DNA from: Leucobacter salsicius M1-8
Lineage (GTDB): Bacteria > Actinomycetota > Actinomycetes > Actinomycetales > Microbacteriaceae
Direction of reading: 5' to 3'
Length of the DNA stretch: 64,000 bases
Assembly: GCF_000350525.1 (NCBI RefSeq)
Contig: NZ_AOCN01000019.1
Coordinates: 124,001 to 188,000, forward strand
Shown: piece after piece, positions 1-64,000 of the stretch
Position numbering within the stretch: position 1 is the first letter of the stretch
How the letters are laid out: each line of letters opens with the position of its first letter
Translations under genes and position numbers: made by a program
The notes under the pieces: generated by a model
Databases searched by the model: none
The model's input: only the letters and a program-made list of their open reading frames with translations
Told to the model about the DNA's origin: nothing

Positions 1-753
1 TACGCGGCGCAGTTTGCTGGCGGTGACAAGGCGGCCCTCGCGAAGGCTGCCGCGACACAGTTGGGCGACCGGGTCAGCCGGTTTGGGCTGCGCCAGCTGG
101 GACAGAGCATCGCCGACCTCGGAAGCGTTGCGCGCTCGGTCGACAGTCTGCGTGCCCCCGAGGCGCAGCGTGCGCTGCTGGCCGACCGGGTCGAGACGAT
201 GGTCGCCGAGGTCGCCGCCGCCCTGCGCGATGCCGGGCGCGGAATCGCGCGCGAAGACAAGCGGGCCCGCGCACTGGCGCAGGAGGACGCGTTCAATGCG
301 CAGCAGCACAAGCTAATCGCCGCTGCGCGCGCGCACGCCGAGCTGCTGCAGTGGGAGGCATTTACCGAGGCGCTTGAGGGAATCAAGGATCCGGGATCGA
401 AGCAGGTGCTCACATGGCTGCGCGACCTATTCGGCCTCGGGCTGATCGAAGAGAACGCCTCGTGGTACCTGATCGCGGGCCGCATCTCAGGACAGCGGGC
501 CGAGGCGGTCACCGCCTATGTCGACCGACTGATCGGTCGCCTGCGCGGGCACGCGCTTGATCTCGTCGAGGCGTTTGGGTTCACCCCCGAGCTACTGCGG
601 GCCGAGATTTCGACGGGCATCGAGGCCGAGCGGCAAGCTGAGGCGCAGGCCTATGTTGAGGCCGAGCAAGAGGCAGGCCGGTGGCCCATCCACGAGAAGG
701 TGCTCCGGCAGCAGGGCAAGGCGGCCCCCAGCACTGAGCGGGTGGCTGGCTAA
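1..753 (+). CDS. Acyl-CoA oxidase/dehydrogenase, C-terminal part
   Basis: This is the 3' end of a gene that begins before the window; the frame is open from base 1 to a TAA at 751-753, giving 250 residues. The segment is almost entirely helical and rich in Ala, Glu and Arg. It contains an R-L-R-G-H-A-L-D-L-V-E-A-F-G stretch followed by P-E-L-L-R-A near residues 180-200. This resembles the C-terminal helical domain of the long (about 650-700 aa) actinobacterial acyl-CoA oxidases and dehydrogenases, which oxidise acyl-CoA to enoyl-CoA with FAD in fatty acid breakdown. The FAD- and substrate-binding half lies outside the window, so the activity cannot be checked here. A perfect hairpin lies just after the stop. 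Confidence 0.6.
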   Translation, partial: YAAQFAGGDKAALAKAAATQLGDRVSRFGLRQLGQSIADLGSVARSVDSLRAPEAQRALLADRVETMVAEVAAALRDAGRGIAREDKRARALAQEDAFNAQQHKLIAAARAHAELLQWEAFTEALEGIKDPGSKQVLTWLRDLFGLGLIEENASWYLIAGRISGQRAEAVTAYVDRLIGRLRGHALDLVEAFGFTPELLRAEISTGIEAERQAEAQAYVEAEQEAGRWPIHEKVLRQQGKAAPSTERVAG

Positions 754-770
754 AATCGATCCGGATCGAT

Positions 771-800
771 GGGCCCCGCGGCTAGTAAGCCGCGGGGCCC
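771..800 (+). terminator. GC-rich perfect hairpin after the acyl-CoA oxidase-like gene
   Basis: A 13-bp perfect stem (771-783 with 788-800) closes on the loop AGTA, 17 bases after the stop codon. There is no T run, so it may act as a mRNA 3' end or a weak terminator. The next gene starts 18 bases later. Confidence 0.55.
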
Positions 801-818
801 AGTCAGTACAGTGGGATC

Positions 819-1805
819 ATGACCGAGCTGCGCAGCCTGTACCCGCCCATTGAGCCCTACGCGCACGGCCTGCTGGCTGTGGGGGACGGGCACGAGGTCT
901 ACTGGGAAGTGTGTGGCAACCCAGACGGCAAGCCCGTCGTGTTCGTGCACGGCGGCCCCGGCGGCGGGTGTAGCCCCGACCAGCGGCGATTCTTCGACCC
1001 GGCTCGCTACCGGATCGTGCTCTTCGATCAGCGCGGCTGCGGCCGCAGCCTGCCGCACGCGAGCGATCCCGCCGCAGACCTGTCGTCGAATACCACGTGG
1101 CACCTCGTCGCCGACATGGAGGCGCTGCGAGAGCACCTTGAAATCGATGCGTGGCAGGTGTTCGGGGGGTCGTGGGGGTCGACACTGTCGCTTGCGTACG
1201 CGCAGACGCACCCGGCGCGGGTGACGGAGCTCGTCTTGCGCGGCATCTTTACGCTGCGCAAGACCGAGATCGACTGGTTCTACCAGGATGGCGCGTCGCA
1301 CATGTTTCCCGACGTCTGGGAGGAGTACCTCGCGCAGATTCCCGAGGCGGAGCGGGGCGACTTCGTGGCTGCGTATCACCGACGCCTCTTCGATGCAGAC
1401 CCGAGCGTGCACGTGCCCGCGGCGGTCGCATGGACCGTGTGGGAGCGCTCCACGTTGCGGCTGTTGGCCGACGAGGCGGGCATCGCTGCGGCACGGGCGG
1501 ACGTGCCGGCGGCGGTCGCGTTCGCCCGAATCGAGAATCACTACTTTACGCACGGCGGATTCATGGAGGACGGGCAGCTCATTCGCGATGCGGGGAGCAC
1601 GCTCCGAGACATTCCCGGCGTCATCGTGCAAGGCCGTTACGACGTTTGCACCCCGGCACGCACAGCCTGGGATCTACACCGGTCGTGGCCCCAGGCCGAC
1701 CTTGAGATGATCCCTGACGCGGGCCACTCGTCCGATGAGCCGGGCATCATCGACGCGCTCGTGCGCGCCACCGATCGTTTTGGGAGCGATTCGTATGACA
1801 TTTAA
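819..1805 (+). CDS. pip: Proline iminopeptidase (peptidase family S33)
   Basis: A 328-residue alpha/beta-hydrolase that releases N-terminal proline from peptides, probably in the cytoplasm since no signal peptide is seen. The oxyanion-hole motif HGGPGGG is at residues 44-50, the nucleophile motif GGSWGS has Ser118, and the likely acid and base are Asp275 (GRYD) and His303 (AGH). The length matches prolyl aminopeptidases of about 310-330 aa. The start at 819 gives the expected N-terminus (LYPPIEPY). Only a weak G-rich stretch precedes it. The 3' end overlaps the start of the next gene by 11 bp, which suggests coupled translation. Confidence 0.9.
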   Translation: MTELRSLYPPIEPYAHGLLAVGDGHEVYWEVCGNPDGKPVVFVHGGPGGGCSPDQRRFFDPARYRIVLFDQRGCGRSLPHASDPAADLSSNTTWHLVADMEALREHLEIDAWQVFGGSWGSTLSLAYAQTHPARVTELVLRGIFTLRKTEIDWFYQDGASHMFPDVWEEYLAQIPEAERGDFVAAYHRRLFDADPSVHVPAAVAWTVWERSTLRLLADEAGIAAARADVPAAVAFARIENHYFTHGGFMEDGQLIRDAGSTLRDIPGVIVQGRYDVCTPARTAWDLHRSWPQADLEMIPDAGHSSDEPGIIDALVRATDRFGSDSYDI

Positions 1806-2685
1806 CGACAATGCGCGCATTAATTCTGGCCGCGTCTCCAAGCGATCGGGCGCACGAAAGGGTGGCATGATTGCCGGTGGCGGCGTGGGAATCGCCCTGC
1901 TGCTCTTCATCGGCTCCCAGCTCCTGGGCGTCGACCTCACGCCGCTGCAGCCCGTCGCCCAGCAGTTCCTGGGCGGCCAGCAGGTGTCGCCCGAAGAGGT
2001 GACGGAGCTCGTCGACTGTAATACGGGCAAGGACGCAAACGCCGACGTTGAGTGCCGCATGGCGGGGGCGAGCGACTCGCTCGAAACCTACTGGGCCGGC
2101 CAGGTTGAGGGATACCGTGGGCCGGGTGAGGTGGTGTTGTTCACTGGGCAGACGAGCTCGGGGTGCGGAACCGCCGACACCGCTACGGGGCCGTTCTACT
2201 GCCCGCGGGACGAGTCGATCTTCATGGACGTCGCGTTCTTCAATACGCTGCGCGAGGATTTTGGTGCCAGTGGCGGATCCCTGTCGCAAATGTATGTGCT
2301 CGCGCACGAGTGGGGCCATCACATTTCCAACCTCACAGGGGTGCTCGGCAAGGTGGGCAACGAGAGCGGCCCGGCATCGGGCTCGGTGAGGCTCGAGCTG
2401 CAGGCCGACTGCTACGCGGGTTCCTGGGTGAAAGACGCGTCGACCGTACCCGACAGCGAGGGCGTGCCGTTCATGCAGCCCGTCAGTGAAGGAGAGATTG
2501 CGGATGCGCTCAACGCCGCCGCGGCGATCGGCGATGACAGCATCATGGAATCGGCGGGCATGCGAGTGAATCCCGAGCGGTTTACCCACGGAACGGCCGA
2601 GCAGCGTCAACGCTGGTTCATGACCGGGTACGAGAATGGCCCGGGCGCGTGCACGACATTTGACGTGTCCGCGTCGCGACTCTAA
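1795..2685 (+). CDS. ypfJ: Neutral zinc metallopeptidase, YpfJ/KPN_02809 family
   Basis: A 296-residue protein. It has a cytoplasmic N-terminus with several basic residues, one membrane segment at about residues 25-45, and an extracytoplasmic domain holding the zinc motif HEWGHH at 171-176. A downstream L-E-L-Q-A-D-C-Y-A-G segment supplies the usual Glu/Asp of this family. The substrate of these peptidases is unknown. The start at 1795 was chosen because it gives a short N-terminus before the membrane helix; it overlaps the 3' end of pip by 11 bp. An earlier in-frame ATG at 1735 lies deep inside pip and would add 20 residues translated from the pip 3' region, so it is unlikely. Confidence 0.85.
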   Translation: MTFNDNARINSGRVSKRSGARKGGMIAGGGVGIALLLFIGSQLLGVDLTPLQPVAQQFLGGQQVSPEEVTELVDCNTGKDANADVECRMAGASDSLETYWAGQVEGYRGPGEVVLFTGQTSSGCGTADTATGPFYCPRDESIFMDVAFFNTLREDFGASGGSLSQMYVLAHEWGHHISNLTGVLGKVGNESGPASGSVRLELQADCYAGSWVKDASTVPDSEGVPFMQPVSEGEIADALNAAAAIGDDSIMESAGMRVNPERFTHGTAEQRQRWFMTGYENGPGACTTFDVSASRL

Positions 2686-2706
2686 GGCCGCGCTATATGG
2701 TGCCAG

Positions 2707-3159
2707 CTACACCGGCACCACGATCGGCGCTTTGAGCGTCTTCATGACAATCGTTGACGTGATCTTGCGCACGCCCGGCAGCCCGGTGAGGACCTCGTCG
2801 AAGAAGCGCTGGTAGCTCATGAGATCGGGTGCGAGAACGCGCAGCAGATAGTCAATGTCGCCGAAGAGGCGCTGCCCTTCGACGACCTGTGCTTGCTCGT
2901 CGACCCTGCGCTCAAACTCTCGGATCGTATCTGAGTCGGTGACGTTGAGTTGCACGAAGACAATTGCTTCGAACGCGAGCCCCACGCGCTCGGGGTCGAC
3001 GTCGGCGTGGAACCCCCGAATGACGCCGCTTGCCTCGAGCTCCTTCATGCGACGCAGCGTGGGAGCGACGGTCAGGCCCACACGCTGGGCCAGAGTTGTC
3101 GCACTTTCTCTGCCCGACAACTGCAGCTCGTGCAAGATTTCTCTATCAATCGCATCCAT
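2707..3159 (-). CDS. Lrp/AsnC family transcriptional regulator
   Basis: A 150-residue regulator. The N-terminal winged helix-turn-helix (about residues 4-50, beginning DAIDREILHEL, with ATTLAQRVGLT as the first helices) is followed by an AsnC/RAM ligand-binding domain (about 65-140). Proteins of this family bind amino acids and regulate transport and metabolism. The gene is divergent from a LysE-type exporter with an 83-bp gap, a standard arrangement in which the regulator senses an amino acid and controls its export. The ligand cannot be told from the sequence. Confidence 0.9.
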   Translation of the reverse strand: MDAIDREILHELQLSGRESATTLAQRVGLTVAPTLRRMKELEASGVIRGFHADVDPERVGLAFEAIVFVQLNVTDSDTIREFERRVDEQAQVVEGQRLFGDIDYLLRVLAPDLMSYQRFFDEVLTGLPGVRKITSTIVMKTLKAPIVVPV

Positions 3160-3242
3160 GACGCTAATAGTATGCGCAATCTATGTAGAACAAGCCCAAT
3201 TGCACCAGCACTTGTGGTGTCAATTTCTCTACGATTCAAGGC

Positions 3243-3863
3243 ATGGACATGGCACTGCTTGGCGCATTCGCAATCTCGGGAATCGGGTTTGCCTTTCTTC
3301 CCGGTGCCGACTGGGGGTACGCGATCGCCACTGGCGTGCGCGGTCGGGGGATCTGGCCTGCGGTGACGGGCCTCACCTTGGGCTACCTGCTACTCACCTT
3401 GGCAACGTCGTTTGGGGTGGCTGCCCTGGTGGCGGCATCGCCTCTCGGGCTTGACGTTATCACCGTCGCTGGTGTGGTGTACCTGGGATGGCTCGGCGTG
3501 CAGACGCTACGTTCGGCCAGGGAAGCTCGATATGCCGAGGCGGCAGGCACCCCTGGATCAACGCGTCGCATGTTCGTGAAGGGTGTGGCCACGAGTGGCA
3601 CGAATCCGAAGGGGCTGCTGTTGTTCGTCGCGCTCCTGCCGCAGTTCGTTTCGCTGCGTGCGGACTGGCCTGCGAGCGCACAGATGCTCGTGCTGGGGGT
3701 CGTGTTTACCCTCACCGTGTTCGTCGTCTACACGCTGGTCGCGCTTACCTCGAAGCGGGTGATCTCGCGGCGCCCCGAACTCGCCCGCCTCGTGTCGTAT
3801 GCGAGCGGGGCGATGATGCTCGTTCTCGCGGCACTGCTCGTTTTCGAACGCTTTCTGTCCTAG
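3243..3863 (+). CDS. LysE/RhtB family amino acid exporter
   Basis: A 206-residue integral membrane protein with about six hydrophobic segments. The N-terminus has the LysE/RhtB pattern, with FLPGADWGYAIATGVRGR following the first helix; G-x-N-P-K-G-L-L-L-F is seen near residue 120. These proteins export amino acids or derivatives across the inner membrane, driven by proton motive force. ATG 3243 is preceded by AAGG; ATG 3249 is an alternative. The divergent Lrp-family gene is its probable regulator. Confidence 0.88.
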   Translation: MDMALLGAFAISGIGFAFLPGADWGYAIATGVRGRGIWPAVTGLTLGYLLLTLATSFGVAALVAASPLGLDVITVAGVVYLGWLGVQTLRSAREARYAEAAGTPGSTRRMFVKGVATSGTNPKGLLLFVALLPQFVSLRADWPASAQMLVLGVVFTLTVFVVYTLVALTSKRVISRRPELARLVSYASGAMMLVLAALLVFERFLS

Positions 3864-3884
3864 GGACGCAGCGCGAGACCCGGG

Positions 3885-4799
3885 TCAGTGGCGCTTGCCG
3901 CCGCCCTTCTTCGTCTTGCGAGCCGCAGCGCGCTTCTCGGCCTTCGCGCGTTCGGCCTTTTCGCGCACTGCCGCGAGCTGTGCACCGCGTGAATTGGGCT
4001 TCAGTTTCGGCTTCTTCTTCTGGGGAGCCGGGGCTGCCTGCTTCTTGGGAGCCTCGGTCGGGGACCCCGCGGCGGGGGAGCCCACGCGTGAACTGCGGGC
4101 CGTGCGGCCCCGCAGGATCCCGGCCAGTTGCTGCATGTCTGAGTCGTCGCGGCTAGCCTGCCAGGTCGCCCACACCATCGTGGGGGCGAGGTCGCCTACG
4201 ACCGCAATGAGGACATGATCCTTCTTGTTCGAGATGTGGCGCGCGAGTGGAAGCGGAAGCAGCATCGCACCCACTCCGGTGGCAACGAGCTGGAGAGCCG
4301 CACGTGCGTTGCGGGGCTTCCAAGCCGGATCCGCCCACGGCTCGGGGGCCGGCCACTCGGGGGCGTGATCCGGATGATCAATGAGCGGAATGAGCGCGAG
4401 ATCGGCCGTGGAGATTTCAGTCTCTTCGGCGAGTTCGTGGTCGACCGGCACGACGAGCGCGATGGTTTCGCCGTAGAGACGCAGCGCGCGCCGCGGGCCG
4501 CCTTCCTCGGCGCCCGCGGGAGTGCCGCTGGGGGCCGTGCGCTCGAGCAGCATGTCGTAGTCGGGGCTGTCAGCCTTGCTGGGAGCGAACGTCGCAGCGA
4601 CGGGCACGAGCTCGAGCGGGGTGTGCGTTGCCACCAGGTAGCGCTTCGCCCACTTCGTCGGTGCGATGCCGCGCACGAACCCGAGACGCATGCCGGGGGC
4701 GCCGCTCGTGGGATCCGGGGCTGCGGTGTCGGCAGCGGCTGCGGCCTCACCGGAGGCTTCGTCTGCGGCATAGGTGAAGGGGATGACGTGTTCGCTCAC
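3885..4799 (-). CDS. LysR-type substrate-binding domain protein without HTH
   Basis: A 304-residue protein. Residues 35-230 look like a LysR-family effector-binding domain: M-R-L-G-F-V-R-G-I start strand, H-T-P-L-E-L-V-P segment, L-Y-G-E-T-I-A-L-V-V-P-V-D-H-E-L, and a late helix with G-V-G-A-M-L-L-P-L-P. No helix-turn-helix precedes it. The last 75 residues are a low-complexity tail rich in Lys, Ala and Arg, ending GGGKRH, which could bind nucleic acid. The start overlaps the stop of the upstream alkyltransferase-like gene by 4 bp (ATGA), so the two are probably translated together. Its role is unknown. HTH-less LysR-domain proteins may act as accessory ligand-binding factors, but this is only an inference. 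Confidence 0.7.
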   Translation of the reverse strand: MSEHVIPFTYAADEASGEAAAAADTAAPDPTSGAPGMRLGFVRGIAPTKWAKRYLVATHTPLELVPVAATFAPSKADSPDYDMLLERTAPSGTPAGAEEGGPRRALRLYGETIALVVPVDHELAEETEISTADLALIPLIDHPDHAPEWPAPEPWADPAWKPRNARAALQLVATGVGAMLLPLPLARHISNKKDHVLIAVVGDLAPTMVWATWQASRDDSDMQQLAGILRGRTARSSRVGSPAAGSPTEAPKKQAAPAPQKKKPKLKPNSRGAQLAAVREKAERAKAEKRAAARKTKKGGGKRH

Positions 4800-5164
4800 A
4801 GGGCGACCTCCGCGTAGATTTCGTGCGTGTAGGGCAGGCGAGCGCTGGAGAGTGCGAGCCGGTATTCAGGTGCGTCGGGGGAAACCGTGGTGAGGGAGCC
4901 CTCCGAAGCCGCGTATCGCAGCGGCGTGGCCTCTTCAAGATAGTGGGGGAGCGCGGGGCGCGCGTGGCCCTGGGGCGGGAGCCCGGAGGCGGGCACCACG
5001 CGCCACCACGGCACCGCATGGCCATAGAGCGCCAACACGCGCCCGACGGCACGAGGCGCGTTTGAACCGATCGCGAGGGCGACGTCGCCGTAGGTCATGA
5101 CCCGGCCCGCGGGAATTCGGCGCACCACACCGAGAACGGTGTCGACGAATTCGGGGCTGGGCAT
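4796..5164 (-). CDS. Alkyltransferase-like (ATL/MGMT-fold) DNA-binding protein
   Basis: A 122-residue protein with the O6-methylguanine-DNA methyltransferase C-terminal fold: F-V-D-T-V-L-G-V-V-R-R-I-P-A-G-R-V-M-T-Y-G-D-V-A near residues 6-30, then N-A-P-R-A-V-G-R. Where active MGMTs have PCHRV it reads PWWRV, so the acceptor cysteine is replaced by Trp. ATL proteins of this type do not transfer the alkyl group; they bind O6-alkylguanine lesions and hand them to nucleotide excision repair. The gene appears leaderless: a TAGGCT-like -10 element lies just upstream and no Shine-Dalgarno is visible. Confidence 0.85.
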   Translation of the reverse strand: MPSPEFVDTVLGVVRRIPAGRVMTYGDVALAIGSNAPRAVGRVLALYGHAVPWWRVVPASGLPPQGHARPALPHYLEEATPLRYAASEGSLTTVSPDAPEYRLALSSARLPYTHEIYAEVAL

Positions 5165-5226
5165 AGGGATAAGCCTACGCGCCCCGAGCGGGGTGCTGTG
5201 TCAGGAGTTGCCGGATGCGCTGGTGT

Positions 5227-6360
5227 TTAGCGGCCGTACTGGGCCGAGACCGGGCAGTCAAAGGGGTCGCGGGCAGCGAGCCCGACGCGGTTAAGGTACT
5301 CGATCACGATCGCGTACGAGCGCAACACCGTGGTTTCGGTGTAGGGCACGTCGAGCGCGCGGCAGTGCTCCAGGACGATCTTGCGCGCACGGGCGAGGTA
5401 TGGGCGCGACATGCTGGGGAACAGGTGGTGCTCGATCTGGTAGTTCAGCCCGCCGAACATCGTGGTGGCCCACCAGCCGCCGCGAATGTTGCGCGAGGTG
5501 CGCACCTGCTTGCTGAAGAAGTCGAGCTTGGCATCGTGTGCGATGACGGGCATGCCCTTGTGGTTGGGCGCGAACGATGCACCCATGTAGACGCCGAAGA
5601 CGGCGATCTGCACGCCGGCGAACGCGAATGCGAGGCCGAGGGGGAGGAACATGAAGATGGGGGTGTAGAAGAGGGCGAAGCGTGCGACGATCATGGACAG
5701 CTCGATCCAGCGGCCGCGTACCTTGCCGCGGCTCAGCAGGTGGCGGAAACCGTGCAGATGCAGGTTCAGACCCTCGAGCGTGAGGAGCGGGAAGAAGAAC
5801 CAGCCCTGACGCTTGGTAATGGCGCGCACGATCCCACGAGCCTGAACCGCGTCTTCTTCAATGAACGAGATCGTGTCGACCTCAATGTCGGGGTCCTTGC
5901 CCACCTTGTTGGGGTTCTGGTGGTGGCGGCTGTGCTTGGAATCCCACCAGTCGTAGCTCATGCCCACAAACGCGATCAGCACGCGGGCGAGCCGGTCATT
6001 GGCGGGGCCGGAAGCGAGCACGGTACGGTGTGCCGCCTCGTGCGCGACGAACGCTACCTGGGTGAAGAGGAAGCCGACGGCCACTGCGATGAGAAGCTGG
6101 AACCAGCTGTCTCCCAGCAGGATGAACCCGGTGGCGGCAACGCCAAATCCGAGCGCGAGCGCGACGCCCACTAGCGCGTAGAATCCCTGTGCTCGCTTGA
6201 GCAGACCGGCCTCTCGCACCTCGCGAGACACATTCGTGTACGCCTTGGCGATGGGGGGAAAGTCCTCGGTGCGAGCTCGGGTATACCGGAGCGGTCCGAG
6301 ACCATTCTTAGAGCCTTGCGAGTCGTGTGCGAGGGTAGACGTCAGCGTCATGAGCGGCAC
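5227..6360 (-). CDS. Membrane fatty acid (acyl-CoA/acyl-lipid) desaturase
   Basis: A 377-residue di-iron desaturase. The three histidine boxes are HEAAH (107-111), HSRHH (143-147) and QIEHH (308-312), with four or more hydrophobic segments between about 60 and 260. The HxxHH third box with preceding Gln is typical of front-end/linoleoyl-type or DesA3-type desaturases that insert double bonds into fatty acyl chains of membrane lipids. The GTG at 6360 has AAGGGA upstream at good spacing; the ATG at 6351 three codons later is an alternative. An 'AAGG' overlapping the GTG could serve the ATG. No electron-transfer partner is adjacent. Confidence 0.88.
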   Translation of the reverse strand: MPLMTLTSTLAHDSQGSKNGLGPLRYTRARTEDFPPIAKAYTNVSREVREAGLLKRAQGFYALVGVALALGFGVAATGFILLGDSWFQLLIAVAVGFLFTQVAFVAHEAAHRTVLASGPANDRLARVLIAFVGMSYDWWDSKHSRHHQNPNKVGKDPDIEVDTISFIEEDAVQARGIVRAITKRQGWFFFPLLTLEGLNLHLHGFRHLLSRGKVRGRWIELSMIVARFALFYTPIFMFLPLGLAFAFAGVQIAVFGVYMGASFAPNHKGMPVIAHDAKLDFFSKQVRTSRNIRGGWWATTMFGGLNYQIEHHLFPSMSRPYLARARKIVLEHCRALDVPYTETTVLRSYAIVIEYLNRVGLAARDPFDCPVSAQYGR

Positions 6361-6538
6361 CTTGTTCCCTTCGGGCGACGTGTGGACACCCGGTCAGTGA
6401 AGCTAAAAGGCAGATGCCGATTGCTTTGGCTAATGTAACCGTTGAAGCATGCGATAACCGGTATGTATCCCGTGTATAAGGTGTATGCCGACATTTGGGG
6501 CTATTTCGTGTGTTGCGCGCGTCGACGGGAACGGTTGG

Positions 6539-8104
6539 TTAGAGCAGCTGGTTGTTCGGGTCTCTGGGGTCGGGTGCCTCGGCAAACCTGACATTCGTGC
6601 CGGTGCGCCACTCAGGTGTGCCGGCGGTTGCGGGCACGGTCAAGCCGATCCTGGAACCGCGGCCCGGGGGTCGGTCGGCATAGCTCCGCCCCGCAGGGCT
6701 TTTCCACGTCAACGTTCCCGTTGCGTCCTGCACCGGTTTCCATTCCGTGTGATGCTTTAGCGCGTGGTGTGACTTGCACAAGTGAGCCAAATTACCGGTC
6801 GCCGTCGCACCGCCGTACTGCCAGTCGATCGTGTGGTCGATCTCGCAGCTCATCGGAAGCCGAGTGCACCCGGGGAATCGGCAGTGCCGGTCGCGCGCCC
6901 GCAGCAGGTCACGCATCTGCTTCGTGGGCTTGTATCGGTCCACCCGCAACACGTTGCCGACACGATCCGCATCGACGCGGTAAATGTTGTGGGAAGTATC
7001 GAGCATGTCGCGCGCGACCCGCGCCGAGATCGGACCGTACCCGTCCAATTCACACTCCGGCCGGGGCGACACCGCGACCGGTAGCCCCGACTCAGGCTCG
7101 GGCTTGGCAACTCCCGCACCTTCAGCCGGGGTGAGGGCCGCGACCGGCACAACCACCTGCAGATGCGCGAAATACGTCGGAACGTCACTCCTTGGCTGCG
7201 CCCCACCCGCGAGGTCGAGATCGGTGTACGGGTTGCCACTGAGCAGGAGCTCCGAGAGCGTGTCTGCACGCACCTCATCAAGGCTTCGGGGCGGTGCTGA
7301 CACATCGGAGGCTGGCGGGTCAACGCTGGCCTCGGGGCGCACCGCCTCAGCGGTTTCAGCCCGCCACGCCTGCTTCGCAATGCGTTGAATCCGGTCCCTA
7401 ATCGCATACGCGACCTCGGCCGGTAGGAACGCATACAGCTCAGCCATGCCGTCCTCACGCTCAAGGATCTCCACCCTGCGCTGTGAGCGTGCGGCCTCGT
7501 GGCGTTCTTCGAGGGAGACCTCGGCAAACTGTTCCGCGAGACGCTTCGCGATCGGGCGCAGCCGGCCCGGTGTCTCGACCACCGCATACGTCAACACGGC
7601 TGCCTCATACCGGGCATGCCGGGCGAGGGCATCGTCCCCGCTCCCGATAATGACGCCCGCGTCACAGATCACCTGCACGTGCGCGACCCCGATCAGCCCG
7701 GCCCCGAGCACCTCACCCGTGGCCGGGTAGCGGGTGTCAAGCGCGTAAGCGAGATCGAATTCACGCTCCACCGCGTACTCGCTCACATGCAGCATCGCGG
7801 CAAGCTCGGCCCGCAATGAACGAAGCGCCATCTCGGCCGGGCTCGCGTCTGTGAGCGCTGCCGCCAGCATGCGGGCGTACTCGGTGAGCCGATCGCGATC
7901 CCTCGCGCGTTGGGCGCGGGTCAGCTCCTCGACGAGCAAGACCCCTGCCATGATGACGCGGGCCGAACGGCGGCGTTGCCGCTGCGCCTTACGGGATTTC
8001 CGAGCACTCTGCGCGCCTGAGGCTTGCCCGCCCGCGCGCCCACCCGCGCCCGGGCCACCGCCGCGCGGTGCGCGGGGATCCGGATCAGGGGGCTGCTCGT
8101 TCAT
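6539..8104 (-). CDS. DUF222/13E12-repeat protein with C-terminal HNH nuclease domain
   Basis: A protein of 521 residues from ATG 8104. It has a Pro/Gly/basic N-terminus, a helical DUF222-like region in the middle, and a C-terminal HNH motif: C-R-F-P-G-C, then E-I-D-H-T-I-D-W, then N-L-A-H-L-C-K-S-H-H-A-L-K-H. These proteins are present in many copies in Microbacteriaceae and mycobacteria; their substrate is unknown and some are thought to be mobile or phage-related. An upstream ATG (8122) and a longer open frame to 8236 exist, but the extra residues do not resemble the family. No repeats or inteins flank this copy. Confidence 0.82.
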   Translation of the reverse strand: MNEQPPDPDPRAPRGGGPGAGGRAGGQASGAQSARKSRKAQRQRRRSARVIMAGVLLVEELTRAQRARDRDRLTEYARMLAAALTDASPAEMALRSLRAELAAMLHVSEYAVEREFDLAYALDTRYPATGEVLGAGLIGVAHVQVICDAGVIIGSGDDALARHARYEAAVLTYAVVETPGRLRPIAKRLAEQFAEVSLEERHEAARSQRRVEILEREDGMAELYAFLPAEVAYAIRDRIQRIAKQAWRAETAEAVRPEASVDPPASDVSAPPRSLDEVRADTLSELLLSGNPYTDLDLAGGAQPRSDVPTYFAHLQVVVPVAALTPAEGAGVAKPEPESGLPVAVSPRPECELDGYGPISARVARDMLDTSHNIYRVDADRVGNVLRVDRYKPTKQMRDLLRARDRHCRFPGCTRLPMSCEIDHTIDWQYGGATATGNLAHLCKSHHALKHHTEWKPVQDATGTLTWKSPAGRSYADRPPGRGSRIGLTVPATAGTPEWRTGTNVRFAEAPDPRDPNNQLL

Positions 8105-8242
8105 ATCCCTAGTACAGCCCATGCCACCGACATTCAGGCCCGGTTTTCGGGCCCTTCCGATACAAAGTTTCGGGCATTTCTTAGGTATGAACCCTACAAC
8201 GGACCAGGAATAGAGACCGGGGCACGCAAGAGGCATGCCCGG

Positions 8243-8965
8243 CTAGCTGAACTCAGACACTCCCAGCAACGTGCCGATCGTGTAGGTGGCCGCGACCGCT
8301 ACGCCGCCAAACAGGAGCTGGCGCAGACCGCCCATGATCCAGTTGCGGCGAGTGAAGCCGGCAGCGGCGCCGCCCGCGACGAGCAGGCCGGCCCCACCGA
8401 ACGCGAGCCCCCACCACAGGTCGCCGAAGCCCAATAGGAACGGCAACACGGGAATCACGGCGCCCACGCTGAACGAAACAAGCGAGGAGATCGCGGCGAC
8501 CCAGGGCGACGGCTTCTCTTCGGGGCTGAGTCCGAGCTCGTGCGCGAGGTGCACGCGCACGGCCTGTTCGGAATTAGCGTGCACCTGGTCCGCTGCATCC
8601 GCCGCCGTGCCAGGCTCCATGCCCAGCCTGCCAAACAATACGGCCAGCTCGGCCTGCTCGCCCCGGGGGTTGCGCGCGTGCGCATCGCGCTCCACCGCGA
8701 CCTCGGCGTCGAGCTGCTCGTTTGCGGTGCGCACCGAGGTGAACTCCCCGAGCGCCATAGAGATGGCGCCGGCGATGAGACCCGAGACGCCGGTCAGCGC
8801 GACAACGCCGGTGGGGGCACCTGCCGCAGCAATACCGGCGATGAGGCCCACGTTTGAGACAAGCCCGTCCATAGCGCCGAACACGCTTGCGCGCAGCCAG
8901 CCCGACGAGACATCGGCGTGCCGGTGGTCGTAGTCGTGTGGGCTCGCAATGTCGAACTCAGTCAT
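8243..8965 (-). CDS. VIT1/CCC1 family iron/manganese transporter
   Basis: A 240-residue membrane protein with about five hydrophobic segments. The N-terminus has S-G-W-L-R-A-S-V-F-G-A-M-D-G-L-V-S-N-V-G-L-I, the family signature. It is followed by M-A-L-G-E-F-T-S-V in helix 2 and a cytoplasmic Glu-rich metal-binding section (NEQLDAEVAVERDAHARNP). These proteins move Fe2+ or Mn2+ out of the cytoplasm. ATG 8965 was chosen because GAGGAG lies 6 bases upstream; the open frame extends ten codons further (8995) without support. No metal-responsive operator was recognised. Confidence 0.9.
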   Translation of the reverse strand: MTEFDIASPHDYDHRHADVSSGWLRASVFGAMDGLVSNVGLIAGIAAAGAPTGVVALTGVSGLIAGAISMALGEFTSVRTANEQLDAEVAVERDAHARNPRGEQAELAVLFGRLGMEPGTAADAADQVHANSEQAVRVHLAHELGLSPEEKPSPWVAAISSLVSFSVGAVIPVLPFLLGFGDLWWGLAFGGAGLLVAGGAAAGFTRRNWIMGGLRQLLFGGVAVAATYTIGTLLGVSEFS

Positions 8966-9187
8966 GGCTTGCTCCTCAGCATCTCGGCGCAGCAATATTC
9001 ACACGCGCGATCGATCAGCATCGGCGCGCGCCGCATGCGCAGATAGTCACGTTAGCAATGATCCGGAGCGAGGGAGAAGCCCAGATCACACGTCGATCTG
9101 CCGCGAAACTGAGTTCGACAACCCGAACATTCAGAGGCTGTATGCCTGCGCGGCAGATACGCTTAGGGCGACCCCAAGGAGGCCGAA

Positions 9188-9673
9188 GTGGAAGCTAGCG
9201 GACGCGTCATATCCGGTGAAGGGCGACAGTATCTGAAACTGGCGCGCTCACTTGCCCTGCCGATCGACGAGGCGTGGGCGTTTCTCACGGAATCCGAGCT
9301 CACGGAGCGCTGGTTTGGCCCATGGGAGGGCGATGCCCAGCCTGGCGGGAGCGTGCGAGTACTCATGCGCTTCGAATCCAACGAGCCCGCGCTGCGCGTT
9401 GGGATTCGAGCGTGTGAGGCACCCAACAGGCTCGTGTTGCACGTGCTCGACGAAGGCGCAGACTGGGAGATCGGGTTCGAGCTCCAGGACGAGGGCCCCG
9501 ACGACACACTGCTGATCTTCACGCATCTGCTCACAGAGCGCGTCGAGATCGGCGAGGTGGGCCCGGGGTGGGAGTACTACCTCGACCTGCTGGTTGCCGC
9601 GACCGAAGACACCGAGGAGCCCAGCTTCGAGCACTACTTCCCGGCCATGAGCGCGCAGTACCGCGCGATGTAG
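9188..9673 (+). CDS. SRPBCC/START-like domain protein (AHSA1 type)
   Basis: A 161-residue protein. Residues 15-150 fit the activator of Hsp90 ATPase homologue 1-like fold: L-A-R-S-L-A-L-P-I-D-E-A-W-A-F-L-T strand/helix, E-R-W-F-G-P-W, G-G-S-V-R-V strand, then a C-terminal helix with YYLDLLVAATE. Such domains bind hydrophobic ligands, and bacterial functions are mostly unknown. GTG 9188 is preceded by AAGGAGG at good spacing. The gene is convergent with a lipoprotein gene, with a hairpin between them. Confidence 0.75.
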   Translation: MEASGRVISGEGRQYLKLARSLALPIDEAWAFLTESELTERWFGPWEGDAQPGGSVRVLMRFESNEPALRVGIRACEAPNRLVLHVLDEGADWEIGFELQDEGPDDTLLIFTHLLTERVEIGEVGPGWEYYLDLLVAATEDTEEPSFEHYFPAMSAQYRAM

Positions 9674-9681
9674 GTGTGCGC

Positions 9682-9720
9682 TGCGGGCGTGATCCGGGGT
9701 TTGATCCGGATCCGCCCGCA
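9682..9720. terminator. Bidirectional hairpin between convergent genes
   Basis: A long stem pairs 9682-9697 with 9706-9720, with one bulged base and a loop of about 8 nt. It sits between the stops of two convergent genes. There is no clear T run on either side. Confidence 0.5.
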
Positions 9721-9762
9721 GCCGGGCCCCATACGCCCGCAGGCGCGTTGCCGCCCGGTGCG

Positions 9763-10467
9763 TTACAGCGTTGGGTTTGCCGCGAGCAGGCCGTCGATGG
9801 CTGCGGGGGCGTAGTCGAGCTCGCCATTGTCGAACACCGCGATCCAGACGTCTCCCGCGAACATGTAGTTCACCTGGGTGCTCATCGTCGACCCGTTGGG
9901 GCCTTCCTTGAGCTGATCGAAGGCGAAGTGCAGCACGCGTCCAGAGGACTTCTCGGTGATCGTTGGGTCGTCGCGCAGCGCCGCGATGAGCGTGGCCTGG
10001 TCAGCGGTGGGAACCTCGGCGACGTACTGGGTGACCGCGTTGTGGAAGTGCACCGGGTAGTAGCAACTTTCGACACGGATCGACTTCGCCAAGGTGTCTT
10101 TCGCCACCGCACCTGCAGTGTTTTCAAATATCTCGGGGCCTGCGGCCTGAATGGGGACTGAAAGATTGAGGTTCGCGATGGCTGCGGCGGCCTCATCGAA
10201 CGCTGTCGAGTTCATGGCGTCACATGCCGTGGGAAGCACGAGTTCGACGGGCGCGGGAGCAGCTTCCTTCCCGACGGGCTCGGCCTCCTCGGCGGGCTCA
10301 GCTTCCTCGACCGGCTTCGGCTTCTCGGACTTACTGCTCACACGAGAGCCAGCGGGCTCTTGCGTGGGCCCGAAGCCAGGAATGATGCCGCAGCCGGTGA
10401 GCGTCAGCGCTCCGACCGTACACATCATGGTTACCGCGGCAACCGCCTTGAACCGGTGAAAACGCAT
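9763..10467 (-). CDS. Predicted lipoprotein of unknown function
   Basis: A 234-residue protein with a lipoprotein signal peptide: basic start (MRFHRFK), hydrophobic core, and lipobox L-T-G-C with the lipidated Cys at 26. A charged Glu/Pro/Lys linker (about 40-75) leads to a domain with Cys82 and Cys137 that may form a disulfide. The architecture (lipobox, acidic linker, domain starting P-T-A-C-D) resembles the 212-aa lipoprotein at 44403-45041, which starts its domain P-T-D-C-D; both may be DUF3558-like, but I cannot confirm this. AGGGGG lies 9 bases before the ATG. Confidence 0.7.
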   Translation of the reverse strand: MRFHRFKAVAAVTMMCTVGALTLTGCGIIPGFGPTQEPAGSRVSSKSEKPKPVEEAEPAEEAEPVGKEAAPAPVELVLPTACDAMNSTAFDEAAAAIANLNLSVPIQAAGPEIFENTAGAVAKDTLAKSIRVESCYYPVHFHNAVTQYVAEVPTADQATLIAALRDDPTITEKSSGRVLHFAFDQLKEGPNGSTMSTQVNYMFAGDVWIAVFDNGELDYAPAAIDGLLAANPTL

Positions 10468-10513
10468 CGATCTGCCCCCTGAGAATTACGAAAGCGTCAG
10501 CTATAGCCAGTGC

Positions 10514-11038
10514 TCAACAAAGTACTGGTGTTGCATTGAATTCGCTAATGCAGAGCCGGGTGAAGGCAGCGATTAGAAAGTGTCGTTCGAATGGAGTGTT
10601 GGGTCTCTGTGTCGAATACTTGCCGCCTCGTGCCTCCGCATGCGGGGCTACCGCAGTGGCTTGCTCTTTCGGAAGTCTGTGAGGGTCACACCGGCCAGGC
10701 GTAGGTGCTGAACCTGTTCGGTCCGAAACCCGCAGCAGACGATACCCGGTGCTTTGGCGCTGGAAGCGCGGTGACACGAACAGCATGTCGATGTAGCCGT
10801 CTGGCGCACCGTCTGAGAACTCGGCAACCTCGCCGTCAAGAACCGCGACGAAACTGTTTCGGGTGCTCATTGCGAGCTGCCACTAATCGAGATCCCGCTC
10901 CGCAGGCCGGGCCCACGCCTGCACCTGTTCTGGGATGTAGTCGGCCGCGGACGTCTGAGTCACAGAATCCATAAAGAGCGATAGTGTCGCTGCCGCGTAC
11001 TCCTCACGGTACGAAGCTATGAACAGCCGGTGAGGCAT
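10514..11038 (-). pseudogene. GNAT N-acetyltransferase, decayed
   Basis: From ATG 11038 the frame reads 51 residues of a GNAT N-terminus, with A-A-D-Y-I-P-E-Q-V-Q-A-W-A before R-D-L-D, then a TAG. The same frame continues after the stop with W-Q-L-A and the central GNAT strands (F-V-A-V-L-D-G-E-V-A-E-F, then Y-I-D-M-L-F-V-S-P-R-F-Q-R), including the segment before the acetyl-CoA site. Then the pattern shifts to another frame (E-Q-V-Q-H-L-R-L-A-G-V-T-L-T) and returns to the first (A-T-A-V-A-P-H-A-E-A-R-G). At least one nonsense mutation plus two frame changes or a small deletion are needed, so this is a broken gene. The exact 3' end is uncertain. Confidence 0.75.
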
Positions 11039-11074
11039 GGGCTTACTCGCCCTGGTCTGGCAGTGAGTGAACCG

Positions 11075-11650
11075 CTAGGCGGATGGCGCGCTCGTTCGGT
11101 GCCACGAGAACCATGCGACCGCACAGAAGGCCGCGAGCATGACGAGATCGGCGATGAATGCGACAGGGGTCGAACGAGTGATCCGGGCGATAGGAAAAGC
11201 GACGGCGGCGAGCACCAGAAGCGCCGCACTCCAGCGCGGCGTGAGCCCGGTACGCCAATGCATCGCTCCCAAGAAGAGCAGTGCGGCAGGAAAGACAGGC
11301 CCAGCCAGGGTGAGAACGACGGCGACAGGGAGCGGGTAGACCTCGAACGTGGCAAGGGAGCGCCACTCAGTGACGCCAAAGATGGCCTCGAACACCCCCT
11401 GGAGTCCGAACACGACCGTGCCAAACATGCCAATGAGGACCAGCAGCAGCCAGAGCCCCGACAGAACGGGAAGCCGGAGGCTGAGTGCGTTGTATTCCCC
11501 GATCAGGCCAAACACCCAGGGTACGGTGGCTGTGGCGATGAGAAGCCCGCCGATCACGCCGTAATGTCCGTCAATCCAGAAGAGTGGCGACAGCGCGAAG
11601 ATGAGTGGCCCGATAACCAGGCCCAGGCTCTGCAAGCGGCGCATCATCAT
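11075..11650 (-). CDS. Predicted integral membrane protein, function unknown
   Basis: A 191-residue protein with about six hydrophobic segments (roughly 8-25, 30-50, 65-85, 105-130, 135-150, 160-180 of the chain) and few charged residues between them. It has no recognisable motif. The N-terminus has three successive Met codons after a GTG at 11656, so the start is uncertain by a few codons. It stands alone between the decayed GNAT gene and the LLM oxidoreductase, on the same strand as both. Confidence 0.65.
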   Translation of the reverse strand: MMMRRLQSLGLVIGPLIFALSPLFWIDGHYGVIGGLLIATATVPWVFGLIGEYNALSLRLPVLSGLWLLLVLIGMFGTVVFGLQGVFEAIFGVTEWRSLATFEVYPLPVAVVLTLAGPVFPAALLFLGAMHWRTGLTPRWSAALLVLAAVAFPIARITRSTPVAFIADLVMLAAFCAVAWFSWHRTSAPSA

Positions 11651-11755
11651 GCGCACAGGGTAGCACTGCCTGTGATCCGACGTTTCAGTGGCTTGGACAA
11701 CTCCGAAGCGGGAGGCATCCGGCGTCCTGTGCCAGATGCCTACCGCTCCAGGCAG

Positions 11756-12799
11756 CTAAACCGCGTCGCCCTGAACGGGCCCCTCGGTGTTCGGCTTCCA
11801 CCCGAGCGCGGGCGCTACATGCTTCGCGAACGACTCGAGGACGTGCAGGTTGTACTCCGGCCCCAGTTGGTTCGGAATCGTGAGCATCAACGTGTCTGCG
11901 GCCATAACCGCCTCGTCCGCGAGCAACTGCTCGATCAGCCGATCCGGCTCGTCAGCATAGGTCTTGCCGAAGGTTGAGCGCATCCCATCGATCACACCGA
12001 TCTGATCCTGGCTGTCGCGCAGCCCGAAGTACGCCTCATCGGTGGCGTTCATGATGGGGAACACGCTGCGGCTCACCGAAACGCGCGGCGGGCGGGTGTG
12101 GCCCGCTTCCCGGTACGCCTCGCGAAACACCTCAATCTGCCGACGCTGCAGCACATCGAGGGGCTCGCCGGTCGATTCAGTGAGCAGCGTTGAGCTCATG
12201 AGGTTGAGCCCCTTGCGGCCCGCGTCCACCGCGCTTTCCGAAGACCCCGCTCCCCACCAGATCCGGTCGCGCAGACCGGGGGAGTAGGGCTCGACCGCGA
12301 GCTTGCCTGCGGGCCCCATACGGGGGTCGGCCTCGGCAATGCCCTCGCCGTCGATCGCGCGCAGAAACAGGTCAAACTTCTCCCGCGCAATGTCGGCGCC
12401 GCGAGGATCGGTCGATCCGGTGTAGCCGAAGTTCTCCCAGCCGCGAATCGCAGGCTCGGGTGATCCCCGGCTGATGCCGAGCGCGATCCGGTTCATCGAA
12501 ATTTCGTCGAGCGCCGCTGCCTCCTCAGCAAGATACAGCGGGTTTTCGTAGCGCATGTCAATCACGCCCGTGCCCACCTCGATGCGCTGGGTGCGTGCCG
12601 CCATGGCGGTCAGCAATGGAATCGGTGAGGCAGCCTGGCGCGCGAAGTGGTGCACGCGCACGTAGGCGCCGTTCACGCCGATTTCATCGGCGCCCTCGGC
12701 GAGCTCGATGGTCTGGCGCAGCATGTCGCCGGCGGTGGGTACGCGCGACCCGGGTACAGGACCGTAGTGCCCGAAGGAAAGGAATCCGAATGCTCTCAT
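11756..12799 (-). CDS. LLM-class flavin-dependent oxidoreductase
   Basis: A 347-residue luciferase-like TIM-barrel protein. Features seen are F-G-F-L-S-F-G-H-Y in the first strand, A-Y-V-R-V-H-H-F-A-R-Q near residue 45, E-V-G-T-G-V-I-D-M-R-Y-E-N-P near 70, I-A-L-G-I-S-R-G-S near 105 and the late flavin/phosphate segment. Members use FMN or F420 with a reductase partner; the substrate cannot be predicted. The frame is open to ATG 12817, but MRAFGFLSF at 12799 matches the usual start. A downstream LysR gene lies on the same strand but 136 bp upstream of this start, so they may or may not be co-transcribed. Confidence 0.85.
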   Translation of the reverse strand: MRAFGFLSFGHYGPVPGSRVPTAGDMLRQTIELAEGADEIGVNGAYVRVHHFARQAASPIPLLTAMAARTQRIEVGTGVIDMRYENPLYLAEEAAALDEISMNRIALGISRGSPEPAIRGWENFGYTGSTDPRGADIAREKFDLFLRAIDGEGIAEADPRMGPAGKLAVEPYSPGLRDRIWWGAGSSESAVDAGRKGLNLMSSTLLTESTGEPLDVLQRRQIEVFREAYREAGHTRPPRVSVSRSVFPIMNATDEAYFGLRDSQDQIGVIDGMRSTFGKTYADEPDRLIEQLLADEAVMAADTLMLTIPNQLGPEYNLHVLESFAKHVAPALGWKPNTEGPVQGDAV

Positions 12800-12934
12800 G
12801 ACGAATGCAACCTGCATGCGTGCGCATCTATTCCCGCTGGTGTGGCATTGATTGCGCGGTCGCCCAATGCTCCACGCAAACGGAGCCCCAGGGTCGCCCG
12901 CGGAGCCCCTGGTGTGATCGGGTCCTGCGGGGTC

Positions 12935-13825
12935 CTAGTGTCGTGCGGGCTGCGGCCCGTGGTGCTCGGCCATCCACTCCGTCAGTGTCGAGGTGAGCTG
13001 CGCGATCTCCTTAGACGCAAAATGCTCGGGCTGCCACGCCGCATAGAGCGGCATTGTGATGCGCGCTCCGTCGGCCCCCAGCAGGGGGCGCCGGGTGAGC
13101 CTGAACGATGTGGGTAGCAGATCGAGACAGATGCCGCGCCCCGACGCGGCCATTGCGATCGCGAGGTCGGAAGACACGGGCTCGGCCGCGATCGTGACGC
13201 GATTGCGCACGGGCCAGAGTGCGTCATCGATGACCTGTCGGAGGCCGGTGCCCGAGGCGAGCACGATGAGCGGATCGTGTACGAGGTCCTCGACGGTCAG
13301 GTGGTCTTGGTCGCCCAGCGGGTGGTCTGGCGCAAAGTACGCCCACAGCGGCGCGCTGCCGACGAGTTCAGATCTGAGCCCCACGGGCGGAGGCATCGTG
13401 TTGATCGCAAAATCCACCTCACGGTTGAGCACGTGGGCGTACACTCGGTCGGCGATGTCGAGCTTCGTGTCAAAGATGGGGGCACCCGTCCCGGCCACGA
13501 ACGGGGCGACGACGCCACGCACGGTGGCCGATGGGCAGGCGATGCGAAACTGGGGCGACTCTCCCAGGGCGATGCGCCGGGCAGTGCGATGCAGGGACTC
13601 GGCGCGGGCCACCAGGTCGCGCGCGAGCGGGATGAACTGGCGCCCAGCCGACGTGAGCCGCAGGCTCGTGTGTGCGCGATCAAATAGCCGAATCTCGAGG
13701 CGTCGCTCAAGCTCGCCAACCTGGCGGGAAAGTGCCGGCTGGCTGAGTCTGATGTGTTCGGCGGCGGCAGTGATGGAGCCGTGGTCGACGACCGCGAGAA
13801 ACCCGCCGAGTAGTTTGAGATCCAT
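12935..13825 (-). CDS. LysR family transcriptional regulator
   Basis: A 296-residue LysR protein. It has an N-terminal winged HTH (residues 1-60, with S-I-T-A-A-A-E-H-I-R-L-S-Q-P-A-L-S-R-Q-V) and an effector domain (about 90-290). It is divergent from the MHS transporter gene at 13949 and is the probable regulator of that gene and the two amidohydrolases after it. The frame is open to ATG 13846, but MDLKLLGGF at 13825 is the usual LysR start. The longer start would overlap the T-N11-A dyad at 13845-13865. Confidence 0.88.
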   Translation of the reverse strand: MDLKLLGGFLAVVDHGSITAAAEHIRLSQPALSRQVGELERRLEIRLFDRAHTSLRLTSAGRQFIPLARDLVARAESLHRTARRIALGESPQFRIACPSATVRGVVAPFVAGTGAPIFDTKLDIADRVYAHVLNREVDFAINTMPPPVGLRSELVGSAPLWAYFAPDHPLGDQDHLTVEDLVHDPLIVLASGTGLRQVIDDALWPVRNRVTIAAEPVSSDLAIAMAASGRGICLDLLPTSFRLTRRPLLGADGARITMPLYAAWQPEHFASKEIAQLTSTLTEWMAEHHGPQPARH

Positions 13826-13844
13826 CGAGTCATGCATGTTTTGC

Positions 13845-13865
13845 ATACTAAACCACAGAAAGTAT
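13845..13865. promoter_or_regulatory. LysR-type T-N11-A dyad between divergent genes
   Basis: ATACT and its reverse complement AGTAT are separated by 11 bases, the classic LysR box (T-N11-A). It lies between the LysR start and the transporter start at 13949, so it is well placed for autoregulation and activation of the transporter gene. Confidence 0.6.
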
Positions 13866-13948
13866 CATTTGACGGTATCCAATGCCGGTGCTGAGAATGA
13901 GACATGCGCGGCACCGAGGCCGTGCCCTTAATCAGCACAGGAGACTCG

Positions 13949-15313
13949 ATGTCGACGAAGACACGGACTGCCAGATCTATTGAGATTCGTACAGGAATCG
14001 CCACGTTCGTCGGAACCGCGATCGAATGGTACGACTTCTTCATCTTTGGCACAGCAGCCGCCCTCGCCTTTGGGCCGGTGTTCTTCCCCGAGGCCAGCCC
14101 GGCGGTGGGCCTGCTCGCTTCGTTCGCTACGTTCTGGGTTGGATTCATCGCGCGCCCGATCGGTGGGCTCATCTTTGGTCATTTGGGGGACAAACTCGGA
14201 CGCAAGGGCACTCTCGTCGCCACGCTGCTGATCATGGGCGTGGCAACCACGCTGATTGGCGTGCTGCCCGGGTATGCCACGATCGGCGTGTGGGCGCCCG
14301 TCATGCTCGTCGTGCTCCGCGCCTTTCAAGGCCTTGGCCTCGGCGGCGAATGGGGCGGGGCGGTCGCGATGGCGACGGAGAACGCCCCGAAGAAGCGCCG
14401 CGGCATCGCGGGCAGCTGGGTGCAGCAGGGATCGCCCGCGGGATCGATCTTGGCCACCCTAATCTTCCTCGCGGTCGGTTCACTTCCTGACGACCAGTTC
14501 CTGTCGTGGGGCTGGCGAGTTCCGTTCCTATTCTCGGGAATCCTCGTCATCGTCGCCCTCGTGATTCGTATCTCGCTCGAAGAGACCGAAGCGTTTACGC
14601 AGATGAAAAAGAGCGCTCGCGTGGTGAAGTCCCCGCTCGTTGAGGTCTTCCGCGTGGCACCCGTCGCGATTTTCCTCGGCATGGGTGCGAGTGCGATCGG
14701 TATCGCCGCCGCCTACTTCAACAACACGTTCACACTGGCCTGGACCACCACCGAGCTGGGCGTGGATCGCACGGTGATGCTCAATGTACTTCTAGTGATC
14801 GCGATCCTGCAGTTCATCGTGCAACCGGCCGCGGCGTTGATTGCCCACAAGATCGGCATGGCGAAGCTCATGGTCTGGGTGCTCACGGCCAACCTCATTA
14901 CGACGATACCCACGTACCTGCTGATCGTCACGGGCGATCCGGTGCTCATCACGATCGGCCTCGCCCTCTCGACCATGTTCGGGGCCTCATACTTCGCGGT
15001 GCTCGCCGGGTTCCTGGCCAGCGCTTTCCCGCCCCAGGTGCGTTACTCCGGTCTGTCGATCGCGTACCAGGTATCCGCCACCATCGTCGGCGGAGCGACC
15101 CCGCTCGTCGCGCAGTCGCTCCTGAACGCCTTCGGGGGGGGCAGGTGTGGGGCGTCGCCGGCTACCACGGTCTCCTCATCGCGATTACGCTCGCGAGCGT
15201 CATCGCGCTCGCAAAGTACATTCGCAAGAACGAAGCCGCTTTTACCAACACCATTGCAGTGCCGGATCAGGAACCTGCGGGCGTCGAAGCCTAGCGGCCA
15301 GGATGCTCGGTGA
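13949..15313 (+). CDS. MHS-family MFS transporter with C-terminal frameshift
   Basis: The transporter has up to 12 hydrophobic segments. Its metabolite:H+ symporter (ShiA/KgtP/ProP-like) features include T-A-I-E-W-Y-D-F-F in helix 1, G-H-L-G-D-K-L-G-R-K between helices 2 and 3, and G-G-E-W-G-G-A-V near residue 135. AGGAG lies 6 bases before ATG 13949. The reading frame loses similarity after LLNAFGGG at a run of eight G (15133-15140). If one G were added, or two removed, it would continue Q-V-W-G-V-A-G-Y-H-G-L-L-I-A-I-T-L to a TAG at 15292-15294, restoring the last helix. As written, about 55 residues of shifted Arg/Ser-rich sequence end the protein. The substrate is unknown. It may be a real lesion, a slippage switch or a sequencing error. 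Confidence 0.8.
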   Translation: MSTKTRTARSIEIRTGIATFVGTAIEWYDFFIFGTAAALAFGPVFFPEASPAVGLLASFATFWVGFIARPIGGLIFGHLGDKLGRKGTLVATLLIMGVATTLIGVLPGYATIGVWAPVMLVVLRAFQGLGLGGEWGGAVAMATENAPKKRRGIAGSWVQQGSPAGSILATLIFLAVGSLPDDQFLSWGWRVPFLFSGILVIVALVIRISLEETEAFTQMKKSARVVKSPLVEVFRVAPVAIFLGMGASAIGIAAAYFNNTFTLAWTTTELGVDRTVMLNVLLVIAILQFIVQPAAALIAHKIGMAKLMVWVLTANLITTIPTYLLIVTGDPVLITIGLALSTMFGASYFAVLAGFLASAFPPQVRYSGLSIAYQVSATIVGGATPLVAQSLLNAFGGGRCGASPATTVSSSRLRSRASSRSQSTFARTKPLLPTPLQCRIRNLRASKPSGQDAR

Positions 15314-15338
15314 GAGCGAGCACTGATCCGGATCAGCG

Positions 15339-15366
15339 GGGCGCGGGCCATCTTGGGCCCGCGCCC
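15339..15366 (+). terminator. Hairpin between transporter and amidohydrolase genes
   Basis: An 11-bp perfect GC-rich stem (15339-15349 with 15356-15366) closes on a 6-nt loop. It lies 45 bases after the restored stop of the MFS gene and 61 bases before the amidohydrolase start. It has no T run, so it may reduce rather than stop read-through. Confidence 0.45.
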
Positions 15367-15426
15367 GGAGCTCCCGAGGTGGGGGCCGCACACCACGCAA
15401 GACGACTACACAGATGAGGAATGAAC

Positions 15427-17016
15427 ATGCTCGAGCAACAGGTCACGATCTACCGGGCCGGGTCGGCATTCTCGCAGGGCCGTCGCGACATTGAATCGTT
15501 TGGGGTTGCCGACGGACGTTTCGTGGCAACGGGTGACCTGGCCGACCTGCGCGACCGGTTCCCTACGGCCCCGGTCGTGGATCTCGGCGGGGCCGTCGTG
15601 ATCCCGGGCCTGAATGACGCGCATGCGCACCTCGCCGATTCGGTGCAGGGTCGACTTGACCTCGACGTCTCGCCCCGCTTCGCCCCCGACATCGAGAGCC
15701 TCATCTCCCTTATCGCGACGCGCGTCAACGGCACCGAGTGGGTGCTCGCCTCGAACTACGATGACTCCCTGACCGGGCTTGTGCACCGCGACCAGCTCGA
15801 CGCGGCGTTCCCGAACACCCCCGTTCTCGTGCGGCAGGCGTCTGCACACTGGGCGGCGCTCAATACCGCTGCACTCACCGCCCTGGGGGTTGACGAAAGC
15901 ACTCCCGACATCGCCGGTGGCAGCTACGGCCGGGACGCGTCGGGGCGACTCGACGGGCGCATGTTTGAGCGCGCGCTCCTGGGCCGGTACGTCACCCAGC
16001 CAGGGGATCCGCTGCGTCCGATTCCGCTGGCCTCGGCCACCGACCTCGTGAGTTCATATACGGCTGCGCTGCAGGAGTGGAGCTCGTGGGGCATCACCTC
16101 GACCTGCGATGCCTTCGTGGGGGCGCAGCAGCTCGCCGTGCACACGGCCGCAAAACAGGCGGGACAGCGACAGGTGCGAGTGGGCATGCTGCTCGCGCAG
16201 GAGTGCTATGACGACTACCGCAGCCTCGGACTCGGCACCGACATGGGTGATGAATGGCTGCGCGTGGTGGGTGTTAAAGCATTTGTGGACGGGGCGATCG
16301 GTGGCCGAACCTGCCTCGTTTCTGAGCCGTTCTGCGGCACGCACGATCACGGTATGGTGATCTCCTCGGAGGAGGAGCTCTACGCGCTGGTGTCGAAGGT
16401 GCACGGCGACGGCAACCGGCTCGGCATCCACGCGAACGGCGACACCGCGATCCGGATGCTGCTCGATGCTTACGAGAGTGCGCAGCGCGAGGTGCCGGGG
16501 CGCGTGCGGCACCGGATCGAGCACTGCAGCATCGTGGACGACGAGATCGTGGCTCGGATCGCCCGGCTGGGGCTCATCGTGACCCCGTTCTCGCGCTACG
16601 CGAGCTTCTATGGTGGCCGCCTTGAGCAGTGGTACGGCGCCGAGCGTACGGAGCGCATGTTCGCGCACCGCAAGTTTCTCGATGCGGGAGTTACGGTGGC
16701 GGCCTCGACCGACTACCCGGCGAGTCCGCTCTCCCCGTTCGCCGCGATTCAGTCGATGGTGACGCGCACGGGCGACGACGGCGCAGCCGTGGGCCGCTCG
16801 CAGACGATCTCGGTCGAAGAGGCGCTGGCCGTGTACACCACCGGTTCCGCCACGGCGACCGGGGAGGAGGCCACAAAGGGACGCATCGAACCCGGGTACC
16901 TCGCTGACTTCGTCGTGCTTGACCAGGACCCGCGATCGATCGATCCCGCCGCGATCTCTGGGATCACCGCTGAACGCACCTTCGTGGGCGGCGCTCAGGT
17001 GCACGGCGACGCATAG
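15427..17016 (+). CDS. YtcJ-like metal-dependent amidohydrolase 1
   Basis: A 529-residue amidohydrolase-superfamily protein. Metal-binding motifs are D-A-H-A-H (about residue 60), a late H-A-N-G-D in the barrel (about 338), H-R-I-E-H-C (about 363) and S-T-D-Y-P (about 422). The composite beta domain at each end resembles YtcJ. Such enzymes hydrolyse amide, carbamate or ring C-N bonds; the substrate is unknown. GAGGA at 15415-15420 abuts ATG 15421 but is 6 bases from ATG 15427, which is therefore preferred. It lies between the MHS transporter and a second amidohydrolase, a catabolic uptake-and-hydrolysis arrangement. Confidence 0.85.
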   Translation: MLEQQVTIYRAGSAFSQGRRDIESFGVADGRFVATGDLADLRDRFPTAPVVDLGGAVVIPGLNDAHAHLADSVQGRLDLDVSPRFAPDIESLISLIATRVNGTEWVLASNYDDSLTGLVHRDQLDAAFPNTPVLVRQASAHWAALNTAALTALGVDESTPDIAGGSYGRDASGRLDGRMFERALLGRYVTQPGDPLRPIPLASATDLVSSYTAALQEWSSWGITSTCDAFVGAQQLAVHTAAKQAGQRQVRVGMLLAQECYDDYRSLGLGTDMGDEWLRVVGVKAFVDGAIGGRTCLVSEPFCGTHDHGMVISSEEELYALVSKVHGDGNRLGIHANGDTAIRMLLDAYESAQREVPGRVRHRIEHCSIVDDEIVARIARLGLIVTPFSRYASFYGGRLEQWYGAERTERMFAHRKFLDAGVTVAASTDYPASPLSPFAAIQSMVTRTGDDGAAVGRSQTISVEEALAVYTTGSATATGEEATKGRIEPGYLADFVVLDQDPRSIDPAAISGITAERTFVGGAQVHGDA

Positions 17017-17050
17017 CGGTCGAGGTGACGAGGAGATACAGAGGCGCAAC

Positions 17051-18700
17051 ATGCGAATTGACACCATCATCGAGAATGCTCGGATCACCACGGTCGACCC
17101 GGGACGTCCCCGCGCACAGCGGGTGGGAATACTGGGAGGCCGCATCGTCGGGTTTGATGAGGAACTTGAGGGCGTCACCGCCGACAGCCGCATCGATCTC
17201 GGCGGGGCGCCCGTCGTACCCGGGTTCAACGACGCCCACTTTCACTTTTCCATGGTGGGGCTCGAGATGACGCAGCTCGACATCTCACCCACGGTGGCCC
17301 CCACACTCGAGGTGCTTTACCAGCGCGTTGAGGAGTTTGCGGGCACGCGGCCCGAGGGTGCGTGGGTGCGCGCTCAGGGATACGACCAGAACAAGCTGGG
17401 GCAACACCCGGATCGTGAGGTGCTCGACCGCATCGCGGGCGGCAGGCCCGTCTATCTGCAGCACAGTTCGCATCACATGGCGGTCGCCAACACTGCCGCG
17501 TTTGCCCTGGCGGGGTACCCAGATCTGACACGCATCACCGCGCCTGACGGGGGCAGCCTCGGCTTCGATGAGCGCGGGCGGTTTACCGGGCTGATCCAGG
17601 AGCAGGCGATGGACCTCGTCGCGCACGTGTTTCGACCCCTGCAGCACGAGGAGCTCATCGAAGGCCTGGATGCCGCCTCGCAGTGGTGTCTGCGCAACGG
17701 CCTCACGAGCGCGAGCGAACCGGGAGTGGGCGGCCGCATGATTGGCTACGGGCCCGCCGACATTCACGCGTTTCAGACGGCTCGCGACCGTGGCCTCCTC
17801 AAGACCCGGCTCACGCTCATGCCGTACATGGACGCGATGCACGGGCTTGGTCCGGTGGGTGGGCGAGATGGTTGGGGGCTCGACCACGGGATTCGGAGCG
17901 GGCTGGGAGATGAGTGGCTGCGTATCGGCCCGGTCAAGGTGCTGAGCGACGGGTCGCTCGTGGGGCGCACCGCCGCCATGTGCTGCGACTACCAAGATGC
18001 TCCGCGCAATGCGGGCTACCTGCAACAGGACCAGGACACGCTGCAAGCCAACATCGTGGCCGCGCACACGAACGGCTGGCAGATCGCGGCCCACGCGATC
18101 GGCGACCGGGCACTCGATGTCGTGCTCGACGCATTCGCAGCGGGGCAAGCGGAAGCCCCGCGCGCGAACACGCGGCACCGGATCGAGCACGTCGCGGTCG
18201 CGTCTGACGAACAGGTGGCACGAATTATCGCGGGCGGTCACGTGCCCGTTCCTCAGGGGCGCTTCATCTCCGTGCTTGGGGACGGGTTCCAGGCCGCACT
18301 GGGAACGGAGCGGTTGGAGCTCGCGTACCGCATGCGGAGCTTTGTAGACGGGGGAGTCGAGCTGCCCGGATCGACTGACGCCCCGGTCGTCACCGGAGAG
18401 CCGCTGCCGAGTCTGCACGACATGGTGAACCGGCGTTCTGAACGAGGGAACCCGGTGGGGTTGAGAGAAGCACTGACTCCCGGGCAGGCGTTGCGGGCCT
18501 ACACGCACGGTTCGGCCTACGCCGTGCACGAGGAGCACTACAAGGGCATGCTTGTGCGAGGGAACCTGGCCGACCTGGTGGTGCTGTCTGACGAGATCGC
18601 CGGAGTCGCCCCTGAGCGCATCAAGAATATTGAGGTGCGCGCGACCATGGTGGACGGCCTTTTTCAGTATGACGCGGAGGGTGTGCTCGCCCCGGCGTAG
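17051..18700 (+). CDS. YtcJ-like metal-dependent amidohydrolase 2
   Basis: A 549-residue paralogue of the preceding gene. The metal motifs are F-N-D-A-H-F-H (about residue 62), a barrel Lys-like segment with V-L-S-D-G-S-L-V-G-R (about 298), H-A-I-G-D-R-A-L (about 348), H-R-I-E-H-V (about 376) and S-T-D-A-P-V (about 442). The ends form the usual composite beta domain. It starts 34 bases after amidohydrolase 1, so they share an operon. ATG 17051 was chosen because the upstream sequence overlaps the preceding gene and does not resemble the family. Two paralogues in one operon suggest sequential hydrolysis or a wider substrate range. Confidence 0.85.
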   Translation: MRIDTIIENARITTVDPGRPRAQRVGILGGRIVGFDEELEGVTADSRIDLGGAPVVPGFNDAHFHFSMVGLEMTQLDISPTVAPTLEVLYQRVEEFAGTRPEGAWVRAQGYDQNKLGQHPDREVLDRIAGGRPVYLQHSSHHMAVANTAAFALAGYPDLTRITAPDGGSLGFDERGRFTGLIQEQAMDLVAHVFRPLQHEELIEGLDAASQWCLRNGLTSASEPGVGGRMIGYGPADIHAFQTARDRGLLKTRLTLMPYMDAMHGLGPVGGRDGWGLDHGIRSGLGDEWLRIGPVKVLSDGSLVGRTAAMCCDYQDAPRNAGYLQQDQDTLQANIVAAHTNGWQIAAHAIGDRALDVVLDAFAAGQAEAPRANTRHRIEHVAVASDEQVARIIAGGHVPVPQGRFISVLGDGFQAALGTERLELAYRMRSFVDGGVELPGSTDAPVVTGEPLPSLHDMVNRRSERGNPVGLREALTPGQALRAYTHGSAYAVHEEHYKGMLVRGNLADLVVLSDEIAGVAPERIKNIEVRATMVDGLFQYDAEGVLAPA

Positions 18701-18737
18701 CACTCGGTCTAGGCCCGGGGCCTGAATGAGTGCGGTA

Positions 18738-18765
18738 CCGGGGTGCCACCAGGCTGGCACCCCGG
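18738..18765 (+). terminator. Perfect hairpin after the LysR-linked amidohydrolase operon
   Basis: An 11-bp perfect stem (18738-18748 with 18755-18765) with a 6-nt loop lies 38 bases after the stop of amidohydrolase 2 and separates that operon from the ABC transporter genes. No T run follows. Confidence 0.5.
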
Positions 18766-18804
18766 GCCGATGCGAGAGGCCCCTGAGATTTCTAGCCTGG
18801 AATC

Positions 18805-19602
18805 ATGAACATTCAGTCAAGCGACATCGGTGTGGTCGCACGCGTCACGCACCTCAGCAAGCACTTCGGCACAGGCCCACAAAAGGTCACCGCGCTCGAT
18901 GGCGTCTCGATCGGCATCGGCCGCGGGCAGTTCACCGCGATCATGGGGCCCTCGGGGTCGGGCAAATCGACGCTGATGCACGTCATGGCGGGTCTCGACA
19001 CCGCAAGTGAAGGGCAAGTGTGGCTGGGGAACGACGAGATCACACGCCTGGGCGACGCTGAACTCACCAAGCTGCGCCGGCGCCGGATCGGGTCCGTGTT
19101 TCAGTCGTTCAACCTCGTGCCCACGCTCGACGTGATGGGCAATCTGCGACTCCCGTTTGAGCTCGATGGCCGCAAGCCCGACGCGAGCGAGCGCGCCCGC
19201 ATCGAGGCGCTGATTGACGCGCTCGGGCTGCGTGAGCGACTCGGCCACCGGCCGCATCAGCTCTCGGGCGGCCAGCAGCAGCGGGTGGCGATTGCCCGCG
19301 CGCTCGCCACCCGCCCCGACGTCATCTTTGCCGACGAGCCGACCGGCGCCCTCGACTCCCGCACCGGCCGCGACGTGCTGCAGCTGCTGCGCTCGGCAGC
19401 CACCGAGACCGGGCAGAGCATCGCGATGGTCACCCACGACCCCGTGGCAGCGAGCTACGCCGACCGCATCCTGTTTCTCGCGGACGGGCAGATCGTGTCC
19501 GACCGCGGCGCGATGACGGCCGCCGACATCTCGGCGACCATGCTGGGGCTCGAGCACCACGGTACGCAGAGCGGCAACGGCACTCGGGCGGTGAACGCGT
19601 GA
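18805..19602 (+). CDS. ABC transporter ATP-binding protein, MacB/LolD type
   Basis: A 265-residue ATPase. The Walker A motif is GPSGSGKST (about residues 50-58), the ABC signature LSGGQQQR (about 152) and Walker B V-I-F-A-D-E-P-T-G (about 172). Its N-terminus has L-S-K-H-F-G-T-G-P-Q-K-V-T-A-L-D-G-V-S, typical of the MacB/LolD/FtsE-like branch that works with FtsX-domain permeases in exporting peptides or lipids, or in mechanotransmission. Its stop overlaps the next start by 4 bp (GTGA), so the two are coupled. No regulator gene is beside them. Confidence 0.92.
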   Translation: MNIQSSDIGVVARVTHLSKHFGTGPQKVTALDGVSIGIGRGQFTAIMGPSGSGKSTLMHVMAGLDTASEGQVWLGNDEITRLGDAELTKLRRRRIGSVFQSFNLVPTLDVMGNLRLPFELDGRKPDASERARIEALIDALGLRERLGHRPHQLSGGQQQRVAIARALATRPDVIFADEPTGALDSRTGRDVLQLLRSAATETGQSIAMVTHDPVAASYADRILFLADGQIVSDRGAMTAADISATMLGLEHHGTQSGNGTRAVNA

Positions 19603-21008
19603 ACACTGGATCCACGCTCAGAGAGCACGCCGCCACCATCATCGTCACGGCGCTGAGCTCGCTCTTCGCGGTCACGCTGATTCTCACGACCGGCCTCATG
19701 ACCGCGGCCATTGATCCGGCCCTGGCCGAAGAATCGGCCACCTTCAAGGCGACCCTGCTCATCGTGTCGGCGATCTTCATCATGATTGCGCTGTACGTCG
19801 GCGCGATCGTGACCGCGAACACGTTTGCGACGATCATTGCGGGTCGCACCCGCACGATCGCGCTGCTACGGCTCGTGGGGGCCACCTCCGCGCGCGTTCG
19901 CACACGGGTGGCGGCCGAGGGGCTGCTCATGGGGACCATCGGTTCCGTCATCGGGCTGATCCTCGCGACCGGCCTGGTGGCGGGCGCGATTCAGTGGGGG
20001 ACGGGGGCCTGGGGTGGCGGGCCCGCAATCTTGCCCGCGGGCCGCGACTACCCGCTGTTTGATCCCCTCGTGATCGGTGCCGTCGCCACTGTCGCGCTCA
20101 CGACCTGGGTGGCCGCCTGGGCCGGATCGCGCCGCGTCGGCGCCGTCTCGCCGATCGCCGCCACCGGTGCGGCGGTCGAACTCACTCCCGAGCAGGCGAA
20201 GGGACGCACCGGCCGCACAGTGATCTCGATCCTGTTTCTGGCGGGCGGTGCGGTGCTGCTTGCCCTCGGACTGCTGCTCAGCCTGGGATCGCCCCTCGCG
20301 ATCCTCGTTTCATTCTTTGGCGGCCTGTTCTCCTTCACCGGTATCGCCATCGGAGCCCACTTTGTGATGCCACCGCTGCTGAAGCTCACCGGCCGCCTAT
20401 TGGGCCGAGGCCCGGTGGGATCGATCGCCGCGGGTAACGCCGTGCGGTTCCCCGAGCGTAGCGCCCGTTCAACGATTGGCCTCGTCATCGGCGTGACCCT
20501 CGTCACCATGTTCGCCGTCGCGCTCGAGAGCTACAAGGACATGGCGCTGCAGGCCTTCGGGGCCGCGCAGCAAGACATCGAGGTACTCAACCAGACCATG
20601 GCGATCACGACGGGAGTGCTCGTGGGGCTGGTCGGGTTCTCCGCGATCATCGCCGCGATCGGGCTCGTCAACACGCTCTCGCTCAGCGTGCTGCAGCGCA
20701 CCCGCGAACTCGGGCTGCTGCGCGCCCTCGGCTTCACGAGCGGGCAGGTGCGACGCATGGTGATTGCCGAGAGTGTGCAGATGGTGGTCGCGTCCCTGGG
20801 ACTGGGGCTCGTGCTGGGCGTGTTGTACGGGTGGATCGCAGCGCAATCGCTCTTCGGTGCGAGCCTGGGCCTCGCGGCACCGTCAATTCCGCTGCCGATC
20901 GTTGCTGGCGTCGCCGGGTTCGGGGTGCTGCTCGCCATCGGCGCCGCGGTAGTCCCGGCGCAGCGCGCGATCCGGATCTCGCCCGTCGCCGCGCTCGCCG
21001 CCGCCTGA
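19599..21008 (+). CDS. FtsX-like ABC transporter permease
   Basis: A 469-residue membrane protein with about eight hydrophobic segments and two FtsX-type units. In the first (about 40-140), an R-T-I-A-L-L-R-L-V-G-A-T motif precedes the helix; in the second (about 330-460) the matching segment is L-Q-R-T-R-E-L-G-L-L-R-A-L-G-F-T. It forms the membrane part of the exporter with the preceding ATPase. The large extracytoplasmic loop of MacB is absent, so it belongs to the actinobacterial two-unit family. The substrate is not known; antimicrobial peptides are one possibility. Confidence 0.88.
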   Translation: MNTGSTLREHAATIIVTALSSLFAVTLILTTGLMTAAIDPALAEESATFKATLLIVSAIFIMIALYVGAIVTANTFATIIAGRTRTIALLRLVGATSARVRTRVAAEGLLMGTIGSVIGLILATGLVAGAIQWGTGAWGGGPAILPAGRDYPLFDPLVIGAVATVALTTWVAAWAGSRRVGAVSPIAATGAAVELTPEQAKGRTGRTVISILFLAGGAVLLALGLLLSLGSPLAILVSFFGGLFSFTGIAIGAHFVMPPLLKLTGRLLGRGPVGSIAAGNAVRFPERSARSTIGLVIGVTLVTMFAVALESYKDMALQAFGAAQQDIEVLNQTMAITTGVLVGLVGFSAIIAAIGLVNTLSLSVLQRTRELGLLRALGFTSGQVRRMVIAESVQMVVASLGLGLVLGVLYGWIAAQSLFGASLGLAAPSIPLPIVAGVAGFGVLLAIGAAVVPAQRAIRISPVAALAAA

Positions 21009-21078
21009 TCCTGGGGCCCCTGTGAGCCGGGCGCGAACAGACAGGCCTCGCGCGAGACCGCGGCGATAGGGTGGAGCC

Positions 21079-22638
21079 ATGAGCGTCCAGATTGATTCTG
21101 CCTTCGATCCCGTCCCCTCCCTCTCGCACGCTACGCGCGTGAGCCTGACCACAGAGCCCGCCACAGGCCCCGGCGCACAGGCGGTTTTCGTGCCCGCCGA
21201 GGGCGACCTGCCCGCAGCCGTCGGCACGCTCGATCGCGACGCGCTCGCCGCCGCGGGGTTCAAGGCTGGCTCCAAGCAGACGCTGGTGCTGCCCGGCAGC
21301 CCCCTGACCGTGCTCGTCGGCACCGGCAAGAACGGTATCGAGACCGACGCCGAACTGCGCGACGCAGTTGCCGCCTTCACGCGCGCCGCCCGCGAGATCG
21401 GCCACCTGTCGGTTGACCTCAGCGAGCTGATCGCCGAGGGTGACTGGGATGCGGGCGTGGCCGTGCAGGCCGCGATCGAGGGTGCTGCCCTCGCACGCTA
21501 CCGCTATGACGCGCTGAAGAGCGAGCCCATCACCGCCCCGCTCGAGGAGCTCTCGCTGCAGGTGCCCACCGAGTTCATCGAGGAAGCCGAGCAAGGTGTC
21601 GCGCGTGGACTCGTGCTCGCACGTACCGCATCGATCGCTCGCGACGTCGCGAACACCCCGCCGCGTCACCTGAACGCCGACAAGTTCGCCGAGGTCGTGG
21701 AGCAGGTCGCCCCCGAGTTTGGCCTGGACGTCGAGGTCTTCGACCTGGCCCAGATTGAAGAGATGGGCCTCGGCGGCCTGCTCGGCGTCAACGCAGGCAG
21801 CATCGAAGAGCCGCGCATGATCAAGATCTCGTACCGCCCCGCCGACCCCGAGGGCCACCTCGCGCTCATCGGTAAGGGCATCATGTATGACTCGGGTGGC
21901 ATCAGCCTGAAGCCCTCGAACGCGATGCACGCTGCCATGAAGTTCGACATGATGGGCGCGGGTGCCGTGTTCGCCGCAATGACGTCCTTCGCTGAGCTCG
22001 GCGTGCAGAGCGCTGTCACCGGCTGGCTCATGTGCACCGACAACATGCCCTCGGGTAGCGCGATGAAGCTCGGTGACGTGCTCACGATGCGTGGCGGCAA
22101 GACCGTCGAGGTCAAGAACACCGACGCTGAGGGTCGCCTCGTGATGGCTGACGGCCTCGTGCTCGCCACCGAGGACACCTCGGTCTCGGGTCAGCGCCCC
22201 GACGCCATCGTCGACATTGCGACCCTCACGGGCGCGGTCATGGGGGCGCTCGGCACCCGCACCGCGGGCATGCTCGCGAACAACGACCAGATTGCCGCGC
22301 AGCTCGAAGCCGCGGCCGAGGCGAGCGACGAAAACATCTGGCGCCTGCCGCTCGATCACCGCTACCGCGAGCAGCTCAAGTCAAACGTCGCCGACATGTC
22401 GAACATCGGCGGCTCGTATGGCGGCGTGATCCTCGCGGCACTGTTCCTCAACGAGTTCGTTGACGGCACGCCCTGGGGCCACCTCGACATCGCGGGCACC
22501 ATGCAGTCCGAGAGCGACGATCTGTGGCGTTCGGTCGGCTCAACCGGTTTCGGTGCGCGTCTGCTCGCCGAGTTCGCTGCCGCGTTCGAGGCACCCGAGG
22601 CCGCTGAGGGCACCGACACAGACGCGAGCGCCGAGTAG
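21079..22638 (+). CDS. pepA: Leucyl aminopeptidase (M17, PepA-type)
   Basis: A 519-residue cytosolic aminopeptidase that removes N-terminal residues from peptides. The C-terminal catalytic domain shows K-G-I-M-Y-D-S-G-G-I-S (metal-binding Lys and Asp, about residue 275) and the family signature N-T-D-A-E-G-R-L (about 350). Both are intact, so the enzyme is expected to be active with two metal ions. The length matches M17 enzymes of about 500 residues. An ABC permease gene ends 70 bases upstream. An M18 aminopeptidase follows 3 bases after its stop, so the two peptidases form an operon. Confidence 0.95.
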   Translation: MSVQIDSAFDPVPSLSHATRVSLTTEPATGPGAQAVFVPAEGDLPAAVGTLDRDALAAAGFKAGSKQTLVLPGSPLTVLVGTGKNGIETDAELRDAVAAFTRAAREIGHLSVDLSELIAEGDWDAGVAVQAAIEGAALARYRYDALKSEPITAPLEELSLQVPTEFIEEAEQGVARGLVLARTASIARDVANTPPRHLNADKFAEVVEQVAPEFGLDVEVFDLAQIEEMGLGGLLGVNAGSIEEPRMIKISYRPADPEGHLALIGKGIMYDSGGISLKPSNAMHAAMKFDMMGAGAVFAAMTSFAELGVQSAVTGWLMCTDNMPSGSAMKLGDVLTMRGGKTVEVKNTDAEGRLVMADGLVLATEDTSVSGQRPDAIVDIATLTGAVMGALGTRTAGMLANNDQIAAQLEAAAEASDENIWRLPLDHRYREQLKSNVADMSNIGGSYGGVILAALFLNEFVDGTPWGHLDIAGTMQSESDDLWRSVGSTGFGARLLAEFAAAFEAPEAAEGTDTDASAE

Positions 22639-22641
22639 CCC

Positions 22642-23931
22642 ATGACCGATCTGCTGCACGACCAGGGCGCGTACATTGACGCAATGGGCGCGTACGTCGC
22701 AGACGCTCCCAGCTCTTACCACGCGGCGCGGGCCGGGGCCGCGATGCTGTTCGCCGCGGGCTTCGTTGCCCACGATGAGACCGCAGCCTGGGCTTCAGTC
22801 ACCGATGGGGAGCGCGGGTTTGTGGTGCGTGACGGCGCGATCATTGCCTGGCGTGCCGGATCGGGCGTCGTGCCGACGAGCCCCGTTCGTATTCTCGGGG
22901 CTCACACCGACTCGCCTGGCTTTATGCTCAAGCCGCAGCCCGACTTCACGGCTGACGGCTGGGCACAGGCCGGTGTCGAGGTGTACGGCGGGCCACTGCT
23001 GAACTCTTGGCTCGACCGCGACCTCGGGTTTGCGGGCCGCGTCGTAACACGCGACGGTGCCGAGCACCTTGTGTGTACGGGCGCTGTGGCGCGCATCCCC
23101 CAGCTCGCGATTCATCTCGACCGCGAGGCCAATACCGGGCTCGCGCTCGATCGCCAGCGGCACACTCAGCCTGTGCTGGCGACCGGGGCGGGGGTCTCGG
23201 TGTTCGAGCTCCTGGCTGATTCGATTGGCAGCGATGTTGCCGCGAGCGACATCGTCGGCACGGACGTGCGGCTCTTCGACACTCAGCCCGCGGCGCGCAT
23301 TGGTGCCAAGGGTGAGTTCCTGGCGTCGGCGCGCATGGACAATCTGAGTTCGACCTTCGCCGGCCTCGTGGCGCTGATCGAGCAGGAGCCCGCCCCGGGC
23401 ACTATCTCGATGCTGGCCGCGTTCGACCACGAAGAACTCGGGTCAGACACGCGATCGGGCGCAAGCGGGCCGTTTCTCGCCGAGGTGCTCGATCGGTTGC
23501 GCGCAGGGCTAGGCTCGACCGTTGAAGACACCGCGCGGGCAAACTCTGCCTCGTGGTGCATTTCAGCAGACGCGGGGCACTCGGTACACCCGAACTACCC
23601 CGAGAAGCACGACCCGCGGGTGCGTCCGCTCGCAGGGCGCGGACCGATGCTGAAGATTAATGCGAACCAGCGCTATGCGAGCGACGCCCACGGCGCCGCC
23701 CTCTGGCAGAGCGCGTGTGATGCCGCGGGCGTCGCGACGCAGCCCTTCGTGTCGAACAATACGGTGCCCTGCGGGTCGACGATCGGGCCACTGACGGCGA
23801 CCCGGCTGGGTATTCGCACGGTCGACGTGGGGGTGCCGCTGCTGTCGATGCACTCCGCTCGCGAGCTCGCGCACGTCGACGATCTGCACGGTCTGGCCCG
23901 TGTGATCGGCGCGTTTTTCGCCGGAGCATAG
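22642..23931 (+). CDS. M18 family aminopeptidase
   Basis: A 429-residue metallopeptidase similar to aspartyl/vacuolar aminopeptidase I. Metal and catalytic motifs are G-A-H-T-D-S-P-G-F (about residue 92), D-H-E-E-L-G-S (about 264), S-V-H-P-N-Y-P-E-K-H (about 313) and M-H-S-A-R-E (about 403). It removes N-terminal acidic or other residues from peptides. ATG 22642 lies 3 bases after the pepA stop, which indicates coupled translation. A hairpin follows the stop. Confidence 0.93.
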   Translation: MTDLLHDQGAYIDAMGAYVADAPSSYHAARAGAAMLFAAGFVAHDETAAWASVTDGERGFVVRDGAIIAWRAGSGVVPTSPVRILGAHTDSPGFMLKPQPDFTADGWAQAGVEVYGGPLLNSWLDRDLGFAGRVVTRDGAEHLVCTGAVARIPQLAIHLDREANTGLALDRQRHTQPVLATGAGVSVFELLADSIGSDVAASDIVGTDVRLFDTQPAARIGAKGEFLASARMDNLSSTFAGLVALIEQEPAPGTISMLAAFDHEELGSDTRSGASGPFLAEVLDRLRAGLGSTVEDTARANSASWCISADAGHSVHPNYPEKHDPRVRPLAGRGPMLKINANQRYASDAHGAALWQSACDAAGVATQPFVSNNTVPCGSTIGPLTATRLGIRTVDVGVPLLSMHSARELAHVDDLHGLARVIGAFFAGA

Positions 23932-23935
23932 TGAA

Positions 23936-23966
23936 CCTGGTCACGGCATAACCTGTCGTGACCAGG
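23936..23966 (+). terminator. Hairpin after the aminopeptidase operon
   Basis: A 10-bp perfect stem (23936-23945 with 23957-23966) around an 11-nt loop starts 5 bases after the M18 stop. No T run follows, so it may be a mRNA 3' end structure. Confidence 0.5.
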
Positions 23967-24033
23967 CCGCCTGCAGCAAGGCGCGCCGGGATGCCTCTAG
24001 GCTGCAACCCTCTTGATTCGCTAGGATCGAGCC

Positions 24034-24318
24034 ATGAGTGAGATGCAGCAGACGGGGAGCGGCGGTGTTGCCCTCTCTCGGGAGACCCTTTCGCCGAGCG
24101 TGCAGCGCATCGGCAACCGCGACATTGAGTTCACCTACTTGGGTACCAATGCCGATGGTCAGCCCACGTGGATCATGTGGGCGCCGAGCGAGCCCTACCT
24201 CATTGGCATGCTGTGCCAGGGGCGCATGGGATACCACTTCGAGCAGCGCACCAGCACGGGCGTGCTGTTGCACGAGAACATCTCGTTGAGTCGCGTGCAG
24301 CGCGCTCTCGGCGGCTGA
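24034..24318 (+). CDS. Small protein of unknown function
   Basis: A 94-residue protein without signal peptide or membrane segment. Strand-like segments (D-I-E-F-T-Y-L-G, T-W-I-M-W-A-P, G-V-L-L-H-E-N) suggest a small beta-rich fold. I do not recognise the family. It lies between the aminopeptidase operon and a convergent Lrp/AsnC gene. The coding pattern fits the neighbouring chromosome and no other frame on either strand is convincing. Confidence 0.5.
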   Translation: MSEMQQTGSGGVALSRETLSPSVQRIGNRDIEFTYLGTNADGQPTWIMWAPSEPYLIGMLCQGRMGYHFEQRTSTGVLLHENISLSRVQRALGG

Positions 24319-24330
24319 GGATCGCGCCTT

Positions 24331-25281
24331 TTACGGTTCGCGTTTGTGCGTAATCGCGCGCTCGTAGTTCTCTTTCACGATGTTGAAGTGGGCCCAGGTG
24401 TCCACTGCGCTGACGCTTTCTAACGCGCGCAGCCCCTCGACGACGGCCAACAGCTGAGCCGTGTCGGGCCCCTCTATCGTGGCAATGAAGTCGAACCGGC
24501 CGTAGGCACGGGCAGCGAAGTTCACATCGCTCGCGCTGAGCAGGTACTCACGGATCTCGGTGGAATCGCCTCGGGCGTTGATGCCCAGGCCAATTGCTCG
24601 GCGTGATCTGCCGAGCTGGCCCGAGGTGATCGCCGAGATTCGCACGGCCCCCGAATCGACCAGCTTGTTGATGCGTGCCCGCACCGCGGTGGGGGACAAG
24701 TGAATCGAGTCGGCCAGCGTGCGAAAGCTGAGCCTGCCGTCGCGTTGCAGCAGCTCGATGAGCTCGGTGTCCAACGCGTCGATCGCAGTGGGTTCGCGAC
24801 GAGACGAGACGAAGAATCCCGTCATGATCTCGGTGTAGCGAGACACGTTGACGCTGCGCACTCCGGGAATGGCGCGCACTTGATCGAGCACCCGGTGAAG
24901 CTCATCCTCGTCGTGTTGTCGGGATTCGAAGACCAGGGGCAGCGGGCCGCTCGTCATCGACACGAACACCGCGTTCGGAATGTCGGCGATGCGATTGGCG
25001 ACCGGTTCAACGGGGCCGTCGACCTGGACCGTTGAGTTAGTGAGTACGTGGTGCCCCGCAAAGTGCGGGTCAATCGCGGCGACGACGCGCACGCCCTCTT
25101 CATTGAGGAGCCGCTGGAGTCGCGCCGAGGTGGAGTCCCGGGAGATACCCAGCACGCTGGACAACTCGTGGATGGTCGCGCGTCCATTGATCTGCAGCGC
25201 GTGAATGAGCGCCGCATCAATTTCGTCGAAGGAAGCGCTTGCGCGTGACGGGATGGACGACGTGCGTGGTGCATGTTCCAT
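24331..25281 (-). CDS. Double-unit Lrp/AsnC family regulator
   Basis: A 316-residue regulator made of two full Lrp/AsnC units in tandem: HTH 1 at about 21-60 (I-H-E-L-S-S-V-L-G-I-S-R-D-S-T-S), a first RAM-like domain to about 150, HTH 2 at about 167-205 (F-R-T-L-A-D-S-I-H-L-S-P-T-A-V), and a second RAM-like domain to the end. The usual family length is about 150 residues. It is divergent from the MHS transporter operon with a 275-bp gap and is its likely regulator. ATG 25281 (GGAAT upstream) was chosen; the open frame runs further to 25569 without similarity. Confidence 0.85.
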   Translation of the reverse strand: MEHAPRTSSIPSRASASFDEIDAALIHALQINGRATIHELSSVLGISRDSTSARLQRLLNEEGVRVVAAIDPHFAGHHVLTNSTVQVDGPVEPVANRIADIPNAVFVSMTSGPLPLVFESRQHDEDELHRVLDQVRAIPGVRSVNVSRYTEIMTGFFVSSRREPTAIDALDTELIELLQRDGRLSFRTLADSIHLSPTAVRARINKLVDSGAVRISAITSGQLGRSRRAIGLGINARGDSTEIREYLLSASDVNFAARAYGRFDFIATIEGPDTAQLLAVVEGLRALESVSAVDTWAHFNIVKENYERAITHKREP

Positions 25282-25556
25282 GTAGATTCCATTTCGTGTG
25301 CCCGCACCGCGGAGGTCGCTGAACCGCGCCAAATAGGCCGGAATGCGTGACTGTACAGGCAAATCTGAAGACAGGCAACGTGTTCGGGACAAGTTCTTGG
25401 TTAAGTGCGTGCTCTCGCACGCATAACGAGCGTAGCCGAGTGATCCTACGAAGTAAATGAGGTGGACGGAAGTGTTGGGGCGGCATAGAGTCGCAGACGT
25501 TCGCGCACACGGAAACATCGTGTGACGCGCCTCTCTTTGAAGCGAAGGAGCTTTAC

Positions 25557-26921
25557 ATGTCCTCAACAACAGCGCCAGTCCCGGAGCGTACGCACAAACG
25601 CGCGCTTCGCGGCGGCTTTGCTGCCTTGGTCGGCACCTCGATCGAGTGGTACGACTTCTACATCTACGCGACCGCAGCAGCGATCATCTTCCCGCACGTG
25701 TTCTTCCCCGCGGATCTTGATCCGGCACTCGCAACCCTCGCCTCATTTGGCACGTACGCGGTTGCGTTCTTTATGCGTCCGCTCGGCGGAATCATCTTCG
25801 GCCACATGGGCGACAAGCTCGGCCGCAAGCCCGCGCTGACGATCACGCTGATCCTGATGGGCATCGCGACCACCCTCGTGGGCCTGCTGCCCAGCTACGG
25901 CACGATCGGCATGTGGGCTCCGGTCCTGCTCATTCTCTGCCGCATGGTGCAGGGTCTCGCCGTGGGTGGCGAGTGGGGTGGCGCAAGCCTCATGGCCGTT
26001 GAGAGCGCTCCCGCGAAGTGGAAGAACTTCTACGGTGGCTTCACCCAGGTCGGCAACCCGCTGGGTGCCCTCATGGCGACCGGCGCGTTCCTGATCCTCG
26101 GTTCGTTCGGCACCGAGTTCATGCTCGACTGGGGCTGGCGCCTGCCGTTCCTGTTCAGCATCGTGCTGATCGGTGTGGGTTTCTGGGTTCGCTTCAAGGT
26201 CGAGGAGACCCCGGTCTTCGAGGCCAAGGTCGAGGGCCAGGAACAGTCCAGCCCCCTCCTCTTCTCGCTCAAGAACAACTGGTTCCCCATTCTCATGGGC
26301 TTCCTGATCATCGCGATGTCGTCGGGCGGCTACGTGCTCGCGACCACGTTCGTGCAGAACTACGCGGACACCCCTGAGATCGGTCTCGACCCGATGATCC
26401 TGCTCGGCGCCATGACCGTCGCCTCACTGGTCGAGATGATCGTCACCCTGCCCATCGCGGCCCTCGGTGACAAGATCGGCTCCAAGATGGTCATGTACCT
26501 CGGCATCATCCCGTCCTTCCTCGTCATGATTCCGCTCGTGATGTCGATCCAGGCCAAGAACGTCGCCCTGATCTGGGTCTTCGTGATCCTGATCCGCGTG
26601 ACCCTCAGCGGCGCATGGGCTCCGCTGTCCACGCTCATGGCGCAGATGTTCCGCCCGCAGGGCCGCTACACCTCGATGTCGCTGTCGTACGGTGTCGGCG
26701 CTGCAGTCTGGGGCGGCCTCTCGCCCGTCATCGCTTCGACGCTGCTCGTCGTCACCGGCGGCAACTTCTGGTCGGTCGTTGCGTTCTTCGGCGTGCTCAC
26801 TGTGGCGGCCTTCATCGGCGTCAAGTTCGCGCCGCAGCACTCTGACATGGCACCCGTCACCAAATCTTTCAAGGCCCGCCTTGACACCACCCACATTGAT
26901 ACCAACGGAGGAACCAAGTAA
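25557..26921 (+). CDS. MHS-family MFS transporter (metabolite:H+ symporter)
   Basis: A 454-residue transporter with 12 predicted membrane segments. The features seen are T-S-I-E-W-Y-D-F-Y (helix 1), G-H-M-G-D-K-L-G-R-K (between helices 2 and 3), G-G-E-W-G-G-A-S near residue 142 and a complete C-terminal helix, unlike the frameshifted paralogue at 13949. GAAGGAG lies 6 bases before the ATG. Its stop TAA shares its last base with the ATG of the next gene (26921), so it is coupled to amidohydrolase 3. It probably imports the substrate of the downstream enzymes. Confidence 0.9.
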   Translation: MSSTTAPVPERTHKRALRGGFAALVGTSIEWYDFYIYATAAAIIFPHVFFPADLDPALATLASFGTYAVAFFMRPLGGIIFGHMGDKLGRKPALTITLILMGIATTLVGLLPSYGTIGMWAPVLLILCRMVQGLAVGGEWGGASLMAVESAPAKWKNFYGGFTQVGNPLGALMATGAFLILGSFGTEFMLDWGWRLPFLFSIVLIGVGFWVRFKVEETPVFEAKVEGQEQSSPLLFSLKNNWFPILMGFLIIAMSSGGYVLATTFVQNYADTPEIGLDPMILLGAMTVASLVEMIVTLPIAALGDKIGSKMVMYLGIIPSFLVMIPLVMSIQAKNVALIWVFVILIRVTLSGAWAPLSTLMAQMFRPQGRYTSMSLSYGVGAAVWGGLSPVIASTLLVVTGGNFWSVVAFFGVLTVAAFIGVKFAPQHSDMAPVTKSFKARLDTTHIDTNGGTK

Positions 26922-28594
26922 TGCGCACGCTCGCAACCTACGACGCACGCGACTCGCAGCCCACGATCGTCACCGCGGCACAGATCCTCACGGTCGATGC
27001 CGAGAACCCGACGGCCGAGGCGATGTTCACCGCTGGCGGCAAGATCCTCGCAATCGGCACGCTCGCCGACGTTGAAGCAGCCGCGGCAGCCGCTGGTGTG
27101 GAGCCGGTGCGTGCCGACTACCCCGGCGCCACGATTGTGCCCGGGTTTATCGATGCGCACGCTCACCCCCTCATGTACGGGCAGCTGCTCACCTGGGTTG
27201 ACGTCAACCCGGCCCACGCGGCTTCTATCCCCGAGATCGTGGAGCTCATGCGCGAGGGCGCCAAGAAGCTGCCCGCGGGCGTGCCCGTGCGTGGCTATGG
27301 CTACGAGCAGCGCAACCTCGAAGAGCGCCGCCACCCCACCCGGTTCGAGCTCGACGAGATCGCGAACGACCGCGAGGTGTACATCATGAACGCGTCGGGT
27401 CACGGCGGCGTCGTGAACACCTTCACGCTCGACAAGTACGGCATCACGAAGGACACCCCCAACCCCGAGGGTGGCGAGTTCTTCCGCGACGCCGAAGGCG
27501 AGCTCACGGGCGAGCTGTCTGACGCGGCGTGCAACGTGCTCACCGGCTTGCACGGTGTGAAGATCGGCCACCACGGCCCCAACTTCCACCTCGGTGACGA
27601 GCCCGCCGAGCACCAGCGCCAGCTCGACCTCGTGCAGCGCGAGTTCCTCGCCGGCGGCGTCACCGCAATCGGCGACGCCCAGGTGTCACAGCGCGAGATG
27701 GCGGCTTACCTGGAGATGGCGAACCGCGGAGCGCTCAACATGCGTGTCTCGGCCTACTTCCTGTCGCACCTGCTCGACCAGGTCATCGACCTCGGCATCA
27801 CGGGCCCGTTCGGCAACGCGTTCCTCTCGGCAGCTGGCATCAAGCTGTACGCCGACGGCACGCTGGGTGGCTGGACCGCCTACTTCCCCGAGGGCTACGC
27901 CGAGGATCCCTGCCGCAAGGGTCAGCTGTACCACGAGCCTGCCGAATACACCGAGCTCGTGCGCAAGGCTCACGCTGCTGGGCTGCAGACCGCGACCCAC
28001 GCACAGTCGCCCGTCGCCATCAAGATGGTCGTCGATGCGATTGAAGCGGCGCTCGAGGAACGCCCCGATGCAGACGCACGCCACCGCATCGAGCACTGTG
28101 GCCTTCCCGCAGCAGAAGAGATCACGCGCATGGCCAAGCTCGGCATCCGCCCGGTCAACCAGACGCAGCACTACTACAACTGGGGTGAGGGCGTCGAGCA
28201 GGCGATCGGCACCCCCGGTGAGCGATTCAACCCGCTCGGCGAGTTCCTCGAGGCTGGCGTGGCCGTCACGATTTCGTCTGACGCCCCCGTCGCGGAGCCC
28301 CGCCCGCTCGAGGCGATCCAGGCCGCGGTCACCCGCGTCACTCGCCGCGGGCACAAGCTCGGCCCCGACTCGCTGCGCATTAGCGCAGCGGAGGCCCTCA
28401 AGGGGCACACCCTTGAGGGTGCCGTATCGATCGGCCGTGAGAACGAGCTCGGCTCGCTCGAGGCTGGTAAGCGCGCCGACTTCGTCGTGCTCGCGGGCAA
28501 TCCGCTTGAGATCGACGGCGCAGAAATTTCGCAGATCCCGGTCCTCGAGACCTGGGTTGACGGCACGAAGCGGTTCGCCGCTGAAGGAGCGTAG
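26921..28594 (+). CDS. YtcJ-like metal-dependent amidohydrolase 3
   Basis: A 557-residue paralogue of the enzymes at 15427 and 17051. Metal motifs are I-D-A-H-A-H-P (about residue 75), H-A-Q-S-P (about 361), H-R-I-E-H-C-G (about 390) and S-S-D-A-P-V (about 452). It follows the transporter with a 1-base overlap and precedes the ThDP enzyme by 3 bases. The arrangement suggests import, amide or C-N bond hydrolysis, then modification of a carboxylate or keto-acid product. Confidence 0.87.
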   Translation: MRTLATYDARDSQPTIVTAAQILTVDAENPTAEAMFTAGGKILAIGTLADVEAAAAAAGVEPVRADYPGATIVPGFIDAHAHPLMYGQLLTWVDVNPAHAASIPEIVELMREGAKKLPAGVPVRGYGYEQRNLEERRHPTRFELDEIANDREVYIMNASGHGGVVNTFTLDKYGITKDTPNPEGGEFFRDAEGELTGELSDAACNVLTGLHGVKIGHHGPNFHLGDEPAEHQRQLDLVQREFLAGGVTAIGDAQVSQREMAAYLEMANRGALNMRVSAYFLSHLLDQVIDLGITGPFGNAFLSAAGIKLYADGTLGGWTAYFPEGYAEDPCRKGQLYHEPAEYTELVRKAHAAGLQTATHAQSPVAIKMVVDAIEAALEERPDADARHRIEHCGLPAAEEITRMAKLGIRPVNQTQHYYNWGEGVEQAIGTPGERFNPLGEFLEAGVAVTISSDAPVAEPRPLEAIQAAVTRVTRRGHKLGPDSLRISAAEALKGHTLEGAVSIGRENELGSLEAGKRADFVVLAGNPLEIDGAEISQIPVLETWVDGTKRFAAEGA

Positions 28595-28597
28595 GTC

Positions 28598-30250
28598 ATG
28601 ACGCAGATCACCGAAAGCATAAAGAAGGTCACCACCGGTTGGCTCGTGATGGAGACCATCGCGGGGTACGGAGTGGACGCCATCTTCGGCATCCCCGGCA
28701 CGCACAATCTCGAGTTCTACCGGCCGCTGTCGGCGCTCGGCATTCGCCCCGTGACCACGCGCCACGAGCAGGGCGCGGGCTACGGCTCCGACGGTTGGTC
28801 ATTGCAGACGGGTAAGCCCGGCGTCGTGATCACGACGAGCGGCCCCGGCCTGCTCAACGCGCTCTCGGCCGCGGGTACTTCGTACTGCGAGTCGCGCCCG
28901 ATGATCATTCTGGCTCCCGGCCCCGCCCGCGGCGCCGAGTTCGCCGACAAGGGCACGCTGCACGAGACGAAGGACCAGCTCGCTGCCGCGGCTGCCATCG
29001 TCGAGTGGGGCCGCCGGGTGCAGACCGCTGAAGAGGCGGTGCAGGCCGTGCACGACGCGTTTGAGCTGTTCGCGACCACGCGCCCCCGCCCGGTCTACAT
29101 CGAAGTGCCGCTCGACCTCCTCGAAGAGGAGGCCGACATTGCGGCCGAGGTGATCGCCCCGCGCGAGTTTGCCGCGATCGCTGCGCCGGATCAGGCGCTC
29201 GTCGCCGAGGCCGCCAAGCTGCTCGCTAGCGCCAAGGATCCCGTCATCCTCGCGGGTGGCGGCTCACGCCAGGCAGCTGCCGAGCTGCGTGCGGTTGCTG
29301 AACGCCTGCAGGCGCCCGTCGTGTCGACGCTCAACGCGAAGGGTGTGCTTGACGAGCGTCATCCGCTCGCCATCGGCTCGGCACTGCGCCTGGCCGCGGC
29401 CCGCGAGCGCGCACAGAACGCTGACGTGCTGCTCGTTGTCGGCTCGAAGCTGGGCGAGGCCGAGCTGTGGGTTGAGGCGCTCGAGGCGCGGGGCACTGTG
29501 ATCCGGATCGACCTGCTCGAGACTCAGCTGGGCAAGAACCAGCGTGCGGACGTGGGCATTGTGGGCGAGGCTCGGGCGACGCTCGCCGCGATCGATGCCG
29601 AGCTCGCCGCAAGCGAGCTGGCTCCCCGCGACGCGACGGCTGCGGCCGCAAGCGTCGAGGCGACCCGCGCCGCCGTGCGCGCAGAGTCGTTCGAGCTGTC
29701 GGCCACGAACACCTTGCTGGCCGAGGCCATCGCTGCCGCGCTGCCCGAGAACGCGATCGTCTCGACCGATTCGTCGCAGATCGCGTACTGGGGTCTGCTC
29801 AACACGCTGCGCGTTTCGACGCCCAACTCGACGCCCTACATGGCGACGTACGCGACCCTGGGTTACGGTCTGCCCTCGGCCCTCGGTGCGCGTATTGCCG
29901 CTCCGGATCGCCCCGCGTTCACCGTGACCGGAGACGGTGCGCTGATGTTCTCGATGAACGAGTTCATCACCGTCATCGAGCAGAAGCTCGACGTCACTGT
30001 GATCGTGGTGGACAACGGTGGTTACGCCGAGATCAAGCAGAACGAGCTTGACGCCGAGATCGCGCCCGTGGGCGTCGACCTCGTGCAGCCCGATTGGGCC
30101 GCGGTCGCGACCGCGTTCGGCGGTAACGGCCAGCGTGCGGCGAATACGGCCGAGCTGGCTGCCGCGGTCACCGCCGCGGTTGCCGGTGGTGGCCTGCAGT
30201 TGATCCACATCGACCAGGCAACGTTCGACGCATCGGAGGCCGCCGCATGA
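28598..30250 (+). CDS. ThDP-dependent enzyme of the acetolactate synthase/decarboxylase type
   Basis: A 550-residue ThDP enzyme with the three-domain order. The N-terminal pyrimidine-binding domain carries R-H-E-Q-G-A-G (catalytic Glu about residue 53). The central domain spans about 190-330. The C-terminal pyrophosphate-binding domain carries G-D-G-A-L-M-F-S-M-N-E-F and then V-V-D-N-G-G-Y (about 445-475). These motifs are intact. Relatives include oxalyl-CoA decarboxylase, benzoylformate decarboxylase, IolD-like and acetolactate-type enzymes, so the exact reaction is uncertain. It is coupled to the next gene by a 4-bp overlap. Confidence 0.88.
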   Translation: MTQITESIKKVTTGWLVMETIAGYGVDAIFGIPGTHNLEFYRPLSALGIRPVTTRHEQGAGYGSDGWSLQTGKPGVVITTSGPGLLNALSAAGTSYCESRPMIILAPGPARGAEFADKGTLHETKDQLAAAAAIVEWGRRVQTAEEAVQAVHDAFELFATTRPRPVYIEVPLDLLEEEADIAAEVIAPREFAAIAAPDQALVAEAAKLLASAKDPVILAGGGSRQAAAELRAVAERLQAPVVSTLNAKGVLDERHPLAIGSALRLAAARERAQNADVLLVVGSKLGEAELWVEALEARGTVIRIDLLETQLGKNQRADVGIVGEARATLAAIDAELAASELAPRDATAAAASVEATRAAVRAESFELSATNTLLAEAIAAALPENAIVSTDSSQIAYWGLLNTLRVSTPNSTPYMATYATLGYGLPSALGARIAAPDRPAFTVTGDGALMFSMNEFITVIEQKLDVTVIVVDNGGYAEIKQNELDAEIAPVGVDLVQPDWAAVATAFGGNGQRAANTAELAAAVTAAVAGGGLQLIHIDQATFDASEAAA

Positions 30251-31233
30251 GCGCCGTGAAGCCGCTCGCGGTGTACACCGACGCCGACGACACCGACATC
30301 ACGCCGGGCGTTGCCCTACTCGAGGCCGCCGGCTTCGAGGTGCGGGTGCTGAACACGCGCGATGCGCAGGAGATTATTGCTGGCGCGCAGGGTGCGACCG
30401 TGCTCCTGCCGGGGTACGCCTCGGTCACCCGCGAGATCATCGAGGCACTGCCCGAGCTCAAGATCATCGCGCTGATGTCGATGGGCTTTGACTACGTCGA
30501 CATCGATGCCGCCACCGAGCACGGTGTGTGGGTAACCAATGTGCCGGGGGCCGCGACTGAAGAGGTCGCCACCCACGCGCTCGCGCTCACGCTCCACGCC
30601 GTGCGCCAGCTCGACTTCTACCTGGAGTCGGCCAAGCCTGCGACCTGGAACGATCGCGCCCCCGTGGCACCACCGCGCATGAGCGAACTGACGCTCGGCG
30701 TCGTTGGGCTCGGCAAGATCGGCCGCGAGTTCATTCGCCTCGCCGGTCCCTTGTTCGGTCGCATCCTCGGCTATGATCCGATGCTCCCCGACACCCCTGA
30801 GGTGCAGGCTGACCTCGCTGCGGCCGGCGTGACCCGGGCGACGCTTGAGGAGGTGCAGGCGCAGGCCAACGTGCTGACGCTACACCTGCCGCTGTTCCCC
30901 GCGACCGCCAACATGGTCAACGCTGAGTTCATCGCGGGCATGCCTGCGGGCTCGGTCATCGTGAACGTGTCGCGCGGCGGCCTCATCGATAGCGCGGCCC
31001 TCGCGGCTGCGCTCGACTCGGGCCACCTCTCGGCGGCTGCGCTCGACGTGCTGGAGGAGGAGCCGCCCTCGGCCTCCCATCCGCTCGTGGGACGCAAGGA
31101 TGTCGTGCTCACCCCGCACATCGCGTACTTCTCGGCGCGCACCGAGATCGAGTACGTGCGCATCCAAGCACAGAACGCCGCTTCGCTGGTGACGTCGGGT
31201 GCGCCCGATTCGCCGGTGAACAAGCTGGCGTAG
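30247..31233 (+). CDS. D-2-hydroxyacid dehydrogenase (NAD(P)-dependent)
   Basis: A 328-residue dehydrogenase that interconverts 2-hydroxy and 2-oxo acids. The Rossmann motif V-V-G-L-G-K-I-G sits at about residue 152, and N-V-S-R-G-G-L-I-D at about 238 precedes the A-L-D-V-L-E-E-E-P segment. The catalytic His lies in L-T-P-H-I-A-Y-F (about 288). It starts inside the stop of the ThDP gene (ATGA), so the two are translated together. It could reduce or oxidise the product of the ThDP enzyme. Confidence 0.88.
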   Translation: MSAVKPLAVYTDADDTDITPGVALLEAAGFEVRVLNTRDAQEIIAGAQGATVLLPGYASVTREIIEALPELKIIALMSMGFDYVDIDAATEHGVWVTNVPGAATEEVATHALALTLHAVRQLDFYLESAKPATWNDRAPVAPPRMSELTLGVVGLGKIGREFIRLAGPLFGRILGYDPMLPDTPEVQADLAAAGVTRATLEEVQAQANVLTLHLPLFPATANMVNAEFIAGMPAGSVIVNVSRGGLIDSAALAAALDSGHLSAAALDVLEEEPPSASHPLVGRKDVVLTPHIAYFSARTEIEYVRIQAQNAASLVTSGAPDSPVNKLA

Positions 31234-31264
31234 CGCTCGCTGCCCGCAGCAACACTTGGTACCC

Positions 31265-31310
31265 AAAGGCCTCCCGCCTCGGTCGCTCTGACTGAGGCGG
31301 GAGGCCTTTT
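31265..31310. terminator. Bidirectional rho-independent terminator
   Basis: A stem of 16 bp (31265-31280 with 31294-31309) with A-rich and T-rich ends flanks a 13-nt loop. It lies between the stops of the convergent dehydrogenase and aminotransferase genes, so it can serve both. Confidence 0.85.
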
Positions 31311-31401
31311 GCGTGGGACTGGGTTCGACGGGAGGCCCATCATCACACCAGCGCGCCGCTGGGTGGCCCCGATCAGAGGCCCTGTGCGCCCCGCTGAGCG
31401 G

Positions 31402-32616
31402 CTAACGCGAGGAAAGTCGGGCTGTGGCCCGGCCAAGCCGAACGAGACCCTCACGGATCCGATCCGGTGCTTCGAGCGAGAATGAGAATCGCAGGTTCCG
31501 AGCGCCGCTACCATCGGCGAAGAAACCTGACCCCGGAATAAACACGACACCCTCCTCGACGGCGAGGTCGAAGAGCTCGTCGGCGCTCACCCCGTCGGGC
31601 AGCGTCGCCCAGACGAAGAAGCCGCCGCTCGGGCCCGTCCAGGTGCTGCCCGCGGGCAGAGCTGCGGGCAGCGCCCGCAGCAGCGCATCAGCTCGCTCAC
31701 GGTAGCGGTCGATGGTCTTGCTGAGGGTTGCCCGCCAGTCGAAGTCGCGCAAGTAGGCGAGCGCGAGATGCTGGCTCAACATCGATGCATGAATGACGGC
31801 GGATTCGGACAACAGCTGCAGTCGCTCGCGCACCGCAGCCGGCGCGGTGAGCCAGCCGATGCGAATGCCGGGGGAGAAGATCTTGCTCATCGACCCGAGG
31901 TAGATGACCGAATCATCAAAGGACCTGATAGCGGGGATATGTTCGCCCTCGAACCGGACGAGCCCGTATGGGTCGTCTTCGATGACAGTGATGCCCGCGT
32001 CGCGGCAGATCTGCGCGATGATCGGGCGGCGCTCAGCAGACAGTGTGATACCGGAGGGGTTGTTAAAATTTGGAATCGTGTAGAGCGCTTTGACGATGCG
32101 ACCGGCAGCGCGCAGTTCGGTGATGCGGCGTTCGAGCTCTGCAGGGATGAGGCCGTCCTCGTCACACATGACATGCTCCACTGCGACCTCGAGCCCCATG
32201 AACGTGCTGATGGCGCCCACGTAGGTGGGAGCCTCGGCAAGAATGACGTCACCCGGGTCGCACAGCATCGCCGTAACGAGCTCGATACCCAATTGGGACC
32301 CCGCGGTGATGAGGATGTCCTCGGGGCCTGAGGCGACTCCTGCGGTGCTCATGAGTTGCGCGAGCTCCTCTCGCAGCGGGAGGATGCCGGATCCGGCGCC
32401 GTACTGCAACACCTCAGCGCCCTGCGCACTGATGAGCCGTGACGCGGCCTGCCCCAGCTCGTTGAGCGGGAGCGCTGTGAGATCGGGGTTGCCGCCCGCA
32501 AGGGAGATGATGCCGGGCTCCATCGACACGTCCCATACCGACCGCACAGGGGAGGGGCGAAAGAAGCGCTCACGTCGGGCAAAGTGAGGCAGGGGTGTGG
32601 GGAAGTTCGAAGTCAT
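31402..32616 (-). CDS. PLP-dependent class I/II aminotransferase (MocR/2-aminoadipate type)
   Basis: A 404-residue fold-type I aminotransferase. The Schiff-base Lys is in Y-L-G-S-M-S-K-I-F-S-P-G (about residue 247), and the N-terminus has G-G-N-P-D-L-T. It has no HTH, so it belongs with the 2-aminoadipate/KAT-like enzymes rather than full MocR regulators. It faces the ThDP/dehydrogenase operon across a terminator and could supply keto acids for it, but this is a guess. Confidence 0.85.
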   Translation of the reverse strand: MTSNFPTPLPHFARRERFFRPSPVRSVWDVSMEPGIISLAGGNPDLTALPLNELGQAASRLISAQGAEVLQYGAGSGILPLREELAQLMSTAGVASGPEDILITAGSQLGIELVTAMLCDPGDVILAEAPTYVGAISTFMGLEVAVEHVMCDEDGLIPAELERRITELRAAGRIVKALYTIPNFNNPSGITLSAERRPIIAQICRDAGITVIEDDPYGLVRFEGEHIPAIRSFDDSVIYLGSMSKIFSPGIRIGWLTAPAAVRERLQLLSESAVIHASMLSQHLALAYLRDFDWRATLSKTIDRYRERADALLRALPAALPAGSTWTGPSGGFFVWATLPDGVSADELFDLAVEEGVVFIPGSGFFADGSGARNLRFSFSLEAPDRIREGLVRLGRATARLSSR

Positions 32617-32792
32617 GGGCTCTTGTCATCTCGATCGGTCTGCCGGCCCAGTCCAGTGGCGACCGGGCATGCTCCCATGCTGACACAGAAAGCAAACAAC
32701 TCAACCGTGCGGCATTCGGAGGAGAAGAACGGCGGAATCTCGCGAAATTTGGGTTGCGACATGCCCGGGAGTCAACATTTTGGGGCCTCGAT

Positions 32793-32822
32793 TTGCCGAG
32801 GTGCGATCTGGTCGCGTAAAGT
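32793..32822 (+). promoter_or_regulatory. Possible sigma-70 promoter for the tRNA cluster
   Basis: TTGCCG (32793-32798) and TAAAGT (32817-32822) are 18 bases apart, about 40 bases before the first tRNA. Both hexamers are near-consensus but in a GC-rich background this is only suggestive. Confidence 0.35.
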
Positions 32823-32860
32823 CATATCTTGTTAGCGAGGAAGTCAAACGAAATCGCTTC

Positions 32861-32933
32861 GGCCCCATCGTTTAGTGGCCTAGGACACCGCCCTTTCACG
32901 GCGGCAGCACGGGTTCGAATCCCGTTGGGGTCA
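32861..32933 (+). tRNA. tRNA-Glu (anticodon TTC)
   Basis: A 73-nt cloverleaf with acceptor GGCCCCA pairing TGGGGTC, an anticodon stem CCGCC/GGCGG around a loop containing TTC, a T stem ACGGG/CCCGT and discriminator A. CCA is not encoded. Confidence 0.95.
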
Positions 32934-32968
32934 CTGATGAACTTGCTAACACACAATTTAATACGTAA

Positions 32969-33045
32969 GGCCCTGTAGCGCAGTTGGTTAGCGCGCCGCC
33001 CTGTCACGGCGGAGGTCGCGGGTTCAAGTCCCGTCAGGGTCGCCA
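32969..33045 (+). tRNA. tRNA-Asp (anticodon GTC)
   Basis: The acceptor GGCCCTG pairs with CAGGGTC, the anticodon stem CCGCC/GGCGG holds GTC, the discriminator is G, and CCA is encoded at 33043-33045. Confidence 0.95.
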
Positions 33046-33052
33046 GATGAAG

Positions 33053-33073
33053 AGCCCTTCTAACGGAAGGGCT
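33053..33073 (+). terminator. Hairpin between tRNA-Asp and tRNA-Phe
   Basis: The 8-bp stem 33053-33060 / 33066-33073 closes on a 5-nt loop and is followed by TCTTCGTCTC. It is a weak terminator or a processing structure between the tRNA genes. Confidence 0.55.
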
Positions 33074-33111
33074 TCTTCGTCTCAGGTGACATGTTCTTGA
33101 ATGAGTCGCCT

Positions 33112-33184
33112 GGCTCTGTAGCTCAGTTGGTAGAGCGTTCGACTGAAAATCGAAAGGTCACCGGATCGATGCCGGTCGGAGCCA
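33112..33184 (+). tRNA. tRNA-Phe (anticodon GAA), insertion site of the island
   Basis: The cloverleaf has acceptor GGCTCTG with CGGAGCC, an anticodon stem TTCGA/TCGAA around CTGAAAA (GAA), a T stem and discriminator A. CCA is not encoded. Partial copies of this locus occur at 33295, 39638 and 41512, marking it as an integration target. Confidence 0.95.
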
Positions 33185-33208
33185 CGTAGCGGAGATTACA
33201 CCGCTACT

Positions 33209-33249
33209 GAACCCCCGTGTAGCTTCTACATCACGGGGGTTCTTTTATT
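33209..33249 (+). terminator. Rho-independent terminator after tRNA-Phe
   Basis: The 11-bp stem 33209-33219 / 33232-33242 is followed by TTTTATTT. An 18-nt part (33230-33247) is repeated at 41512-41529. Confidence 0.85.
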
Positions 33250-33294
33250 TGTGTGACCAGGTGTTTTGCTTTCTGGTGCTGAATGATCGAGGAT

Positions 33295-33318
33295 CGTTCG
33301 ATGCAAAATCGAAAGGTC
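33295..33318 (+). repeat. Partial copy of the tRNA-Phe anticodon arm
   Basis: It matches 33136-33159 of tRNA-Phe at 21 of 24 positions, including 14 identical bases through the 3' half of the anticodon arm. It lies between the tRNA terminator and the integrase 3' end, where an attachment site is expected. Confidence 0.65.
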
Positions 33319-33363
33319 GCTCTCAAATCTTTCAGTCGAGCACCCCGCATAAACCCCGCACAT

Positions 33364-33759
33364 TCAAAATAAGCCGTTGGGACCTTTCTGCATGGTCTCG
33401 GCGGCTTTCTTGCTTCCCGTCTGCTTCGCCATGTAGATGTCCTGCGTGATTGACGGGTTCGCCTGGCACAGGTACTCCGCGATGTCGCGAGCTGAAAGGC
33501 CGGCGGCATCGAGCATCGTTGCGACCGTTTTGCGGAAGCTGTGTGTGGACAGCTCGGGGTAGCCGAGTGCATCGCGGCGGTCGCGGATCTCACGTTGTGT
33601 GTTTGACGGATCTCGAAGCTTCATGAGGGGCGTCGGGAAAAGCAAGGTGCTCTGTCCCTCAATTCTTACTTGGCGGTGCTTCAGGAGTTCGATTGTGGCC
33701 ACTGGTAGCGGAGTTGTGCGTGCCAAGTCCGCTGTATTGGGGAAGAGCTGCGTGGTCAT
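33364..33759 (-). pseudogene. Tyrosine integrase, C-terminal remnant
   Basis: An open frame of 131 residues reads as the catalytic C-terminal end of a tyrosine recombinase: S-T-H-S-F-R-K-T-V-A-T (the HxxR box), G-L-S-A-R-D-I-A-E-Y-L-C-Q-A-N-P, and T-Q-D-I-Y-M-A-K with the nucleophile Tyr near residue 110. The R-containing first box and all upstream domains are missing. In the same frame upstream a TAG precedes the first Met, and the upstream DNA does not continue the gene. The 3' end lies next to the tRNA-derived repeat, the usual position for an integrase of a tRNA-targeting island. It is unlikely to be active. Confidence 0.8.
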
Positions 33760-34440
33760 GCCATTTTTTGGGAGGCGATTCGCGATTGAATTTGTTGTCT
33801 AGAACACGAACTCGATCAGCTCGACCGTGTCTCTCTCCTTCAGGCGCGAGTCATTCTGCACCTAGGCAGTTCCTTGTGTACGACGGGACAGTGCCCATCC
33901 CTTAGATACGGGACTGGCCCTCGTAGACGTTGCGAACCATACCTACAGTTGCAGCGATTGAAAACACTGACACGCAGCACGGAAAACCGTGCAATCTGGC
34001 CGAGGAGGCCAATTCCATTCCAGGAGAGTTCACCAACACGCGCTTACCCGGTTTCAGCTGCGAGGCTCAATGGGTCGAGCGGATGAGGCAGCTGGTAACG
34101 CGGCGATGGCGAGTTTCGTCTCGCTGCTGTAGAAGAACGCGATCAACCGCAAAGTGTGGACTGCGAGGCAAGAGTCATGGCTCGAGATCGTTGTTGGATC
34201 GAAGGCAAGCACCACCGGGAATGACGCCGCGTGGATTATAGAAGCTAATTCAGGTCGAGTTTGAATCGGTTAATCCACGCAGCGCCGCACTCGCGGCGTG
34301 ATGATAGGCCCGAGTCAATCAACGCTCAGCATATCCTTCGACTGCAGAGCGCTGATGCCCTAAAGGTTGGGGAGACTTCTACAGATGAAGTCCGAAATAT
34401 CGGTGAGAACACTTAGACTGAGGGAAGCTTTCGTTGCGCC
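33760..34440. other. Gene-poor stretch in the island
   Basis: No convincing gene was found. The open frames here are short and do not have a consistent codon pattern. A reading of about 43 residues ending at 34262 looks protein-like (I-N-R-K-V-W, then W-L-E-I-V-V-G-S-K) but is preceded by a stop and could be a gene remnant. The 10-bp inverted repeat 34229-34238 / 34271-34280 lies around its end. Confidence 0.5.
34229..34280. repeat. Inverted repeat, 10-bp arms
   Basis: GCGTGGATTA (34229-34238) and its exact reverse complement (34271-34280) are 32 bases apart. It could be a terminator stem or a recombination or regulatory site in the region before the PRTase-like gene. Confidence 0.45.
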
Positions 34441-34980
34441 GTGTATAGCTGTCCGGAATCTACTTCCGAGTTGCCCCGAGTTACTCGCGAAACCGTGGTG
34501 CGTTGGATGGCTGGTTTTGCCGGAAAGGGAAAAATGGATCTCGCTGAATTAGTTCTCCACGGGAACAATAACGTTCGAGCGCACGACGAGGTTGCGGAGC
34601 TCGCTTCTTCGGCACGTTCCTTTCTCGAGTGCGTCGACGGATGGGACTCGTTCACGGTCGAAGCAGCCAGCCCTGCAGCTGAGCGGGTGCTTGGTGCCGC
34701 GATGATGTTAAACCCAGAACTCTGTGGAGGCCGGTCCCGCCGAACAGTCATTCTCGACGTTAACATCGCCAGCGGCACCTCAATTGCGAACGCTGCGCGA
34801 CGAATCCGGGAGCATATTGACGTCGAATGGCTTATTGCTGTGGCCATCAATTCTCTCACGGACATTGACATGCGATGGGGGGTCGAAGGCATCGATTCAT
34901 TGTTCGTATGCCGGCAGGTGTCAGAGCTTCGCGAGAGCAGCCAGAGCGCCTACGACAGCATCAGAGTTCGAGCCAGCTGA
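34441..34980 (+). CDS. Phosphoribosyltransferase-like protein
   Basis: A 179-residue protein from GTG 34441. The segment T-V-I-L-D-V-N-I-A-S-G-T-S-I (about residues 101-114) resembles the PRPP-binding loop of type I phosphoribosyltransferases, with only one of the two usual acidic residues kept. A preceding strand/helix (F-T-V-E-A-A-S-P-A-A-E-R-V-L) and a following one (E-W-L-I-A-V-A-I-N-S-L) fit the fold. A similar fold is found in nucleotide salvage enzymes and in stress-linked PRTase proteins. The start is uncertain; ATG 34534, after GGAAAGGGAAAA, is an alternative. The last 60 bases overlap the convergent gene at 34921. It belongs to the kinase cassette, and its activity is unproven. Confidence 0.5.
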   Translation: MYSCPESTSELPRVTRETVVRWMAGFAGKGKMDLAELVLHGNNNVRAHDEVAELASSARSFLECVDGWDSFTVEAASPAAERVLGAAMMLNPELCGGRSRRTVILDVNIASGTSIANAARRIREHIDVEWLIAVAINSLTDIDMRWGVEGIDSLFVCRQVSELRESSQSAYDSIRVRAS

Positions 34981-35379
34981 GGCAATCTGATCCCGTAGCT
35001 CTTCGAACCGAGTCTTTGTGATTCCGAACGACTTCGGGGCACCCGCAGGATCGACGGTAGCGACAGCGACGCCCAACGCTTCGCGAAGTACGTACAGTAT
35101 CGCTCCCTCACAGTGTGCTCTAGAGAAAGATGCTTTGTTGCGCCGGGCTACCGGTGGAGTGCCAGCGATGCGGATGCCGGACCCCTCGAGATCGAAAGAA
35201 GTGAGTCTGCTGTTTAAAGCGAGTGCTAGATCTACCGCTTGCTCAGCAGGCTCAACCGAGGTAGTTCGGAGCTCAAACTTATCCACGTAAGTTGGCTCCT
35301 CAAGTGTTCCGTCAAGTATGACGGCATGAATCCGGGGCTGCTTCCCGTTTGGGACGACGACTACTCCAATTACGCTCAT
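34921..35379 (-). CDS. Protein of unknown function, possible RNase H/RuvC-like fold
   Basis: A 152-residue protein. Strands (V-I-G-V-V-V-V near residue 3; H-A-V-I-L-D near 18), helices and a final S-D-A-V-V-G-A-L-A-A-L-A resemble the outline of RuvC/RNase H-fold proteins, but the expected first acidic residue is missing, so the assignment is weak. It starts 22 bp from the divergent kinase gene at 35402, and its 3' end overlaps the convergent PRTase-like gene by 60 bp. I recognise no family. The longer frame from 35439 would overlap the kinase gene, so ATG 35379 is preferred. Confidence 0.5.
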   Translation of the reverse strand: MSVIGVVVVPNGKQPRIHAVILDGTLEEPTYVDKFELRTTSVEPAEQAVDLALALNSRLTSFDLEGSGIRIAGTPPVARRNKASFSRAHCEGAILYVLREALGVAVATVDPAGAPKSFGITKTRFEELRDQIASAGSNSDAVVGALAALAKL

Positions 35380-35401
35380 AGATGACAGTATCCTTGCTTT
35401 G

Positions 35402-36445
35402 ATGAGCAGTTCAACTCTTCCCACGGGAACCACTGTCAATGACAGGTATGTCTTACAACGTAAGCTTGGCTCTGACGGAGACGTGTACGAGGCCCACGAC
35501 CGTCATCTCAACCAGACGGTTGCATTCAAGCTTCTCCACCAGGAGAACAGCTCCCCACAGTCGTGGGATGAGGCTCGCCGCCTAGAGCAGCTGAGAAACC
35601 GTTTCATCATTCCCGTCATCAACGCCGATGTCGTAGCCAACAGCGACCTTCGCTACATCGTAACTCGGTTGCTCCCTATCGGTGATCTCGAATCTGAAGC
35701 AGCACCAAACGGAATCTCCACGGCTCTCGCAGTTCGGTACGGGGCTCACCTCGCTACAGCCGTCGTTGCAGTACACGCAGCAGGCATGGTTCACCGCGAC
35801 ATCAAACCGGCAAATGCGCTCCTTGACGGGGATATTGCGCACTTGTCTGACTTTGAGTACTGCTGCATCCTCGACGAGAACGGGGAAGCGCCACGTGATG
35901 GCAGTTGGTGCACCCTTGCTCCTGAAGTGGCCATGGATGACGGCGTGTGCACTGTCGCCTCTGACGTGTACTCACTCTCTGCAACAGTCTTTTATCTGTT
36001 GTCAGGCGAGTACCCCGTCGACCCGCATCTTCCACGAGCAGAACAGAAACTACTCATCGCGGCCGGCGACGTGAGATCTCTTGCAGACATTGCCCCGCAT
36101 GTTCCTCGAGCCGTCTCGAGCGTTATCAAGCGTGGAATGGGTGTTGACCCTGCCGCTCGACATCCTTCTGCTGAAAGCTTTGCAAACGCGCTAGCTACGG
36201 CCATTGGCCGCCGACGCAGCTGGCACCGGATCACCCACTTGGGGCACACCTTTTGCGCAGAGAGTGTCGGGCAGAACAACCGAAAGTCGCTCGGCGTATG
36301 TGCTAGTTCAGTTCCTAATGGAAAAGTGAAGGTGCACGCATTTTACCTCGGCTCGAAACGAGCAGTGTCAGGGACGCCTGCCCGTGTTGTGCGTGCGGGA
36401 GAACTGGCTCCAGCACTTCGCAGTATGTTTGTAAAACTGAACTGA
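35402..36445 (+). CDS. Serine/threonine protein kinase with C-terminal extension
   Basis: A 347-residue soluble protein with no membrane segment. The kinase domain is about 18-270. It has a modified glycine loop L-G-S-D-G-D-V-Y, Lys43 in V-A-F-K, the catalytic H-R-D-I-K-P-A-N (131-138), D-F-E in place of D-F-G (150-152) and A-P-E (173-175). The Mg-binding Asp is kept but the Gly is Glu, so activity may be altered. The last 60 residues form a beta-rich domain of unknown type. Unlike PknA/B it has no PASTA domains. It is divergent from the 152-aa gene and lies in the island. The stop codon is inside an ACTGA tandem repeat. Confidence 0.85.
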   Translation: MSSSTLPTGTTVNDRYVLQRKLGSDGDVYEAHDRHLNQTVAFKLLHQENSSPQSWDEARRLEQLRNRFIIPVINADVVANSDLRYIVTRLLPIGDLESEAAPNGISTALAVRYGAHLATAVVAVHAAGMVHRDIKPANALLDGDIAHLSDFEYCCILDENGEAPRDGSWCTLAPEVAMDDGVCTVASDVYSLSATVFYLLSGEYPVDPHLPRAEQKLLIAAGDVRSLADIAPHVPRAVSSVIKRGMGVDPAARHPSAESFANALATAIGRRRSWHRITHLGHTFCAESVGQNNRKSLGVCASSVPNGKVKVHAFYLGSKRAVSGTPARVVRAGELAPALRSMFVKLN

Positions 36446-36465
36446 ACTGAACTGAACTGAACTGA
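36436..36465 (+). repeat. Six tandem copies of ACTGA across the kinase stop codon
   Basis: Six perfect 5-bp units span 36436-36465. The kinase stop (TGA 36443-36445) lies at the end of the second copy, so copy-number change downstream would not change the protein. Confidence 0.85.
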
Positions 36466-36832
36466 ATTGTAATTGTAAGGAAGGCCTGAGCTTGTGCGCG
36501 CAAGTTCGCCGACCGCACTGGTATACAAAGAAAGAACGGTACGTCCGGACCTGTGAAATCTCGGCCCCGATCTAGCCCAGAAAACAGGATGTCGAGCTGC
36601 AAGGTCTACGTTCCTCAGATCAGCGCACCACTGGCACTCAAATCCGCTCCCTACCAGACTTTGTATCTTCGCAACTACAGATTTACATACACAGAGCGTA
36701 AGAAGACTCAACACCAAGGCCTACCTTGGTGTTGATGTAATAACGGACTTCCGGGTTTGGGACGTAGGAAGACAACGTCAAGAACCATTCCTGATAGACA
36801 GTCGAGCCTCATGACTAACATGCTCATCCCGC
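36446..36832. other. Intergenic stretch between kinase gene and IS21
   Basis: This stretch holds the ACTGA repeat and about 370 bases without a convincing gene. The final 5 bases (36828-36832, CCCGC) are one copy of the IS target duplication. Confidence 0.6.
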
Positions 36833-36973
36833 TGTTTAGAAGGCGCTTCGGAAAGCGCGTGTGCAACGATCGGAAAGCATTGATGTAAGCATCGGGTAGC
36901 GCTCTCGATGGCTTCTGGCTGAGGATGGCTCTTACCCTGGCGACGAGTGTTCGCTGGGGCGAGAGGAATTCTA

Positions 36974-38626
36974 ATGACGGATTATCGGCAGCTGATGCTG
37001 CTTTTGATAGAAAAACGCTCTTACCGGGAGATTGCTACGCGGCTGGGCTGCTCGCAGCGCACGATCGCTAAGGTACGCCGCGTGCTCGACGAGCAGCAAC
37101 TCGTCGGCAGTGAACAGGTTGCGGCGTTGGCGCTGGAAGAAATCGACGGGCTCTTCTCCGACGGACGCAAGAGCGCAGCGGACGGGTTTGTGCCAGTGGA
37201 CATCGACAAGGTGGTCCAGTCGAGGTTAGGGCGGAAGAAACCGCCGTTGAAAGTACTCTGGGCCAAATACCTGCAAACAGATGCTCCTGCTGGGGTACGC
37301 CATTACGGGTACGAGCGGTTCTGCCAGATTATTGCTGAGTATGTACGCGTGAGAGACCTCACCGCCCCGATCAAGCATGTGCCCGGGCATACGATGCAAG
37401 TCGATTGGGCGGGCACCCGCATGCAGATCATCGACCCGATCAGTCGAGCAACCACCCCGGTGTCGGTGTTCGTCGCGTCACTGCCGTACTCCGGACTCGT
37501 GTTCGCGTATGGCTACCTCGATGAGAAACAACCTGCCTGGCATGACGCTCACCGACGCGCATTCGAGTACGTGAACGGTGTCACCCTGCTGGTCGTGCCC
37601 GACAACGCTTCGACGGCATCGAACCAGATCAGCAAGGCCTCGCGTGCTCGTGACGTGAACGGCTCCTATGCGGAGTTTCTCGAGCATTACCGGACCGCTG
37701 CTGTTCCCACGAGGTCAGCTGCTCCAAGAGATAAAGGGAACGTCGAAGCTGGGGTGAAAGTCGTCACGAATTGGGTCATTCACTACCTCAATGATCAAGT
37801 GTTCGCGTCACTCGATGATCTCAACGGAGCAGTCGCAGAGCGTGTGGAATGGATCAACCGCAGGATCCCGTTCCGGGGTGAACAGCGCAGCCGGATGGAC
37901 TGGTTTGAGGAGGCCGAGAGGACGGGTCTCCTCGAGTTGCCAGCTCAGAGATGGGAGCCGGTGGTGTGGCGCAAAGCAAAAGTACATCGCGACTGGCATG
38001 TCCAGATCGACACCATCAAGTACTCAGTTCCGTACGAGTTCGCTGGCCTGAACGTCGACGTGCGTATCGTCGGCGAACAACTCGATGTGCTTGCTGATGG
38101 CGCAGTGATTGCGACGCATCAGCGCGGCAGCCATCGGAACGGGTATGTCACCGATGCTGAACATGCGCCCGCCTATCTGGAAGAAACGGCGGGGCTCTGG
38201 ACGCGCGCCTATTTTCTCAGACAGGCCGCGAAAGTAGGGCCCGGAACGGTCGCCGCGCTCACGAGGCTGCTCGATGGGAAGAAGATCGAGGCACAAGGGT
38301 TCCGGTCATGCATGAACATCCTCGATCTCGGGAAGCGGGGCAGCCGGCAGCAGCTCGAACGCGCCTGCAAACAGCTCACCGATAACGACGCACACAGGCA
38401 GATCAGTTATACCGCCGTGAAACACGCGCTGGCAGTTGTCAGAGCTGAGCAAGACGAGCGCCCCCAAATCATACGATCAGGTGCGAGGACAACGGGGACC
38501 GAATCTCCTCACTCGCGTCGAATCGCTGGCCGCGACACGAGCGGCGCGCATCTGGCAGGGCCCGGGGCGTTCAGCCTCGAAGCACTCACCGGCATCCAGC
38601 CAGGAGCGGAGGGGGCCGATGTTTGA
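36974..38626 (+). CDS. istA: IS21 family transposase IstA
   Basis: A 550-residue transposase. An N-terminal HTH (Y-R-E-I-A-T-R-L-G-C-S-Q-R-T-I-A-K) is followed by the integrase core with DDE residues: Asp in M-Q-V-D-W-A-G (about 144), Asp in V-V-P-D-N-A (about 211) and Glu in K-G-N-V-E-A-G (about 258). ATG 36974 has GAGAGGAATTCTA upstream; the open frame extends to 36947 without support. Its stop overlaps the istB start by 8 bp. All catalytic residues are present, so the element could be active. Confidence 0.93.
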   Translation: MTDYRQLMLLLIEKRSYREIATRLGCSQRTIAKVRRVLDEQQLVGSEQVAALALEEIDGLFSDGRKSAADGFVPVDIDKVVQSRLGRKKPPLKVLWAKYLQTDAPAGVRHYGYERFCQIIAEYVRVRDLTAPIKHVPGHTMQVDWAGTRMQIIDPISRATTPVSVFVASLPYSGLVFAYGYLDEKQPAWHDAHRRAFEYVNGVTLLVVPDNASTASNQISKASRARDVNGSYAEFLEHYRTAAVPTRSAAPRDKGNVEAGVKVVTNWVIHYLNDQVFASLDDLNGAVAERVEWINRRIPFRGEQRSRMDWFEEAERTGLLELPAQRWEPVVWRKAKVHRDWHVQIDTIKYSVPYEFAGLNVDVRIVGEQLDVLADGAVIATHQRGSHRNGYVTDAEHAPAYLEETAGLWTRAYFLRQAAKVGPGTVAALTRLLDGKKIEAQGFRSCMNILDLGKRGSRQQLERACKQLTDNDAHRQISYTAVKHALAVVRAEQDERPQIIRSGARTTGTESPHSRRIAGRDTSGAHLAGPGAFSLEALTGIQPGAEGADV

Positions 38627-39392
38627 GCAGCACCTCACTGAGGACGACATGCCCCTGTTCACCAAACTGCGATTGACAGCATTTGGTGAAACCGTCATTA
38701 ACATCGCGAACGATCCCTCGTTTGATGAGTGGTCGTTCTCGCAGAAGATCAGGCACGCGCTGAATCAAGAGACCGAGGCTCGGGGTGAGCGTCGTATGTT
38801 GAAACTGTTGAAAGCGTCGCGCACCCCGAACCCTGCCGCCTGTGTCGAGGACATCCACTACCTCGACGGCCGCTCGTTACACCGTGAAGTAATTGCCAGA
38901 CTTGCTGCATGTAGATGGGTAGATCACTGCACAAACCTTGTCATTCTCGGGTCATCGAGCGTGGGAAAATCATACCTCGCGCAAGCAATGGTGAATGCAG
39001 CCTGCCGCCGTGATTACACGGCAAGGTATTACCGGTTGGATGACCTCGCGAACCAGCTCGCGGTCTATCACCACACCGATCCAGCCAGGTTGAAGTTCTT
39101 ACAAGACCTCCATGCCTGCGACGCGTTAGTCCTGGATGACTTTCTCACGACGCCGATCAGTAGTGAGACCGCTGCCGAGGTCCTCAATATTCTCGCCGCG
39201 AGGGAGGGCCGGGGCGCGACCGTGGTGACGAGTCAGTTCGATCCCGAGGACTGGTACAAATCACTTCATGATGCAGTGGTCGCGGAGTCAATATTGAATC
39301 GGATCGTGTCGAACGCAGAGATCGTGCAGTTGGCCGGCCCGAACATGCGTAGGCACACGGTCACTGGCATCGATAGCGGGCTTGAGGTATAG
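38619..39392 (+). CDS. istB: IS21 family helper ATPase IstB
   Basis: A 257-residue AAA+ ATPase related to DnaC. The Walker A motif is G-S-S-S-V-G-K-S (about residue 111) and Walker B A-L-V-L-D-D-F (about 168). It directs IstA to the target DNA. ATG 38619 overlaps the istA 3' end by 8 bp; the frame is open upstream to 38436, which lies in istA and is not expected to be translated. Confidence 0.93.
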   Translation: MFEQHLTEDDMPLFTKLRLTAFGETVINIANDPSFDEWSFSQKIRHALNQETEARGERRMLKLLKASRTPNPAACVEDIHYLDGRSLHREVIARLAACRWVDHCTNLVILGSSSVGKSYLAQAMVNAACRRDYTARYYRLDDLANQLAVYHHTDPARLKFLQDLHACDALVLDDFLTTPISSETAAEVLNILAAREGRGATVVTSQFDPEDWYKSLHDAVVAESILNRIVSNAEIVQLAGPNMRRHTVTGIDSGLEV

Positions 39393-39728
39393 CTCAAGGG
39401 TCATGCGTGGGTGCAGCGAGCACTTTACGGTCGTTGCACCCACGCTTTCCGATCGTTACACACGCGCTTTCCGAAACGTCGACTAAACACCCGCGACGCT
39501 CAAACTGCGTATAGGTGAACAGTGAACACGCAAAACCCCGGCCACAAAATGCTGCCAGGGCGCCCAGCTAGCGGGATCGCGCCGTTGCATACAGCTAGCC
39601 CCATTGTGTCGCTCCATGAGAAGCGATGTCTCACCTAATCGATGCCGGTCGGTGCCACTGAACACCTTAATAGCGTCCAAACACCAAGGGCGGTTACAAG
39701 TATTTGGGGCCAGTCCTCAAATCTATTG
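39393..39728. other. IS21 right end and tRNA-Phe-like remnant
   Basis: From 39393 to 39489 is the right end of the IS. From 39490 to 39728 no gene is seen; a 21-nt copy of the tRNA-Phe 3' end (20 identical) lies at 39638-39658. Confidence 0.6.
39638..39658 (+). repeat. Partial copy of the tRNA-Phe 3' end
   Basis: It matches tRNA-Phe 33165-33185 at 20 of 21 positions, differing at one base in the acceptor arm. It is the likely right border of one integrated unit. Confidence 0.7.
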
Positions 39729-40463
39729 CTAGAGGGGGATTCGCTCATTGCCTCTTGGGATATAGGTAAGTTGGATCCGAGGCTTTCTCTCCAATACGAA
39801 AAATGGGACTTGGGAAAGTACCAAGATGACAGCTGAAGATGCGCGCCTTGCGTAATTTTGATTGATCTCATCGCGAGTGATTGATCCCTCAGCGAGGAGG
39901 CGGGTGATCGCGAGCCGGAAGATTTCGATATCGATACTGCTCAAACGTCCTGTTGAGCTGACCCTCTTGAGTTCTGCCCAGTCGACTGCCACGATCTCAT
40001 TCTTGCGCCCGTCGGCAGCTGAAAGTGTCCTGCCTGCGAGAGGCAGGATGTATTGCATCCAGACACTCTCAAATGTCTCAGGTTCGGCATCAAGACCCGT
40101 TGTGGGGGCTACGCGCTCCGTTGATACAGCAGGTTGTAACGTATCTGCCGAGAGCTCTAGTAGCGTCACGCTGAGCTTCGCTGCGACCTCTCGCGCGTCT
40201 GAGCGCACAATCCCATCGGTAGCAAGTACGGCACGGTCGCAGTCAAAATAATCCTTCACTCCGTGCAGTTCCATGATCATTTGGCGGTTGACTTGCCGCG
40301 AAGTGTGACCATAGAGTTTCGCTTGTATCGCGACCCGCTCATGATCATTCTCCGCTATTGCATCGAGTCCATAATCATTAGTCAAGCTCGTGACCTGTGT
40401 GCGGTATCCCAATCGCTCGAAGTGTCGCGCAACAAGATGCTCATACGCTGTGGGGGTAATCAT
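39729..40463 (-). CDS. Mrr-like restriction endonuclease
   Basis: A 244-residue protein. The N-terminal domain (1-95) has the Mrr-type PD-(D/E)xK layout: Y-E-H-L-V-A-R-H-F-E-R-L-G-Y (about 7-20), then N-D-Y-G-L-D (catalytic Asp about 34), and V-A-I-Q-A-K (Gln47-x-Lys49). The remaining 150 residues are unrecognised and may bind DNA or a partner. Mrr-type enzymes cut methylated or foreign DNA. It is divergent from the small ORF and the GIY-YIG-like gene at 40531-41258, so the three may form a nuclease-type defence unit. Confidence 0.78.
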   Translation of the reverse strand: MITPTAYEHLVARHFERLGYRTQVTSLTNDYGLDAIAENDHERVAIQAKLYGHTSRQVNRQMIMELHGVKDYFDCDRAVLATDGIVRSDAREVAAKLSVTLLELSADTLQPAVSTERVAPTTGLDAEPETFESVWMQYILPLAGRTLSAADGRKNEIVAVDWAELKRVSSTGRLSSIDIEIFRLAITRLLAEGSITRDEINQNYARRASSAVILVLSQVPFFVLERKPRIQLTYIPRGNERIPL

Positions 40464-40530
40464 TGACTCAGAATAACTGGCAGCGTGGATAGCACGCGAG
40501 GATCGATACTGTGGACCCAGAAATAACTAG

Positions 40531-40758
40531 GTGGACGGAGCTGAGAGGTTGAACGGTCTTGCATCGAGGCAGGAAATAGTTGAGATCCGGTTAGCAAGTA
40601 TCGTGGCTCAGTCACCAAAGGCGGAAATTGACTGTGTTCTGTCAAAAATGCCACCCCACCGCATAATTTCGATGTCAATGACCGCCGCGGAAGAATTCAA
40701 TACTGCTGCCCTGGTGCTTCTTGTTATCGAGTACCTAGATGAAAGGTCCACAGCATGA
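40531..40758 (+). CDS. Small ORF coupled to the GIY-YIG-like gene
   Basis: A 75-residue frame from GTG 40531 with no clear ribosome site; later starts such as a TTG after GAGAGG are possible. It ends in the ATGA shared with the next gene, so coupled translation is likely. It contains a helix-like segment (S-M-T-A-A-E-E-F-N-T-A-A-L-V-L-L-V-I-E-Y-L) but no family is recognised. Confidence 0.5.
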   Translation: MDGAERLNGLASRQEIVEIRLASIVAQSPKAEIDCVLSKMPPHRIISMSMTAAEEFNTAALVLLVIEYLDERSTA

Positions 40759-41258
40759 TTCTTGATCAATTCGATGAGCAGGGGCTTTCTCAAGCAGGGT
40801 TCACGGGCTTCTTGACGATTGCCGAACTGAGTTCCGATCGTGCTCGGATCCCTGCTGTACGTGGCGTGTATGCGGTGCTGCGGACTGTTACGAGTGAGCC
40901 GGAGTTTACCCAAATTGGAAGTGGTGGGCATTTCAAAGGTAAAGACCCCAACGTGGAGATCGCCGACTTGCAACGAAACTGGGTGCCGGGGGCTCAAGTC
41001 GTATACATCGGAAAAGCGGGCGATCCTGGGAGAGCTGCGACACTACGCAGCCGTCTGTGGCAGTACTTGCGTTTTGGCGAGGGTGCAAATGTTGGCCATT
41101 GGGGAGGGAGGTATATCTGGCAACTTGCTGACCGCGATTCGTTGATCATAGCCTGGAACGAGATGCCTGACGGGGTGCCGAGTGAGCTGGAATCCGAACT
41201 CATTGGGAGGTTTCGGGGTCATTTCGGAGAGCGACCGTTCGCGAACCTCGCGAAGTAG
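40755..41258 (+). CDS. GIY-YIG-like nuclease-superfamily protein
   Basis: A 167-residue protein. G-V-Y-A-V (about 37-41) and V-V-Y-I-G-K-A (about 82-88) match the GIY-YIG motif, followed by L-R-S-R-L (97-101), G-H-W-G-G-R-Y-I-W (114-122) and a Glu-rich helix with E-L-E-S-E-L-I. A variant catalytic site is likely. GIY-YIG domains cut DNA or act as binding modules. It is coupled to the upstream 75-aa ORF and divergent from the Mrr-like gene. It is the last gene of the island. Confidence 0.6.
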   Translation: MILDQFDEQGLSQAGFTGFLTIAELSSDRARIPAVRGVYAVLRTVTSEPEFTQIGSGGHFKGKDPNVEIADLQRNWVPGAQVVYIGKAGDPGRAATLRSRLWQYLRFGEGANVGHWGGRYIWQLADRDSLIIAWNEMPDGVPSELESELIGRFRGHFGERPFANLAK

Positions 41259-41642
41259 TGAACCTTGACTCACCTTGGCGGGGGGCAATTGGGCGCTCCC
41301 AGGATTGTTAGCTGACATCTGTCTAAGGTTCTGACTTCTGGAGCTTGCTAGGTCAGCCTGTCCCGAGCGACTGCGTTTGGGGGAGCCATGAGCATTCAAG
41401 ATAACCGCTCGCCTCCATTGTTCGTTTGAGTCAGTACGCTGCGTCGCTCCGAGGTTTGAGGGTGGCATTCTGCGTTGAGCGCCGAGATACCCTCTGGAAT
41501 CGCGCGTCTAGATCACGGGGGTTCTTTTAATTTCTGGGTTGAGCTGAGCTCCCCGGTGCACGGTCTGATCTGTTGACACGAACAGAAACTGACCTAGTAT
41601 CTCAATCATATGGCGGTGTACCGCCAGCAGTGATCGAATCGG
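41259..41642. other. Island end: gene-free stretch with tRNA-locus repeat
   Basis: No gene is seen. It includes the 18-nt copy of the tRNA-Phe terminator at 41512-41529, which marks the distal boundary of the island. Confidence 0.6.
41512..41529 (+). repeat. 18-nt copy of the tRNA-Phe terminator
   Basis: It is identical to 33230-33247, in the 3' half of the tRNA-Phe terminator. The chromosomal gene at 41643 follows. Confidence 0.75.
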
Positions 41643-42344
41643 GTGAGCGTGAAATTACCAAAGCCAGCAGTTGCAGCGTCCTTTGCTCTCGTTCTCGGGT
41701 GCTCAGTGAGTTGTGTTGGGCTAGCTGCGGCCTCGGCGAACCAAGCTGAGGGCACATCGGACATGCCGAAAACTGAGCAGCTGGCTCTGCCTCTGGCACC
41801 CGAACACCAGAGTGTGGTCGATGCGGTGGCCGATGAAGATGCGCAGAAGACAATTGACCTCATTCAAGATGCTGGCATCAACGAACTGAACCCTGAATTC
41901 GCGGGAATGGTCCTTATCGATGGCGAGGTTGAGGGGCAGGTAACGCTTCGCTATTACGAGAAGGCGCCCTCTGCAGAGAAACTGCTGGCGAACGTCGAAA
42001 ACCTCAACGCGACAGCCCCCGTCAAGATCGTGCCAGCGCCCACCTCGGTACACATCGGGCTCCTCGAACGGGCTTCTGTTGAGCTCGTGGACAAGGACGG
42101 CGCCGCGGCGAGAGCATTCGGCGTAGCAGGTGTGACCGGAACCTCTTTTGACATGCGGACCGGTGAATTCATTCTCACCACTTCAGACGCAGCAAGCATT
42201 GAACGACTCACAGCGGCCAACGGTGCGCCGGGGTTCAATTACCAGGGCCTCGAAGTGAAGGTCCAGTTCGACGACACCGATCCGACTGCAGGGTTCCAAG
42301 TTGCTCGGGTGACAGACTCCACTCGCCGACCAGCCACCAGCTGA
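41643..42344 (+). CDS. Predicted secreted protein of unknown function
   Basis: A 233-residue protein from GTG 41643. Signal peptide-like N-terminus: Lys and hydrophobic core to about residue 32 (cut after an A-x-A motif near 32). The rest is soluble, alternating helix and strand, with E-V-E-G-Q-V-T-L-R-Y-Y strand near 90. It resembles N-terminal prosegment domains of secreted proteases, but no protease domain follows. It overlaps no neighbour and is convergent with arr. Confidence 0.6.
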   Translation: MSVKLPKPAVAASFALVLGCSVSCVGLAAASANQAEGTSDMPKTEQLALPLAPEHQSVVDAVADEDAQKTIDLIQDAGINELNPEFAGMVLIDGEVEGQVTLRYYEKAPSAEKLLANVENLNATAPVKIVPAPTSVHIGLLERASVELVDKDGAAARAFGVAGVTGTSFDMRTGEFILTTSDAASIERLTAANGAPGFNYQGLEVKVQFDDTDPTAGFQVARVTDSTRRPATS

Positions 42345-42349
42345 CCCAG

Positions 42350-42802
42350 CTAGTTGAGAATCTCGCCAGCCTCGCCTGCACGTATCCTGCTGAGCCGTTC
42401 CCGCCACAACTGCAACTCCTCCAGGGTCAATCGTTTCCACTCGGTGACCTCGCGCACAATGCGAACGGGTGCCGCGCTCCGGTACGATCGCGTCGGGTTG
42501 CCCGGAAACTTCTTGTCGGTGACATTCGGATCGTCCTCGAAGTTGCCAGTGGGCACCACCTCATACACGTGCGGTTCCCCACCCGAGAGGGACACGACCT
42601 CAGCAGCGAGGCCTGCGCCGTCAACCAATGCCGTGAAGTAGACATGGTTCATCACGACCTCGGGTTGATAGTTCGAATTGAACCCCGGGACCAACGCGTC
42701 CCCAGGCTCCAACGCCACCCGGGTGCCATGGAAGAAGGGCCCCGCATCGAGTGGTGTGTCGAGCGGAGCATTCGGCTGAGCCTGATGATCTGTCGTGGAC
42801 AT
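42350..42802 (-). CDS. arr: NAD+-rifampin ADP-ribosyltransferase (Arr)
   Basis: A 150-residue cytosolic enzyme that transfers ADP-ribose from NAD+ to rifamycins and so confers resistance. G-P-F-F-H-G-T (about 21-27), S-N-Y-Q-P-E-V-V-M-N-H-V-Y-F-T (43-57), P-T-G-N-F-E-D-D-P-N-V-T-D-K-K-F-P-G-N-P (84-103) and T-R-S-Y-R-S (104-109) are the family's conserved stretches. The length matches chromosomal Arr (about 140-150). ATG 42802 is preceded by no Shine-Dalgarno but by TACTAT, so it may be leaderless. A longer open frame over the nnrD gene is not real. Confidence 0.93.
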   Translation of the reverse strand: MSTTDHQAQPNAPLDTPLDAGPFFHGTRVALEPGDALVPGFNSNYQPEVVMNHVYFTALVDGAGLAAEVVSLSGGEPHVYEVVPTGNFEDDPNVTDKKFPGNPTRSYRSAAPVRIVREVTEWKRLTLEELQLWRERLSRIRAGEAGEILN

Positions 42803-42850
42803 GCGAAAATAGTACGCCGTAGGTGTCCTAAACCAATGAGGTGACCGCAC

Positions 42851-43843
42851 ATGCCGGCCGAAGAACCCGCTCAGGCAGGAATCCCCGCGTCGAAGCTGTG
42901 GGGCGTGGCTGACGCTGCCGCATGGTTGCGCCCGCCTGCTGATAATGATCACAAGTACACTCGCGGCGTCCTGGCGGCCCGGATCGGATCTGCGCGCTAC
43001 CCAGGAGCGGCAGTGTTGGGAGTCAGCGCCGCCTGGCGCACCGGCATCGGTATGGTCCGTTACGTCGCGCCGTTGGACGACGCTCAGCCGGAGCTGGGAC
43101 TGCCCACACCCGCTGCAGCGGTGCTCGCTGCGCGACCGGAAACGGTGTTCGGGGACGGCAGCTGCGATGCGTGGCTGGTGGGATCCGGAACTGACTCGGG
43201 CAGCTGCTCGGTCGCGGAAACCGCGGCCATAGCTCACCTGCACACGGGGGAGACGCCGATCGTGCTCGACGCGGGTGCGCTGGACAGTGCACTCGCCCGC
43301 ACCGAGGCGAGCGCTCCCGCGGTGCTCACCCCGCACATCGGCGAGATTCGGCGGCTCTGGGCCGAAGCCGATCTCGGCCCGCTGCCCCTGCTGCGACCGC
43401 AAGGCGCCGGATCCGGGACCGTACCGCTCTCCGCCGTCGCGCGCCTCGCGACCCGTCTCTCCGCGACGATTCTGCTGAAAGGATCGATTACAACCGTGGT
43501 GAGCCCCGGTGGGCGCGTCATGTCGGTGGGTCCTGCGACGCCCTGGCTGGCCACGGCAGGAACGGGCGACGTGTTGGCAGGGATACTCGGGGCGCTGGTC
43601 GCGCGACATGCAGGGCCCGTGCGCGCCAACCCCGAAGTGCTCGCCCCGCTCGCCGCCACCGCCGCACTGGTCCACGACGTCGCGGCTCGCCTCGCGTCGG
43701 GGGACGACGCAACGGACCCCACGCAGTGCGCAGGCACCCCGATCACCGCGCTCGACGTCGCATGCGCAGTTCCCAAAGCGATCAGCACACTCAGTAGGCT
43801 GGCTCCATGCACGACTTCACCAGGCTCAACGAAGCGATCCTGA
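42851..43843 (+). CDS. nnrD: ADP-dependent NAD(P)H-hydrate dehydratase
   Basis: A 330-residue ribokinase-fold dehydratase that repairs hydrated NADH/NADPH (S-NAD(P)HX) using ADP or ATP. The phosphate-binding G-T-G-D-V-L-A-G motif lies at about 239-246, and an H-K-Y-T-R-G-V-L start (34-41) and D-A-G-A-L (about 140) fit the family. No NnrE epimerase domain is fused. The first 36 codons of the next gene overlap the end of this gene, in another frame. Confidence 0.9.
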   Translation: MPAEEPAQAGIPASKLWGVADAAAWLRPPADNDHKYTRGVLAARIGSARYPGAAVLGVSAAWRTGIGMVRYVAPLDDAQPELGLPTPAAAVLAARPETVFGDGSCDAWLVGSGTDSGSCSVAETAAIAHLHTGETPIVLDAGALDSALARTEASAPAVLTPHIGEIRRLWAEADLGPLPLLRPQGAGSGTVPLSAVARLATRLSATILLKGSITTVVSPGGRVMSVGPATPWLATAGTGDVLAGILGALVARHAGPVRANPEVLAPLAATAALVHDVAARLASGDDATDPTQCAGTPITALDVACAVPKAISTLSRLAPCTTSPGSTKRS

Positions 43844-44406
43844 CGACTCTCAACGCCGGAGTCGCATCGCTCACCGCACAGTCGCCTGATCTGGCATTCA
43901 TCGCCTGCGGTGTGGCCGAGGACCTGACGGGATTCTTCCTCGCGGGTGCGAGTGCCAGTTGGCTCATCGAGACGCAACAGGACGCGGAGACCGCGGAGCT
44001 AGCCTGGTGGCCCTCTGAATGGCCGCTCGTTGGTGAGGACCCGACCGACACGCCTCCGGGCCGTGTAACGAGTGCGATTTGGGAACTCTCAGGCACCCAA
44101 GCCTCCCTGGACGGAACGGGCAGCGAGATCGACGACGACGCCTACGATGAGTTGCGCACAGATTACGAAGAGCGGATCATCTGGGCTCTTCAAGAGTTGC
44201 AGGCGCAGGGCGCCCTCCGTAATAGCGACGGGCACGACGTCTGGGTGTGGATCCACTCGGCAGACAATGCGTTCGAGGAGCTCGATGCCAGCAGCTTTGC
44301 CGAGCTGCAAGACGAGGCGCTCGCCACAGACTTCGCCGACCGCTGGGGCGCTGGCGGACAACGACTGCTGTCCCGGATCGCTGCCCGCTCAGCGACGAAC
44401 AGCTAG
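43807..44406 (+). CDS. DUF4303-like protein of unknown function
   Basis: A 199-residue protein. D-F-T-R-L-N-E-A-I-L, then F-I-A-C-G-V-A-E-D-L-T-G-F-F-L-A, and W-W-P-S-E-W-P are typical of small DUF4303-type proteins, whose role is unknown. It is mostly acidic. ATG 43807 lies within the last 37 bp of nnrD, so they may be coupled. It ends overlapping the stop of the convergent lipoprotein by 4 bp. Confidence 0.6.
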   Translation: MHDFTRLNEAILTTLNAGVASLTAQSPDLAFIACGVAEDLTGFFLAGASASWLIETQQDAETAELAWWPSEWPLVGEDPTDTPPGRVTSAIWELSGTQASLDGTGSEIDDDAYDELRTDYEERIIWALQELQAQGALRNSDGHDVWVWIHSADNAFEELDASSFAELQDEALATDFADRWGAGGQRLLSRIAARSATNS

Positions 44407-45041
44407 TCTCCGTTCAACCCTTGAATCGATTGCAGAGCCTTACCCGCAAACTCGCCGTCCGTGGTTTGAGACGCAGCCACCAATACCGGTCCATCGATCA
44501 GCACGGTCGAGACATACTGCAGGTCGTTCGAGGGCGGGCGTTTGTAGGCGATCTCGGCCTCGACTCCCAGGTCCTTGTAGAAGGCCGAGGCGTCTTCGTA
44601 AATCGAACCCTTGAGTGAGGTGAGGAGTCCACTCTTTGCGGCCTCCGAAATCAAAGAGACCGAAACGACGGCGATCACGTCAGACTGGGGAAACCCCCAG
44701 GCGCACGTCAACAGCGAGTCGCCTGCCATGACGGTTTCGTGAGTTTTCGGGCCAAACATCGTGGCGGCCCATCTGGGGGCGCGATCCGGGTACTGCTGCA
44801 TGCCGGACGCAATCGACTCAGCAGGGATCAGAGAATCGCAGTCAGTCGGAACCTGCACCGAGGCCGGCTCAACAGATGGCTCCGCCGGCGGAGTGACCGG
44901 TGCCGCGGGCGCTTCTGTACCGGGCTGCTCGACGGCGGGAGAGTCAGCAGGGTCGGGGGAATCCGTGCAGGCGACCATCACGAATAGGCCTGCGCCCAGG
45001 ATTGTTGAGGCGATCAGGCGTCGTTGCCGAGACGTGCTCAT
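44403..45041 (-). CDS. Predicted lipoprotein
   Basis: A 212-residue protein. The signal peptide has a basic start and hydrophobic stretch ending V-A-C with lipid-modified Cys at 25. A Pro/Glu/Ala-rich linker (about 30-65) leads to a domain with Cys68 and Cys113. It resembles the lipoprotein at 9763-10467, possibly a paralogue. Its function is unknown. Confidence 0.7.
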   Translation of the reverse strand: MSTSRQRRLIASTILGAGLFVMVACTDSPDPADSPAVEQPGTEAPAAPVTPPAEPSVEPASVQVPTDCDSLIPAESIASGMQQYPDRAPRWAATMFGPKTHETVMAGDSLLTCAWGFPQSDVIAVVSVSLISEAAKSGLLTSLKGSIYEDASAFYKDLGVEAEIAYKRPPSNDLQYVSTVLIDGPVLVAASQTTDGEFAGKALQSIQGLNGD

Positions 45042-45075
45042 ACCGTCTCAGTGTAGTCGCGTGCCCATGTGCGGC

Positions 45076-46278
45076 CTAGAGCTGCAGCGCCCCCGAAACC
45101 TCCAGCGTCTGGGCGGCAATCTCGCGCTCCTCATCGGTCGGCACGACGAGCACCTGCACCCGTGAATCATCGGTGCTGATGCGTCGCGCCTCGCTGCCCG
45201 GTTCCCAGTTGCGTTCGGGGTCGACGCGAATGCCGAACCACTCGAGTCCGGCGAGCGCCCGCTCACGCAATATCGCGCTGTTCTCACCCAGACCTGCGGT
45301 GAACGTGATGACATCGAGGCCACCCAATACAGCCGCGTACGCGCCAACGTAGTGCTTGAGCCGGTGCGCGGAGACATCGAGCGCCAGCGTTGCCGCGGGG
45401 TCGCCGGCTTCGACGCCGTCGCGCACCTCACGCATATCCTGGTAGCCCGAGAGCCCGAGCAGACCCGAACGCTTGTTGAGAAGCTCATCGAGTTCGGCGG
45501 CGGTGTAGCCACCGGCGGTCATGAGGTGCAGCAACACCGACGGGTCGATGTCGCCGGATCGCGTCCCCATGACCAGCCCCGCGAGCGGAGTCAATCCCAT
45601 AGAGGTATCGACCGATCGGCCGCCGTCGATCGCGCACGCCGACGCCCCATTGCCGAGGTGCAGCACAATCTGCTTGAGCTCCTCGACCGGCCGACCCAGG
45701 TAATCGGCCGCGAGCCGCGAGACGACCCGGTGCGAAGTACCGTGAAACCCGTAGCGCCGCACGTGGTGCTTGCGCGCGACCTCCTGGTCGATTGCGTAGG
45801 TATATGCCGCGGGCGGCATGGTCTGGTGAAAGGCCGTGTCAAACACCGCTACGTGGGCGATCGAGGGGAATACCTGCCGGGCCGCCACAATCGCCTGGTG
45901 CTCCCCGGGGTTATGCAGGGGTGCGAGCACCGCGAGATCCAAGATCCGCTGCGCCACGTGATCGTCAATGAGTGTGGGCGCGAAGAACTCATCGCCGCCC
46001 TGCACGACGCGGTGCCCCACCGCGGTCACGCCCAGCTCGAGGAGCGGGGATCCGGAATCCTCGAACGCACGCAGCATCTCCAGAAAGCCCGCGGCGTGAT
46101 CGGCAATCTGCGCGTCGCGCGAGATCGCCGCCACTCCCGGCATCTCGTGGCTGATGTGCCCGGTGCCCGAACCGATGCGCTCGACGAGGCCCTTGGCCAC
46201 GCGGGTGCCATCGATCGGCGAGATCAGCTGGTACTTGAACGACGAGGACCCGGCGTTAATGACAAGAACGAGACTCAT
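45076..46278 (-). CDS. ackA: Acetate kinase
   Basis: A 400-residue kinase that converts acetyl phosphate + ADP to acetate + ATP. The N-terminus V-L-V-I-N-A-G-S-S-S-F-K-Y is the family signature, and H-G-T-S-H (about 172) and G-D-I-D-P-S-V-L (about 238) are also conserved. Its start overlaps the pta stop by 4 bp (ATGA), so the two enzymes form an operon, the Pta-AckA acetate pathway. Confidence 0.96.
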   Translation of the reverse strand: MSLVLVINAGSSSFKYQLISPIDGTRVAKGLVERIGSGTGHISHEMPGVAAISRDAQIADHAAGFLEMLRAFEDSGSPLLELGVTAVGHRVVQGGDEFFAPTLIDDHVAQRILDLAVLAPLHNPGEHQAIVAARQVFPSIAHVAVFDTAFHQTMPPAAYTYAIDQEVARKHHVRRYGFHGTSHRVVSRLAADYLGRPVEELKQIVLHLGNGASACAIDGGRSVDTSMGLTPLAGLVMGTRSGDIDPSVLLHLMTAGGYTAAELDELLNKRSGLLGLSGYQDMREVRDGVEAGDPAATLALDVSAHRLKHYVGAYAAVLGGLDVITFTAGLGENSAILRERALAGLEWFGIRVDPERNWEPGSEARRISTDDSRVQVLVVPTDEEREIAAQTLEVSGALQL

Positions 46279-48398
46279 GAGTCTACCGCCTTCGCGTCGC
46301 CCGCCTGCACCGCGGTGATGGCAACCGTGTTGAGGATGTCCTCGACCGTCGCGCCGCGCGACAGATCGTTCACCGGCTTGTTCAGGCCCTGCAGCACTGG
46401 GCCGATCGCGACGGCGCCCGCCGACCGCTGCACTGCCTTGTACGTGTTGTTGCCCGTGTTGAGATCGGGGAAGATGAACACGGTGGCCCGGCCCGCGACG
46501 GGTGAGCCCGGCATCTTGAGCTGCCCGACCGCGGGGTCGCTCGCCGCGTCGTACTGGATCGGGCCGTCGAGCAGCAGCTCGGGGGCGCGCTCGTGTGCGA
46601 GCGCGGTCGCGGTGCGCACCTTCTCAACCTCTGATCCGGATCCCGATGTGCCCGTGGAGTACGACAGCATCGCGACCCGCGGCTCGACCCCGAAGCCGGC
46701 CGCGGTCGCCGCAGAAGAGACGGCGATGTCGGCGAGTTGCTCGGAGGTGGGGTCCGGGATTACAGCGCAGTCGCCGTAGACGAGCACGCGGTCCTCGAGC
46801 GCCATGAAGAACACGCTCGAGACGACCGAGACGCCGGGCTTGGTCTTGATGATTTCGAAGCTCGGGGTGATGGTGTGGGCGGTCGTATTGATGGCGCCCG
46901 AGACCATACCGTCTGCGTAGCCCAAGTGCACCATCATCGTGCCGAAGTAGCTGATGTCAAGCATGCGGTCGCGCGCGGTCTCGAGGGTGACGCCCTTGTG
47001 AGCGCGCAGCCGTGCGTACTCGGCGGCGAACGTTTCGCGCAGCGGACTATCGACCGGGTTGATAATGTGCGCCTTGTCGAGCGCGAGGCCCAGTTCGCCA
47101 CCGCGGCGGCGAATCTCAGACTCGTCGCCGAGCAGCGTGAGCGTGACGGTGTCGCGCGCGAGTAGTGAACTCGCGGCGCGCAGGATCCGGTCGTCGCTCG
47201 CCTCGGGCAGCACAATGTGAGACCTGCTGCTCGCCGCCCGCTCGAAGAGTTGGTAGGCGAACATCGTGGGGGTGATGACGCCGCCAGTGTGCAGGGTGAG
47301 TCGCGAGGTGAGCTCGTCGGTGTCGACGTGCGCGCGAAACAGTGCCAGTGCGGTGTCAAACTTGCGGGGTGAATCGGGTGACAGGAGCCCGACGGTGTGC
47401 ATGGTGCGCTGCACCGTGTCGAACGTGCCAAACGAGGTGCGCACAATTGGCAGGCTCGAGCCGATGCCGTCGAGCAACCGTTCAACCTCTGGGGAGAGGG
47501 GAAAATCGCCGTTCAGGATGACGGCCGCGAGCGTGGGGAAGGTGTCGGCCTGGTGGGCCATCACGACGGCGAGCAGCGTCTCGCTGCGGTCGGCCGCGAT
47601 GATGATCGCGGCACCCTCCTTGAGTCGGGGGAGCACATGCTCCATCGACATGCCGGCGACCACCAGATCCTGCACCTCGCGGGCGAGCAGCTCGGGGCTC
47701 CCGCGCAGCAGGCGACCCTCGACCGCAGCGATGACGGCGCTCACTGGAGGGGCAACGAGCAAGGTATCCTCGGGAAGCGACCACACCGGGGCCACATTCT
47801 CGAGGGCCGCGCTCACATCCTCGTTGATTGCTTCGAGTGCGGCAGGGTCTGCGCGGTTCACGATGACGCCGATAAGGGCGGCGTGCGCGGCGGTGAGCTC
47901 GAGCTGGGCCATCTCGGCGACTCGTGCGATGTCGTCGGCGGTACGCGGGTCGGCCTGCCCAAGGGTGCCGAGGGCTTCGGTGCGCGCACGACCGCTGAGC
48001 ACGAGCAGTACGGGAGCATCGAGGTTCGCGGCAATGCGAGCGTTGAATGACAATTCAGTCGGCACCGCGACGTCGGTGAAATCGGAGCCCACGATGAGGA
48101 CCACGTCGCAGCGCTCCTCGAGCCGCTTGAAGCGCGTGACGATGGTCGCGAGCGCCGCGTCAGGGTCCTCGTGTGCCTCCAGATACGTGACGCCCACGCA
48201 CTCCTCGTAGGGAATGCCGTTGGCGGCACGCTCGAGCAGCAGCGTGAGCACACGGTCCTGCTCGTCGCCCTGTCGAATCATGGGCCTGAAGACACCAACG
48301 GTGGGGGCTTGCCCGAGAAGCGTGTCAAGCAGCCCGAGGGCCACCGCGCTCTTACCGGTTCGGCCTTCGGTACTCGTGAGATAGACGCTTTTTGCCAC
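46275..48398 (-). CDS. pta: Phosphate acetyltransferase
   Basis: A 707-residue enzyme that converts acetyl-CoA and phosphate to acetyl phosphate. It has an N-terminal P-loop domain (T-E-G-R-T-G-K-S-A-V about residue 10), a middle DRTGG domain (about 230-340) and a C-terminal PTA_PTB catalytic domain (about 380-700). GTG 48398 is the start. This is the long, three-domain form. It is coupled with ackA. Confidence 0.95.
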   Translation of the reverse strand: MAKSVYLTSTEGRTGKSAVALGLLDTLLGQAPTVGVFRPMIRQGDEQDRVLTLLLERAANGIPYEECVGVTYLEAHEDPDAALATIVTRFKRLEERCDVVLIVGSDFTDVAVPTELSFNARIAANLDAPVLLVLSGRARTEALGTLGQADPRTADDIARVAEMAQLELTAAHAALIGVIVNRADPAALEAINEDVSAALENVAPVWSLPEDTLLVAPPVSAVIAAVEGRLLRGSPELLAREVQDLVVAGMSMEHVLPRLKEGAAIIIAADRSETLLAVVMAHQADTFPTLAAVILNGDFPLSPEVERLLDGIGSSLPIVRTSFGTFDTVQRTMHTVGLLSPDSPRKFDTALALFRAHVDTDELTSRLTLHTGGVITPTMFAYQLFERAASSRSHIVLPEASDDRILRAASSLLARDTVTLTLLGDESEIRRRGGELGLALDKAHIINPVDSPLRETFAAEYARLRAHKGVTLETARDRMLDISYFGTMMVHLGYADGMVSGAINTTAHTITPSFEIIKTKPGVSVVSSVFFMALEDRVLVYGDCAVIPDPTSEQLADIAVSSAATAAGFGVEPRVAMLSYSTGTSGSGSEVEKVRTATALAHERAPELLLDGPIQYDAASDPAVGQLKMPGSPVAGRATVFIFPDLNTGNNTYKAVQRSAGAVAIGPVLQGLNKPVNDLSRGATVEDILNTVAITAVQAGDAKAVDS

Positions 48399-48440
48399 GT
48401 CTCTAGCCTAGGCGTATGCGGGTGAAGAACCGACGCGAGT

Positions 48441-50717
48441 TCAATGGCTGGTCTGCTGTGCATTGCCAAGTGCGATCAGTTGTTCGACTTGTTCTTTGGT
48501 CACCCCCATTCCGGGGAAGTTCGCGAGTCGCCCGATAGGGAACGAAGCCAGCATTTTCGCCATGTTCTCGCCGCTCATGATGCCGGATTCCTCGGATCCT
48601 GCGGTCATGTCGTTCATGCCCGTCAGCTGCGCCTGGACGATGGGGCCGACTATCGGGTGTGCGAGAATCTCGCCGACCGATGAATCGAACGACAGCGGCA
48701 TGACAACCTCGTCGCCTTCCACTTCGACGGTGCCGGCCCCGCGAATGTCACGGCTTGAGGCCCCGACCTCGACGGTGTAACCGCCGCCTTCAACGATCCA
48801 CTGGTTGACTCGCGTGTCCCAGTAGGCAAGGTCCTCCCGCCGTACGGTTAGTTCGACCTCGCGAGAGTCTCCCGCCGGGATCTCGACCGACGCAAACGCC
48901 TTGAGCTCGCGCGGTGCGCGTTCCACTACGGACTGCTGCGGTGCAACATACACCTGTACGACCTCCCGACCCGCGACGCCGCCCGTGTTGCGCACCGTGA
49001 CCCGCACGCGGAGGTCTCCGTTGCTTGCGGTCGACACATCGGGGGAGCCATACTCAAACGTTGAATACGACAGCCCGTGGCCGAACGGGAAGGTCACGTC
49101 CATGCCGCGCAGGTCGTACCAGCGATACCCCACGAAGAGACCTTCGCCGTAGCGCACGTGTCCAAAGTCGCCCGGGAATGAACCGAAGGCGGGGGTGTCT
49201 GAGAGCCTGACCGGGATCGTCTCGGCGAGACGGCCCGAGGGGTTCACTGCGCCGGTCAGCACATCGACGGTGGCCGACCCGCCGGCTTGGCCGAGCAGCC
49301 AGGCCTCGACGATGGCGGGTACTCGATCGGCGAATGGTAGCGCGACGACGGCACCGTGGGACAGCACGACGACCGTATTGGGATTCGTCTCGAGCACCGC
49401 GTCGAGCAGTTCCAGGTGCGACGGAGGCAGATCAATGTGCTCACGGTCGAACCCCTCGGATTCTTCGGAGGAGGAGAGCCCCAGAAAGACGACGGCAACA
49501 TCGCATGCCTGTGCGGCCGCGACGGCCTCCGCACGAAGCGACTTGGCATTGGCTCCGTCGAACGCGTACCCCGGGGCGAAGCTGACGCGGCTGGCCCGTC
49601 CCACCGTCTCCTGGAACGCATCGAGCGCGCAATCCAGCCGCGTCGGATTGATATGGGAGGAGCCCCCGCCCTGAAACCTCGGCGTGCGGGCAAACTCACC
49701 GATTACCGCGACCGAGGCGCCGGGCTTGAGCGGCAGCAGGCCGCCCTCATTCTTCAACAGCACGATCGAGCGGGCGGCCGCTTCTCGCGCGAGGGCATGG
49801 TGTGCGTCGACGTTGAGGGGACCTTCGACGTTGGCCCGGCCCTGGGCTTTCACCGCAAGGTCAATCGCTCGGGCTACGGCGGTGTCGAGGATAGCCTCGT
49901 CGAGATCACCCGACGTGACGGCCGCGACAAGCTCCTGGTCGGAGTCACCGCCACCGGGCATCGTGAGATCAAGCCCTGCGGCGAGCGAACGCACCCGGTC
50001 GGCCACGGCGCCCCAGTCTGAGACGACGAGTCCGTCGAACCCCCAATCGCCGCGCAGCACATCGGTGAGTAGCCACGCATTCTCTGACGCGAGCACGCCG
50101 TTGATGCGATTGTACGAGCACATGACAGTCCACGGCCGCGCGTCTTTCACTACGCGCTCGAACCCGCGAAGGTACATTTCTCGCAGCGGTCGGAGATCGA
50201 TGTCTGCGGACACCCGCATGCGGTCGTGCTCCTGATTGTTGGCCGCGAAGTGCTTGAGTGAGGCGCCCACGCCCTGGGATTGGATGCCGCGTACAAGCCC
50301 AGCTCCCATGGCTCCCGAGAGGATCGGATCCTCAGACATGTACTCGAAGTTGCGCCCGCACAGCGGTGAACGTTTGAGGTTGATACCGGGCCCGAGAATG
50401 AGGGCGACGTCTTCGATGGCCGACTCAATGCCGAGGGCGACGCCGATGCGCTCGGCAAGATCTGGATCGAAGGTCGACCCGAGTGCCGCCGCGGGAGGGA
50501 AGCAGGTGGCGGGCACGCTGGCATTGAGGCCCAGGTGGTCGCTGTCGCCCTGCTGTTTGCGGAGCCCGTGCGGGCCGTCGGTCATCATGATGGAGGGAAT
50601 GCCGGCGTGGTCGATGGCCTTGGTCGTCCAGAAATCGGCTCCGCTTGTGAGCGAGGCTTTCTCATCGACGCTGAGGTCGCTGAGATCACTAATGGGGGTG
50701 TGGGACTGGTCGTTCAT
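48441..50717 (-). CDS. Glycoside hydrolase family 3 beta-glucosidase-like enzyme
   Basis: A 758-residue enzyme without a signal peptide, probably cytoplasmic. The TIM-barrel domain has G-L-V-V-S-D-W-G-A with nucleophile Asp near 230. A GH3 C-terminal domain lies at about 320-520 and a fibronectin III-like domain at about 580-660. A further C-terminal extension of about 95 residues has no recognised domain. AGGAG lies 5 bases before ATG 50717. It hydrolyses beta-glucosides or related sugars after uptake. It is the last gene of the TetR-divergent operon. Confidence 0.92.
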   Translation of the reverse strand: MNDQSHTPISDLSDLSVDEKASLTSGADFWTTKAIDHAGIPSIMMTDGPHGLRKQQGDSDHLGLNASVPATCFPPAAALGSTFDPDLAERIGVALGIESAIEDVALILGPGINLKRSPLCGRNFEYMSEDPILSGAMGAGLVRGIQSQGVGASLKHFAANNQEHDRMRVSADIDLRPLREMYLRGFERVVKDARPWTVMCSYNRINGVLASENAWLLTDVLRGDWGFDGLVVSDWGAVADRVRSLAAGLDLTMPGGGDSDQELVAAVTSGDLDEAILDTAVARAIDLAVKAQGRANVEGPLNVDAHHALAREAAARSIVLLKNEGGLLPLKPGASVAVIGEFARTPRFQGGGSSHINPTRLDCALDAFQETVGRASRVSFAPGYAFDGANAKSLRAEAVAAAQACDVAVVFLGLSSSEESEGFDREHIDLPPSHLELLDAVLETNPNTVVVLSHGAVVALPFADRVPAIVEAWLLGQAGGSATVDVLTGAVNPSGRLAETIPVRLSDTPAFGSFPGDFGHVRYGEGLFVGYRWYDLRGMDVTFPFGHGLSYSTFEYGSPDVSTASNGDLRVRVTVRNTGGVAGREVVQVYVAPQQSVVERAPRELKAFASVEIPAGDSREVELTVRREDLAYWDTRVNQWIVEGGGYTVEVGASSRDIRGAGTVEVEGDEVVMPLSFDSSVGEILAHPIVGPIVQAQLTGMNDMTAGSEESGIMSGENMAKMLASFPIGRLANFPGMGVTKEQVEQLIALGNAQQTSH

Positions 50718-50748
50718 GGGGTCTCCTGAGGTGGTGCGGGTGAGATAG

Positions 50749-51486
50749 CTAGGCGTCGATCTGTTTGGGCATGAACCAGGGCCTTCGTCCGCGGTCTTGC
50801 CGCAGCCACGGTTCGAACGCCCACCACAGCACGAGGCTGACGCCGGCGCCGACCATGACGCCCGAGGCTGCGTCGGTGATCCAGTGGGCATTGACGAGCG
50901 TGCGTTGCCAGACCATGCCCACAATCAAGAACGCGCTGATCACGAAGAGTGCGATGGTCGGGGCCCGGGTCGCGTGGGGGATGAGGGCGATCAGGATCAC
51001 GGCGAGCGCCCCCGCGCTTGTGGCGTGACCCGAAGGGAACGAGCCGTGGTCGACATGGAACAGTGGCCCGAAGAGCCCGAGCGCATCGTCGGCTTCGGGG
51101 CGTGGACGATTCACGGTGTTCTTGAGGACCTGGGACACGAGCCCGGGAGCCGCGACTTGCACCGCCATGACATAAAGGGCGCTACGCCACCTGCCCACGA
51201 GGAAAAGCGCCAGGGGAAGCAGCAGGAACACTGAGACAATGCCGGGGAGTTGACCGAGGTACTGGAAGAACACGGGAACGAGCCAGGTGTATGCGCCTGA
51301 ATCGGGGCCCACGCCAACCCATGCGCGCCAGATCTCATCGATGCCCTGCGTCCACGGACTCTCGGGGTTCGACGCGACCGCAATGGTCTGCACACCGACG
51401 AGCGCGAGCAGGATCACGCCGATCCAGAGCAGACGTCGGTCGCGGGGCTGCCGGGGACCGGCCAATGACTCTCGCTTGGGCTTCAC
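50749..51486 (-). CDS. PAP2-family phosphatase
   Basis: A 245-residue membrane phosphatase with about six helices. The conserved PAP2 motifs are K-x6-R-P (about 118-125: K-N-T-V-N-R-P-R-P), P-S-G-H-A-T-S (about 145) and a distant S-R-type segment where W-Q-R-T-L-V-N-A-H-W-I-T-D replaces the usual S-R-x5-H-x3-D, with His and Asp present. GTG 51486 was chosen because it overlaps the esterase stop by 4 bp and GGAGG precedes it. The substrate may be a lipid phosphate. Confidence 0.85.
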   Translation of the reverse strand: MKPKRESLAGPRQPRDRRLLWIGVILLALVGVQTIAVASNPESPWTQGIDEIWRAWVGVGPDSGAYTWLVPVFFQYLGQLPGIVSVFLLLPLALFLVGRWRSALYVMAVQVAAPGLVSQVLKNTVNRPRPEADDALGLFGPLFHVDHGSFPSGHATSAGALAVILIALIPHATRAPTIALFVISAFLIVGMVWQRTLVNAHWITDAASGVMVGAGVSLVLWWAFEPWLRQDRGRRPWFMPKQIDA

Positions 51487-53015
51487 AGCAGCGCCTCCAC
51501 GGAAGCGTAAGCGTGAGTCATGTCGCGGCTCGGCGTATCCCACACCCGCGCGGTCTCTTGATCATCCGTTCTCGGCCAACCGGGATCCCCAGTCTTGATG
51601 AAGGTGACCGCCGCGGCGTGCAGTTCGTCTGCCAGCCCCTGCGGCGGAGCGGGCCCGGCGAGCGGTTCCATGGCGGGCCCGTCGAGACAGTCGAAGAAGA
51701 AGGGCACGTCGAGGCAGTGCTCGGCGAACCCGAACTGCCCCGAGGGCCAGGCAAACCGGTACAGCCAGGTGGGGGCATCACCACGGTCGGCCGCAATGTT
51801 GAGAACGGCGGTGCGGAACATGCGATCGGTGAGCACACGGCCCGCCAGTCGGGCCTTGCCCTTCGCGACGACATCGGCGTTGGCGGCGAGGTAGGCAGCA
51901 CGGCGGGCCTTCGGCACCCCGAGCTTGCCGAGCAGAATTCCGCGCGGTACCCAGCGCAGCGTCTTCGCGGAGTGCTCCATGGCCATAGAAAACTCGTCGT
52001 CGGTCGTGCCCATGACGACTGGCTTGTCTGCGCCGACGCCCGCCCGCAAGGACTCGCGGGTCGGCGCTGAGATCAGATCCCCGTCGATGCAGGGCCCGAG
52101 CGGGAGACCCTCTTCAATGATCTTGCCCATTGAAGCAGGCGTCATGGCGGTGGCCTTCTTCTGGAGCTCCAAGAGGCGATCCTCGGACACCGAAGCAAAC
52201 CCAGCCCGAGTCCCTTCGACACCTGCTGCCGCAGCCATGGTGCGCCCAAACGCCCGCGCGCGCTCTTCCGAGATATCAGCGAGCGCGCCAGACACCGCGT
52301 ACACGCCGTGAAACAGGTGCTGTGCCTGCGTCATTCCGAGGAGGGTGAGCACTGCGCCGCCACCAGCTGATTGCCCAGCAATTGTGACGCGATCCGGATC
52401 TCCCCCAAAGCATGCAATGTTCTGCTGCACCCATTCAAGCGCGAGCAGCCAGTCGCGCACGCCCCGATTGTGCGGGGCGCCCTCGATCCAACCGAAGCCG
52501 TCAAAGCCAAGCCGGTATGAGATGGTGACGGTCACGACATCGTCGCGGTTGAAATTGCGGCCGTCGTACCAAGTGCTCGCGGGGGAGCCCGCGAAGAAGC
52601 CACCGCCGTGAATCCATACGAGCACCGGCAGGCCCGTGCCGCTGCTCGCGGGAACGGGGCTGGGCGTGAACACGTTGACGTTAAGCGTGCTGTCGCCCGG
52701 CACGCTGGGCTCCGGGATGAGGGTGATGCCAGGGTCGCCGCGCTGCGCGGATGCCCCGAACTCGAGGGCGTCGCGCACCCCTTCCCAGGGAGACTTGGGT
52801 ACGGGCGCCGCGAAACGCAGCGCGCCCACGGGGGCCTCAGCGAACGGGATCCCTAAGAACGCCGCGGATCGGGGGTTGCCGCGAGAGTCGGTGGTCGGGC
52901 GCCACCGCCCGCGCACGCGGCCCGCGAGGGTCTGTGTTTCGACGAACTCGTGCGCACCCTGGCTTGACTCGTCGGTCACGGCAACCACATCCTTTTCTGT
53001 TCTTGGGGTCGTCAC
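51483..53015 (-). CDS. Type-B carboxylesterase (PnbA-like)
   Basis: A 510-residue alpha/beta-hydrolase. The nucleophile elbow I-A-G-Q-S-A-G-G-G (about 213) and W-I-H-G-G-G-F-F (about 131) are present; a His near the C-terminus completes the triad. It has no signal peptide and probably deacylates esters in the cytoplasm. GTG 53015 overlaps the stop of the MFS gene by 4 bp. It belongs to a putative four-gene operon with the MFS transporter, PAP2 and GH3 genes, consistent with use of an acylated glycoside. Confidence 0.9.
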   Translation of the reverse strand: MTTPRTEKDVVAVTDESSQGAHEFVETQTLAGRVRGRWRPTTDSRGNPRSAAFLGIPFAEAPVGALRFAAPVPKSPWEGVRDALEFGASAQRGDPGITLIPEPSVPGDSTLNVNVFTPSPVPASSGTGLPVLVWIHGGGFFAGSPASTWYDGRNFNRDDVVTVTISYRLGFDGFGWIEGAPHNRGVRDWLLALEWVQQNIACFGGDPDRVTIAGQSAGGGAVLTLLGMTQAQHLFHGVYAVSGALADISEERARAFGRTMAAAAGVEGTRAGFASVSEDRLLELQKKATAMTPASMGKIIEEGLPLGPCIDGDLISAPTRESLRAGVGADKPVVMGTTDDEFSMAMEHSAKTLRWVPRGILLGKLGVPKARRAAYLAANADVVAKGKARLAGRVLTDRMFRTAVLNIAADRGDAPTWLYRFAWPSGQFGFAEHCLDVPFFFDCLDGPAMEPLAGPAPPQGLADELHAAAVTFIKTGDPGWPRTDDQETARVWDTPSRDMTHAYASVEALL

Positions 53016-54199
53016 TTTACGCCTCGAATCTTCGCGATCGCGACGGCGGCGAGCGCGACGAACACGATCGCGAAGATAAACAGCGACGGGTAGCCGCCGA
53101 GCGACGTGATGATTGTGGCCGCGATGACGGGGCTCATCGCCTGGGGAATATTGGTGGCCACGTTGAGGATGCCGAGGTCCTTGCCCGCGGCAGTGCCTTC
53201 GCTCGGAAGCACCTCGGTCATGAGCGCCGCATCGACCGACATGTAGAGGCCAAAGCCCACGCCGTTGATAACGCTCATGGCGATCATGCCCGTCATGTTG
53301 GGCATCAGAAGTGGCATTGCGAGCCCCACCACCATGACCGCCGACGCCACATAGATGAAGCTCTTGCGGCGACCCGCCCGGTCACTCCACCAGCCAGACA
53401 GGACGATCGCGATGAGGGTGGGCACGAGGGCCACAAGGGTCAGGGTGACGCTTGCCCCCTGGGCTTGTATGAGCGTCATGCCGATGTAGTCCTGCAGCAG
53501 GTACAGCTGGTAGGCAAAGACAACGAAGTAGCCGAGAATCAGGAGGAAGCGGGCGGCAAAGGCCCACGCGAAGTCGGGATGTCTCTTCGGGTTGATCCAA
53601 AAGCCCTTAAAGAACCCGCCCCAGCTGAAGGCATCGACCGCGGCTTCCTTCGAGGACCAATCTTTGTTGACCAGCACGAACAGTACCGTGACGACAAGTA
53701 CGAGCACACCAAAGGTGGTGTAGCCGATGCCCACCATCGTGCCGAGGGAGGCCGCCAGCATGACACCGACGGTCATGCCGAGCTGGGTGCCGAGACCGAT
53801 CATGGCGCTCGCGGTGCCGCGCTTTGCGCGCGGAAAGCGGTCGGCCGTGATCGTGGTGAGGGGCGCCTGCACGAAGTTCAGGGCGACCTGGATGATGACC
53901 CAGCTCACGGTGATCCACAGGATGTCGGTGAGGGACCCCATGGCGAACAGGAAAATCGCACCGACGATGGCACCCAACACCATCCACGGGGCTCGACGAC
54001 CAAACCGTGACCGGGTGCGATCGCTGATGGCGCCGACAAGCGGTTGCGCGAAGAGGGTGAAGGTCGAGACGAGCATGCTCGGTAGAAGCGCTTTGCCTGC
54101 CGGCGGGCTCGCGGCAGGTTCGCCCGCGTTGGGCGGGGCTGTTGAGATCAGCCCGGTCGGGGCGATCTGATGCTGGGGGTCATTCGGGGGGACGGACAT
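53012..54199 (-). CDS. MFS_2-type (sugar/glycoside) transporter
   Basis: A 395-residue transporter. P-L-V-G-A-I-S-D-R-T-R-S-R-F-G-R-R (about 53-70) is the SLC45/glycoside-pentoside-type loop between helices 2 and 3. About 11 hydrophobic segments are seen. The N-terminus (residues 1-35) is Pro/Ala-rich and hydrophilic where the first helix usually lies, so helix 1 may be missing. It starts the operon with the esterase and GH3 genes. A TetR palindrome lies upstream. Confidence 0.85.
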   Translation of the reverse strand: MSVPPNDPQHQIAPTGLISTAPPNAGEPAASPPAGKALLPSMLVSTFTLFAQPLVGAISDRTRSRFGRRAPWMVLGAIVGAIFLFAMGSLTDILWITVSWVIIQVALNFVQAPLTTITADRFPRAKRGTASAMIGLGTQLGMTVGVMLAASLGTMVGIGYTTFGVLVLVVTVLFVLVNKDWSSKEAAVDAFSWGGFFKGFWINPKRHPDFAWAFAARFLLILGYFVVFAYQLYLLQDYIGMTLIQAQGASVTLTLVALVPTLIAIVLSGWWSDRAGRRKSFIYVASAVMVVGLAMPLLMPNMTGMIAMSVINGVGFGLYMSVDAALMTEVLPSEGTAAGKDLGILNVATNIPQAMSPVIAATIITSLGGYPSLFIFAIVFVALAAVAIAKIRGVK

Positions 54200-54230
54200 G
54201 CTTGCTCCTCATTGAGCGGACCGAATAATG

Positions 54231-54245
54231 CCGAACAGTGTTCGG
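54231..54245. promoter_or_regulatory. TetR operator candidate, perfect palindrome
   Basis: A 7-1-7 perfect inverted repeat (CCGAACA-G-TGTTCGG) lies between the divergent MFS and TetR genes, 32 bases before the MFS start and 93 before the TetR start. A further CCGAAT half-site is 10 bases away. Confidence 0.65.
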
Positions 54246-54337
54246 AATTTACCTGCAATGGTGCCACCCGGAGTGCAGAAAATCAAGTGATTCACGAATA
54301 GCGTTTGGTTTTTAATTTCACCGAGTACCCTGAAGAA

Positions 54338-54904
54338 ATGGCACGACGGGGAGCATACGCAAAGGGTGTTGCAAAGCGCGAGGAGATTCTCGCCGCTGCG
54401 CTCGCCGTCGTTGCGGAGCTCGGCTACAGGAAGGCATCGGTGCGCGAGATCGCCGAGGCTGCGGGACTGAGCCCGGCGGGCCTGCTGCACTACTTCGGTT
54501 CAAAGGACGAACTGTTCGTCGCGATTCTCGAGGCCCGTGATGAACGGGACACCCGCGAGTACGCGGGCCGGGGGTTCATCGAAGCATTCTTGGCGGTGAT
54601 CAGACACAACGCCGAGGTGCCCGGCCTAGTGCGGCTGTATGCAAATCTTGCTGCCGATGCTGGCGATCCGGATCATCCCGCGCACGCCTTCTTTCAAGAA
54701 CGCACCGAGCGGATGCAGGCGGTTGCGCTCGGTGCGGTAACGGAGGCGCAGCAGGAAGGGACAATTCGTGCGGATCTCGATCCGTTGTGGATCATGCGCG
54801 CCGCCCATGCGCTTGCCGACGGATTGCAGACCGCGTGGATGATTAACCCTGAAACGGATATGGCCGCTGATGTGGAGGCGTTCCTGCAGGTTCTCAGGCC
54901 ATAG
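54338..54904 (+). CDS. TetR family transcriptional regulator
   Basis: A 188-residue regulator. The N-terminal HTH (residues 11-58) includes V-A-K-R-E-E-I-L-A-A-A-L-A-V and S-P-A-G-L-L-H-Y-F-G-S-K-D-E-L; the C-terminal domain is helical. ATG 54338 was chosen, because the extra 11 residues from 54305 lie outside the family. It is divergent from the MFS/esterase/PAP2/GH3 operon and probably represses it by binding the palindrome between them. Confidence 0.88.
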   Translation: MARRGAYAKGVAKREEILAAALAVVAELGYRKASVREIAEAAGLSPAGLLHYFGSKDELFVAILEARDERDTREYAGRGFIEAFLAVIRHNAEVPGLVRLYANLAADAGDPDHPAHAFFQERTERMQAVALGAVTEAQQEGTIRADLDPLWIMRAAHALADGLQTAWMINPETDMAADVEAFLQVLRP

Positions 54905-54934
54905 ATCGGGTGGCAGGCCATGCTACTGCTCAGT

Positions 54935-55432
54935 TCAGGCAGAATTGCCCGAACTGAGATCCACAACCGACGCGCCGTATGCAGTGACGAGGTCGTCAGC
55001 GAGAAGTCTCGCGCCCACACCTGCGGCGCCCGCACCTAACACAATCGTCCGACCCGTGAGGCTCTTGTCGAGCACGACTGGCCACGCCGTGGTGGCGCCC
55101 AGAGGCGTGATGGTTCCGCGCCGGTAGCCGGTCGCCTCAAACGCGGTGTCGGCGTCGGGCAGTGACAGCCGGTTGACGCCGAGGTGCGCCCGCAGCGGCG
55201 GCCACCCGAACTGCGCGTCGAGTGGGGTGAGCACGAACACGAAGCTGTCGCCGCGCTGCACCACGATGGTCTTGACGATCGGGGCGCCCCCGAAGTCATC
55301 GGCGGTGGGGCGGCCGGTGCTCTCGGGCGTGATGAACTCGACGGCGAGGCCGCGCGCAGCGGCGTCTTCGGCGGCGCGCGTGAGCCGGGCATCGGTCACG
55401 GTGGAGGGCTGGAGGGTGGGCTGTTCAGCCAT
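54935..55432 (-). CDS. YbaK/EbsC-type aminoacyl-tRNA deacylase
   Basis: A 165-residue protein of the prolyl-tRNA deacylase-associated domain. I-V-K-T-I-V-V (about 54) and F-V-L-T-P-L-D-A-Q, plus T-G-Y-R-R-G-T-I-T-P-L-G (about 103-114), are the family's conserved segments. YbaK-type proteins hydrolyse Cys- or other mischarged tRNAs. The specificity is not predictable. Confidence 0.85.
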   Translation of the reverse strand: MAEQPTLQPSTVTDARLTRAAEDAAARGLAVEFITPESTGRPTADDFGGAPIVKTIVVQRGDSFVFVLTPLDAQFGWPPLRAHLGVNRLSLPDADTAFEATGYRRGTITPLGATTAWPVVLDKSLTGRTIVLGAGAAGVGARLLADDLVTAYGASVVDLSSGNSA

Positions 55433-55519
55433 GCGCGCTCGCTTTCGTCGGGTCTAATGAACACAACGGCGAACGGCGAGCAGATATTTCATCTGTGCGA
55501 GGACGCCCCGCACATAAGA

Positions 55520-55550
55520 GTGCTGGCCGGGCGAGGAGCCCGGCCAGCAC
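55520..55550 (-). terminator. Perfect hairpin after the 41-aa basic protein gene
   Basis: The 13-bp stem 55520-55532 / 55538-55550 closes on a 5-nt loop. It follows the stop of the small gene on the minus strand. No strong T run is present. Confidence 0.55.
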
Positions 55551-55576
55551 GACACTTAGTGTGATCAGCTCACTGG

Positions 55577-55702
55577 CTAGCGCTTTGTAGCCTGAGCGAT
55601 TTCTGATTCTTCAGTCTTGCCTCGCTTTGCCGCGCGCTTCTCTTTCAGCGTCGACTTTGCGGGCTTCTTGGTGGTCTTCTGACCGCGATCTTTTCCAGAC
55701 AT
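55577..55702 (-). CDS. Small basic Lys-rich protein (41 aa)
   Basis: A 41-residue protein from ATG 55702 to a TAG at 55577. It starts M-S-G-K-D-R-G-Q-K and is rich in Lys and Arg (over a third of the residues). GGGAG lies just upstream at good spacing. Very similar short basic proteins are common in actinobacteria; the role is unknown but nucleic acid binding is plausible. A hairpin follows. Confidence 0.7.
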   Translation of the reverse strand: MSGKDRGQKTTKKPAKSTLKEKRAAKRGKTEESEIAQATKR

Positions 55703-55781
55703 CTCAACTCCCTTCGTCGGTAAGCAGGTGCCCGATCCTGACCATAGCCTGCCCATCGGTACGCGCTCACGGGGAGTACTG

Positions 55782-55799
55782 GTAGTGGGCGCCCACTAC
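55782..55799. promoter_or_regulatory. Perfect 18-bp palindrome
   Basis: GTAGTGGGC and its reverse complement GCCCACTAC abut. It lies 80 bases upstream of the small basic gene and downstream of copB. It could be an operator. Confidence 0.4.
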
Positions 55800-55932
55800 T
55801 CACCAAAAATGCGGGGGACGTTCCGCTGTAGAAGCAGTCAAAGGCGGAACTCCTCGCGCATATTTTGCGAAGGGACGAACGGATGAACGAGTGAAGCGAA
55901 GCGAAGCCCCTCGATCGGCCAGAAGGACTGCC

Positions 55933-58044
55933 TTACACCCGCGCGCTCACCTCGGGCCGCAGGTCGAGCCGGCGCAGCAGCTGCGCGTTGAGGGCGACTA
56001 CGATCGTCGACATCGACATCAACACTGCGCCCACCGACATGGGCAGGACGAACCCGACCGGCGCGAGCACACCCGCCGCAAGCGGCACTGCGATCAGGTT
56101 GTAGCCCGCCGCCCACCACAGGTTCTGCTTCATCTTGCGGTAGGCCGCACGCGACAGCTGAAACGCCGACAACACCGAGCGCGGGTCGTCGCTCGCGAGG
56201 ATGATGCCCGCCGACGCGATCGCGACATCGGTGCCCGCGCCGATCGCGAGCCCGACGTCGGCCTGCGCGAGCGCGGGGGCATCGTTTACACCGTCGCCCA
56301 CCATCGCCACGCGCCGCCCTTCGTGCTGCAGCTCGAGCACCTTGGCTGCTTTGTTCTCGGGGCGCACGCCCGCGAACACGCGGCTGATACCTAGCTCTTG
56401 GGCGACGGTCTGAGCGACCGCGAGAGCATCACCCGTGATCATGACGACCTCGACGCCTTGCGCGTGCAACGCGTCGATCGCTTGCTGTGACTCGGGTCGC
56501 ACCTCATCGGCCAAACTGAGCGCTCCGATCACGGCGCCGTCACGCACGACATGCAAGATGATCGCCCCGGTCTCTCGCCAGGTGTCGGCGATGGCTAGCT
56601 CGGAAGCTCCCTCCTCGGTGAGCAGGTGCGGCCCGCCCACGCGCACGCGGCTCCCCGCGACGACTGCGGTGACGCCGACGGCGGGGGACGACGTGAACTC
56701 CGTGCTACGGGGCACATGGAGCCCGCGCTCCGCCGCGGCGCGCACGATCGCCTTGGCGAGCGGATGCTCACTGTCGGACTCTGCGCTCGCGGCGAGCGCA
56801 AGCACTTGATCCGGATCAAAACCAGCCACCGAATCGACATGCGTGACCACTGGCTCGCCCCGGGTCAGCGTGCCAGTCTTGTCGAACAGCACGGTGTCGA
56901 CGGTGCGCATGCTCTCGAGCGCGAGGCGATCCTTGATAAGCACGCCACCGCGGGCCGCGCGCTCGGTCGCGATTGAGACGACGAGTGGAATCGCGAGGCC
57001 GAGGGCGTGGGGGCAGGCAATGACGAGCACGGTGATGGTGCGAATGACCGCGTCGTCGGGGAGCCCCACCAGCGTCCACGCGACTGCGGTAATGAGGGCC
57101 GCGCCGAGCGCAAACCAAAACAACCAGCCAGCCGCAGTATCGGCGAGACGCTGCGCGCGGGACGAAGAATTCTGGGCGTCCAAGACGAGGCGTTGAATGC
57201 CGGCGAGGGTCGTATCGTCGCCCGTCGCGGTGATTTCGACGCGGATACCCGAGTCAGTGGCGACAGTACCCGCGGTGACCTGATCACCAGACTCGCGGGT
57301 GACGGTGCGGGATTCGCCCGTGACCATGGACTCGTCCATGGACGCACGCCCGTCAATGACCCTGCCATCGGCGGGCACGCTGCCGCCGGGGCGCACAATC
57401 ACGACGTCACCCACCGTGAGTTCGCCGGGTGAGACCGTGACGACCTCGCCGCCCGCGCTGACACGTTCTGCGACATCAGGCAACAGCGCTGCGAGCGAAT
57501 CGAGTGCCGAGGTGGTTTGGGCAAGCGAACGCATCTCGATCCAGTGGCCGAGCAGCATGATTACGATCAGAAGCGCGAGCTCCCACCAGAAGTCGAGCTC
57601 GTGATGAATGAGGCCGAGGCTCGCACCCCAGGAGGCGACAAACGCGACTGTGATGGCCAACCCGATGAGCAGCATCATGCCCGGCTTGCGGGCCCGGATC
57701 TCGCTAACCGCACCGGTGAGGAATGGCTTGCCGCCCCACACGTACATCAGGGTGCCCAGCACGGGGGAGGCCCAGGTGAGGCCGGGAACGTCGGGGAGTG
57801 TGTAGCCCACGATCATCGAGAACATGCCCGAGAGCAGCACCGTTGGCACGGCGATGGTGAGCATGATCCAGAACAGGCGGCGAAACTGCGCTACGTGATC
57901 GTCGTGATCGTCGTGACCGTCGTGATCGCCGTGATCGCCGTGATCGTCGTGACCGCTCATCTTGTGACCGGCGTGCATGTCGTGGCCGAGGGGCGGGGAC
58001 GCTTCGCCAGCAGTGTCCTGGTGATGATGCGTGTGATCGTCCAC
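55933..58044 (-). CDS. copB: Heavy-metal P1B-type ATPase, CopB-like
   Basis: A 703-residue pump. A His/Asp-rich N-terminus (residues 1-50, more than ten His) replaces a Cys metal-binding domain. The transmembrane motif is A-C-P-H-A (344-346 CPH), diagnostic of the P1B-3 group (Cu2+/Ag+). D-K-T-G-T-L-T with phospho-Asp388 and G-D-G-V-N-D-A-P are intact. The GTG 58044, with GGGAGGG about 7 bases upstream, was chosen; the open frame to 58482 lies in the divergent gene. It exports copper or silver from the cytoplasm. Confidence 0.93.
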   Translation of the reverse strand: MDDHTHHHQDTAGEASPPLGHDMHAGHKMSGHDDHGDHGDHDGHDDHDDHVAQFRRLFWIMLTIAVPTVLLSGMFSMIVGYTLPDVPGLTWASPVLGTLMYVWGGKPFLTGAVSEIRARKPGMMLLIGLAITVAFVASWGASLGLIHHELDFWWELALLIVIMLLGHWIEMRSLAQTTSALDSLAALLPDVAERVSAGGEVVTVSPGELTVGDVVIVRPGGSVPADGRVIDGRASMDESMVTGESRTVTRESGDQVTAGTVATDSGIRVEITATGDDTTLAGIQRLVLDAQNSSSRAQRLADTAAGWLFWFALGAALITAVAWTLVGLPDDAVIRTITVLVIACPHALGLAIPLVVSIATERAARGGVLIKDRLALESMRTVDTVLFDKTGTLTRGEPVVTHVDSVAGFDPDQVLALAASAESDSEHPLAKAIVRAAAERGLHVPRSTEFTSSPAVGVTAVVAGSRVRVGGPHLLTEEGASELAIADTWRETGAIILHVVRDGAVIGALSLADEVRPESQQAIDALHAQGVEVVMITGDALAVAQTVAQELGISRVFAGVRPENKAAKVLELQHEGRRVAMVGDGVNDAPALAQADVGLAIGAGTDVAIASAGIILASDDPRSVLSAFQLSRAAYRKMKQNLWWAAGYNLIAVPLAAGVLAPVGFVLPMSVGAVLMSMSTIVVALNAQLLRRLDLRPEVSARV

Positions 58045-58076
58045 GATAGACCCTCCCTTGGGTGCCCCTGCTGGGT

Positions 58077-58093
58077 ATGGTTGGGTCAACCAT
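58077..58093. promoter_or_regulatory. Palindrome between copB and DUF2510 gene
   Basis: ATGGTTG and CAACCAT are separated by GGT, a perfect 7-3-7 inverted repeat, 33 bases before the copB start. It could be an operator for a metal regulator not in the window. Confidence 0.4.
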
Positions 58094-58208
58094 ATGGGGT
58101 CTCCCCGTGTTCCCGCACGGCTGCCACCACTCGACAGCGATATGGGCTGCGATAGCCTGGGCATCGTGTGTCTGATTGGCGTACACGAAACTGCTCGAAC
58201 GGAGTCGC

Positions 58209-58733
58209 ATGAACGTCGCACCTGGCTGGTACCCCGACAGCATGGGGGTCGTGCGCTACTGGGACGGCGCGCAGTGGACTCTGCATACGCAGGCTCCCCA
58301 GGCTCCTCAGGCTCCTCAGGCTCCTCAGGCTCCTCAGGCGCCTGAATCGGCTCAGGCACTGTACGCCCAGCCCCAGGAACAAGTGGCCGGGTCGACCGAG
58401 CTGCAGGTGAACCCGCAGTACGCCCAGCCCGAACAAGTGCAGTACGCGCAGCCGCAGTATGTTCAGCCGCAGCAGTTCGCACAGCAGCCCTACCAGCAGC
58501 AGTATCAGCAGCAGGTCGTGGGCACTGGAGCGTCGAATGGTCTGGCGACGGCGGGCTTCATTGTCGGCCTCGTGTCGATATTTTTGCCCCTCATCTTCGG
58601 GTTGGGTGCTGGAGCCGCAGGGCTCGTGCTTTCGATCATCGGCGCCAACAAGAGTGCCACCACGGGTACCGGCAAGGGGCTCGCGATCGCCGGCATCATT
58701 CTGAGCGCGGTCGGTATTATTTTTATCCTGTAG
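58209..58733 (+). CDS. DUF2510 membrane protein
   Basis: A 174-residue protein. The N-terminal DUF2510 motif P-G-W-Y-P-D-...-R-Y-W-D-G-A-Q-W-T is at 5-25. A tandem A-P-Q tripeptide repeat (about 28-44) and Gln/Pro/Tyr-rich section lead to two hydrophobic segments (about 110-135 and 150-173). DUF2510 is a short membrane-associated module of unknown role in actinobacteria. GGAG precedes ATG 58209. It ends overlapping the 3' end of the next gene. Confidence 0.85.
   Translation: MNVAPGWYPDSMGVVRYWDGAQWTLHTQAPQAPQAPQAPQAPQAPESAQALYAQPQEQVAGSTELQVNPQYAQPEQVQYAQPQYVQPQQFAQQPYQQQYQQQVVGTGASNGLATAGFIVGLVSIFLPLIFGLGAGAAGLVLSIIGANKSATTGTGKGLAIAGIILSAVGIIFIL
58290..58343 (+). repeat. Six 9-bp tandem repeats coding for Ala-Pro-Gln
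   Basis: Six copies of a CAGGCTCCT unit (the first and last with one change) lie within the DUF2510 gene and could vary in number without breaking the frame. Confidence 0.8.
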
Positions 58734-59361
58734 CCAGCTTCGACGGCACGGCGAGCCGGCCGCGCAGTTCGTCAACCAGCGCGGCCGAGTGCTTATTGCA
58801 CAGTGAAACCGCGGTACGCAGCTCACTGAGGGCGTTCGCGTCGCCGCGTAGCTCGGCCTCGAGTGCGGCATCTCGCACCAGGTCGAGGTGTAGGGCGATG
58901 TCGGCAATGTGCAGCAAGATGTCCTCGTTGTCACCGCTCGAAGCCAAGAAGCTGGTCCACCGACTCAGTGCGTCCGAGAGTGCCCGGCGTTCCTGCACCA
59001 CCTGATCGCGAAGGGTGGCGAGTGACTCGGGCTGCAGCTGGGTGGGAAGGCCGAGTGAGCGCGGCACGAATCGACCGTGGGCGATCTCGCTCGCATCGTC
59101 ATCGACGATCGCATGGAGAAACTCGGTGACCGCAAGCCGGTTAATGGGCGCCCATCGCCGTGCCGTGTTGTTGGCAAGGACCCGATCAAGCACGACCACG
59201 GTCAACAGGAACGTGACGAGTCCGGCCGCAAGTCCCGAGAGAATGACAACTTCTTGCCAGATAGCGGTGGTGACGTCGATCCATATGATCACGACCACGA
59301 CAATGAGGCTTCCGGCGACGGCGGCCGTTTGGCGGGTACGGCGGGCGGCTTCGGTATTCAT
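58723..59361 (-). CDS. Membrane-anchored protein of unknown function
   Basis: A 212-residue protein. Two hydrophobic segments (about 13-32 and 38-60) are followed by a long soluble helical domain rich in Leu, Asp and Arg. The N-terminus has basic residues. AGGAG lies 9 bases before ATG 59361; the frame is open to 59439. It overlaps the convergent DUF2510 stop by 11 bp. No domain is recognised. Confidence 0.6.
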   Translation of the reverse strand: MNTEAARRTRQTAAVAGSLIVVVVIIWIDVTTAIWQEVVILSGLAAGLVTFLLTVVVLDRVLANNTARRWAPINRLAVTEFLHAIVDDDASEIAHGRFVPRSLGLPTQLQPESLATLRDQVVQERRALSDALSRWTSFLASSGDNEDILLHIADIALHLDLVRDAALEAELRGDANALSELRTAVSLCNKHSAALVDELRGRLAVPSKLATG

Positions 59362-59803
59362 AGTGAGGCACTCCTGTGCGTGAGAGAAGCGGAGCTCGGT
59401 GGCTCCCACCATATCGCGCCGCGACACTCCGGTGCTCATACACCGGCGAGTGGGCCTTCTGCAACTGGCGCGCTGTTTTGATATGCTGGGAATTCACTCA
59501 CATTTTGCGGTCCGCATTGCTCATTCGAGCGTGTGGCACCGATCCGGCTAGTAAGGAGCAGCACCCCGGGCTTTTCGTGTGCGTCATTGTTTCGTCACCG
59601 CGGCCCTGGTTTGTCCGTACCGCCCGACGAAAGGAATAGATGACGCCCCTGTACCAGACACGTTTCTCCTGGCATGCTCCGCTCACCAACTTCACGCGAC
59701 GGTTCTTTCACCTCGCACCTACCTAGCGTCTTTCTCTCGCATTAGCAGGCGCGCGCAGCTCGTTTCGAGCGCGGCGCACACGACGAGATAGAAAGACACT
59801 CAC
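59362..59803. other. Long divergent intergenic region with possible leader
   Basis: No large gene is seen. A 28-residue frame with a good ribosome site lies at 59640-59726, 77 bases before the symporter start. The rest has no recognised feature. Confidence 0.5.
59640..59726 (+). CDS. Possible 28-aa leader peptide
   Basis: ATG 59640 has AAAGGAATAG upstream (SD AAGGA, spacing about 5) and runs to TAG 59724-59726. The peptide is basic and aromatic (several Phe, Arg). No stem-loop was identified, so attenuation is only a possibility. Confidence 0.4.
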   Translation: MTPLYQTRFSWHAPLTNFTRRFFHLAPT

Positions 59804-61501
59804 TTGGAAAACTTCCAACTCCTTTCGGGCCCCGTCACCGTGGCCCTCATGCTGCTGTTCTTCGGTGGCAGCCTGTACATGTCGATCCGCATCTCCAAGA
59901 AAAAGGAGAACGCCGACGGTTACATGACGGGCGGCGGCAAGATCGGATTCGGCATCTCCGCGGCATCCATGACCGCGACCTGGATCTGGGCCGCATCGAT
60001 GTACGCGTCGGCCACGTCCGGCTACACCTACGGCATCTCTGGACCCATTCACTACGGGCTCTGGGGCGCGCTCATGATCCTGCTGATTTACCCCTTTGGG
60101 CGCCGGATCAGGAAGGTCGCTCCCAAAGCGCACACGATCGCCGAGGTTATGTTTGCCCGCCACGGGCGCTCAAGCCAGCTCATGCTCGCGGGCTCCAACG
60201 TGCTCGGCAGCCTCATCAGCCTCACCTCGAACCTCATCGCGGGTGGTGCGTTGATCTCGATGCTGTCGCCGTTCAGCTTCACGCAGGGCATCATCGCGAT
60301 CGCCGCGGGAGTGCTGCTGTACACGCTGTGGTCGGGATTTCGCGCGTCGGTGCTCACCGACTTCGCGCAGGTCATCGCGATGCTTGGCGCTGTTGCCATC
60401 ATCATCCCGGTCGTGTTCTTCGCGGCGGGCGGGCCCGGTCTCTTCGAGACGGGCGCTGAGAACCTGACGCCCCAACAGCGCAACTTCTTTTCTTCCGACG
60501 CATTCTTCAACCAGGGTGCGCCCTACATTGCGGCGGTGTTGGCCTACGCGATCGGCAACCAGACCATCGCCCAGCGCCTGTTCGCGGTGCGCGAGGACCT
60601 CATCAAGAAGACGTTCATTACCGCGACGGTCGGTTACGGTGCCACCATCATCGGAATCGGCATGCTTGGAGTGATCGCCCTCTACGCCGGCATCGAGCCC
60701 ATGGGCGGCGACGTCAACAACCTGATCCCGCAGATGGCGGCCACCTACCTGGGCCCCGTGCTGATCTGCGTGTTCTTCGTGATGATCATCGGCTCGCTAT
60801 CATCGACCGCTGACGCCGATATGACAGCTCTTGCGTCCATCATGATGGCCGACGTGTACGGCCAGAACATTGCTGGGAAGAAGGGGGCGAACCCGCGCAC
60901 GATGGTGCTCGTGGGACGCATCACCATGATTGTCGCCACCGCGGCGGCGCTCGGGTTCGCGTCGATCCAGTTCAACATCCTCGACCTGCTCGTGTTCGTA
61001 GGTGCCATGTGGGGCGCCCTCGTGTTCCCCGTCATCGCAAGCTTCTACTGGGGGCGCGTCACCAACGTTGCGTTCAGCGTGGCTGTGGTCGTCGCTCTCG
61101 CGATCTTCGTGCCGGTGCGCTTCGAATGGCTGCCGCTCGACGGCGCGTTCGGTGTGCTCGTCGACGTCCTGTCGGTGATTGGCGTAGGAGTCGTGCTTGG
61201 CCTTATGGCATTCGGATTCTTCGGGAAACGAGCCGCCCTGATCATTGGCGGCGTCTCGATCGTCGCGGTCGCACCCTTCGGAATTGGATTCCTGCACACC
61301 TACCCGGTGCTCGCGGGGTCGCTCGTGGCGTACGCGGTTTCGACCCTGGTGTGTGTGGGCATCACGATGCTGAACCGGGGTAGGAGCTTCGACTTCGAAC
61401 TCATTAAGCAGCGCACCGGCGACTTTGACGGCGCTGGCGCAGACACCACCCAAGACGATTCGGCGGCGGAAGCCCCCGAACTGGAAGGAGTAAACCGATG
61501 A
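59804..61501 (+). CDS. Sodium/solute symporter (SSS family)
   Basis: A 565-residue transporter with about 13 hydrophobic segments. After helix 1 comes A-D-G-Y-M-T-G-G-G-K-I-G-F-G-I-S-A-A-S-M-T-A (about 37-60); A-H-T-I-A-E-V-M-F-A-R-H-G near 110 and G-N-Q-T-I-A-Q-R-L-F near 255 are typical of SSF. The substrate is unknown. TTG 59804 is the start of the frame; no strong Shine-Dalgarno precedes it. A 44-aa partner overlaps its stop. Confidence 0.88.
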   Translation: MENFQLLSGPVTVALMLLFFGGSLYMSIRISKKKENADGYMTGGGKIGFGISAASMTATWIWAASMYASATSGYTYGISGPIHYGLWGALMILLIYPFGRRIRKVAPKAHTIAEVMFARHGRSSQLMLAGSNVLGSLISLTSNLIAGGALISMLSPFSFTQGIIAIAAGVLLYTLWSGFRASVLTDFAQVIAMLGAVAIIIPVVFFAAGGPGLFETGAENLTPQQRNFFSSDAFFNQGAPYIAAVLAYAIGNQTIAQRLFAVREDLIKKTFITATVGYGATIIGIGMLGVIALYAGIEPMGGDVNNLIPQMAATYLGPVLICVFFVMIIGSLSSTADADMTALASIMMADVYGQNIAGKKGANPRTMVLVGRITMIVATAAALGFASIQFNILDLLVFVGAMWGALVFPVIASFYWGRVTNVAFSVAVVVALAIFVPVRFEWLPLDGAFGVLVDVLSVIGVGVVLGLMAFGFFGKRAALIIGGVSIVAVAPFGIGFLHTYPVLAGSLVAYAVSTLVCVGITMLNRGRSFDFELIKQRTGDFDGAGADTTQDDSAAEAPELEGVNR

Positions 61502-61632
61502 GCTCAACGTTCTGGTTGACCCTGTACGTACTCGCCTGGCCGGTGCTCGTCGCTGGCACGCTCACCTACATCGTGCGCGCGTTCACGCGCGACGCGAAGG
61601 AAGCGAAGAAGGAAGGCCGCAGCATCATCTAG
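61498..61632 (+). CDS. Putative transporter small subunit (44 aa)
   Basis: A single-helix 44-residue protein: S-S-T-F-W-L-T-L-Y-V-L-A-W-P-V (hydrophobic) and a C-terminal charged tail ending E-G-R-S-I-I. ATG 61498 overlaps the symporter stop TGA by 4 bp. Such tiny proteins follow symporters in many actinobacteria and may stabilise them. Confidence 0.75.
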   Translation: MSSTFWLTLYVLAWPVLVAGTLTYIVRAFTRDAKEAKKEGRSII

Positions 61633-61649
61633 GGTGATGCGCGCCTCTT

Positions 61650-61690
61650 GAGCCTGGGATTCATTGCGAATCCCGGGCTCAAGTTCTTTT
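61650..61690 (+). terminator. Rho-independent terminator after the symporter operon
   Basis: A 13-bp stem (one wobble) between 61650-61662 and 61668-61680 is followed by AAGTTCTTTT. Confidence 0.8.
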
Positions 61691-61716
61691 ACGGCTGTGG
61701 TGCCAGACTGACCCCC

Positions 61717-62328
61717 ATGAGAACTCGTACCCTGTGGATCGCGGCCTGCGCCGCAGCCTTGGCCCTGTCCGGATGCGCGACCGCCCCAGTCGACGGCCAG
61801 GGGCAGAATGCAGAGCAGTCAACAGAACAGCCCGCCGCGTCGATCGAGCAGACGCTCGCCGGTCTCGGACTCTCGGCAAGCGAGCCCGAAGCGCTCGTCG
61901 AAGGCCTGGAAGCGCTGCCTGTCGCGGATCGCCCCGAGGGCTTCACGGTTTCGGTATTGCCGACCGAGGTGCGCCTGCAACCTGGCGCCACGGACGAGAC
62001 ATCGCTGCCGCTCTCGGGCGATGAGTTCTACCTCTCACTCGCGCCGTACCAAACGCAGACGCACCCGTGCGAGTTCCACGTTCCCACCTCCTGCGTCGGC
62101 GAGATGCAGGCTGCCGATGTGCAGCTTCGCGTTACCAACGTCGCAACTGGCGAGGTGGTGCTCGAGCAGTCCACGCAGACCGAGGACAACGGCTTTGTGG
62201 GGCTCTGGCTACCGCGCGACGGGGAGTTTCGCATCGAGGTGACGGCCGGCGGAGTGAGCGGCGAACAGGTTGTGCGCACCGGCGACCAAGACCCCACCTG
62301 CATTACGACCCTGCAGCTGCAGGCGTAA
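61717..62328 (+). CDS. Predicted lipoprotein
   Basis: A 203-residue protein. The signal peptide has basic Arg at 2-4, a hydrophobic core and lipobox L-S-G-C with Cys at 19. The rest is soluble with four Cys: Cys121 and Cys128 (H-P-C-E-F...T-S-C-V) and a late Cys. The start ATG 61717 was chosen because it gives the signal peptide; a longer frame starts at 61648 within the terminator. The function is unknown. Confidence 0.72.
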   Translation: MRTRTLWIAACAAALALSGCATAPVDGQGQNAEQSTEQPAASIEQTLAGLGLSASEPEALVEGLEALPVADRPEGFTVSVLPTEVRLQPGATDETSLPLSGDEFYLSLAPYQTQTHPCEFHVPTSCVGEMQAADVQLRVTNVATGEVVLEQSTQTEDNGFVGLWLPRDGEFRIEVTAGGVSGEQVVRTGDQDPTCITTLQLQA

Positions 62329-62376
62329 CGACAGGGCACTGAAGATGCCCTCGAGGTACGGGCGTACCCTGGGAGC

Positions 62377-63810
62377 ATGACCGGATCATCCAGCATTCCG
62401 CTGCCCCTCGAGCGCGCGTTCGCAGACGCGTTCCCTGAGCTGGGGGTGCCGTGGGAGTCGATCCGGCCCGCGAATCCTCAGCTCACCGTGTTGAATGAAC
62501 CGCTCGCGCGCGAACTGGGGCTCGACCCCGAGGCGTTGCGCACGGAGGCGGGCGTGCGCGCGCTGCTCGGCAACGATCTCGCGAGCGGGGCGAAGCCCGT
62601 CGCGCAGGTGTATGCCGGGCACCAGTTTGGCAGCTACTCGGCCAGGCTCGGGGATGGCCGTGCGCTGCTCCTGGGCGAGCTGCGCACCTCGCGCGGCACC
62701 CTACTCGACGTACATCTCAAAGGATCTGGACCCACCCCGTTCTCGCGCGGGGGCGACGGCTTCGCGGCCCTCGGTCCGATGCTGCGAGAGTACCTCGTGA
62801 GCGAGGCGATGCATGTCCTCGGCATCCCCACGACCCGGGCGCTCGCGGTGATTTCGACCGGGCGGCGCATCGAGCGCGACGGTGACCTCGTGCCCGGCGC
62901 GGTACTCGTGCGCGTGGCCGCGAGCCATCTACGCGTCGGTACGTTCCAGTACGCGCGGGCCACTAGCGATACGGATCTGCTTGCGCGGCTCGTGAGCTTC
63001 GCGCTCGAACGCCACGCTCCGGATCGCGTCGCCTCCGTGACGCCCGCACTCGAACTGCTGGACCACGTCGTCGCGGGCCAGGCGGCACTCATTGCGCGGT
63101 GGACCCTTGCGGGGTTCGTGCACGGCGTCATGAACACCGACAATATGACGATCTCTGGTGAGACGATCGACTACGGGCCTTGCGCTTTTCTTGACCGCTA
63201 CGACCCCGCAGCCGTGTTCAGTTCGATCGACCGGCAGGGGCGCTACGCGTATGGGGCGCAGCCGAGCGTGGCGCTGTGGAACCTGACACGGTTCGCTGAG
63301 GCGCTCTTGCCGCTAATCGCGGGGGAGGTCTCTGGCAGGAAGGCCGCTGTCGGGCAGGCCGCTGGTGGGCAGTACACCGAGGCAGGCGCTGACGCAGACG
63401 GTGCGTCTGAGGCAGCCATCGAGGCGGCCCGCGACGTGTTGGCCTGCTTCGGCCCCGCCTACGATTCGGCGTGGACCGATGGCATGCGCGACAGGCTCGG
63501 GCTCGGGGCGGGCGTGGTGAGCGATGCCGAAGTGGTGCAGCGCGCAACCGAGACGCTGACCCGGATCGAGTATGAGCACGGTGACTACACGCTCTCGATG
63601 CGTGCGGAGAACGAAGCGAACCCCCTGTATGTTGCCCGCAACGCGCTGCTCGATGAGGCGCTTGCCGCTGCCACCGCGGGGGACCTAGGACCGTTTGAAC
63701 AGATGCTTGCTGCCGTGACCGACCCCGCACATGAGCGCGCGGGCTTCGAGCGACTCGCCGAGCCTCCCGCGGCGGGCGCACGCAGGTTCATCAGTTACTG
63801 CGGTACATAA
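62377..63810 (+). CDS. selO: Protein adenylyltransferase SelO (YdiU/UPF0061)
   Basis: A 477-residue pseudokinase-fold enzyme that AMPylates proteins. The conserved G-H-Q-F-G-S-Y-S-A-R-L-G-D-G-R (about 76-90), L-K-G-S-G-P-T-P-F-S-R-G-G-D-G (about 112-126) and V-M-N-T-D-N-M (about 250) with I-D-Y-G-P-C-A (about 263) are present. The length matches the 480-residue family. It is the last gene in the window. Confidence 0.94.
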   Translation: MTGSSSIPLPLERAFADAFPELGVPWESIRPANPQLTVLNEPLARELGLDPEALRTEAGVRALLGNDLASGAKPVAQVYAGHQFGSYSARLGDGRALLLGELRTSRGTLLDVHLKGSGPTPFSRGGDGFAALGPMLREYLVSEAMHVLGIPTTRALAVISTGRRIERDGDLVPGAVLVRVAASHLRVGTFQYARATSDTDLLARLVSFALERHAPDRVASVTPALELLDHVVAGQAALIARWTLAGFVHGVMNTDNMTISGETIDYGPCAFLDRYDPAAVFSSIDRQGRYAYGAQPSVALWNLTRFAEALLPLIAGEVSGRKAAVGQAAGGQYTEAGADADGASEAAIEAARDVLACFGPAYDSAWTDGMRDRLGLGAGVVSDAEVVQRATETLTRIEYEHGDYTLSMRAENEANPLYVARNALLDEALAAATAGDLGPFEQMLAAVTDPAHERAGFERLAEPPAAGARRFISYCGT

Positions 63811-64000
63811 GCATTCGGTCATCGGTGGGGGCGAGCGCAGCTTCTGCGGTGCAGAATAGTGGGGCCTGTTGCTCCTGCGGCGGTGTTATGGTTCTTCGCA
63901 GGAGCTACGTTTGGTCATTGAGTCAATGATGTTGTCAATATCGTAGTTGTTGCGGTTTCAGTATCGAAATCATGATTTGACGACTGAATTAGTGTCGTTA

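Follow-up and report, generated by a model that had tools for sequence, protein, structure and literature searches.

The question raised by this locus is whether a kinase gene and two small frames lying side by side in a genomic island of Leucobacter salsicius M1-8 form one undescribed unit, and what such a unit might do. The window (the whole 64,000-nucleotide stretch of DNA analysed, to which positions refer unless another locus is named) had been given a sequence-only reading, in which a soluble Ser/Thr kinase, a divergent 152-aa protein with its start codon 22 bp away and a possible RuvC/RNase H outline, and a PRTase-like protein overlapping the middle gene by 60 bp at its 3′ end were proposed to act together. 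All three frames were found to be real and to have this arrangement (Table 1). The start of the PRTase-like gene was revised. The GTG at 34441 had been proposed, but it would add ∼31 unlikely residues relative to the start position of the type A relatives described below. Because the relatives begin at M/V-D-L or an equivalent position, the ATG at 34534 is the most likely start.

Table 1. Coordinates of the three genes and of the elements within and between them
Feature	Position	Strand	Remarks
Kinase gene	35402-36445	+	ATG start; 347 aa; Pfam Pkinase, 1.1e-23
RuvC-like gene (middle protein)	34921-35379	-	152 aa; AlphaFold, Foldseek, alignments
PRTase-like gene	34534-34980	+	148 aa; AlphaFold, Foldseek, conserved start
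Kinase/RuvC-like intergenic gap	35380-35401		22 bp, divergent; predicted leaderless bidirectional promoter
RuvC-like/PRTase-like convergent 3′ overlap	34921-34980		exactly 60 bp; 54-60 bp in nine type A loci
Kinase C-terminal domain	36224-36442	+	H-x2-H-x2-C...C; alignments
Kinase -10, TATCCT	35389-35394	+	TANNNT motif
RuvC-like -10, TACTGT	35385-35390	-	TANNNT motif

Loci were gathered by searching with the middle protein and adding relatives stepwise; a single-protein query of the genome contigs gave no match, and an alignment query was needed to recover them. Eleven further actinobacterial loci were obtained, from Microbacterium suaedae (G165), the Rhodococcus plasmid pLW2, genome G663, Mycolicibacter arupensis (G868), a Microthrixaceae MAG, Rhodococcus tibetensis, Microbacterium ureisolvens, a Nocardioides MAG and, as more divergent relatives, G599, G1024 and G889. 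The Microthrixaceae locus belongs to another class and lies on a MAG contig, where a binning error is possible. The kinase, RuvC-like and PRTase-like families were found together at 12 of 12 loci, the window included, which far exceeds what chance would give. The proposed linkage was thus upheld, and the PRTase-like frame proved to be conserved. Among 385 Actinomycetes genomes, full-length PRTase-like matches were confined to the genomes with a RuvC-like gene and occurred in all five of these. Across eight type A loci, the pairwise identities of the kinase, RuvC-like and PRTase-like proteins were correlated (r = 0.84–0.93), indicating that the three were inherited together. The three genes form one unit. 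The cassette is rare (about 1% of the Actinomycetes sampled) and scattered over distant taxa, which fits the expectation for mobile cargo. In the plasmid search pLW2 was the sole plasmid with a relative, the variant middle proteins as queries giving none, and no relative of the cassette was found in viral contigs and phage records.

Several weaker signals were not counted. Partial matches of the PRTase profile in other genomes cover part of the profile and mostly lie inside longer frames; its CFA/I fimbrial matches are short and fall in a repetitive fusion; and the RuvC-like matches in G895, G259 and G1304 are weak and short.

The spacing of the first two genes was conserved, with 21–26 bp between the kinase and RuvC-like start codons at all 12 loci. 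Nine loci showed the layout of the window (type A), in which the kinase and RuvC-like genes diverge across about 22 bp and the PRTase-like gene converges on the latter with an overlap of 54–60 bp. In type B (G599 and G1024), the converging position is taken by an HTH gene, with the PRTase-like gene on its far side. In type C (G889), the PRTase-like gene converges, and a winged-HTH frame diverges from it. The PRTase-like proteins of G1024 and G889, the two most divergent, were recognised first from frame and alignment, and later matched a profile that both had helped to build. The HTH genes of the type B cassettes lie at L012:875-1501 and L007:1030-1473, and the HTH protein of G599 resembles the Rv2175c winged-HTH domain (E 4.6e-5). 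Rv2175c, the namesake of this domain, is a kinase substrate.

Inspection of the gap between the start codons suggested how the first two genes may be expressed. Two candidate –10 boxes stand back to back in the window, with the TA step at 35389–35390 in common. At 10 of 12 loci the TANNNT motif was observed on both strands of the gap, 5–7 nt upstream of each start codon, the opposed hexamers overlapping by one TA step (AGGNTANNNT at most loci). Base shuffles of the same gaps gave a mean of 0.24 such loci and none of 20 000 reached 10, a number that is not to be read as a probability because the loci are related. The –10 element of M. tuberculosis is TANNNT, with its centre 7–12 bp before the start, and the mRNAs of this species' toxin-antitoxin pairs are predominantly leaderless (PMC3898074). 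The gap is therefore predicted to be a leaderless bidirectional promoter for the kinase and RuvC-like genes. At bidirectional promoters, RNA polymerase bound for one direction prevents binding for the other, and a direction that is strongly activated can repress its counterpart (PMC12825309).

The kinase was confirmed as a soluble Hanks-type Ser/Thr kinase (PF00069). Alignment showed that the catalytic Lys and Glu, the Asp of HxD (the HRD Asp), the Asn and the Asp of DFx (the DFG Asp) are invariant in 11 of 11 kinases, from which the protein is predicted to be catalytically active. The H-x2-H-x2-C...C pattern of its tail was also invariant, suggesting a possible metal site. The tail domain occurred in one of 108 genomes, the window's own, and is specific to this cassette; no match to it was found among PDB sequences. 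A perfect 5-bp tandem repeat (AACTG, 6.4 copies, 36435–36466) runs across the kinase stop codon, and a change in its length would alter only the last residues of the kinase.

The AlphaFold model of the middle protein (pLDDT 89) has the topology beta-beta-beta-alpha-beta-alpha-beta-alpha-alpha-alpha. Its best Foldseek match in the PDB was a RuvC resolvase (7w8d, E 8.9e-8, TM 0.67), and the top 16 matches were all RuvC, MOC1 or phage RuvC, led by the RuvC proteins of D. radiodurans, P. aeruginosa, T. thermophilus and E. coli, with that of Lactococcus phage 67 lower. The sole Pfam signal was a Lactococcus phage family, DUF3882 (PF07066), at an E of 0.002, below the cut-off, which is consistent with the phage 67 RuvC being among the structural matches. 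The RuvC/RNase H outline seen earlier thus agrees with solved RuvC structures. The RuvC model PF02075 did not match, and hhalign against actinobacterial RuvC gave a very weak probability of 2.2. Since sequence profiles link the two only very weakly, the assignment rests on predicted structure, and the mapping of catalytic acids leans on structure and motif order. Three of the four RuvC acids (D, E, D, D) appeared to be missing. Aligned to actinobacterial RuvC, the first is replaced by V7, in line with its absence in the sequence-only reading, and the second by R70; D140, which is D or E in relatives, is the only one retained and matches one of the final acids. These results suggest that the middle protein is a pseudo-resolvase with a RuvC fold, in which branched-DNA binding may persist but cutting is not expected. 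The host has a normal RuvC of its own, on another contig.

The model of the PRTase-like protein was less certain (pLDDT 78, with a poor C terminus). Its top 50 Foldseek matches were all PRTase or PRPP-synthetase folds, with a TM of about 0.5 to the matches, and weak profile matches to PRPP synthetase and PyrR (E 0.1–0.4) fell at the PRPP loop. D-V-N-I-A-S-G-T occupies the place of this loop, and its ASGT part is retained in the type A proteins. The adjacent acidic pair of the loop is missing: the second acid is absent in all members, and the first is variable and lost in several. The third protein is therefore predicted to fold as a PRTase that lacks the acidic pair; it may bind a phosphoribosyl nucleotide, but catalysis is not expected. 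For the two small proteins no confident family was found, and no model claims them, in Pfam, PHROGs, NCBIfam or PADLOC.

The cassette was compared with known systems. The middle protein shares its fold with RuvC resolvases (PF02075, Lactococcus phage 67 RuvC, DUF3882), but three of the four catalytic acids are missing from it and the RuvC model does not recognise it. The kinase is, like the single-gene anti-phage kinases PD-T4-6 and Stk2, a soluble Hanks-type Ser/Thr kinase, and the PADLOC PD-T4-6 models matched it at 1.8e-35; MAD6, PglW and PknB-type models matched as well. Membership in PD-T4-6 was rejected, the match being to the kinase domain in general. PD-T4-6 stands alone as a single gene, whereas the cassette kinase is always accompanied by two dedicated partners and has a distinctive C-terminal domain; the known single-gene kinase defences manage without such partners. 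PglW (BREX type 2) and MAD6 (MADS), which gave weaker kinase-domain matches, are likewise Ser/Thr kinases of multi-gene units, but none of the other components of their systems is present in the cassette. The PRTase fold has a precedent in defence, since type III retrons pair a PRTase with winged-helix effector genes (PMC12548924) and a DprA-PRTase system protects against T7 and lambda (PMC9122126). The variant cassettes likewise place the PRTase-like gene beside an HTH or winged-helix gene. The cassette's protein differs from those of both systems by its absent acidic pair; no RT domain was found in the neighbouring ORFs scanned, Rfam gave only a tRNA, and a scan of the cassette genes and of the neighbours in the window revealed no DprA gene. 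Among the systems compared, no pairing of a PRTase fold with a pseudo-RuvC and a kinase was found, the unit was absent from every library searched, and a literature search returned no paper describing the set of three, in agreement with the earlier proposal that the unit is undescribed.

The surroundings of the cassette were mobile or defence-related. In the window it is part of a mosaic island whose G+C is lower (about 55–58% vs about 65%) and which runs from a tRNA-Phe with an integrase fragment, past an IS21, to an Mrr-like nuclease. A second copy of the tRNA-Phe end was sought at the far side of the island, and none was found within 2–3 mismatches. A near-copy (1 mismatch) of the tRNA-Phe anticodon arm 33145–33159 lies just outside the tRNA at 33304–33318 and is possibly an old attachment-site scar. 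The Mrr-like gene (39729–40463) adjoins a 167-aa protein (40755–41258) with no Pfam match, which by eye looks like a GIY-YIG nuclease (VVYIGKAGDPGRAATLRSRLWQYL). Integrases, a relaxase or a conjugative plasmid were found near the cassette at several loci; the host elements are of several kinds (a plasmid, an island, integrase elements) and share no other transfer gene alongside the cassette. Besides the Mrr of the window, nearby genes included type I restriction in M. suaedae and the Microthrixaceae MAG, the PADLOC candidate family PDC-M19B in M. ureisolvens, and in G663 a NACHT protein resembling PDC-M54A, a DUF2971/PDC-S31 protein and a TrwC relaxase. These neighbours are suggestive of a link to defence.

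On the Rhodococcus conjugative plasmid pLW2, an IS1380 interrupts the kinase only and both partner frames are open (n = 1), a pattern to be expected were the kinase the costly part. In this cassette (L003:5252-8864) the split kinase is annotated as two genes, and the PRTase-like gene (L003:8397-8864, minus strand) is missing from the annotation. Of the neighbours of the type B cassettes, the one next to the PRTase-like gene of G599 encodes a 540-aa protein that resembles adenylosuccinate synthetase and has a P-loop-like motif near its N terminus (L009:6353-7975), and another, about 0.9 kb away from the kinase of G1024, encodes a weak match to the phosphorylase superfamily (PNP_UDP; L017:11480-12496).

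Taken together, the neighbours and the interrupted kinase speak for a conflict module in which the kinase may be costly. The cassette is probably an undescribed switch or phage-defence module run by its kinase. More specifically, we give about even weight to a three-gene conflict or defence module borne by mobile elements, in which the kinase would be the effector and the two degenerate enzymes would serve as sensors or regulators. The kinase, as the sole intact catalytic site in the cassette, is the proposed effector; for the two partners, in which enzyme folds are kept and catalytic residues lost, the simplest reading is a role as ligand sensors or regulators. We infer that the proteins form a complex, that the partners sense, that the kinase is the effector and that the cassette serves defence. 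The RuvC-fold and PRTase-fold proteins would hold the kinase inactive, their ligands being branched DNA and a phosphoribosyl compound, respectively. Recombination intermediates or a nucleotide disturbance would signal invasion and release the kinase, which would phosphorylate a protein of the host or of the phage, or else its own partner, so that growth is arrested or the invader blocked. The kinase and RuvC-like mRNAs would be leaderless and arise from one bidirectional –10 element, by which their levels would be tied together. Several findings weigh against this reading: phage records and viral contigs yielded no relative, sequence profiles link the middle protein to RuvC only very weakly, the PRTase model has a TM of about 0.5 to its matches and a poor C terminus, and the known single-gene kinase defences need no partners of this sort. 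The fullest form of this reading, held only tentatively, is an undescribed immune or signalling system in which the kinase is gated by a dead resolvase responding to foreign recombination or replication intermediates and by a dead phosphoribosyltransferase responding to nucleotide state, with the stoichiometry set by the leaderless bidirectional promoter.

The same observations bear on other explanations. The compact pair under a shared leaderless promoter, typical of M. tuberculosis toxin-antitoxin pairs, could belong to an addiction module that stabilises mobile elements, in which the kinase would be a growth-arresting toxin and the RuvC-like and/or PRTase-like protein an antitoxin and autoregulator, with no dedicated phage sensing. 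The conjugative plasmid, integrases and relaxase, the HTH partners of types B and C, and the interruption of the kinase alone in pLW2 all agree with this. Such modules are mostly co-directional operons, however, for which three divergent and convergent genes are unusual, and neither partner resembles a known antitoxin; we regard this explanation as rather unlikely. The integrases, relaxase and plasmid would also suit a control module of the mobile element itself, with excision, replication or transfer under the control of the kinase and the RuvC-fold protein, and the Foldseek matches suggest that this fold could bind junctions arising from excision or replication. Against it, the host elements differ without conserving another transfer gene, and several copies adjoin restriction or NACHT genes, which makes it unlikely.

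It is also conceivable that the two small proteins are active DNA-processing or nucleotide-salvage enzymes merely regulated by the kinase. Their folds are enzyme folds, the RuvC-like protein retains one final acid and the type A PRTase-like proteins retain the ASGT loop, but the loss of three of four RuvC acids and of the PRTase acidic pair renders this very improbable. That the genes are chance neighbours without a functional unit might be imagined for a mosaic island with an IS21 and an integrase fragment. It is refuted by the linkage, that is, by the conserved spacing of the same three families at 12 loci, the restriction of the PRTase-like family to genomes with the RuvC-like gene and the co-inheritance of the proteins, and its probability is negligible.

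Neither the two small protein families nor the kinase tail domain is represented in the family libraries searched. As a bidirectional promoter that is conserved and apparently leaderless, the gap is a clean example from nature, and the cassette, at about 2 kb with this defined minimal promoter, is directly clonable and testable in laboratory strains of mycobacteria, corynebacteria or Rhodococcus. If the conflict or defence reading is true, its trigger mechanism, which was in no library or paper searched, would be one in which branched DNA is sensed by a pseudo-resolvase and relayed to a protein kinase.
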